DNA of 32,408 bases, taken from NCBI RefSeq assembly GCF_002723975.1, contig NZ_BEWO01000025.1:1-32408 (forward strand), read 5' to 3'. The notes under the pieces are model-generated. The model had not been told where the DNA came from. It was given only the letters and a program-made list of their open reading frames with translations, and made no database searches. A program made the position numbers and the translations under genes. This document shows positions 1 through 32,408 of this stretch, one piece after another. The stretch is from Gluconobacter japonicus (GTDB taxonomy: Bacteria; Pseudomonadota; Alphaproteobacteria; Acetobacterales; Acetobacteraceae). The number at the start of each line of letters is the position of its first letter. Within the stretch, counting starts at the first letter, position 1.

Positions 1-769
1 ACCGTCAGAATGGCGGCATGACAACAACCGGGTATAGCTTATTCAAACCCAAAAACTGTCCGAACAGACGGGGCCACCTCTGTCGGTATTCCCCGACACC
101 AAAAGGTCTACCCCGCCGATGTTCAACTGATCTTCCCGGTTACAGGTCGCGGCCGTCCACGAGTGCGCCACGTCCCTAATGTCACGTCCGTGGCGGCGCA
201 CACCATGCTCGAAGGGACGAAGTGGCGGCAGGTCAGTTGGCGTAAGGGAACGAAGGGACGCCTGACGGCTCGTTTTGCGGCCATACGCGTGCGCATCGCG
301 GATGGCGCACCCCAGAGGATCGGCTCTGCTGGAGCCCAGCACATGCCGGGCGAAGAAGCCTGGCTTGTGGGGAAGCATCGCTCGAATGGCGAACGAAAAT
401 ACTACCTTTCGAACTTACCGGCCGAGACACCAATCAAGGTTCTGGCTGGCGCGATCAAAGCGCGCTGGATATGCGAACAGGCCCATCAGCAACTCAAAGA
501 GGAGTTGGGGCTGGATCACTTCGAGGGACGATCCTGGACCGGACTTCACCGCCATGCCTTGATGTCGATGATGGCCTACGCCTTCCTGCAGTCCCGCAGA
601 CTCGCTCAGGTGGGACGAAAAAAAAAGAGCCTCCGGACCGCCACCGCAACCCAGTCTGCCATCAGTGCGCCAGGCCATTCTTGAACGCATAGCTCGTTCA
701 CCACCAACACATTGCCCTCATTGCGGATGGACACTCAAAAGACACTCTAACTCAATTCTGCCAAAGTAG
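1..769 (+). pseudogene. IS701-type transposase remnant (5' truncated, frameshifted)
   Basis: The reading frame is open from base 22 to 684 and encodes the C-terminal half of a DDE transposase of the IS701 type. Recognisable blocks are [14 protein letters not shown] near the start, the E-containing block [18 protein letters not shown] around bases 475-525, and [13 protein letters not shown]. An in-frame TGA lies at 19-21 and the N-terminal half is absent from the window. At bases 618-626 there is a run of nine A. Beyond it the family's usual tail ([11 protein letters not shown], then [19 protein letters not shown]) continues in the +1 frame as far as about 745. Removing one A restores a continuous protein, so the copy has gained one A. 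The tail runs into the 3' end of the convergent recombinase gene, and no clear terminal repeat was seen. The family call rests on remembered motifs; the exact IS is unknown. Confidence 0.7.
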
Positions 770-2200
770 TGTTAGTCATGGCATCCTCGACCTCGATATA
801 CTTCTCCACGACGCCAAAGGTCTGATGGCGGGAGAAGCGTTTGAGCGAAACCAGATCGGTGCCATCCCGCGCGCCTGTTGTGATCGCGCCACGGCGCAGA
901 CTGTGTCCGCTGAAATCGCCCGTCAGTCCCGCGTCGAGGCAGCGTTTCTGAATGATGCGGGCCACAGACCGGTCAGACAGCGCCTCAGTACCCATAGAAG
1001 GCAGGGCAGGGGGATCACCTGCCTGTGCAGCAGGCGGGAGCCATACGCGCCGGAAAACAGGTCCCTTTGCGTCCTTCAGTCTGGCCGCGCGTAGCCAGGC
1101 CTCGTAAGCACGGACCGGGCACAGGGCCGTAATGCCGCGCGGGATGGCGACTTCGACCCCTTGGCTGGTTCGATCACCCTTGGAGCGGTCCAGCCGGATC
1201 CGCATCCCGTCATCATCCAGCGCCACGTTCTCCAGGCACAGCGCCGCCACTTCGGACCGCCGGAGGGCGCCGGCAAAGCCGAGCAGAAGAATGGCCTTGT
1301 CCCGAACTCCCACCAGCTCATCCGTATCGATCTGCTCGACGACTTCGCTCAACAGATCCCAGGTCAGCCCCTTGACCTGGCGGGACGCGCTTTCCGTTGA
1401 CGTCCTGCGGATGCCCGCAACCGTTTCGGACACAAGAGCATGGGAGGTCGGGACGGGAACCTGGGCAACATGGTGCAGATAGCGCAGTGCGGCACGGTGC
1501 AGATCCACCGTCGCGGGTCGCTTCTTCTGCAGCGCAAGATCAGCCAGATAGGCGGCGACATCCTCGCTGCGGGCGGGCAGGGCAGGGCAGGGAGCCCATG
1601 TCCTGCCGCCCATGCGCACCAGGAGCGCACGGCCGATCGATAGGTGCGACGTGTGTTCACTGCCTTTGCGGCGCGGGAATAGGTCTTTGAGGCGCGCTCC
1701 GCCGTCACCAGCGTCCCGTCATAGTCGGGCAGGGCCTCGTCAGTCAGGGCATCGAACCACTGCAGGACGGCGGAAGACTGCTGACCCAGAGGAGAGGCCA
1801 GAGGAACCAGCGTGACGGCCCGAGAGCCGGTTTTGCGCCGCTTGGCCGCTTTCGGCTTGAACCAGGCCACGAAGACAGGATCGGGCTCGAGATCCAGAGC
1901 GATCGCCAGTTCGTGCCCGGATGGCAGGGCGGTCAGATGGGCGCTGGCGATGGCCAGGGCCTCCTCGGCCGTCTCGACATCGGGCGACAGGACCGTGTCC
2001 TCGGCAAACTCGTTGTCCCGGTATTCGATACCGCGAATGACCAGAGACAGGCGAGGGGAGAAGCGACCGGTCGAGAGAAGGGCCACCGCTTCTGTCAGAT
2101 CGCCGGCAGGAAGCTGCTGCCGGGTCTTCTGGTCCAGCCGGTCCAGGACGGCCTCACGAGCAGCCTTTGCCGAGCCTGCGATGTGAAGATGGCTGAGCAT
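747..2200 (-). pseudogene. tyrosine recombinase/integrase, frameshifted at a 5-bp repeat
   Basis: Two overlapping minus-strand frames together make one site-specific tyrosine recombinase of about 480 residues. The N-terminal frame starts best at the ATG at 2200 (MLSHLHIAG), five bases after a GGAGG. It includes a SAM-like core-binding domain (NTRRTYRSAVRSWCAWAAGHG). The C-terminal frame carries the catalytic set: Arg in FAGALRRSE, His-x-x-Arg in GHSLRRG, His in SRHQTF, and the nucleophile Tyr in VEKYIE, 17 residues from the end. The frames are separated at 1575-1592 by three tandem GGGCA units (CCCTG on the coding strand). Deleting one unit gives a continuous GHGLPALPARSEDVAAYL. It is therefore either inactive here or switchable by repeat-number change. 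The natural substrate is unknown; it could be an integrase or a plasmid resolvase. It faces the IS701 remnant tail to tail. Confidence 0.78.
1575..1592. repeat. GGGCA pentamer tract (3 units plus GGG)
   Basis: Three perfect GGGCA copies at 1575-1589 are followed by GGG. The tract lies inside the recombinase gene at the exact point where the two halves of the protein change frame. A change of one 5-bp unit shifts the frame by one position, so two units would give an open gene. Confidence 0.85.
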
Positions 2201-2312
2201 GAACGCCTCCGAAAAACCAGAACCTGGCTTCTGATAGCATGAAGCCGGGGAAGGGCAGAGAGGAGAACAAACACTGTCCAACGCCGTCTGGAAATGTGTT
2301 AACGAAGACTGA

Positions 2313-2759
2313 ATGCCGATCCGACCGGAACTGAAGCCGCTTTACCCTTCCAACTGGCCCGAGCTGAGCCGACAGGTGAGGTTCGAGCGGGCAGGGGGTG
2401 TCTGTCAGCGCTGTGGTCGGCCGCATGGGTATTACCTTCAGGTGCTGCCGGGTGGCCGATGGAAGCAGCCGGACACGGGACACTGGTTCAATGGTCGGGG
2501 CAGGCGGGTCTCACCTCCGGACCTGATCGAGCTTCTGCAGGTGCGTCAGACGAAAGTGTCTCTGGCGGCGGCTCATCTGAATCATGATCCCACCAGCAAC
2601 CGGCTGCGCAATCTGCGCGCGCTCTGTCAGCGCTGCCATCTGCTGCACGACCGGATGTATCATCTGGCTCAACGACGCCTGACCTTGCGTCGGCGCCTGG
2701 CACTCGGAGATCTGTTTGAAGGACTCTATCGGGCCGGGGTTCCGCCTCTGGGCTTGTAA
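2313..2759 (+). CDS. HNH endonuclease family protein
   Basis: A 148-residue basic protein with the layout of a zinc-bound HNH nuclease. The first Cys pair is C31-x2-C34 (CQRCGRPHG). The catalytic strand AAAHLNHD gives His88 and His91. A second Cys pair C105-x2-C108 is followed by His112 (LCQRCHLLHDR). The spacing Asn-Leu-Arg-x-Leu-Cys-x2-Cys-His matches many prophage and plasmid HNH proteins. Such proteins cut or nick DNA using a single metal ion; the real target here cannot be told. It starts at an ATG with no strong ribosome binding site, 112 bases from the divergent recombinase start. A hairpin follows directly after the stop. It could be a stand-alone homing-type nuclease or a remnant of a phage packaging or restriction module. 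Confidence 0.75.
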   Translation: MPIRPELKPLYPSNWPELSRQVRFERAGGVCQRCGRPHGYYLQVLPGGRWKQPDTGHWFNGRGRRVSPPDLIELLQVRQTKVSLAAAHLNHDPTSNRLRNLRALCQRCHLLHDRMYHLAQRRLTLRRRLALGDLFEGLYRAGVPPLGL

Positions 2760-2761
2760 CG

Positions 2762-2787
2762 GGTCAGACCAGGCAGCCGTCTGGACC
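2762..2787 (+). terminator. hairpin after the HNH gene
   Basis: Arms GGTCAGAC and GTCTGGACC pair over eight base pairs with one bulged base around a 9-base loop, two bases after the HNH stop codon. There is no T run, so termination is only inferred. Confidence 0.35.
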
Positions 2788-2794
2788 GCGACGT

Positions 2795-2880
2795 GGAGGG
2801 ATCGAAGAACCGTCAATCAAATCGCCAAAACCCAGAAATCACGGACCAAGCACATCAATTGACGGTTCTTCGATCCCTCC
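2795..2880. mobile_element. 86-bp palindromic mini-element with IS5-copy ends
   Basis: Both ends read GGAGGGATCGAAGAACC inward and stay perfectly inverted for 23 bp. These are the same as the right (3') terminal repeat of the IS5-family copies in this window (for example at 20168-20184). Its interior also resembles the last 80 bases of the copy ending at 16570, including blocks like AACCC, GAAATCA and GGA. It carries no coding sequence. No target duplication is obvious (ACGT on the left, ATTT on the right). It could be a MITE, a solo IS end, or a small palindrome that moves with the IS. It lies between the HNH gene and the end of the nitrate operon, 27 bases from the latter. Confidence 0.7.
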
Positions 2881-2907
2881 ATTTTCTAGAAAACGAAATT
2901 CGACCGT

Positions 2908-3375
2908 CTATTGATTTAGGTTAAACTCGTTTAAAGCCGCTGGGAGATTATGGTTTTCGTGGCCGGAACGGCAAAGTTTCACAAGAGCAAAGCGTTGCAG
3001 AGGCGTTAAGGACGCCCATTTCTGCGTAGGCAGAGGAGAAAGTTCTTTCGCTATAATCTGCTCTTGAAGGCATAATGGGACCGATTGTTCATCCTGCCAT
3101 TCGACAGATTGGGGTCGATCCAGAAAAACAGGCTCTTCGTTGGCGCGCGCACGAATCAAGTTCTTCAGAAATTGGCGGTAACGCTGTCTGTCGACCTCTG
3201 AAGCGGTTGAGAGGTAACAGAGTTCGTAGCGATCTTCGTAGTTGAAACGGCTCCACTGACGGAGACTGAGCTTTATCCCACATTCATCGAGCTTCATGCG
3301 TACGCTCATGGGAATACAACGTAGCGTATCTGCAAAATCGCGCTCGAACCCGAATATCTGTAGATTTGCGATCAT
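2908..3375 (-). CDS. nitrate-reductase-associated protein (Nitr_red_assoc family)
   Basis: A 155-residue soluble protein recognised as the conserved nitrate-reductase-associated family, by FERDFADTLRCIPMSVRMKLDECGIKLSLRQWSRF at the N-terminus and TPLQRFALVKLCRSGHENHNLPAAL near the C-terminus. Its length is normal for the family. No enzymatic motif, signal sequence or membrane segment is visible, and the biochemical role is not established; members are found beside assimilatory nitrate reductase genes in cyanobacteria and proteobacteria. It is the last gene of the nitrate operon, 28 bases after nasS and on the same strand. That placement supports a role in maturation, assembly or activity of the nitrate reductase, which is an inference. 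Confidence 0.8.
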   Translation of the reverse strand: MIANLQIFGFERDFADTLRCIPMSVRMKLDECGIKLSLRQWSRFNYEDRYELCYLSTASEVDRQRYRQFLKNLIRARANEEPVFLDRPQSVEWQDEQSVPLCLQEQIIAKELSPLPTQKWASLTPLQRFALVKLCRSGHENHNLPAALNEFNLNQ

Positions 3376-3403
3376 GGTTCTGTCTCTGGAAAAGTAGGGC
3401 GGT

Positions 3404-4384
3404 TCAGGAAATAGGTGCTGGTTTGAGCCAACCTATTTCGTAAAGACGCTTCATGTTCGCAGGCGTTAACCAAGACTGTGCCTGCATGGCCTGGACCATC
3501 CAGTTAATTGAAAGGTCGGCGTTTAAGGTCGAAAAATCGAATTGCATGGCGTGTGGGTTATTCTGACAAGGCATGATCTGCGCTGTGGCTTCCGACGGAA
3601 GACTTAAACCGCCATTTGCAATAGAGTTTGAAAGCTGACGAACGACCTCTGCCGAATTGCTGGGATTCATACAGAAGCGTGTGGCTTCGCCGATGGCAGC
3701 GTGCAAATCTTGCGAGAGCGTAGGTGAACTCTGACTCCAGCGTTGTGTCGTCACGAGAGTTTTCTCCAGATGACCGGTATGGATATTGGCGGATCCAGCT
3801 ACGATGGAACCGAGACCACGCAGATCGGCTTCCATTCCCCAAGGTGGGCCAGCACAAAAGCCGTCAATTTCCGCAGCGGCTAGAGCATCGATCATGCGGT
3901 CGGGGGGCATGATAACGATTTCCACATCCTGTTCTGGATGGGCATGCAAGCTTTTGAGGAGGTCCATCAGAATGAGGAAATGGGTCGAATACAGATGTAC
4001 TACTGCCAGCTTGGGGCGCCGGCTTAAACCCGTACGCCAGCTTTCAAAATTTCGGTGCTTTGTCACGTCATCCGTTCCCAGGAACGGTGGGAGGTGCTGT
4101 CCACGAAGAACAACCGTGTTGCCGCCACGGCTGATAGGGATACCCCGGTGCAGGTCGATTTCCCGACCGCGATGACCCAGCGCCGTCATGATCGCCAAAG
4201 GAGGGAAAACCAGCGCAGCGTCCAGTCCATTCCAGACAAGACCATCTGCGATATTGGCCCACGATGGCGAGACTATCAGTTCCGCATCCAGACCATGTTT
4301 TTCAAATATTCCGAGATTGCGGGCGATAATCAGAGGGGCGCTATCTGCCAGCCTCAGCAGGCCTATTCTGATGGCAGAACTCAT
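3404..4384 (-). CDS. nasS: NasS, cytoplasmic nitrate/nitrite sensor (NrtA/CmpA-like)
   Basis: A 326-residue protein of the NrtA/CmpA nitrate-binding fold: IRIGLLRLADSAPLIIARNLGIFEKHGL at the start, then blocks such as HLYSTHFLILMDLL and EIDGFCAGPPWG. It begins directly with the mature fold and has no signal peptide or lipobox. This separates the cytoplasmic sensor NasS from true ABC-transporter binding proteins. In characterised systems NasS holds NasT inactive until nitrate or nitrite binds. Its ATG overlaps the nasT stop by four bases (ATGA), so the pair is translationally coupled. No ABC permease or ATPase gene is nearby, which also argues for sensor rather than transport duty. The nitrate-reductase-associated gene follows 28 bases downstream. 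Confidence 0.87.
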   Translation of the reverse strand: MSSAIRIGLLRLADSAPLIIARNLGIFEKHGLDAELIVSPSWANIADGLVWNGLDAALVFPPLAIMTALGHRGREIDLHRGIPISRGGNTVVLRGQHLPPFLGTDDVTKHRNFESWRTGLSRRPKLAVVHLYSTHFLILMDLLKSLHAHPEQDVEIVIMPPDRMIDALAAAEIDGFCAGPPWGMEADLRGLGSIVAGSANIHTGHLEKTLVTTQRWSQSSPTLSQDLHAAIGEATRFCMNPSNSAEVVRQLSNSIANGGLSLPSEATAQIMPCQNNPHAMQFDFSTLNADLSINWMVQAMQAQSWLTPANMKRLYEIGWLKPAPIS

Positions 4385-4968
4385 GATGCATCATCCTTGG
4401 TGTGAACCCGGAGGTAGTCAGTGGCGACATCCACCAGCTTACGGGCCTGCTGCATGGCTCGGCGTCTGAACCAGCGATAGGCTTCTGCCTCGCTGCAGCG
4501 TTCGTTACGCATGAAGATTCTCTTTGCTGTATCGACAGTTTCCCGATCCGAAAGGACCTGTCGGGCCGCTTTCAGCTCGGCTGCTGTTTCCTGAAAGCGA
4601 CGGTATAGTGCAATCGCCGACCGAAGCAGGGGTTTGACGTCCCGAGGCGGCGTATCCATCACGTTGTAGGAACAGACGCCAGCCGCAAAAGCATCTTCCA
4701 TGAGCGCTTCGTCATCTTCGTCGACAAACAGGGCGACGGGGCGCTCCAACCCGGAGGAGGATAGCGCCCGCACACTGTCCAGTCCGTCGCGGTCGGCGCG
4801 GCAGATGTCCACGAGCACAATGTCAGGAACGTGAGCTTTGACCGCTGAAATCAGACTTTCGTACCCTTCAAGTCGAATGACCTCCAATGAAGAATCAGCT
4901 TTCAAAATCTCTGACAGGGCGCCAGCCCGCTGGGAGTTCTCGTCTGCGAGAAGAATTTTCATTGTCAT
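4381..4968 (-). CDS. nasT: NasT, ANTAR-domain antiterminator
   Basis: A 195-residue two-domain protein. Residues 3 to about 120 form a receiver-like domain: KILLADE at the start and IVLVDICRAD with Asp54 in the usual acceptor position. Residues about 130-190 form an ANTAR RNA-binding domain: LSDRETVDTAKRIFMRNERCSEAEAYRWFRRRAMQQ, followed by LVDVATDYL. ANTAR proteins bind pairs of hexaloop RNA hairpins and prevent termination. In NasT this is released by nitrate acting through NasS rather than by phosphorylation. The gene begins nine bases after the nitrate reductase stop and overlaps nasS by four bases. Two hairpins with the matching loop pattern lie in the narK leader (14710-14729 and 14764-14787), making the operon leader the likely target. 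Confidence 0.9.
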   Translation of the reverse strand: MTMKILLADENSQRAGALSEILKADSSLEVIRLEGYESLISAVKAHVPDIVLVDICRADRDGLDSVRALSSSGLERPVALFVDEDDEALMEDAFAAGVCSYNVMDTPPRDVKPLLRSAIALYRRFQETAAELKAARQVLSDRETVDTAKRIFMRNERCSEAEAYRWFRRRAMQQARKLVDVATDYLRVHTKDDAS

Positions 4969-4977
4969 GGAGCTATA

Positions 4978-7900
4978 TCAGTACACATCACGGACGTATC
5001 GCCCATTTCTTACAAGGTTACTGACATACTCATCGGCCTGTTCCGTGGACATACCGCCATAGCGGGCTACGATACGGCGCAGGGCGCTATCGACGTCCCT
5101 GGCCATTCGCGCAGCATCTCCGCACACGTAGAAATATGCGCCTCCATGCAGCCATCTCCAGAGTTCTTCGCCGTTTTCTTCCATGCGGTCCTGGACATAG
5201 ATCCGCTGGTCCTGATCACGGGAAAATGCCATATGCAGATGTGTCAGGCATCCCTGTTCCATGAAGCCTTCCAGCTCCTCGCGATAGTAAAACCCGTTTT
5301 CTGCATGACGCTCTCCGAAGAAAAGCCAGTTTCGGCCCGGGCTGTTACAGGCCGCCCGCTCCTGGAGGAAAGCACGGAAGGGGGCAATTCCTGTGCCTGG
5401 CCCCACCATGATGACAGATTTGGTATGATCGTCAGGTAAACGGAACTGGGATGTGGTCTGTAGGAAAACCGGGACCTCGGAATCTTCGTGTAAACTTCCC
5501 AGCCAGTTTGAGCACAGACCAGGGTAGGGCTCATTATTGACACCCACCGTGATGTGTACGCTGTCAGGGTATGCTTTCAGCGATGATGCGATTGAATAGA
5601 GGCGAGGCTGCATCCGGCGGAAAAGGTTCGGGATATCCTGAGCCTGCACGCCGATTTTGGCTGTTGCCAGCAGCTCCGGCAGGTAGCTGGAAGACGGCGC
5701 CCCCAATTTTTCCAGCAACGCCGGAGACGGTCGGGACAGATCGAAATGTCTGGTCAGGGCGTCTGCGAGCGACACAGTTCCATGACCTCGCACTGAGACT
5801 GTTGTGCCGGAAGGTAGTCCCAGAGAGCTTAGAACGCTCTCAACAGTTGAGTCAGCATTGCAGGGCCAGACCCCCAGAGCATCCCCAGGTTCATAGTGCA
5901 ATCCTGTCCCGGAGAGATCCAGAACGATCTGTCGTGTTTCCTTGTCGCTGTTCCTTCCCGTCAGGCAGTGATTAAGGCTGATGCGTGCAATCGCAGGGTT
6001 GGCTCGGGTGATGGCTGGTGCGTCCGGTAACGGAACGGCTGGGACTGGGACCGTTTTGGCACCCAGGGCAGCCAGAAATCTGTGCTGCCAAGCCTCAACG
6101 GTTTCTTCGTAATCGGGCTCACAATCCTGTCGTGGCATAAGCGGGGTTGCGCCGAGCGCGATCAGGCGGGCATCAAGAGCCCGACCAAACCCGCAGAAAC
6201 TGGCGTATGAAGAATCCCCAAGAGCTATCATGGCGTAACGGATATCTTCGCGCAGTTCCTGAGTATTGCGAAGCTCATCCCAGAAAGCACTGGCGCTATC
6301 AGGGGCATCTCCGTCGCCGAAGGTGGAAACGACGAAGAGGACCGTTCCGCAAAGATCGGCGGGTTTGCTGGTATCCAGACTCGTGGCATCGACACCGTAG
6401 CCGCTTTCTTTCAGCCAGACAGCGAGTTCTTCAGCCAGACCTTCTGCCCGACCTGTCTGGGACGCCCACCGAAGAAGAAGCCTTGGTTGGGTACCGGTCG
6501 GACTTTCCGAAACAGCAGGATCCTTCGACACAGGGCTGCGGGCATACAGACCAGCCAGAAGGCCATTAATTCTGGCTTTCTGCTCTGTCGGCAAAGGAGC
6601 ACTCGGGGGAACAAAGGGAAGCTCGTTTGCCGGTGGGGCAAGTTTCAGGCCGTCCATGAATCCCGTCAACCACTGGCGACTTTCAACGGACAGGACCAGG
6701 GGTTCCGCTCGAGCGAGGCCAAGATGCTGTGTCAGATAATCAAGCGGCATGGCAGGAGCGTTCTCCTCTGCGGGAACAGAAACAGTTTCGATGCGCGAGA
6801 GGGACACTGCGCAGTGTTTGATCCCGGGCTGAAGGGAGACGGGGTCCGTGAAATCGGCCGTGACAGCATTGATTGTCAGATTTTCGCCGAAGCGGTCGTT
6901 CCAGTGAAAGGGTGCAAAGCATGTTCCCGGCGCAACGCGGTCAGTTGGACGGGCGGGAAGGATTGCGGTGCCCCGGCGGGAGCGGAGTTCGACGGGATCG
7001 TCCTTGCACAGGCCCAGCCGTTCGGCATCAGCAAGAGCGATTTCCACGAAAGGGCCGGAATTGAGCTTGTTAAGTCCATCGATCCGACCAGTTTTGGTGA
7101 GCGTGTGCCATTGATGCTGGAGGCGCCCGGTGTTGAGCAGGAAAGGGAATTCGTCGTCCGGCTGTTCTTCCAAGGGGAGATAAGGTCGGGCATGAAAAGC
7201 CGCTTTTCCGTCGTCAGTGGCGAAAACAGGCGGTTTATTCGGGTCAGGCCGGTAGCGGATCGGATGGCGGGGCAGGGCGTCTCCCGTCTGACTAGGCCAC
7301 TGGACGGGACCGGATTTCAGACGGTCGTGGCTAACTCCGGAAATATCGTAGCCTGTCCTGGGATTGGCGAAACGGCTGGCTTCGTCAAAGACTTCAGTAG
7401 AAGATGAGAAAGTGAAAGCCTCCTCAAAGCCCATCTCACAGGCGACACGTGCAATGATGTCCCAGTCTGCCATGGCTTCACCGGGCGGAGAGACAGCCTG
7501 CCGGGCCAGCGTCATGGTGCGGTCAGAGTTGACCAGCACGCCATCTCCTTCGGCCCATAACGCACCCGGCAGAAGAATATCCGCATAAGCCGCCGTTTCC
7601 GTGTCGGCGTAGGCATCCTGAACAATGACCAGATCAGCGGCTTCAAGAGCCGCGGTAACGTTGGCACGGCGTGGCACAGTCGCGACAGGGTTTGTGCAGA
7701 TGATCCAGCAGGCACGGATTTCACCGCGGGTCATGGCTTCGAACATGGCTATCGCGCCATGGCCACCTGCTTTGCGAATGGTTCCTGCGGGCAGCTTCCA
7801 TTGTTGCTCGACAAAGGCCCGGTCATCATCGACCAATGCCGAGCGCTGGCCGGGGAGGCCGGGGCCCATATAGCCCATTTCTCGACCACCCATGGCATTG

Positions 7901-8901
7901 GGCTGTCCTGTGAGGGAAAACGGTCCGGCGCCCGTGCGGCAAATGGCGCCAGTGGCAAGATGAAGATTGCAGATCGCGTTGGTATTCCAGGCTCCTGAAG
8001 TGCTCTGGTTCAGTCCCATGGTCCACAGCGTCAACCACGCATCGGCTTCCGCAATCCATCTGGCGGCTGTTTCGATATCATCTTGTGGAAGGCCGGTAAT
8101 CCCGGCAACGCGTTCGGGAGAATAATCTGCCAGAAAAGCTGGCATATCGCTCCAGTCCTTCGTTGCACTGGCGATAAAGTCCGGATCTATCGCGTCATCA
8201 CGAACCAGAATGTGAAGAATGCCGTTCAGCAGGGCGAGATCGGTGCCTGGGCGGATCTGAAGGAACAGGTCCGCCTTGTCTGCCGTAGCGGTCCGTCGTG
8301 GATCAACGACGATGAGTTTAGCTCCCTGACGTTTGCGGTCCATCAGGCGCAGGAACAGGATCGGATGGCAGTCGGCCATATTGGCGCCGATCACGAAGAA
8401 CAGGTCCGTGCAGTCGAAATCCTCGTAGCTTCCCGGAGGGGCATCTGCGCCCAGGGAGAGTTTGTAGCCAGCTCCCGCCGCCGCCATGCACAGACGGGAG
8501 TTGGACTCGATATGCTGGGTTCTCAGGTATCCTTTGACGAGTTTGTTCGCCAGATACTGCGCTTCCAGAGACATCTGGCCGGAGACGTAAAGGGAGATCG
8601 CATCCGGGCCGTATTCTTCCAGAATCTGCTTCAGGCGACGGGCTGTTTCCCTGATGGCTGCGTCCATTCGGGTGGGAACGGGCAGAGACGTCCTGTGCGG
8701 CCGGATCTGCGGCATATCCAGCCGTGTAGACGATGACACCGGTTTGTCGCAGGAACTTCCTTTGGTGCATAGGCGACCACCATTCGTCGGGTGCTCGGTA
8801 TCTCCGCGCACCTTGACGATCTGATGGTTCTCAACCTCCAGCACGATGCCGCAGCCGACACCGCAATAGGGGCAGACAGAACGGATGTCTTCCCGTGTCA
8901 T
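4978..8901 (-). CDS. assimilatory nitrate reductase fused to CysJ-type diflavin reductase
   Basis: A 1,307-residue fusion that should reduce nitrate to nitrite with NADPH as a single chain in the cytoplasm. Residues 1 to about 740 are a NasA/NapA-type molybdopterin oxidoreductase. The 4Fe-4S ligands are Cys10, 13, 17 and 45 (CPYCGVGCG and LCTKG), and Cys138 (SRLCMAAA) sits at the molybdenum ligand position. From about residue 805 comes a flavodoxin domain (RWASQTGRAEG, then VVSTFGDGDAPDSA) binding FMN. About residues 970-1307 form a CysJ-like FAD/NADPH module with YSIASS near 1104, GPGTGIAPFRAFLQERA near 1167 and the typical C-terminal YVRDVY. Such fusions exist in some alphaproteobacteria. 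No Tat signal is seen. The ATG lies six bases after the nirBD stop, and nasT follows nine bases downstream. It needs bis-MGD cofactor made elsewhere in the genome. Confidence 0.93.
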   Translation of the reverse strand: MTREDIRSVCPYCGVGCGIVLEVENHQIVKVRGDTEHPTNGGRLCTKGSSCDKPVSSSTRLDMPQIRPHRTSLPVPTRMDAAIRETARRLKQILEEYGPDAISLYVSGQMSLEAQYLANKLVKGYLRTQHIESNSRLCMAAAGAGYKLSLGADAPPGSYEDFDCTDLFFVIGANMADCHPILFLRLMDRKRQGAKLIVVDPRRTATADKADLFLQIRPGTDLALLNGILHILVRDDAIDPDFIASATKDWSDMPAFLADYSPERVAGITGLPQDDIETAARWIAEADAWLTLWTMGLNQSTSGAWNTNAICNLHLATGAICRTGAGPFSLTGQPNAMGGREMGYMGPGLPGQRSALVDDDRAFVEQQWKLPAGTIRKAGGHGAIAMFEAMTRGEIRACWIICTNPVATVPRRANVTAALEAADLVIVQDAYADTETAAYADILLPGALWAEGDGVLVNSDRTMTLARQAVSPPGEAMADWDIIARVACEMGFEEAFTFSSSTEVFDEASRFANPRTGYDISGVSHDRLKSGPVQWPSQTGDALPRHPIRYRPDPNKPPVFATDDGKAAFHARPYLPLEEQPDDEFPFLLNTGRLQHQWHTLTKTGRIDGLNKLNSGPFVEIALADAERLGLCKDDPVELRSRRGTAILPARPTDRVAPGTCFAPFHWNDRFGENLTINAVTADFTDPVSLQPGIKHCAVSLSRIETVSVPAEENAPAMPLDYLTQHLGLARAEPLVLSVESRQWLTGFMDGLKLAPPANELPFVPPSAPLPTEQKARINGLLAGLYARSPVSKDPAVSESPTGTQPRLLLRWASQTGRAEGLAEELAVWLKESGYGVDATSLDTSKPADLCGTVLFVVSTFGDGDAPDSASAFWDELRNTQELREDIRYAMIALGDSSYASFCGFGRALDARLIALGATPLMPRQDCEPDYEETVEAWQHRFLAALGAKTVPVPAVPLPDAPAITRANPAIARISLNHCLTGRNSDKETRQIVLDLSGTGLHYEPGDALGVWPCNADSTVESVLSSLGLPSGTTVSVRGHGTVSLADALTRHFDLSRPSPALLEKLGAPSSSYLPELLATAKIGVQAQDIPNLFRRMQPRLYSIASSLKAYPDSVHITVGVNNEPYPGLCSNWLGSLHEDSEVPVFLQTTSQFRLPDDHTKSVIMVGPGTGIAPFRAFLQERAACNSPGRNWLFFGERHAENGFYYREELEGFMEQGCLTHLHMAFSRDQDQRIYVQDRMEENGEELWRWLHGGAYFYVCGDAARMARDVDSALRRIVARYGGMSTEQADEYVSNLVRNGRYVRDVY

Positions 8902-8907
8902 GAACAG

Positions 8908-11832
8908 TTAAGCAGACAGGCGTTCTGCGATGGTCTCCATAACCCTGGCGCGGATTTCAACCTTGCCTTCGGGGGTCAGACGCGTGTCCCACGTTCGCAG
9001 GGATTTGCTGGAATCTTCAAGACAGATCCCGTTTTCCAGATTGAAATGCTGTTTGTAAAGCGGGGAGGCGACAACGAGCTGCCCCCGCAGATCCCCTATG
9101 ATGCCGCGTCCGATGATATTGGCCTTCGAGAATGGGTCATGGTTGTCCACGGCAAAAACGCGGGCTGATGTATTTTCCGTTTCCGGCAGATAAAACAGGG
9201 CGATCTGCGCACCTTCATACCAGGCAACCACGCCTGATCGTGGGACCAGATCGTTCTTGTTGCACAGGGCCGTCCATTCCACCGGACCCGCGCCTTCCAA
9301 AAAGGTAGCCTGATTGGGGGCTGGTTTGACCTGATCGCGCTCGGGAACAAGCTGAACGTTTGGATCGGGGCGGCTGTCATTGACAAAAGTGCGGAAGCGC
9401 TTGAGCTTCTCGCCGTCCGTCAGGGCATCCTTCCATTCACAGTGGTATGTTTCGACCACATGCTGCATCTGCTGTTCCAGCTCTTCGGCAATGCCAAGGC
9501 TGTCCTTGATGATGACGTCTTTGAGATAATCGAGACCGCCCTCCAGACCTTCCCGCCAGACAGACGTGCGCTGGAGCTTGTCTGCGGTACGGATGTAGAA
9601 CATCAGGAAGCGGTCGATGTATTTCACGAGCGTTTCTGAATCGAGATCGGTCGCGAAAAGCTCTGCATGGCGCGGACGCATCCCGCCATTGCCACAGACA
9701 TACAGGTTCCAGCCGTTTTCCGTAGCGATAATGCCCACATCCTTGCTCTGCGCCTCGGCGCATTCCCGCGTACAGCCGGATACGGCGAATTTGAGCTTGT
9801 GCGGAGAGCGCAGCCCCTTATAGCGGTTCTCAAGATCCAGCGCCTTACCGACGCTATCCTGCACGCCATAACGGCACCATGTGCTGCCAACACAGGATTT
9901 TACCGTCCGTGTGGACTTTCCATAAGCATGGCCCGTCTCAAACCCTGCCTCCAGAAGCTCTCCCCAGATTTCGGGAAGCTGGTGGAGTTGAGCGCCAAAC
10001 AGATCGACACGCTGGCCACCGGTGATCTTGGTGTAGAGGCCATATTTCTTTGCAACCTGCCCCAGGACAATCAGCTTGTCCGGGGTAATTTCGCCACCTG
10101 CAATGCGAGGAACTACCGAGTAGGTGCCGTTCTTCTGCATATTGGCCATGAACGTGTCGTTCGTGTCCTGCAAAGGAATATAGAGCGGATCGGTGATCGG
10201 CTTGTTCCATGCCGAGGCAAGGATCGAGCCAATGGTTGGCTTGCAGATATCGCAGCCTAAACCGCCATTACCGTGGCGTGTCATCAGCTCTTCAAAGCTG
10301 CGGATGCCATGGACACGAACGAGGGAGTACAACTCCTGACGTGTATGGGAAAAATGCTCGCAAAGGCTGTGATCGACCTCGATGCCCCGGGCGGAAAGTT
10401 CCGTTTCGAACACGCTCTTGAGCAGAGCCGCGCAGCCGCCGCAGCCTGTACTGGCCTTTGTGCTCTGCTTGAGCGTGGCCAGATCGGCGCAACCCGCATC
10501 AATGGCGCTACAGATCGAGCCTTTCGTAACGTTGTGGCAGGAGCAGATCATGGCCGTATCAGGCAGGGCGTCCGCGCCCAGAAGCTCTGCCCCTTCATCA
10601 CGCGGCAGGATCAGTGCGGCGGGGTCAGCCGGCGGTTTGATGCCGTTCTGAACATACTGGAAGATGGTATCATAATAGGAGTTGTCTCCGACGAGGATCG
10701 CCCCTGTCACGCGCTGGCCATCCGCAGAGAGAACGAGGCGGCGATAGGAGCCGTCTGCTTCGCCGATAAAGCGATAGCTCGTCGCGCCGTGCTCACGGCC
10801 ATGTGCATCGCCGATCGAGCCGACATCCACGCCTTGGAGTTTGAGTTTGGTGGACATGTCCGCCCCCGTGAAGGCGGCATCTTCTCCGGCCAGCAGGGAG
10901 GCCACAGTGCGCGCCATGGTGTATCCCGGCCCGACCAGACCAAAGACCTGATCCTGCCAGAGGGCGCATTCGCCTATGGCAAAAATGTCCGGATCGGACG
11001 TCCTGCACTGATTGTCGATCACGATGCCGCCACGGGCTCCCACAGCCAGCCCGCAGGCCCGCCCGAGTTGATCCGTGGGGCGGATACCGGCAGAGAAAAC
11101 AACCATATCGGTTTCAAACGAAGGACTGTCTGCAAATATCAGACGATGACGATGCTGCTCCCCTGCAACGATTTCTCTGGTCGCATGTGACGTTCTCACA
11201 TCGATACCCAGCGCCTCGATGCGGCTGCGGAGCGCACGGCCACCATCTTCATCGAGCTGGGCTGACATCAGATGTGTTCCAAGCTGGACGACGCTGACCT
11301 CCAGACCAAGAAGTTTCAGGGCGTGAGCGGCTTCCAGACCAAGCAGGCCCCCACCAATGACAGTTCCGTGGCGAGCTCCTTCGGCTGCAGCCCGGATAAC
11401 GTCCAGATCTTCAAGGGTTCGGTAGACCAGTCCCGCAGTTCCGGTATTGCCCGGGACTGACGGAACGAAAGGCGTGGAACCTGTTGCCAGGATCAGGGTG
11501 TTGTAGGGCAGAAGACCGTCTTCGCTTTCAACGGTCTTGGCGTCACGGTCGATCCGCATGACAGGAACACCCAGATGCATGGTGATGCCGTGAGCCGAGT
11601 GAAAATCTTCCTCATGCAGACGCAGGGCCAGCGCATCCTGACCCGTCATGTATTCCGTAAGATGAACGCGGTCATAGGCATGGTGGGGTTCAGCACCAAA
11701 AACATGGATTTGATGCGTTTCATGCAGTCCGTGCATGACGAGCTGCTCGGCACAGTAATGTCCAACCATTCCGTTGCCGATGATGATGATGTTCTCTTTC
11801 ATGGTCATCCGTCCGTTCTGTGGGTCAGTCAT
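8908..11832 (-). CDS. nirB: NirBD fusion, NAD(P)H-dependent assimilatory nitrite reductase
   Basis: A 974-residue protein that reduces nitrite to ammonium. Residues 13-410 are the FAD/NAD(P)H module (IIIIGNGMVG; TVIGGGLLGLEAA near 158). A Bfd-like 2Fe-2S segment has Cys430, 432, 464 and 467. About residues 560-830 are the sirohaem/4Fe-4S domain with Cys647 and Cys653 (SCVGSTWCRYG) and Cys687 and Cys691 (SGCTRECAEA). About residues 850-960 form a NirD domain, normally a separate small subunit. Like other NirD proteins, this domain lacks Rieske cysteines. Three starts are possible: 11832, 11808 and 11802. The last two, MTMKEN and MKEN, fit the family best and have a GGACGG nearby. The 11832 ATG lies two bases after the porin stop, so translational coupling is likely. 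Confidence 0.92.
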   Translation of the reverse strand: MTDPQNGRMTMKENIIIIGNGMVGHYCAEQLVMHGLHETHQIHVFGAEPHHAYDRVHLTEYMTGQDALALRLHEEDFHSAHGITMHLGVPVMRIDRDAKTVESEDGLLPYNTLILATGSTPFVPSVPGNTGTAGLVYRTLEDLDVIRAAAEGARHGTVIGGGLLGLEAAHALKLLGLEVSVVQLGTHLMSAQLDEDGGRALRSRIEALGIDVRTSHATREIVAGEQHRHRLIFADSPSFETDMVVFSAGIRPTDQLGRACGLAVGARGGIVIDNQCRTSDPDIFAIGECALWQDQVFGLVGPGYTMARTVASLLAGEDAAFTGADMSTKLKLQGVDVGSIGDAHGREHGATSYRFIGEADGSYRRLVLSADGQRVTGAILVGDNSYYDTIFQYVQNGIKPPADPAALILPRDEGAELLGADALPDTAMICSCHNVTKGSICSAIDAGCADLATLKQSTKASTGCGGCAALLKSVFETELSARGIEVDHSLCEHFSHTRQELYSLVRVHGIRSFEELMTRHGNGGLGCDICKPTIGSILASAWNKPITDPLYIPLQDTNDTFMANMQKNGTYSVVPRIAGGEITPDKLIVLGQVAKKYGLYTKITGGQRVDLFGAQLHQLPEIWGELLEAGFETGHAYGKSTRTVKSCVGSTWCRYGVQDSVGKALDLENRYKGLRSPHKLKFAVSGCTRECAEAQSKDVGIIATENGWNLYVCGNGGMRPRHAELFATDLDSETLVKYIDRFLMFYIRTADKLQRTSVWREGLEGGLDYLKDVIIKDSLGIAEELEQQMQHVVETYHCEWKDALTDGEKLKRFRTFVNDSRPDPNVQLVPERDQVKPAPNQATFLEGAGPVEWTALCNKNDLVPRSGVVAWYEGAQIALFYLPETENTSARVFAVDNHDPFSKANIIGRGIIGDLRGQLVVASPLYKQHFNLENGICLEDSSKSLRTWDTRLTPEGKVEIRARVMETIAERLSA

Positions 11833-11834
11833 GG

Positions 11835-13471
11835 TCAGAACTTGAATTCGAGGGTCTGCATGTAAAATGCGTCGCTCTTCGCGCCTGCTGCGTGCATGCT
11901 ACGGGACGCGATGAAGCCCACAATGTCGTGCGTCCAGGTCCAGTGCGGAGCAAAATTCCAGGCAAGCTGCGTCTGGGGAGCAGCTCCGATAAAGCCGCCG
12001 GATAACCCATTGCGCCAGGAATAGATCTTGCCTGTGCCATAAACCGCATCCTGTGTGCTTTCCCGCCAGAAGAAAGGAACATGCAGCTTGAAGTGAAGGT
12101 TTTTCCGCAGGGCGAATGTTGCCAGCGGCCCCACACCGATCAGGTTCTGGGACGTCACGGACAAGGTGACGTCATTGTAGTACGGCAGAGGAAAATAGGG
12201 GGAGGCAAATGTTCCGACTGCGCCATCCTTGCTATGATAGGAGCCGCCGGAAAAAAGATCGGCCTGCAGACCAGCGCTCGGCTTGGTCGCAAGATCAGGA
12301 CGGTTATACAGCAGGGATGCATTAACAGCATAAGCCCGTACAGCACGGGTGGGCTGCCTTTCCTGTGCTGGCCGAAACTGGCCTCCCTGAAACACACCGC
12401 TCAGGCTCGTCGAGAAAGGGCCGATATTTCCCCATAGTCGCATGCCGACATTGTCCCGACGGCTGGAACCTGCCTCTGTACCCGTTGTCGTCGGGATAGA
12501 TGCTGTGGAGCCACTGTAGAGATAACCGATGTAAAAGACGTCTGCGAAAAGCTGACTCTTCTTTCCCATGGCTCTGAATGCAGGAAGCGCCGTGGACGTC
12601 ATGGCGCCATACATCCGGGCACTGTAGTTCGTGCCATCTCCAAAGACAGCATCAGGCAGTTTGTTGGTCTGCATGAAATCAAACAGATCCACCCGAAAAC
12701 GTTTCCAGATGGCATAGCCACGGCTACCATCCCAGGTCTGCTGTGCATTCGTCAGGTCCCGGGCGGACTGCATGAAGACAGGCGTATCAAGGAAGACCTG
12801 TCGACCACCAATAATGCCGGCTTTGGCTCCCAGAAGATTGCCCTTCACTTCCAGAATACCCTGCTGGAGATCCAGTCGTTCCCGCTGCACCCCTGTCTGG
12901 TATCCGTAGGTATTGGAGCCTCCTGCGACGCCGTACAGGAACTCGGCATAAGCGCGGACATGCGCTCCCAGATGAAGATCGGCGCCATAAAGATTGCGCA
13001 GAAGAACCCGGTTGGCGTTGGTCTTGCCTGCCGTTCCCATCATGGGCTGGTTTTCGTAGACATAACGGAGGCGTTCTTCCGCGTTCAGAGAAAGCCAGAT
13101 ACTTCCGCTTTCATTCAGGCGAATATATTTCAGGCGGCTGAACCAGTCATTCCTGCGCTGTTCCGGCGGGGTATTAACGATATCGCTCCAGTCTTCCGCC
13201 CAACGAACCTGACCAAAGCCTGCCATTGACCCGAAACCGGATGCGGCTCCGTTCCCCGCATTGAAAGCATCCCAGTCCGGGGAGTGCGCGGAGCGGTTTT
13301 GCTGGGTGTGAACCGGCGGAGTGACGGCTTTTGTTCTGGAGCGTTCGGACAGATGAACCCCGACATGGGGGTTGGGAGTATCGTCAGCTTTCACAATGCC
13401 AGCCCCCCCAAAGCAAGACCTGCCAGCCCGGGCGCATAGGGAAGGGGAGAGAAGACGGAAAGACCAGTCAT
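11835..13471 (-). pseudogene. alginate-export-type outer membrane porin, signal sequence out of frame at a G7 tract
   Basis: The body (frame open from about 13520 down to the TGA at 11835) is an outer-membrane beta-barrel of the alginate-export porin family. It has repeated alternating strands, blocks such as NESGSIWLSLNAEERLRY, GIIGGRQVFLDTP and LDLQQGILEVKG, and a C-terminal strand ending in Phe (TLEFKF). No good start exists in that frame; only a TTG inside narK is available. The natural start is the ATG at 13471, which overlaps the narK stop as TGATG and is preceded by GGGAGA. It encodes MTGLSVFSPLPYAPGLAGLA, a signal-like hydrophobic segment, but reaches a stop just after seven G (13403-13409). 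One extra G joins it to GIVKADDTPNPHVG. The protein is therefore off, phase-variable, or the tract is misread. It probably admits nitrate or another anion or sugar; the substrate is inferred from position only. Confidence 0.8.
13403..13409 (-). repeat. G7 homopolymer in porin signal region
   Basis: Seven consecutive G on the coding strand (C on the plus strand) sit where the signal-sequence frame and the barrel frame of the porin part. Eight G (or five) would fuse them. Position and type match slipped-strand switches known for surface proteins. Confidence 0.85.
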
Positions 13472-14652
13472 CAGCCGATCTCCCGCCAGCGATGGTGACA
13501 CAGTACAACGGCGATGCAAGCAATCAGGCAGATCCCGGCGAAAGCGAGAAATCCCGGCCCGTAAGAATTGACGATCTGTCGGGCTTCCCCCAGTGAGAGC
13601 GCCAGGTAGAAGCCGCCGACCCCGCCGGCCATACCGACCAGCCCTGTCAGAATGCCGACCTGACGCGGGAAGCGTGCTGGAACAAGCTGAAAAACCGCGC
13701 CATTGCCCAGCCCGAGCGTTACCATCCCCAGAAGGAATACCGGGAATGCGAGATAGATTGTCGGAAGTCCAAGGGCGATGACGCAAAAGCAGCCTGCCGC
13801 GACCGCGTACAGGATGGCCAGGGCTTTGGTGCCGCCCACCCGGTCGGCAAAGGCACCTCCAACAGGACGGACAAAAGAGCCTACGAAAACGACAAATGCC
13901 GTACACGCACCAGCAATGGTGGGAGAGAGATTGTACTGGTCGTTGAAATAGATGGTGAGGAAAGACGCGAGACCCACAAACCCACCAAAGGTCACGCTGT
14001 AGAAGAACATCAGCAGCCAGCTATCGCCGGATCCAAGAACTGGACCCCATGAGCACAGGCCCGAAGATGCTGGCCGACTGACGGGCTCTCTGGCCAGAAT
14101 AAGGAAAAGCAGCAGAACGCAGATGAGCGGAAGCGTCGCAAGTCCGATGACGTTGCGCCATCCCACCACAACCGCCAGTCCGGGCGCAAAAAGTGAGGCC
14201 AGTGCGGTTCCTGAGTTGCCTGCGCCAGCAATACCGAGCGCGGTGCCTTGATAATGTGGGGGATACCAGACAGAGGCGAGGGGAAGAGCAATGGCGAAAG
14301 ACGCGCCTGCAACGCCGAGAATACCCGCCAGCCCAAACATCTGGGCGTAGGTATGCGGCGCAAGGTACCAAGTTAAGGCAAGGCCTATAATGACTGTAAG
14401 CTGTGCGGCAATCGCAACACGGCGAGGGCCGAACATGTCTACAAGTCCACCTGCCAGCACGCGAAACGCAGCTCCAGCCAGGACAGGAGTAGCAACAAGC
14501 AGGCCTTTCTGCCCGGCATTCAGATGCAGGTCATGCGCAATGGCAATGCCGAGAGGGCCCAGCAACACCCAGATCATGAATGAGACGTCGAAATACAGAA
14601 AAGCGGCCAGCAGGGTTGGTGCGTGCCCGGCTTTCAGGAAACCCCTGTCCAC
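13471..14652 (-). CDS. narK: NarK-type MFS nitrate/nitrite transporter
   Basis: A 393-residue polytopic inner-membrane protein with about 12 hydrophobic segments. It matches the nitrate/nitrite porter family: DVSFMIWVLLGPLGIAIAHDL in the first helix, RVLAGGLVDMFGPRR in the first cytoplasmic loop, and the Gly-rich nitrate signature AGNSGTALASLFAPGLA in helix 5. A second Gly-rich stretch (GMVTLGLGNGAVFQLVP) occurs near helix 10 or 11. It starts at a GTG (14652) with only a weak GGAA upstream. It is the first gene of the operon and would bring nitrate into the cytoplasm for the reductase. A structured leader with two ANTAR-type hairpins lies 58-135 bases upstream of the start. Its stop overlaps the start of the porin (TGATG). 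Confidence 0.92.
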   Translation of the reverse strand: MDRGFLKAGHAPTLLAAFLYFDVSFMIWVLLGPLGIAIAHDLHLNAGQKGLLVATPVLAGAAFRVLAGGLVDMFGPRRVAIAAQLTVIIGLALTWYLAPHTYAQMFGLAGILGVAGASFAIALPLASVWYPPHYQGTALGIAGAGNSGTALASLFAPGLAVVVGWRNVIGLATLPLICVLLLFLILAREPVSRPASSGLCSWGPVLGSGDSWLLMFFYSVTFGGFVGLASFLTIYFNDQYNLSPTIAGACTAFVVFVGSFVRPVGGAFADRVGGTKALAILYAVAAGCFCVIALGLPTIYLAFPVFLLGMVTLGLGNGAVFQLVPARFPRQVGILTGLVGMAGGVGGFYLALSLGEARQIVNSYGPGFLAFAGICLIACIAVVLCHHRWREIG

Positions 14653-14694
14653 GATACATTTCCAGACGAGGCATCAAACCAAGGATGCATCATC

Positions 14695-14707
14695 GCCCCT
14701 GCGGGGC
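14695..14707 (-). promoter_or_regulatory. GC-rich hairpin, candidate conditional terminator in narK leader
   Basis: In the narK transcript, GCCCC and GGGGC pair around a GCA loop directly downstream of the second ANTAR hairpin. Its CCCC arm can instead pair with the GGGG at the foot of that hairpin, so the two structures compete, as antitermination needs. There is no clear U run after it, so whether it terminates RNA polymerase is uncertain. Confidence 0.4.
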
Positions 14708-14709
14708 CA

Positions 14710-14729
14710 GTGGACCGCCATTGATCCAC
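14710..14729 (-). promoter_or_regulatory. ANTAR target hairpin P2 in narK leader
   Basis: In the transcript, arms GUGGAUC and GGUCCAC form a 7-bp stem with a hexaloop AAUGGC. The loop has A at position 1 and G at position 4, the pattern recognised by ANTAR proteins such as NasT and EutV. It can be extended by GGG pairing with downstream CCC. Confidence 0.65.
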
Positions 14730-14763
14730 CCCATGCGTCTCCGTCCTGATCGGACAAACCCGA

Positions 14764-14787
14764 CTCTCCGCCGACACTGACGGAGAA
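14764..14787 (-). promoter_or_regulatory. ANTAR target hairpin P1 in narK leader
   Basis: In the transcript, arms UUCUCCGUC and GGCGGAGAG form a 9-bp stem, including G-U pairs, with a hexaloop AGUGUC (A at 1, G at 4). It lies 34 bases upstream of P2. Two such hairpins in tandem before a nasT-linked operon are the expected NasT antitermination site. Confidence 0.65.
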
Positions 14788-15016
14788 TCATCATACTAAG
14801 ACATACTTTACTATCACGGAATGGTCCGATTTCGGAATAGAAAATTATTTAATCGAGATGATTACAAACATTACAATCGCTACTGACTGTGGGTTGCGTT
14901 GAACGCCTAAAGCGTCGAACAAACGGACTTGGCTAATGAGACCAAGAGGGTTTTCAATGAGACAGAGTCGGCCGAGTTCGACGTCATAATTAGGAAACAT
15001 ATCCTGAAGTTTCTGA

Positions 15017-15280
15017 AAAAAGAAGGGAGCAATCGGCGCTGACACATTTCTCTGCCCTTCCTCCCTGATCGAAACGCGTGCCGTTGCCACGCTACCTCTT
15101 TATGCCGCTCAAAGTCTTGCTGCTGTTTCAGGCCTTACTGTCTGCGCGGCACCCATTGATTTGGGAGACTACTTTGTATCGATCCCCTGGCAGAGAACGG
15201 CCGATAATCCCTGGATGCGTCAGATTATGAGCGATGCCTTCCTGGCGATTTTACTGGACTTAGAAGCAATGTATTCAGGT
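15017..15280 (+). pseudogene. LysR-type regulator C-terminal remnant
   Basis: The frame after the TGA at 15014-15016 reads ADTFLCPSSLIETRAVATLP, then LYAAQSLAAVSGLTVCAAPIDLG and DYFVSIPWQRTADNPWMR. This has the order and spacing of the end of a LysR substrate-binding domain (the VATLP block, then PIDLG, then the IPWQRTADNPWMR-type end). The upstream part on the plus strand (about 14880-15014) keeps only scattered similarity and several stops. No helix-turn-helix is found. An IS5-family element begins directly after it at 15281. It lies divergent to narK and may once have regulated nitrogen genes. The family is judged by eye and the gene is clearly non-functional. Confidence 0.5.
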
Positions 15281-16570
15281 GGAGGGTTCGAAAAACCCTC
15301 TGGTTTTTGGGCCCTCTGTGTGATTCCATTCCTCATGTGGAGAGTGGGGGGCTAGCTTATGAAGCCGCCGGCTTTCTTTGATGTTGAAGAGCGTCTTGCT
15401 CGGCTGAGCGGGCTTGGTGATCAGCTCGCAGCATTTTCCCGGACTGTGGATTTCGAAACATTACGTTCTGACCTGGATAAAGCTCTGGCCTATGCAGACG
15501 GCAGTAAAGGCGGTCGTCCACCGTTTGATCCGGTTCTGATGTTCAAGATTTTGGTCATCCAGACGTTGAACAACCTGTCCGACGAACGGACGGAATATCT
15601 GATCAACGATCGGCTTTCCTTCATGCGTTTTCTTGGTCTGGGGCTGTCGGACCGCGTACCCGATGCCAAAACGGTCTGGCTGTTTCGCGAACGTCTGACC
15701 CAGGGGGGTGCGATTGAAAAGCTGTTTGAGCGGTTTGACGCGATCCTGAGGACTGCCGGTTATTTGCCAATGTCAGGCCAGATCGTGGATGCGACATTGG
15801 TGGCAGCTCCAAAGCAGCGCAACACCAATGCTGAGAAAGCAGATATTCGGGAGGGACGGATCCCACAGGACTGGCAGGACAAGCCCTCAAAGCTTTCTCA
15901 CAAAGATCGTCATGCACGCTGGACTTTGAAGTTTACCAAGGCAAAGCGGCAGGATGACGGAACGATCCCCGCAACGGATCTCGCCATTCCCTTCTTTGGC
16001 TACAAATCCCACATTTCCATCGACCGGAAGTTTCGGCTGATCCGGAAGTGGAAAGCGACAGATGCAGCAGCCAGTGATGGTGCCCGACTGCGCGAGGGGC
16101 TGCTGGACAAAACCAACACCGCCTCAACAGTCTGGGCAGACACAGCCTACCGCTCAAAAGCCAACGAAGACTTCATGGACAAGCAGGGCTTTGTCTCGAA
16201 GGTCCACAGGAAAAAGCCGCATCTCAAACCCATGCCCCGGCACATCCAGCGCTCCAATGCCGGAAAGTCCATTATTCGATCGCGTGTCGAACATGTCTTT
16301 GCTGATCAGAAGTCACAGACCGGGCTGTTCGTCCGGACTGTGGGCATAACTCGAGCCACCATGAGGATCGGGCTGGCCAATATCGTCTATAATATGCGCC
16401 GCTTCCTTTTCCTCGAGAGGATCAGCGCCGCCGCGTAGCAATCCAAAGCCAATGTCCAACGCTCTGCGAAAGACGCAGCGCTAAAATCAGAGACAAGAAC
16501 CATCAACCAACACGAAATAACCCTGAAATCAGGATCCAATGGCCCCGATCAAAGGTTCTTCGATCCCTCT
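15281..16570 (+). mobile_element. IS5-family insertion sequence, copy 1 (intact)
   Basis: An element of about 1.29 kb bounded by GGAGGGTTCGAA at the left and TTCGATCCCTCT at the right, which are imperfect inverted repeats. The same ends occur in the copies at 20168-21435 and 32054 onward. No direct target duplication is visible. The left flank is a LysR remnant and the right flank is an SRAP remnant, so the two flanks belong to different genes. This suggests recombination between copies rather than one simple insertion. Confidence 0.85.
15359..16438 (+). CDS. IS5-family transposase
   Basis: A 359-residue DDE transposase with no interruption. An N-terminal DUF772-like region (GGRPPFDPVLMFKILVIQTL, NLSDERTEYLINDRLSFMRF) is followed by the catalytic core: Asp144 in QIVDATLVAAPKQRNT, Asp261 in WADTAYRSKANE and Glu311 in SRVEHVFADQ. 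The start ATG follows GGGGGGCTAGCTT, and the length fits the IS5 group of the family. It is the only complete transposase gene of this type here and could drive movement of the related defective copies and the 86-bp element. Residue identity with copy 2 is high over the whole length. Confidence 0.93.
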   Translation: MKPPAFFDVEERLARLSGLGDQLAAFSRTVDFETLRSDLDKALAYADGSKGGRPPFDPVLMFKILVIQTLNNLSDERTEYLINDRLSFMRFLGLGLSDRVPDAKTVWLFRERLTQGGAIEKLFERFDAILRTAGYLPMSGQIVDATLVAAPKQRNTNAEKADIREGRIPQDWQDKPSKLSHKDRHARWTLKFTKAKRQDDGTIPATDLAIPFFGYKSHISIDRKFRLIRKWKATDAAASDGARLREGLLDKTNTASTVWADTAYRSKANEDFMDKQGFVSKVHRKKPHLKPMPRHIQRSNAGKSIIRSRVEHVFADQKSQTGLFVRTVGITRATMRIGLANIVYNMRRFLFLERISAAA

Positions 16571-16838
16571 AGATGATGCCACGAAGCCGCTCCGCTTCTT
16601 TGCCGGGATCTGGACGTCCTGGACCTCGGTGCGCAAGCTCAAGGAAGGCGAGGTCACGACCGATCTTCTCGGTTTCCTGACCACGGAAGCCAATGGCGTA
16701 GTCGCGCCCTATCATCCCCAAGCCATGCCTGTCATTCTGGAAAGCCGCGAGGAGATCGAGACCTGGCTGACGGCTCCCACTCCGATCGCTTTGCAACTCC
16801 AGAGACCGTTGCAAAAGTCATCTCTTGCGGTTCTCTGA
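16571..16838 (+). pseudogene. SOS-response-associated peptidase (YedK/SRAP) C-terminal remnant
   Basis: The reading frame to 16838 gives TKPLRFFAGIWTSWTSVRK, then TTEANGVVAPYHPQAMPVIL and ETWLTAPTPIALQLQRPL. These are the typical last blocks of the SRAP (DUF159, YedK/HMCES) family, which crosslinks to abasic sites in single-stranded DNA. The N-terminal part with the catalytic Cys2 is missing because the IS5 copy ends at 16570. An ATG within the IS end (16539) opens a chimeric 99-residue frame whose first 11 or so residues come from the element, so a short protein could be made but not an active one. Confidence 0.75.
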
Positions 16839-16851
16839 CCAGATGAACGAT

Positions 16852-17997
16852 CTAGCTCGCCATCTTTCCTTTGAGGCGAGCGATGAGCCGGGAACTTCGC
16901 ATCATGGCTTCATCTGCCTGATTCATGGCAGCAGCCAGATCCTCATAGTCGAACTGAACCGGGTCCAATCGGGTTGGAGGCGGGAGCTGTGCACTCTCTT
17001 CCGCCAGAACAGACTGTGCCGTGAAAGGATCATTCTTACGCGGACGCCCGCGTTTTCGGCCAGGAACGGGTCGGTTGGGCGGTGTCACAACATCGCGGAG
17101 GGAGGCCATTCCGGCAAGACCGAACAGGCTATGAGCCGCCCGGTGCGTGACTTCTACCACAATGCCCCGGTCCTGGAACACGCTGAGAAGCTGCAGCGCG
17201 CTTTTCAGTGACATGCCGAGACGATCCGCCAGCATGGACGCGGACACGAGCGGCTGGATCGCCAGTATATTGATCGCTTGGGGTGCGCGCGAATGCCGAC
17301 GTTGCGCGCCGCATCTCTCTAGCGCCTGCCTCTTTGCTCGCTCCAGCTGACGTAAGAGGTCATGCGTCTCACGGACTTCGGCCAGAAGAGCATCGAGCCA
17401 GCAGCACAGCCAAGACTCAATTTCCCAGGGCGCTCCAGGCGTGACTGCTTCGATGCCGGTCAGGATTAAAGGCGTCCGGAGAATATCGTAGGAGGACCGG
17501 TAGCGGCCTAATGCTGCGCAGAAGGAAGCACGGGGACGACCGGACCCTAGCCAACGATGAAAAGCGATCCCTGCATTGAGGATAGGTCCCCAGCCGGATG
17601 ACTGGTCGTTCAGGAACGCTTCGGCTTCGGCAATAGCATTTGTCTGCACCTCATCCGGGTGAGCGTACCAACGCCAGAGCGTAAAGGCATGAGAGGCAGC
17701 ATCCACGGTCGTGCCGCGCTCGAAACTGTCCTGCCCGATCACTTTCGGAACAAGACCATGAAGTTCAGCGACGAGATACCAGGGATCAATCATCCAGCCA
17801 TCGACCGCGCAGTGACGCTGGATGGCAGCCAAGCGTTGTCGGAACACAACAGCAGGCGTCACTGATGCCCTTCTCAGCGCCTGATCCAGACGCCCCAGCT
17901 CAAGACTGAACCGGGTCAGTCTGTCGGCGAACGGGGGAGCAGCCACGTACTCTACGAGGCGTCGCTCTTGGAAACGTCCGCAGCATAAGAGTTCCAT
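16852..17997 (-). CDS. DUF1612/HTH protein (RHE_PE00001 family), AT-hook
   Basis: A 381-residue protein of a family common on plasmids of rhizobia and acetic acid bacteria. About residues 60-250 correspond to DUF1612 (HCAVDGWMIDPWYLVAELHGL, TLWRWYAHPDE, PILNAGIAFHRWL). About residues 240-310 form a winged-helix-like segment (LVSASMLADRLGMSLKSALQLL, then FQDRGIVVEVTHR). Residues 313-322 contain GRKRGRPRKN, an AT-hook-like DNA-binding motif. The ATG at 17997 follows a GGAG by five bases. It overlaps the upstream small gene by 46 bases. A 7-bp inverted repeat (GCTCGCC and GGCGAGC) spans the 3' end of the gene. The molecular role of the family is unknown; a plasmid-borne regulator is likely. Confidence 0.78.
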   Translation of the reverse strand: MELLCCGRFQERRLVEYVAAPPFADRLTRFSLELGRLDQALRRASVTPAVVFRQRLAAIQRHCAVDGWMIDPWYLVAELHGLVPKVIGQDSFERGTTVDAASHAFTLWRWYAHPDEVQTNAIAEAEAFLNDQSSGWGPILNAGIAFHRWLGSGRPRASFCAALGRYRSSYDILRTPLILTGIEAVTPGAPWEIESWLCCWLDALLAEVRETHDLLRQLERAKRQALERCGAQRRHSRAPQAINILAIQPLVSASMLADRLGMSLKSALQLLSVFQDRGIVVEVTHRAAHSLFGLAGMASLRDVVTPPNRPVPGRKRGRPRKNDPFTAQSVLAEESAQLPPPTRLDPVQFDYEDLAAAMNQADEAMMRSSRLIARLKGKMAS

Positions 17998-18356
17998 ACG
18001 GGCTCCAGATACTCGATAAGCTCTTTCGGCAGGGGAATGGAATGAGTGGTCTTAATCAGCCGGTCGCCTATCGGCTCGATCTGATCCATGGAAAATGGAG
18101 GAGCATCCTCTAAGTCTCCGACGAAAACCGGCTCGACCAGTGTCCACTTCAGGCCGGAAGTAGTCGTGCCCGTCTTTTCGGTGTTTGCACGCTGGCGTTC
18201 CACGGGCACTGACTTGGAGAGGCTGGCCTTCAGGGCCGCAAACGTCCGGAACCCGTGCTGTTTGGAGAGGCGTTCGAGAGCTTGCGTGTAAGACAATGCG
18301 CCAGACTGGCTTTCCTGTCGGGCCTGTCTTTTGAGTGCTTCAAGAGAAATCGTCAT
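17952..18356 (-). CDS. small plasmid-type protein of unknown function
   Basis: About 134 residues from the ATG at 18356, chosen because GAGGA lies six bases upstream. An earlier ATG at 18386 lacks such a site. The N-terminal 45 residues (SLEALKRQARQESQSGALS, YTQALERLSKQHGFRTFAAL) resemble the short helical N-terminus seen in glyoxalase-superfamily-like plasmid proteins. The rest (LVEPVFVGDLEDAPPFSMDQ) is not recognised. No membrane segment or catalytic motif is seen. It shares 46 bases with the DUF1612 gene start in another frame, so the two are probably co-translated and function together. Confidence 0.6.
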   Translation of the reverse strand: MTISLEALKRQARQESQSGALSYTQALERLSKQHGFRTFAALKASLSKSVPVERQRANTEKTGTTTSGLKWTLVEPVFVGDLEDAPPFSMDQIEPIGDRLIKTTHSIPLPKELIEYLEPVWNSYAADVSKSDAS

Positions 18357-18854
18357 CTGAAATCCTCGACCGGAAAACTGAGTCACAGGGCCTGATTTGC
18401 GTCACACTCCGAACGGGACGTTATGACAATGCGTCTGAGAGACTTTTCCGTTGTTTCACAGGCCGGAAGGCGCGCCATGTCTCTCGCCTAGGGCAGGATA
18501 ACTAGCATCTTTCATCTAGACTGAACAGGATTACAATCGGTTGATTTGATCGTTAATTGGACGGGCGAACCCCTGTTCCCAGGGCGTAGATGAGCTGGTC
18601 ACTAGACTTTCATGCGGTACGATATTTTAGCCCAACCAGTGTCCCAACAAGGGGGGATTAGCTCTCTGAGTCAGTCAGGGCCACAACGCCCTAGTTGCGT
18701 AGTAGTCGTCTGTCCATCGTCAGGACAAAATGTTGATTGCATCCATATCCGCGAACCTTTCACACAGCCCCGAAAAGAGAAAATTATTGAAAGCTTTCTT
18801 TAATAACCTTTAATAAGATTATCTTTTCAAGTTCTTTGATAAAGGTTTCTGGGC
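18357..18854. other. intergenic region between divergent DUF1612 unit and Fic gene
   Basis: No convincing gene is present. The region should contain divergent promoters for the small gene/DUF1612 unit and for fic. At 18612-18644 there is a degenerate relative of the dif-like site found at 20125-20158. The last 80 bases before fic are AT-rich. Confidence 0.5.
18787..18816 (+). promoter_or_regulatory. candidate fic promoter
   Basis: TTGAAA at 18787 and TAATAA at 18811 are separated by 18 bases in an AT-rich stretch 39 bases before the Fic start. It is a sigma-70-like arrangement seen by eye only. Confidence 0.3.
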
Positions 18855-20054
18855 ATGAAGCGAACGGAATTATCCGGTGGTGTCCGTGAGCGTCTGGTCC
18901 GTCTTCCAGTCCCTTATGAGCATCACTATGGTGTTCTTCCTCTCCCTCTTCCGGAGGAAGGAATTCCTCTTGAAGAAATCACAGCGCTGCATTCCCAAGC
19001 CCAGCTGGCATTGGGACAGGCTGATGAGATTGCGCGCTCTCTTCCAGATCCTTATCAGATCAGTCGTATTCTCAGCCGCCGTGAAGCCGTCAGCAGTTCG
19101 GCGATGGAAGGAACCCATAGCACCCTGGATGAACTTCTTATCGCTGACGAAGATGACGATCAGGCAGGGCAGGCGGTTCGACAGGTTCGGGATTACGCGC
19201 TGGCTCTGGAACGGTTCGTGCCATCGGCTCTCATTAAGGGCCGTCAAATTTTTCAGGTCGATCTGATCCAGAACCTGCATCGTAGTGTACTCGGCCATGA
19301 TGCGTCCTACCGAGATACTCCGGGAGACTTCCGGCAGGAGGTCGTATGGATCGGCGGCAATGGGCACATTGCCTATTCCGTCTATAATCCTCCACCGCCG
19401 GCTGAAGTCCCTCATTTTCTGGAAGGGACCCTGGATTACATGCGGGAAGACGGGATGCAGATGATGACCCAGTCCTTGATTACCCGAATGGCGTTAGCCC
19501 ACGCTCATTTTGAGGCTGTTCATCCGTTCCGAGACGGGAATGGTCGGGTGGGTCGGCTCCTGCTGCCCTTGATGATGGCAGCTGAGAAACAAGTTCCGCT
19601 CTATCTTTCACCGTATATAGAGCTCCACAAACAGGCTTATTATGCAGCACTCAAACAAGCACAGCAGAAACTAAACTGGCTTCCTCTGATCGGCTTTGTA
19701 TCGAATGCCATTGTTCAAACGGTTCAGGAGTTACGCATTACCCGTGAAGCTCTCAGAACCCTGAATGCTGCATGGTTGTCCCGGCGTTCATTCCGAAAGG
19801 GATCAGCAGCGCTACGAGCGCTTGATATCCTTAGGGATTATCCGGTTCTGACGACTCCACGGCTGGGAACTTTGCTGTCGATTACGCCACCCGCTGCTCA
19901 CACGGCAATAGGCCAGCTTTGCCAGGCTGGTATCCTAAGAGAACGAACTGGCTATACCCGCAATCGAATTTACGTTGCAGATGAAGTGCTTGGCATCCTG
20001 AACCGACCCTTTGCGGAAGATCCTATCGTTCCAGGCGCAGGTACCCCAGTCTAA
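18855..20054 (+). CDS. Fic family protein (class II, self-inhibited AMP transferase type)
   Basis: A 399-residue Fic protein expected to attach a nucleotide (usually AMP) to hydroxyl groups of target proteins. Residues about 20-100 are the Fic_N region, containing the inhibitory motif S81-SAM-E85-G86, which matches [S/T]xxxE[G/N]. Its place before the core makes this class II. The core motif HPFRDGNGRVGR at 223-234 is complete, with catalytic His223. The C-terminal 80 residues look like a winged helix (VLTTPRLGTLLSITPPAAHTAIGQL), common in this subfamily and suggesting DNA binding or autoregulation. It has its own AT-rich upstream region and no antitoxin gene beside it, which fits inhibition in cis. 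A dif-like site follows 71 bases downstream. Confidence 0.9.
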   Translation: MKRTELSGGVRERLVRLPVPYEHHYGVLPLPLPEEGIPLEEITALHSQAQLALGQADEIARSLPDPYQISRILSRREAVSSSAMEGTHSTLDELLIADEDDDQAGQAVRQVRDYALALERFVPSALIKGRQIFQVDLIQNLHRSVLGHDASYRDTPGDFRQEVVWIGGNGHIAYSVYNPPPPAEVPHFLEGTLDYMREDGMQMMTQSLITRMALAHAHFEAVHPFRDGNGRVGRLLLPLMMAAEKQVPLYLSPYIELHKQAYYAALKQAQQKLNWLPLIGFVSNAIVQTVQELRITREALRTLNAAWLSRRSFRKGSAALRALDILRDYPVLTTPRLGTLLSITPPAAHTAIGQLCQAGILRERTGYTRNRIYVADEVLGILNRPFAEDPIVPGAGTPV

Positions 20055-20124
20055 TATCCTGTCTTTGATTGTGGCCGGCGAGAAAACGAGACGCTTGTAT
20101 TTTGACTTCTGGGCGCTAAAAGAT

Positions 20125-20152
20125 ATGTCGCATAATATTTGTTATGCCAACT
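20125..20152 (+). other. candidate XerC/XerD recombination site (dif/pdif-like)
   Basis: Arms ATGTCGCATAA and TTATGCCAACT flank a 6-bp centre TATTTG. The inner parts GCATAA and TTATGC are perfect inverted repeats, and the 11-6-11 layout and the CGCATAA/TTATG cores match dif and plasmid dif sites. It lies between fic and IS5 copy 2. Recognition is by eye and not proven. Confidence 0.5.
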
Positions 20153-20167
20153 AGTGTCCTTTTTCTT

Positions 20168-21435
20168 GGAGGGATCGAAGAACCGTTAATTGGTTCTTTT
20201 TTTGCGTGTTGCTTGCGGGTTTGTTGACCTGGTTTTCACTCTGCGTTTTGAGCAGAGTGAAAGTCTCATGCTCTGGATTGCTACGCTGCGGCGTTAATTC
20301 GCTCCAGGAGGAGAAAGCAGCGCATATTATAGACGATATTGGCCAGCCCGATCCTCATGGTGGCTCACGTTATGTCTACGGTTCGTATGAACAGTCCTGT
20401 CTGCGCTTTCTGATCGGCAAAAACATGTTCGACACGCGACCGGATAACGGACTTTCCTGCATTCGATTTCTGGATATCTCGTGGCATGGGTTTGAGATAA
20501 GGCTTTTTCCTGTGAACCTTCGAGACAGAGCCATGCTTTTCCATGAAGTCCTCATTGGCTTTTGAGCGGTAGGCTGTATCTGCCCAGACATCAGACGCCG
20601 TATTGCTGTGATCAAGAAGCTCCTCACGTAGTCTGACACCATCGCTGGCAGCGGCATCCGTTTTCCATTTGCGGATCAGCCGAAACTTTCGGTTGATGGA
20701 AATATGCGATTTATAGCCAAAGAAAGGAATGGCAAGATCCGTAGACGGGATCGTCCCGTCATCCTGACGCTTTGCCTTGGTGAATTTCAGGGTCCAGCGT
20801 GCATGACGATCTTTATGGGACAGCTTTGACGGCTTGTCCTGCCAATCCTGTAGGATCCGTCCTTCCCGCAGATCGGCCTTCTCCCCATTGGTATTGCGCT
20901 GCTTTGGGGCCGCTACCAGTGTAGCGTCCAGGATCTGGCCTGACATCAGCAGATAACCGGCATTCCGCAGGATCGCATCAAAGCGCTTGAACAAAACATC
21001 AATTGCTCCCGCCTGTGTCAGACGCTCACGAAACAGCCACACGGTCTTGGCATCAGGCACGCGCTCAGACAGTCCCAGACCAAGGAAACGCATGAAGGAA
21101 AGACGGTCATTGATCAGGTATTCTGTCCGTTCGTCCGACAGGTTGTTCAGCGTCTGGATGACCAGAATTTTGAACATCAGCACTGGATCAAACGGAGGAC
21201 GACCGCCTTTGCTTTCGTCTGAATAGGCCAACGCCCTGTTCAACTACGGACGAAATACCTCAAAATCTACGGTACGGGAAAACGCTTCAAGTTGGTCACC
21301 AAGCCCACTGAACCGAGCAGGCCGCTCTTCAACATCAAAGAAACCAGACTGCGTCATGAGCCACTCTTTCAGTCATCACACAAGAGAGGGAATCACAGAG
21401 AAAGACCCAAAACCAGAGGGTTTTTCTAACCCTCC
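20168..21435 (-). mobile_element. IS5-family insertion sequence, copy 2 (defective)
   Basis: An element of about 1.27 kb with the same end types as copy 1, in the opposite orientation: GGAGGGATCGAAGAACC at 20168 and, read inward from 21435, GGAGGGTTAGAAAAACC. Its right end holds a compact palindrome, AAGAACC and GGTTCTT around a 7-base spacer, where copy 1 has a longer insert between the same arms. No target duplication is evident. Confidence 0.82.
20281..21357 (-). pseudogene. IS5-family transposase with two nonsense codons
   Basis: It aligns with the intact 359-residue transposase from MTQSGFFDVEERPARFSGLG to the final RINAAA. Codon 38, a GAT in the related copy at 32136, is TAG at 21244-21246. 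Near the C-terminus, the CGA of copy 1 after TVGIT is TGA at 20365-20367. The catalytic residues between the stops are present (DATLVAAPKQRNT, WADTAYRSKANE, SRVEHVFADQ). With two stops the copy is dead, although a 292-residue internal frame remains open. Confidence 0.88.
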
Positions 21436-21473
21436 AGGTAAATACTAAAGTCAGAACTGGCTGATGCAATTTT

Positions 21474-21516
21474 ACCCGCACGCTTATGGAATATCCTCAA
21501 CATAAAGTGTGCGGGT
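21474..21516. other. long imperfect hairpin
   Basis: Arms ACCCGCAC-GCTTATG and CATAAAGT-GTGCGGGT pair over about 15 bp with one bulged A and a G-T pair, around a 12-base loop. A second small hairpin (GCCTA and TAGGC, loop GCA) follows at 21526-21538. The role is unknown: terminator, structured RNA or recombination site are all possible. Confidence 0.45.
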
Positions 21517-21622
21517 GCGTCCCAAGCCTAGCATAGGCGAACAACCGCTACTGGACAGATACCAGAAGAACCGAGGTCTTTTTTAAGTGATCTGAACTCT
21601 CGGCATTCTCAGCCATTAATCT

Positions 21623-21639
21623 GTCTCCTTAATGGAGGC
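21623..21639 (+). promoter_or_regulatory. hairpin covering the Shine-Dalgarno of the proline-rich gene
   Basis: GTCTCC and GGAGGC form a 6-bp stem with loop TTAAT. The right arm contains the GGAGG that serves the ATG at 21644, so the site would be hidden when the stem forms. Confidence 0.4.
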
Positions 21640-21643
21640 AAAC

Positions 21644-21910
21644 ATGCCGTTTCCAGATAGTGCTCTCCCCATCAATCCTACGAAAGCTCCCGGCTCTCCT
21701 GACGAACGGGAACACTTCGATCCATATCCGGATAAAAGTCCTATTACGGACGAACCGCCTGAAGAAGAATATCCCGGGAAATCATATCCTCCGGAGAGGA
21801 GAGCACCCCCTCCTCCGCAAGGTGAGCCTCCCGCACTCCCCGAGGGTCCTGACAATCCGACCAATCAGGTTCTGAGATTGTTCGAACCGCAATTCGTGGC
21901 GAGCATCTGA
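21644..21910 (+). CDS. small proline-rich protein, unknown function
   Basis: About 88 residues, very rich in Pro, Glu and Asp (PDEREHFDPYPDKSP, TDEPPEEEYPGKSYP, RRAPPPPQGEPPALPEGP). It is likely disordered and has no signal peptide or membrane segment. The ATG at 21644 is preferred over the one at 21632 because GGAGG lies five bases upstream. Its stop is two bases before the glycosyltransferase ATG, so the two are probably one operon. I do not recognise a family. Confidence 0.55.
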   Translation: MPFPDSALPINPTKAPGSPDEREHFDPYPDKSPITDEPPEEEYPGKSYPPERRAPPPPQGEPPALPEGPDNPTNQVLRLFEPQFVASI

Positions 21911-21912
21911 TA

Positions 21913-23106
21913 ATGCCCCACGACTGTGCGCGAGGATCCGGCGAGGCTACTCCTTGCGCCGAATACTGGGAGAGACGCGACAGGAATAGTCGCGTCCTTC
22001 CAGTTATCAATACTGATCCTGTATCGCTGAGCCGGCAATTCCTATTTTGGCGAAAACCAAGAATTGTGGCGATCCCCGTGTGTAATGAACAAGAACATAT
22101 TATCCCCTGCCTTCTCGCCCTGGCGGCGCAGAAGCACCTTCCGCATAGGGTCGTTCTTTGGATCAACAATACGACCGACGAAACTGATAACCGGGCACAT
22201 TCTCTTATCCCCAGCCTGCCATTCGAGCTGGAAACTGTCACGGTCTGCTATCCTCCCGCAATGGCGAGTGCCGGGAAGGCGCGACGTGACGCCATGGCAC
22301 ATGCCGCCAAAACCGCGTCCCCGGACGCGATCCTTCTGACTACGGATGCCGATAGCGAAGTTGCGAGCGACTGGATGGACAGTATTCTCGAGGCTTTTAT
22401 TCAATATCCTGTTGAAGCGGTTTTTGGGCGGGTTCTTCTTCTACCTGAAGAATACAAAAAGATTCCTCCTCATCTTCATGAAGATGAGAAATTGGAACGG
22501 GCCTATGGTGCGATTTTGGACCAGATCGAGCTGCTTCTCTCTCCCGAACCACACGACCCGTGGCCCCGGCATCTGGAACATTCAGGCGCCAGTATCGCTG
22601 TAACGCATGCGGCCTGGCGCAGGACGGGCGGCATCCCGAACGTGCCTTCCGGAGAAGACCGGGCTTTCGCCAGGATCCTGCGACAGAACGGCATTGCGGC
22701 TCGTCATGCCCCACAGGTGCAGGTATACGTCTCCGCGCGCCTTCAGGGCCGCGCACGCGGCGGAATGGCGGAAACTCTGACGCGTCGCCTGATCGCCCAA
22801 GACGAATATATTGACGATGCCTTCGAACCTGTTTCCAGACGTCTGCTGAGACTTCGCAGAGAACGAACATACTGGCAGAGCCAATCTTCTTGCCTCGATA
22901 TTTCCTATCCCGACCTTCCTGTAGTCTGCATCCGCAGAAACGATCTGCAGCAACATCATGAACGGGCCCTAAGGGTACTCAAGCGCCTTCGCCAGATGAA
23001 ACAGTGTTTACCGAAGAGGTTCCCGATCGAGACAGCCGGTCAATACGATATCCCTTTCCCTGCTCTGACAGCTCCGGAATCCAGTGTTTTTCCCGACAGG
23101 CCCTGA
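21913..23106 (+). CDS. glycosyltransferase family 2 protein
   Basis: A 397-residue soluble GT-A-type enzyme. Residues 51-63 (IVAIPVCNEQEHI) form the nucleotide-binding strand, followed by VVLWINNTTDET. The metal-binding D-x-D is at D145-A-D147 (LLTTDADSEVASDW). SGEDRAFARILRQNG near residue 255 holds the acidic pair expected for the catalytic region. No membrane helices are seen, unlike processive synthases. The donor and acceptor cannot be told. The first 45 residues are atypical and the true start may be later. Its last 128 bases overlap, on the opposite strand, the end of the NodS-like methyltransferase gene. Confidence 0.8.
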   Translation: MPHDCARGSGEATPCAEYWERRDRNSRVLPVINTDPVSLSRQFLFWRKPRIVAIPVCNEQEHIIPCLLALAAQKHLPHRVVLWINNTTDETDNRAHSLIPSLPFELETVTVCYPPAMASAGKARRDAMAHAAKTASPDAILLTTDADSEVASDWMDSILEAFIQYPVEAVFGRVLLLPEEYKKIPPHLHEDEKLERAYGAILDQIELLLSPEPHDPWPRHLEHSGASIAVTHAAWRRTGGIPNVPSGEDRAFARILRQNGIAARHAPQVQVYVSARLQGRARGGMAETLTRRLIAQDEYIDDAFEPVSRRLLRLRRERTYWQSQSSCLDISYPDLPVVCIRRNDLQQHHERALRVLKRLRQMKQCLPKRFPIETAGQYDIPFPALTAPESSVFPDRP

Positions 23107-23611
23107 TGAAGTGCTCGGCCGCCTCATAACCCGTGCATGGCGTATCGGTCTGCCCTGTCCAATTTACGATCAGGATATGCCCTTCAGATTTCAGGCTCTC
23201 CATGACCATGTCCGCCAGTCGACGGATGTCTTTTGGAGAAAGGAAGTAAAGAAGCTCGGAAATAAGAACGAGGTCGCAGCCCGCGGCTTCCGCAACTGGA
23301 TAATCCGCTGGTAGGAACGCTTTCAGAAAGCTGACATGCGCCTGCCCTTCACACCGCCGTCCCGCAATCGCCAGTGCATTTTCCGAAGCATCGAAGGCTA
23401 GAACACGCCCGCAGCGCTGCGCCAATGCCAGGGTGCCGACACCAATCGCACATCCGAGTTCCACCGCGAAGAAAATGGGCGCCGCCGGAAGACATTCCAG
23501 AACCCGCGACAGTTTCTGACGCTCATACGGACGGCTTTCAAAGCCCCATGGGTCTGGATTATTATGAAACAGACGTTCAAAGACTTCCGGTTTCCATGTC
23601 TCGTTACTCAT
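22979..23611 (-). CDS. NodS-like SAM-dependent methyltransferase
   Basis: A 210-residue class I methyltransferase with SAM motif I at residues 50-58 (VELGCAIGVGT), then RVLAFDASENALAIA and CDLVLISELLYFLSP. The opening FERLFHNNPDPWGFESRPYERQKL is typical of the NodS family, whose founding member N-methylates the de-N-acetylated sugar of Nod factors. Substrate here is unknown. Its start overlaps the end of the PIG-L gene by four bases, and that gene overlaps the dehydrogenase likewise, giving a tight three-gene operon. The 3' end lies antisense within the glycosyltransferase gene. Confidence 0.85.
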   Translation of the reverse strand: MSNETWKPEVFERLFHNNPDPWGFESRPYERQKLSRVLECLPAAPIFFAVELGCAIGVGTLALAQRCGRVLAFDASENALAIAGRRCEGQAHVSFLKAFLPADYPVAEAAGCDLVLISELLYFLSPKDIRRLADMVMESLKSEGHILIVNWTGQTDTPCTGYEAAEHFIRACREKHWIPELSEQGKGYRIDRLSRSGTSSVNTVSSGEGA

Positions 23612-24339
23612 GACGCGATGAAGATTTCATAGGGCTGAAGCATTTTCTCCAGCAGATGATCGGGAAGAACAAAGCCGCCCGGATCATCATCCACAACCAG
23701 CCCCCTCTGGCTTCGATGCGCCTCAACGGCATTCCGTTTCCTGTCCAGAAACGGCCGGATATCAAGCCGCCACCCTACCGGGGTGGCCTCATCGATTTCC
23801 ATTTCAGGCGGCAGTGTCAGCCCCCAGACAGGATAGGACAGGAGCCTCAGTTGCGGCAGCAGGGCCTTCAGCTTCTGCCCCATGATCCAGACAGCTTCGT
23901 GATCACAGTGCGGATCGTACCGCCAGGGAACCAGAACCGTCTGGCACTCATAGCGATCGATCATTTCGGTAAGGCTACGGATGACAGCATCGAAACTATC
24001 GCCTTGTGTTGGAAGGCTTGCATCCTGCAATTCCAGAAATAGCAGTCGCTCGGAAGGAAGGCCGAGCACTGCCGCCGCGTCCCGGCTTTCTTCCTGACGA
24101 AGCCGCGCAATCCGCGCGGGCGGCCATGCCACTGAACCACGATGGGACGCAGAGCCGTCAGAAACGATCACAACCACCGGAGGATACCCCTCCTGCACCG
24201 CAGAGGCAATAAATCCCCCACATCCCAGACTCTCATCATCCGGATGTGGAGAAAGAATAAGCGTGGTTCCAGAGGCAATCGTCTCAAGGGGCGCGACCGC
24301 AAAGTCTGCGAAATACTGAAGCATATCCCGGACCTTCAT
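23608..24339 (-). CDS. PIG-L (LmbE-type) deacetylase
   Basis: A 243-residue zinc-dependent N-deacetylase-fold protein. The metal motif PHPDDESLGCGG gives His32, Asp34 and Asp35. The second metal motif is H144-x2-H147 (DPHCDHEAVWIMG). Family members remove acetyl or similar groups from amino sugars such as GlcNAc-inositol, GlcNAc-PI and bacillithiol or mycothiol precursors. It overlaps the dehydrogenase gene before it and the NodS-like gene after it by four bases each. Together they suggest that an amino group is exposed on a sugar and then methylated. Confidence 0.9.
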   Translation of the reverse strand: MKVRDMLQYFADFAVAPLETIASGTTLILSPHPDDESLGCGGFIASAVQEGYPPVVVIVSDGSASHRGSVAWPPARIARLRQEESRDAAAVLGLPSERLLFLELQDASLPTQGDSFDAVIRSLTEMIDRYECQTVLVPWRYDPHCDHEAVWIMGQKLKALLPQLRLLSYPVWGLTLPPEMEIDEATPVGWRLDIRPFLDRKRNAVEAHRSQRGLVVDDDPGGFVLPDHLLEKMLQPYEIFIAS

Positions 24340-25472
24340 AAGCAGTCCTCCGGCCAGTCATGACTGACAAACCAGGCCGCGCCTTCTGTCAGAGCCTCGT
24401 CCGGAGCAGGCTGTCGCAGATAAGTCGCCAGATCCCGAATGATCTGTTCGACGGCCCGCCCTTTTACAAAAGCCGAAAGCCCCAGACCACGCTGCACCAG
24501 CGTGATCAACTCCAGAGCTGCGCGTTCAACAGCCAGCCGCGCCAGATTGACAGTCGCCGTAACCTCCTCGGAGGGCATCTCCGGACAATCACATGCAGCA
24601 TGAGCGGCCTGCCTGACCCACAGGGAGGCCGTTTTCTGAAGGATCATCGCGTCTCCGATCCGGCAAAGCTGATGCGGGTTGTGGACCCGCTTCCGGGCCA
24701 GAAGTTCTTCCCTCAGCAGATCGACCAGCCGGTCCATAGCGCCAATCGCGACCGCCGATCCGCGCCATGCTCCTGCGGAAAACTCAGGCTGCCGCAGATA
24801 ATCTCCCGCCGTCCCCAGAATATCCTGAGCAGAGACCGTCAACCCGGTAAAATCATAAGCACCCGTTCCGCTTGCCTGCATCCCGGTCAGCTTGCCCGGA
24901 CCTGGCTGTCTGCGAGCGGCATCCGTGGTCGGCACGAGGAGCATGACCGACTCTTCCTGCTCGGTCGTTGCCGTAATTAGCGCAAGACCAACCTCATTGA
25001 CGCCGCTGGCAAATCCCTTGATCCCGGAGAGCCTGCAGAGGCCCCCTTCCTTCCGTATGGTCACAGGAGGGTCCCCGTCTGTGACCCATATCCCGGTCAA
25101 AATTCCTTTTTTCGATGTTGTGGCCAACGTGTGACGCTGCTCTTGCGTGCCATACAGCGCCACAAGACGGATAACATTCACATGCCCTTCAAGACACCGT
25201 CCCAGCGACAGGCTTAAATAACCCGTTCGCCGCAGCAGCAACGAAAGAAACTGTCCCCTGTCAGACGGAGAGGCCAATCCAAGCCCTCCTTCCTCAACGA
25301 AAAGAAGGGCATCCAGTATCCCGCTCTGTCGCAGGGATTTCAGGAGGTCTGACGGGAACAGATTTTCTGTTGGCGTGAAGGGTCTGGCTTTCCAGTCCGC
25401 AAACAGATGATTCAGTCGGCCCCGAAAGACAGATCGTTCCTCCTCGATCATCTCATGACCAGAATTCGACAT
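24336..25472 (-). CDS. acyl-CoA dehydrogenase family protein
   Basis: A 378-residue flavoprotein-like protein with a divergent acyl-CoA dehydrogenase fold: ILDALLFVEEGGLGLASPSDRG in the N-terminal helical domain, then GIWVTDGDPPVTI and LCRLSGIKGFASGV in the middle beta domain, and a helical C-terminal domain. Key catalytic bases of classical enzymes could not be assigned, so the substrate may not be a CoA ester. It is the first gene of the three-gene minus-strand operon. A promoter is expected in the 140-base gap to the MFS gene. The function within the cluster is unknown; it may desaturate or oxidise an acyl or carrier-bound intermediate. Confidence 0.78.
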   Translation of the reverse strand: MSNSGHEMIEEERSVFRGRLNHLFADWKARPFTPTENLFPSDLLKSLRQSGILDALLFVEEGGLGLASPSDRGQFLSLLLRRTGYLSLSLGRCLEGHVNVIRLVALYGTQEQRHTLATTSKKGILTGIWVTDGDPPVTIRKEGGLCRLSGIKGFASGVNEVGLALITATTEQEESVMLLVPTTDAARRQPGPGKLTGMQASGTGAYDFTGLTVSAQDILGTAGDYLRQPEFSAGAWRGSAVAIGAMDRLVDLLREELLARKRVHNPHQLCRIGDAMILQKTASLWVRQAAHAACDCPEMPSEEVTATVNLARLAVERAALELITLVQRGLGLSAFVKGRAVEQIIRDLATYLRQPAPDEALTEGAAWFVSHDWPEDCL

Positions 25473-25612
25473 GCCCTGTGACCCTTCCGCGCAGCCCGAT
25501 CAGGGCAACGCCTGGAAGCCGATCATGGATCCCGATTAAAATAGCACCGCCGGTCACTATTCTGCGGGAATGATGAAGGCGCACCATCCCATGGTGAGCA
25601 CCATGCGTCCCG

Positions 25613-26839
25613 TCATGCCGCTTCAGAGACCGGTGAATGTGTCTCAGGCATGCCCCATGCAAACAGACAGGCCACCCCTGCCCCCGTCAGGCCCAGGATA
25701 ATGAAGGTCGTATTGAACCCGTAGGCTGATGTCAGGGCGCCCCCCGCAAGATTGGACAGGAGCGCACCGATGGTCCCCAGAGCCAACCCCAGCCCGATAA
25801 GCAGATTGCGCCGCCCACTTCCAGACGCGATATCCGAAAGAATGGCATAGAACAGCACCAGAATGATGCCTGAAGACAATCCGTCGAGGATCTGGACCAG
25901 GACCAGCGTCGGCCAGTCCGCGCTCAGGATCACCAGACCGTCCCGCACGGGTTGCATGGCGAGTGCGAACACGAACAGCGGCTTGCGAGGCCATTGCGGC
26001 GCCTTTTTACCCACGAGAAGGGCTACGGGCGCCATGGTGATCTGGGCGACCACGATACAGATGGCCGTCACGCTCGCCGGATCGCCCAAGTGGAAAAAGG
26101 CATAACGCTCGATCATGAGCGGGACCACGGCGCCATTGGCGATATTGAACAGCAGATAGGTCACCAGAAAAACGGCCAGCCGTGTCTCGGAAAGGAACGT
26201 AAAAATGGCACGCAGGGTCTGCCGCAGCGAAGCGGTATCCCGAGACCGTTCCGAAGGGGTGTCCGCGCGTTTCGAAAGGCCCCCGACCAGCAGCAGACTG
26301 ACTGCCGCAAATCCTCCCACCCCCCACAGGGGAGCAACAGGCCCCATCACCCTGCCAAGAAGGCTCATCACGAAGCCGGATGACGCATTGCCCAGATGAT
26401 TGAAGGATTCATTGCGGCCCATACGCGCGATATAGCCTCTAGCTCCTGCCGTATGATGGCTGACGGCCGCAAGAATGGGCGTAAAAAGAGCCCCTGCGCC
26501 GCCTGCGATGAAATGGGCCAGAACAATGGGATAAAACAGCGGCGTCCAAGCCATCACCGCGACGGACAGAAACGTCACGGTACAGCAGGCAGCGAGCATC
26601 AGGCGCCTGCGCGGGAAGATATCCAGAGCCCATCCGCCGATAAAGCGGGCCAGAACCGCCCCAAGTCCGCCCGCTGCAATCGCCGCACCAATCCGGCTTG
26701 AAGGCCAGCCCTGTATCGTCAGGAAGGCTGTCAGAAAGTTCCCCAGATTGTCCTGAACATCAGCAAGAAGGAAGCTCAGACCGTCCAGGGAAACGTCGTC
26801 CCTCCCGGGCCGGATCTGTGCTCTGTTTTTCGTCATCAT
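25613..26839 (-). CDS. MFS transporter
   Basis: About 408 residues from the ATG at 26839 (MMTKNRAQIRPG), preceded by GGGAATT; an upstream start at 26893 is less likely. It has about 12 hydrophobic segments and an MFS-type loop between helices 2 and 3 (RFIGGWALDIFPRRR). A long basic central loop (KRADTPSERSRDTASLRQTLR) follows helix 6. The substrate is unknown. It is divergent from the paoABC-like operon across 256 bases and might export an aldehyde-derived acid or another small molecule, which is only inferred from position. Confidence 0.83.
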   Translation of the reverse strand: MMTKNRAQIRPGRDDVSLDGLSFLLADVQDNLGNFLTAFLTIQGWPSSRIGAAIAAGGLGAVLARFIGGWALDIFPRRRLMLAACCTVTFLSVAVMAWTPLFYPIVLAHFIAGGAGALFTPILAAVSHHTAGARGYIARMGRNESFNHLGNASSGFVMSLLGRVMGPVAPLWGVGGFAAVSLLLVGGLSKRADTPSERSRDTASLRQTLRAIFTFLSETRLAVFLVTYLLFNIANGAVVPLMIERYAFFHLGDPASVTAICIVVAQITMAPVALLVGKKAPQWPRKPLFVFALAMQPVRDGLVILSADWPTLVLVQILDGLSSGIILVLFYAILSDIASGSGRRNLLIGLGLALGTIGALLSNLAGGALTSAYGFNTTFIILGLTGAGVACLFAWGMPETHSPVSEAA

Positions 26840-27049
26840 AATTCCCGTCAAAGTCTTTTTGCAGTCGTCCCTCGTACTGAACGGTCGGCTCACGGGTCCG
26901 TTACAAAAAAACAGTAGGGGTTCTCCTTTTTTGAAAAGGCAGATCCTGTGTGGTCAGGTCCATACCTGCGGGATATTTATTATCAGCGCGCATTCTATGA
27001 CTGGGATCACAGAGAATTCCTTGAAACCTAAACGCTCCCGGACGCTTAC

Positions 27050-27077
27050 AACCTGACACGCTGAAAAAACCTGACAC
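27050..27077 (+). repeat. direct repeat AACCTGACAC upstream of paoA-like gene
   Basis: Two perfect 10-bp copies at 27050-27059 and 27068-27077, 18 bases apart start to start, end 18 bases before the start codon at 27096. A regulator binding site is possible. Confidence 0.45.
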
Positions 27078-27095
27078 CGAACGGAGCGCCCTCCC

Positions 27096-27602
27096 ATGAC
27101 CGATGTGTCTGTCGCCAGCCCCTGTCACCTCCAGATCAATGGAAAATCCTACTCTGCCGACCTGCCACCCAGCGTAACCCTGCTGGACCTGCTGCGGGAG
27201 CGTCTGGACCTCACAGGAACGAAGAAGGGATGCGATCACGGGCAGTGCGGTGCCTGCACCGTTCTCGTCGATGGCAAGCGGGTCAAAAGCTGCCTCATCC
27301 TGGCCGTATCGATCCCGGACGCCGAGGTCACAACGATTGAAGGTCTGGCACCGGATGGACATCTGCACCCTATGCAACAGGCCTTTATCGACCGGGACGC
27401 TTTCCAGTGCGGATACTGCACGCCGGGTCAGATCATGTCGGCGGTGGCGCTTCTAGAAGAAGGACATGTCCACACCCGCGAGGAAATCCGCGAATTCATG
27501 AGCGGCAATCTCTGCCGGTGCGGCGCCTATAACGGTATTATCGATGCCATTGAGCAGGTCCTTGCCCAGCATCAGCAAGACAGGGCTGGAGAGGCCGCAT
27601 GA
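27096..27602 (+). CDS. paoA: 2Fe-2S subunit of aldehyde oxidoreductase (PaoA/YagT-like)
   Basis: A 168-residue electron-transfer subunit of the xanthine-oxidase family with two 2Fe-2S clusters. The plant-ferredoxin-type ligands are Cys46, 51, 54 and 66 (GCDHGQCGACTVLVDGKRVKSC). The C-terminal helical-domain ligands are Cys105, 108, 140 and 142 (CGYC and LCRCG). E. coli PaoA has a long Tat signal; this protein begins directly at the ferredoxin fold and so should stay in the cytoplasm. A GGAG lies nine bases before the ATG. It overlaps the FAD subunit gene by four bases (ATGA). Confidence 0.9.
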   Translation: MTDVSVASPCHLQINGKSYSADLPPSVTLLDLLRERLDLTGTKKGCDHGQCGACTVLVDGKRVKSCLILAVSIPDAEVTTIEGLAPDGHLHPMQQAFIDRDAFQCGYCTPGQIMSAVALLEEGHVHTREEIREFMSGNLCRCGAYNGIIDAIEQVLAQHQQDRAGEAA

Positions 27603-28606
27603 GACAGTTCTCCTATTCCCGTCCCGACACACTTGACGCAGCACAGCGCATCCCTGAGCATACGCGTTACCTCGCAGGAGGCACCAACCTCATCGACCTC
27701 ATGAAATCGGACGTCGAACGCCCCAAACATGTCGTCGATCTCAATGCCCTGTCCATGAGCCAGATCGAGGAACGCCCTGATGGAGGTCTGCGCATTGGTG
27801 CCCTCGCCACCAATGCCGATACCGCAGCCCACCCGCTCGTTACCGAGCGCTATCCCCTTCTAGCCTCCGCCATCCTTGCCGGTGCAAGCCCCCAGATCCG
27901 TAACAGGGCCACGAATGGCGGAAACCTGAACCAGCGCACCCGCTGCCACTATTTCTATGACCCGGACATGGCCTGCAACAAGCGCTCCCCCGGTACGGGA
28001 TGCTCCGCCAAAGGCGGTCGCAACCGGATCATGGCCATCCTCGGCACCAGCGAGGCCTGTATCGCCACATTCCCGTCCGATATGTGCGTGGCCCTCGCGG
28101 CCATGAACGCGACAGTCAACCTCACAGGTCCCGAGGGCGAGCGCAGTGTTCCTCTGCGCGACTATCACCGCCTGCCGGAAAACACACCCTGGCAGGACAA
28201 CATCCTGCGCGCTGGCGAAATCGTCACGTCCATCGATCTTCCGCCGCTCAGCTTCGGGCCTCATCATACCTATCTCAAGATCCGCGACCGCCTGTCTTTC
28301 GCCTTCGCCATCGTGTCCGTCGCAGCGGGACTGCAGATGGAAAACAACACGATCCGCAAGGCCTGCATCGCCATGGGCGGCGTCGGTACAAAACCCTGGT
28401 GTGTCCCGGAAGCCGAAGCCCTCCTTGAAGGGAAAACACCGTCCCCTTCCCTGTTCCGCGACGCTGCCGACTGCCTGCTGCAAGGGGCCGTCACCGACCG
28501 CGACAACGCCGCAAAGCTGAAGCTGGCCCCCCGCGTTATCATCCGCGCCCTCTCGCAGGCCGCTGCAGGCACGCCCCAGTCCCAGACGCAAAAGACCATT
28601 TTCTGA
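27599..28606 (+). CDS. paoB: FAD-binding subunit of aldehyde oxidoreductase (PaoB/YagS-like)
   Basis: A 335-residue FAD subunit. YLAGGTNLIDLMK at residues 24-36 is the FAD pyrophosphate loop and ATNGGNLNQRTRC follows near 104. It has an insertion with Cys116, 126, 135 and 154, the additional 4Fe-4S cluster seen in E. coli PaoB but not in ordinary xanthine dehydrogenases. The last 100 residues are the CO-dehydrogenase flavoprotein C-terminal domain (SFAFAIVSVAAGLQ). It overlaps the FeS subunit by four bases and ends 12 bases before the large subunit. Confidence 0.9.
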   Translation: MRQFSYSRPDTLDAAQRIPEHTRYLAGGTNLIDLMKSDVERPKHVVDLNALSMSQIEERPDGGLRIGALATNADTAAHPLVTERYPLLASAILAGASPQIRNRATNGGNLNQRTRCHYFYDPDMACNKRSPGTGCSAKGGRNRIMAILGTSEACIATFPSDMCVALAAMNATVNLTGPEGERSVPLRDYHRLPENTPWQDNILRAGEIVTSIDLPPLSFGPHHTYLKIRDRLSFAFAIVSVAAGLQMENNTIRKACIAMGGVGTKPWCVPEAEALLEGKTPSPSLFRDAADCLLQGAVTDRDNAAKLKLAPRVIIRALSQAAAGTPQSQTQKTIF

Positions 28607-28618
28607 AAGAACCCGGGT

Positions 28619-30865
28619 ATGACCCTCCATTCAGCAAAAATCGGACAGCCCGTCTCCCGGATCGATGGCATCGCCAAGGTGACGGGACAGGCCCGCTACG
28701 CCGCCGAACCGCATCCTGCCGGCATGCTGTACGGCTTCATCGTCAACAGCCCCATCGCCCGTGGCCGGATCGAGGCGATCCGCGACGAAGCCGCCCGCGC
28801 GGTGCCAGGCGTAGTGGAGGTCATGACGCATCTCAACCGCCCCCACAGCGCGCTTTTTGAAAAATCCTACATGGATGGTCTGGGCGTCCCCGGCTCTCCC
28901 TACAGACCACTCCATGACGCGGAAATCAGCTTCAATGGCCAGCCCGTTGCCGTTGTCCTCGCAGAGACATTCGAAGCCGCCCGTGAAGCCGCCATGCGTC
29001 TCGAAGTGGATTACGAACGCTGGCCGCATAATGCGGATTTCGAAGCATCCCTGCACCAGAAATACATGCCCGGCAAAACCCGCAGCAATTACGTGCCGCC
29101 GAAATCACGCGGGAACGCTGCCGAGGCCTATGCCCTCAGCCCGATCAAGATCGAAGGACGCTATCACCTCGCTCCCGAGCATCACAATCCCATGGAAATG
29201 CACGCCACGACCGTTATCGTCGAGGAGGACGGCACCTTCACGGTCTGGGACAAGACACAGGGTCCGCAGGCCGTACAGGCCTATCTGACGAGCGCCCTGT
29301 CCCTTTCCAAAGATCAGGTCCGCGTGCGCAATCCCTATGTCGGCGGGGCATTCGGCTCCGGCCTGCGCGCCCAGCACAACGTTTTTCTCGCAGTTCTCGC
29401 CGCGAAAATGCTGAATCGTTCGGTCCGTGTCACCCTGACGCGCCAACAGATGTTCACCCATGTCTTCCGCCCTGAAGCCGTTATGGATATCGCCCTTGGT
29501 GCCCAGCCGGACGGTACGTTGCAGTCCATGATCGTCAATGGCGTGACAGACACATCGCGCTTTGAGCACAATATGGAAAATCTCGTGATCTGGGGGCTGA
29601 TCAATTACAAATGCCCCAATGCCACGGCCGATTACAAAGTCGCCCCGCGTGACACCTACACTTCCAGCGACATGCGTGCTCCCGGAGCCGCCACAGGCGT
29701 CAACCTCTTTGAAATGGCCATCGATGAAATGGCCTATGCCTGCAACATGGACCCGTTGGATTTTCGCCTGCACAACTATTCCGACATCGACGCCATGCAT
29801 GACATGCCGCTGACCAGCAAAGCGCTGAAGGAGGCCATGCATGAAGGCGCCGAGCGCTTTGGTTGGCAGAACCGGCCCATGGCACCGCAAAGCATGCGCG
29901 ACGGAAAAGATCTGATCGGCTGGGGCATGGCGACAGGCATCTGGGACGCGATGTTCTCCCCAACATCAGCCCGCGCCACTCTGACCGCCGATGGACGCCT
30001 GCATATCGCAACCGCCGCCTCCGATATCGGAACCGGAACCTACACGATTTTGGCCCAGACTGCCTCGGAAGCCTTCGGCATCCCCATGGAGATGATCGAT
30101 ATCGAACTGGGCGATTCAACCCTTCCCGAATGCCCGACGGAGGGCGGCTCATGGACAGCCGCCTCCGCAGGGGCCGCTGTCTGGCTCGCCTGCCAAAGCC
30201 TGCGCGAGAAGCTGTTTAAGGCTGTAGGCAAAAGCGGAAACATTTCCGCCTGGCTGACGGAAGGACTGTCGAATAATACCACAGTGCTAAAGGACGGATT
30301 TCTTCAGGATAAAGGCGCAGATGAAAACCTCAGACTGTCCCTCTCCGAAGCCCTGTCCCTGACAGGTCAGGACAGGCTTGAAGTCGAGGAAACCGCAAAA
30401 CCTGGCCTACGCGGCACCATCAGCCAGATGAGAAAAGCCCGCTTCACCCACAGCGCCGTTTTCTGCGAAGTCCGCGTGGATGAGGAACTTGGCATCGTCC
30501 GTGTGACACGGTTGGTCAATGCCGTCGCCGCCGGTCGCATCATGAACCCCAAGACCGCAGCCAGTCAGGTCCGGGGCGCCATGGTCATGGCAACAGGCAT
30601 GGCGCTTCACGAAGAGTCCCTGATGGACGAACGGGTCGGCCGCTTCATGAACCATAATTTTTCCGAGTATCACATCCCGGCCCACGCCGACATTCCGGAC
30701 ATGGACGTCCTCTTCATCGCGGAAGAAGACCCCGAAGTCAGTCCGCTTGGAATCAAGGGTGTGGGCGAAATCGGTATGTGTGGAACGGCGGCCGCCATCG
30801 CCAACGCCGTCTTCCATGCCACAGGCCAGCGCCACCGCAACCTGCCCATCACACCCGGCGACTGA
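28619..30865 (+). CDS. paoC: molybdopterin-binding subunit of aldehyde oxidoreductase (PaoC/YagR-like)
   Basis: A 748-residue catalytic subunit that oxidises aldehydes to acids at a molybdenum centre. The N-terminal domain begins GQPVSRIDGIAKVTGQARY. Cofactor loops include NPYVGGAFGSGLRAQHN and SDMRAPGAATGVNLFE. The catalytic Glu is Glu717 in IKGVGEIGMCG. Length agrees with PaoC. As in PaoABC the cofactor is probably the MCD form, which would need a PaoD-like chaperone; none is encoded in this window. The gene completes a three-gene operon and is followed by a strong hairpin. Confidence 0.92.
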   Translation: MTLHSAKIGQPVSRIDGIAKVTGQARYAAEPHPAGMLYGFIVNSPIARGRIEAIRDEAARAVPGVVEVMTHLNRPHSALFEKSYMDGLGVPGSPYRPLHDAEISFNGQPVAVVLAETFEAAREAAMRLEVDYERWPHNADFEASLHQKYMPGKTRSNYVPPKSRGNAAEAYALSPIKIEGRYHLAPEHHNPMEMHATTVIVEEDGTFTVWDKTQGPQAVQAYLTSALSLSKDQVRVRNPYVGGAFGSGLRAQHNVFLAVLAAKMLNRSVRVTLTRQQMFTHVFRPEAVMDIALGAQPDGTLQSMIVNGVTDTSRFEHNMENLVIWGLINYKCPNATADYKVAPRDTYTSSDMRAPGAATGVNLFEMAIDEMAYACNMDPLDFRLHNYSDIDAMHDMPLTSKALKEAMHEGAERFGWQNRPMAPQSMRDGKDLIGWGMATGIWDAMFSPTSARATLTADGRLHIATAASDIGTGTYTILAQTASEAFGIPMEMIDIELGDSTLPECPTEGGSWTAASAGAAVWLACQSLREKLFKAVGKSGNISAWLTEGLSNNTTVLKDGFLQDKGADENLRLSLSEALSLTGQDRLEVEETAKPGLRGTISQMRKARFTHSAVFCEVRVDEELGIVRVTRLVNAVAAGRIMNPKTAASQVRGAMVMATGMALHEESLMDERVGRFMNHNFSEYHIPAHADIPDMDVLFIAEEDPEVSPLGIKGVGEIGMCGTAAAIANAVFHATGQRHRNLPITPGD

Positions 30866-30872
30866 TCCCTGA

Positions 30873-30902
30873 GCTTCTTCCGGGAAACCGCCCGGAAGAA
30901 GC
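30873..30902. terminator. bidirectional hairpin between paoC and SDR gene
   Basis: Perfect 12-bp arms GCTTCTTCCGGG and CCCGGAAGAAGC around a 6-base loop, centred between the ends of the two convergent genes. It lacks T runs but is placed to stop transcription both ways. Confidence 0.6.
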
Positions 30903-30916
30903 GCATAACGCTGTCA

Positions 30917-31777
30917 TCAGCCGTTGATGATCATGCCGCCATTCACATGCAGCGTCTGTCCCGTCACGAAGGACGCATCCTCGCTCGCCAGATAGACATA
31001 AGCCGGACCAAGCTCCGTCGGATCCCCACAACGCCCCATCGGCGTGTCCTTGCCCAGATCGGCAACCGCCTGCGGATCAACAACACCCCAGCTTGCCGGC
31101 TGAAGCGGCGTCCAGACCGGCCCCGGCGCCACGGCGTTTACCCGGATTCCCTTTGACACCAGCTGAAGCGCAAGAGACCGCGTCATCCCCATCTCCGCCG
31201 CCTTGGTCGTGGAATAGGCCAGAAGCGCCTTGTTCCCTGCAAATGCATTGATGGAGGACGTATTGACGATAGCGCTCCCTTTCTTCAGATGCGCAAGCGC
31301 CGCTCGGACGAGATAGAAATACCCGTTGATATTAGTGTCCATATGGCGTTGCCATTCCTCATCGGAGACGGCTTCGATGTCTTCTTCGACAATCTGGACA
31401 CCAGCGTTGTTGACGAGAATATCGAGACCGCCCAGCTCATTCACCGTGCGTGCCACGGCATCATTGCAGACCTGGCTGGAAGAGACATCACCGGCAATGG
31501 CCAGCCCCTTGCGCCCTTCCTTTTCAATAAGACGGACGGTCTCCTGTGCATCCTCATGCTCCTCCAAATACAGAATCGCCACATCAGCACCCTCACGGGC
31601 GAAATGGATAGCCGCAGCACGCCCGATTCCGCTATCGCCCCCACTGATCAGGGCCTTCTTTCCCTCAAGCTTACCGCTGCCACGATAATCAGGCCGGATG
31701 TGAATGGCCTTGGGCTGCATCAGGCCTTCCAAGCCGGGTTGATGATCCTGAGATTGGGGAAGAATATGATCAGGCAT
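30917..31777 (-). CDS. SDR family oxidoreductase (YghA-like)
   Basis: About 286 residues from the ATG at 31777 (MPDHILPQSQDHQPG), chosen for the GGAG ten bases upstream and the family's usual start. The NAD(P) loop is ALISGGDSGIGRA, followed by NNAGVQ, the catalytic Ser in NTSSINAF and Tyr-x3-Lys in AYSTTKAAEMG. The long N-terminal tail with Q/H-rich residues is typical of the YghA/GsiB-linked type of stress dehydrogenases. The substrate is unknown. It ends convergent with paoC and is transcribed alone. Confidence 0.87.
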   Translation of the reverse strand: MPDHILPQSQDHQPGLEGLMQPKAIHIRPDYRGSGKLEGKKALISGGDSGIGRAAAIHFAREGADVAILYLEEHEDAQETVRLIEKEGRKGLAIAGDVSSSQVCNDAVARTVNELGGLDILVNNAGVQIVEEDIEAVSDEEWQRHMDTNINGYFYLVRAALAHLKKGSAIVNTSSINAFAGNKALLAYSTTKAAEMGMTRSLALQLVSKGIRVNAVAPGPVWTPLQPASWGVVDPQAVADLGKDTPMGRCGDPTELGPAYVYLASEDASFVTGQTLHVNGGMIING

Positions 31778-32053
31778 GAAACACCACTCCAAAAGGGGTC
31801 TGGTGTTTTCCGAAGAAAACACGTCTGCCATGTTCAACTGCCAGGGCAGCCAAGTGTTGCCTCACGTATCTGACGGATGATCTGCTGTCGTGCACAATTC
31901 GCAGAAGACGAACGCATCTTCTGCCGACACGAGACGGCAAAGCGCGACATCGACCTGATAATATGGACATTGCAAAATGGTGCAGCGGGCTTCAACGCCG
32001 ATCTTCCGCTTTCGGATTGTCTGAAAAACCCTAGCTGTCAGGTTGTGAGACGT
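31778..32053. other. intergenic region upstream of SDR gene
   Basis: No gene is supported. Short frames on both strands show no family features. The region should hold the SDR promoter and ends at the left terminus of IS5 copy 3. Confidence 0.5.
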
Positions 32054-32372
32054 GGAGGGTTCTAAAAACTCCATGGTTTTGAGTGCGTATCTGTGATTCT
32101 ATACCTCCTGTGGTGATTGGGTGGATGAATGAATAATGAAACAGCCTGGTTTCTTTGATGTTGAAGAGCGGCTTGCTCGTTTGAGCGGTCTTGGCGATCA
32201 GCTTGAAGCGTTTTCCCGGACTGTGGATTTTGAGGTGTTCCGCCCTGATCTGGAGAAGGCTCTGGCCTATTCAGATGGAAGCAAGGGCGGGCGACCGCCA
32301 TTTGATCCTGTGCTGATGTTCAAGATCCTGGTGATCCAGACGCTCAACAATCTGTCCGACGAGCGGACGGAA
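32054..32372 (+). mobile_element. IS5-family insertion sequence, copy 3 (5' part only)
   Basis: The left end GGAGGGTTCTAAAAA at 32054 resembles that of copy 1. The transposase gene starts at 32136. Similarity to copy 1 stops sharply after the codons for DERTE at 32372, where a different sequence begins. Confidence 0.8.
32136..32372 (+). pseudogene. IS5-family transposase N-terminal fragment, interrupted
   Basis: It encodes MKQPGFFDVEERLARLSGLG and continues as in copy 1 to NLSDERTE (79 residues). The next codons should read YLINDRL but instead read EVDPIFRTG. The reading frame continues to the window end, so the final stop is not seen. The catalytic domain is not joined to it here. Confidence 0.82.
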
Positions 32373-32408
32373 GAGGTGGACCCCATTTTTCGGACAGGGC
32401 AACAAGCT
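32373..32408. mobile_element. possible end of another insertion sequence inside copy 3
   Basis: The sequence from GAGGTGGACCCC onward has no counterpart in the other IS5 copies. It looks like a transposon terminal repeat with spaced GGACC and GGACA words, which is common in IS3-type ends. Only 36 bases are visible, so the family is a guess. Confidence 0.3.

Follow-up and report, generated by a model that had tools for sequence, protein, structure and literature searches.

The transcript leader of the nitrate operon of Gluconobacter japonicus contains two hexaloop hairpins that very likely make it an ANTAR-target RNA leader. We propose, at a probability that we put slightly above one half (about 0.57), that this leader is the target RNA of the operon's own NasT and that control is exerted without an intrinsic terminator, most likely on translation initiation. 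The proposal is drawn from sequence comparison and predicted folding of the window, by which we mean the whole 32,408-nucleotide stretch of DNA analyzed, and of related leaders.

Architecture of the narK leader

The narK leader, read on the minus strand, consists of five hairpins in series (P1, Pm, P2, H3 and H4), followed by a Shine-Dalgarno sequence and the GTG start at 14652. The elements and the basis for each are as follows.

14762..14789, minus strand: P1, an 11-bp hairpin with hexaloop AGUGUC at 14778-14773, A at 1 and G at 4 (fold, covariation in 27 leaders, tandem scan)
14740..14758, minus strand: Pm, a hairpin within the P1-P2 linker (fold)
14709..14730, minus strand: P2, an 8-bp hairpin with hexaloop AAUGGC at 14722-14717 (fold, covariation)
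14695..14707, minus strand: H3, the GC-rich hairpin GCCCC-GCA-GGGGC (fold)
14665..14694, minus strand: H4, a hairpin whose end directly precedes the Shine-Dalgarno sequence (fold)
14659..14663, minus strand: Shine-Dalgarno-like GGAAA of narK (sequence; relatives carry GGAA, GGGA or GGAU at the same place)

Both hexaloops lie exactly where a preliminary description of this DNA had placed two stems with six-base loops bearing A at 1 and G at 4. Scanning both strands of the window for tandem ANNGNN hairpins (stems of at least 6 bp, a G-C closing pair and loops 36-70 nt apart) returned this single pair, whose loops start at 14778 and 14722. The two stems are separated by a linker of 31 nt, which corresponds to a loop-to-loop distance of 56 nt, and the end of P2 lies another 56 nt from the narK start codon. 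The segment 14653-14800 folds more strongly than its dinucleotide shuffles (z = -2.48, with 1 of 200 shuffles equally good). An Rfam search of the window returned no family at its gathering score, and a permissive search of 14500-15400 gave nothing relevant, the three weak matches including one to a snoRNA model (E = 9.4) that overlaps P1.

The operon and its regulator pair

Downstream of the leader, the minus strand encodes, in order, narK, a porin, a nirBD fusion, a nitrate reductase fusion, nasT, nasS and a nitrate-reductase-associated protein.

13471..14652, minus strand: narK, an MFS transporter with a GTG start (Pfam MFS_1, homologues; the name follows the earlier finding and position)
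11835..13523, minus strand: porin-like outer-membrane protein, Alginate_exp (PF13372); the listed TTG start overlaps narK and the true start may be later
8908..11832, minus strand: NirB-NirD fusion, nitrite reductase (Pfam)
4978..8901, minus strand: assimilatory nitrate reductase plus flavodoxin/FAD/NAD reductase module in a single 1307-aa protein (Pfam)
4381..4968, minus strand: nasT, response-regulator receiver plus ANTAR domain (PF03861, PF00072)
3404..4384, minus strand: nasS, candidate NMT1-like nitrate sensor (PF13379), named by position and family
2908..3375, minus strand: nitrate-reductase-associated protein (PF09655)

Directly upstream of the operon sits an IS-type transposase (DUF772/DDE_Tnp_1) at 15359-16438 on the plus strand.

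The operon had been said to encode NasT and NasS in an acetic acid bacterium, and the Pfam matches bear this out, with a receiver-ANTAR protein standing beside an NMT1-like sensor candidate in a nitrate operon, which is the arrangement by which a NasS-NasT pair is recognized. The nasT gene is also the sole ANTAR match in the genome. NasT aligned with EutV (6wsh/6ww6) at E = 2.4e-8 and, in EutV residue names that we mapped onto a chain numbering two higher, retains Arg142, Lys149, Glu160, Arg168 and Met172. According to the accessible text on the EutV-RNA structure, Arg142, Lys149 and Glu160 hold G4 (PMC8934654). Relative to EutV, NasT carries Gln for Asn173, Ala for Arg175 and Lys for Arg177, and the cross-chain contacts Lys143 and Lys147 are replaced by Glu and Thr.

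Conservation and covariation of the hairpins in relatives

A NarK protein search of 200 Acetobacteraceae genomes yielded matches in 126, and we examined the regions upstream of 30 of the best 31 narK places, including the window's own and leaving out weaker matches. These regions were selected by protein similarity alone, without use of the RNA. Tandem hairpins were present in 22 of the 30 with stems of at least 5 bp, in 19 at 6 bp and in 14 at 7 bp, whereas shuffles would give 0.07, 0.03 and 0.01, respectively. The preliminary description had made its proposal depend on conservation of both hexaloops in homologous leaders, and we found P1 and P2 to be assignable by eye in 27 of the 30 (all but L025, L026 and L028), with strong covariation. 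Within the alignment of these 27 leaders, whose covariation counts are inflated by kinship, 87.4% of P1/P2 cells are paired versus 67.7% in shuffles and 86 cells contain double-sided changes versus 32.2. Such changes affect 13 of 15 pairs compared with 10.9 in shuffles, a figure reached by 28 of 500.

As the rows were picked by the A..G.. loop motif, the invariance of A1 and G4 (27 of 27 leaders, and seen in the window) is partly by construction. Among the features that the selection did not require, a C-G pair closes all 54 loops, position 2 is A instead of G in 51 of 54 (the pattern search behind the by-eye assignment having favored A or G at positions 2 and 5) and position 6 is C in 41 of 54. 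Loop-to-loop distances in the 27 leaders range from 42 to 66 nt with a median of 58. The structure of Pm, rather than its sequence, is kept in relatives; the linkers have a slight folding advantage over shuffles (mean z -0.99), those of L005, L007 and L012 barely folding. Across 20 leaders of the window clade, P2, H3 and H4 covary, with double-sided changes in 61 cells versus 19.0. For H3 these changes touch two of four pairs with 79.2% of cells paired, eight rows apparently being shifted by the aligner, and for H4 they touch five of eight pairs with 79.9% of cells paired.

Distribution of the leader

A covariance model built from the 27 leaders matched 52 places in 50 of 397 Acetobacteraceae genomes, two of 385 genomes in a sample of the class, one of them the window's own, and one of 299 in a sample of the phylum, again only the window's own. 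Searches over more than 40 genomes used strict filters under which weak matches are lost, and one genome (G085) was missed though its leader is part of the model. Within Gluconobacter the leader is patchy, with model matches in two of 13 other genomes. Operon and leader are present together in five named Gluconobacter records, in three of which the leader sequence is identical, and a model stripped of Gluconobacter rows recovered all five leaders within their loci. G. frateurii NBRC 3264, a laboratory strain with the operon, shows the full set of five hairpins in its leader. When this reduced model was run against the window's own genome, the window leader came out on top with a modest E = 0.107 (29.5 bits), and as further NasT targets the search offered only matches at E = 3.47 and 9.47.

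The genes behind 53 leaders (the 52 places plus the leader of G085) are narK in 44 cases, nirB in three (L066, L076 and L083), a porin gene in one (L080) and a NasS-like gene in four (L082, L084, L085 and L086), while L087 has no match to the operon proteins. Among the first 200 family genomes, NasT is found in 27 of the 30 with a match to the leader model versus 33 of the 170 without (P ~1e-13, uncorrected for kinship), the three leader genomes that lack a NasT match being G027, G083 and G174.

Two arrangements seen among these leaders are of separate note. At L079, in G174, narK matches fall in two pieces in different frames and are followed by nasS-matching fragments, in a genome without a NasT match; going by these fragments, this is a decaying operon with the leader retained (52.3 bits). 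In a distant relative (L096, in G078), nasT lies directly upstream of the leader, whereas in the window it lies within the downstream operon, implying that feedback may have been gained or lost.

Promoter region

In the window we noted, by an alignment made by eye with the TATAGT of other Gluconobacter, one weak candidate element.

14810..14815, minus strand: possible -10 element GATAGT

The motif TTGACA occurs in three of four other distinct Gluconobacter leaders and is absent from the window and from G. potus. The corresponding stretch of the window without TTGACA (14801-14870, minus strand) includes the palindrome TCCGAAATCGGA. The 27 leaders include 14, all outside the window clade, in which a sigma-54-like GGCM-N6-TTGC box ends at a distance of 29-57 nt upstream of P1, where 0.39 would be expected; such boxes suggest that transcription runs through the hairpins. 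TTTTGAC is found in six of the remaining leaders and also in G. aidae, P1C6_b, Dm-62, G. frateurii and G366. To judge from these motifs, the promoter type has changed while the leader stayed.

Absence of a recognizable terminator

The lack of a U run after the GC-rich hairpin H3, remarked upon in the preliminary description, was seen again in the window leader and holds in general for the scored set of 38 narK leaders, so that an intrinsic terminator is unlikely to be the mechanism. A pattern scan of 14500-15400 returned no terminator-like site in the leader, and its one minus-strand site, at 14946, lies upstream. The wider sample comprised 47 narK leaders (43 from the model search, that of G085 added by hand and three named), reduced to 40 by removal of near-duplicates, of which 38 were scored, L027 and L029 having no automatic P2. 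A stricter detector run from P2 to the start codon (a hairpin of -9 kcal/mol or below, then at least 5 U in 7) flagged two of the 38, L068 and L129, both with interrupted U tracts, versus 0.9 in shuffles; with this detector the downstream intrinsic terminator that defines an antiterminator was not found. A looser setting (-6 kcal/mol, 4 U), applied to most of the leader and without a shuffle control, flagged 13 of 40, including the window, whose tail reads UUUGAUG. U runs of at least 4 were present in seven of the 40 narK leaders and runs of 5 in two. A rut-like stretch with C exceeding G was absent from the window leader, whose C/G ratio over 78 nt reaches 0.71 at most; one such 78-nt stretch, with a ratio of 1.37, is located within the first 300 nt of narK. 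The distance from the end of P2 to the start codon spans 13-66 nt in the 27 leaders, assuming 8-bp stems. It is only 13-18 nt in four of them, and in G007 the Shine-Dalgarno sequence AGGAG follows P2 almost directly.

As comparators outside the family we scanned 26 loci and then 26 stretches, 25 of which are larger regions around the same genes, over 190-200 nt past P2; this is longer than in the family, making the contrast one of kind with unmatched rates. The first scan gave ten tandem candidates, some of them in coding sequence. Four, from other alphaproteobacteria (L105, L108, L112 and L117), have a hairpin followed by 5-6 U between P2 and a start codon placed by eye. The terminators of L105 and L112 recur in the second scan as L143 and L150, and L146 shows another candidate with an apparent terminator. 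For L098 and L100/L163, which precede narK, the detector calls fall in or across the coding start and these leaders were taken to be without a leader terminator. Going by these loci, terminator-less narK leaders extend beyond the Acetobacteraceae and the family is not a strict limit.

L105 is also of note for its layout around the match at 311-380 (minus strand). Here the 5' arm of a strong intrinsic terminator itself contains an extra hexaloop hairpin (loop AAAGGC), the classical antiterminator arrangement in an alphaproteobacterial leader.

Predicted folding at the P2 base and the ribosome-binding site

The preliminary description had further held that the base of P2 competes with the GC-rich hairpin downstream. 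We evaluated the GGGG/CCCC register, in which the P2 base would pair with the 5' arm of H3, and observed that 68.5% of cells can pair versus 59.7% when shuffled (1 of 500 as high), with double-sided changes in 7 cells versus 3.4 (5 of 500). The covariation score is 0.166 versus 0.089 (3 of 500). Kinship alone can produce such values without structure. A register slid by one scores alike (65.5% of cells, 0.172), three of the four pairs alone give 66.0%, and another off-by-one register gives 49.1% against a shuffled mean of 49.4. The weak covariation would fit a refolding switch. In the predicted ensembles of seven window-clade leaders, the window included, the pairing has a probability of 0 to 0.053 and H3 one of 0.67 to 1.00, and the P2 core and H3 are predicted to coexist. 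The proposed competition has weak covariation in its favor and a negligible predicted probability against it.

Unaided, P2 has a median predicted probability of 0.965 across 38 leaders, exceeding 0.8 in 26 and not in the other 12. With P2 formed, opening of the ribosome site would cost less in 5 of the 38 and more in 6, the other 27 differing by no more than 0.5 kcal/mol. On the basis of these site-opening values and the P2-base/H3 results, equilibrium folding shows neither a clear terminator switch nor a clear ribosome-site switch.

Two further arrangements were considered and discarded, namely sequestration of the ribosome site under control of P2, for which folding gave no consistent link in 38 leaders, and a distant interaction between the start codon and the 5' end of the transcript, which appeared in some minimum-energy folds and scored a mean z of 0.08 in 40 leaders.

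Relation to known ANTAR systems

ANTAR proteins are mostly known as antiterminators. The NasT-NasS leaders of Paracoccus denitrificans nasA and Bradyrhizobium diazoefficiens nosR, together with the one predicted for B. diazoefficiens narK, share with the window leader the regulator pair, the kind of gene and the leader hairpins. In the accessible accounts they are described as acting by transcription antitermination, whereas no intrinsic terminator was found in the window leader. The window also differs from them in carrying nasT and nasS within the controlled operon and in the wide separation of P1 and P2, with a hairpin between them. The Klebsiella oxytoca nas leader with NasR is likewise a nitrate operon leader bound by an ANTAR protein, binding by NasT being a prediction here. 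As far as the available text goes, NasR is its own nitrate sensor and works through a terminator, whereas the window encodes NasS and NasT as two proteins and yielded no terminator. ANTAR RNAs of mycobacteria and other actinobacteria are described as acting near ribosome-binding sites; in the window, which holds a proteobacterial nitrate operon, P2 is positioned upstream of that site.

The EutV antiterminator of Enterococcus faecalis likewise uses two hairpins with A1/G4 hexaloops (PMC3369931; 6WW6), and its G4-holding residues are kept in NasT. In the parts of these sources that could be accessed, EutV linkers measure 5-12 nt and P2 lies within the terminator, whereas the window has a linker of 31 nt, a P2 predicted to be stable alone and no terminator that we could find. 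EutV action is reported there to be reduced or abolished by a 14-nt linker or by lengthening the linker by 20 nt, which counts against our reading of NasT. The published dual-hexaloop search motif, as given in the accessible text, allows a variable linker, and a short one is not defining (PMC3369931).

What that motif asks for, namely two hairpins with stems of 3 bp or more, A1/G4 hexaloops on both and an ANTAR gene in the genome, is all present, in agreement with the recognition pattern first claimed for this leader. In the defining respects examined, and as far as the motif is set out in the accessible text, the window leader is by its sequence an ANTAR-target RNA (PMC3369931). For lack of a detected terminator it does not, as far as tested, qualify as an ANTAR antiterminator. 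Terminator-less matches to ANTAR-target RNAs were earlier suggested to control translation (accessible text of PMC3369931), and translational control is reported for ANTAR RNAs of actinobacteria (accessible text of PMC8164766), which gives the idea precedent. Among the matches listed in our literature search, which mostly left subscription journals uncovered, there was no NasT leader in acetic acid bacteria and no such proteobacterial nitrate lineage, and the supplementary tables of PMC3369931 may list such leaders.

A model for NasT action and its alternatives

In the mechanism that we favor, nitrate would make NasS release NasT, and a NasT dimer would then dock on the loops of P1 and P2. Docking would raise expression of narK-porin-nirBD-nasA-nasT-nasS, nasT itself included, which would constitute positive feedback; the direction of the effect, activation, is taken by analogy from NasT in other bacteria. 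Bound NasT would affect translation initiation at the ribosome-binding site of narK and thereby also the survival of the message. Action at this site appears most likely because no terminator was found and because P2 is predicted to fold alone in most leaders, and we infer translation in particular from the way the site leads into the ribosome-binding site and from the precedent of a P. denitrificans nas message without protein. In that bacterium, according to the available text, nas messages are present without protein until nitrate is supplied, and a translational step has been proposed (PMC5424462). The covarying P1 and P2 with their ANTAR-type loops, the retained G4-holding residues and the tendency of NasT and leader to share genomes speak for NasT as the regulator. 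We count against this model the long loop spacing, the replacement of Lys143 and Lys147, the modest score when Gluconobacter was left out, the 12 of 38 leaders in which the P2 probability does not exceed 0.8, the three leader genomes that have no NasT match, the lack of a consistent effect of P2 on opening of the ribosome site, the 13 of 40 leaders flagged by the looser terminator setting and the weak covariation of the P2-base/H3 pairing.

Other alphaproteobacteria are described as using NasT for antitermination (accessible text of PMC6759348), and the leader may instead work in this way through a terminator that escaped recognition, at H3, H4 or a Rho-dependent site, with NasT at P1 and P2 letting polymerase pass and perhaps extending P2 into the 5' arm of H3. 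The hairpin and U tract after P2 in four comparator leaders outside the family, the conservation of H3 and H4, the weakly covarying pairing of the P2 base with H3, the 13 of 40 leaders flagged by the looser detector and the C-rich stretch inside early narK would all suit this mechanism. We nevertheless regard it as less likely than the favored model, as the strict detector barely exceeded expectation (2 of 38 versus 0.9), the four leaders in which P2 approaches the start codon to within 13-18 nt leave little room, the P2-base/H3 pairing is at most 0.053 probable in the seven predicted ensembles and the window leader itself reaches a C/G ratio of 0.71 at best.

P2 of the window ends 56 nt before the start, which is beyond the usual ribosome footprint, and a nitrate-released factor that repressed assimilation genes would oppose the usual physiology; we therefore consider it improbable that NasT represses translation beside the ribosome-binding site, by analogy with mycobacterial ANTAR RNAs. 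Speaking for such repression are the four of 27 leaders with the closest P2, the mycobacterial case itself, in which ANTAR binding near ribosome sites represses translation (accessible text of PMC8164766), and the rise of B. diazoefficiens narK in a nasT mutant despite predicted NasT-type leader hairpins (accessible text of PMC6759348). Inverted repeats can also be operators, and the hairpins could in principle be DNA operators or incidental palindromes rather than RNA sites. However, the U-G wobbles beside the loop-closing pair and the fixed loops on variable stems argue for an RNA on the minus strand, compensated and G-U-containing variable stems with fixed loops being the opposite of a DNA palindrome. 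With the hairpins downstream of predicted promoters and the tandem far above chance, we give the DNA reading hardly any weight.

Extending terminator-independent activation of translation by NasT beyond this operon, we tentatively suggest, with less than even confidence, that in acetic acid bacteria and some of their kin NasT has shifted from antitermination to this mode of action by way of a long-spaced dual-hexaloop leader in which P2 leads into the ribosome-binding site. If true, one conserved RNA-binding signal would serve two expression platforms within one bacterial class, and the occurrence of the same loops and the same regulator where no terminator was found would provide a natural test of NasT acting after transcription. 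Such a shift would bear on two puzzles, the nas message without protein in P. denitrificans and the increase of narK in the nasT mutant of B. diazoefficiens.
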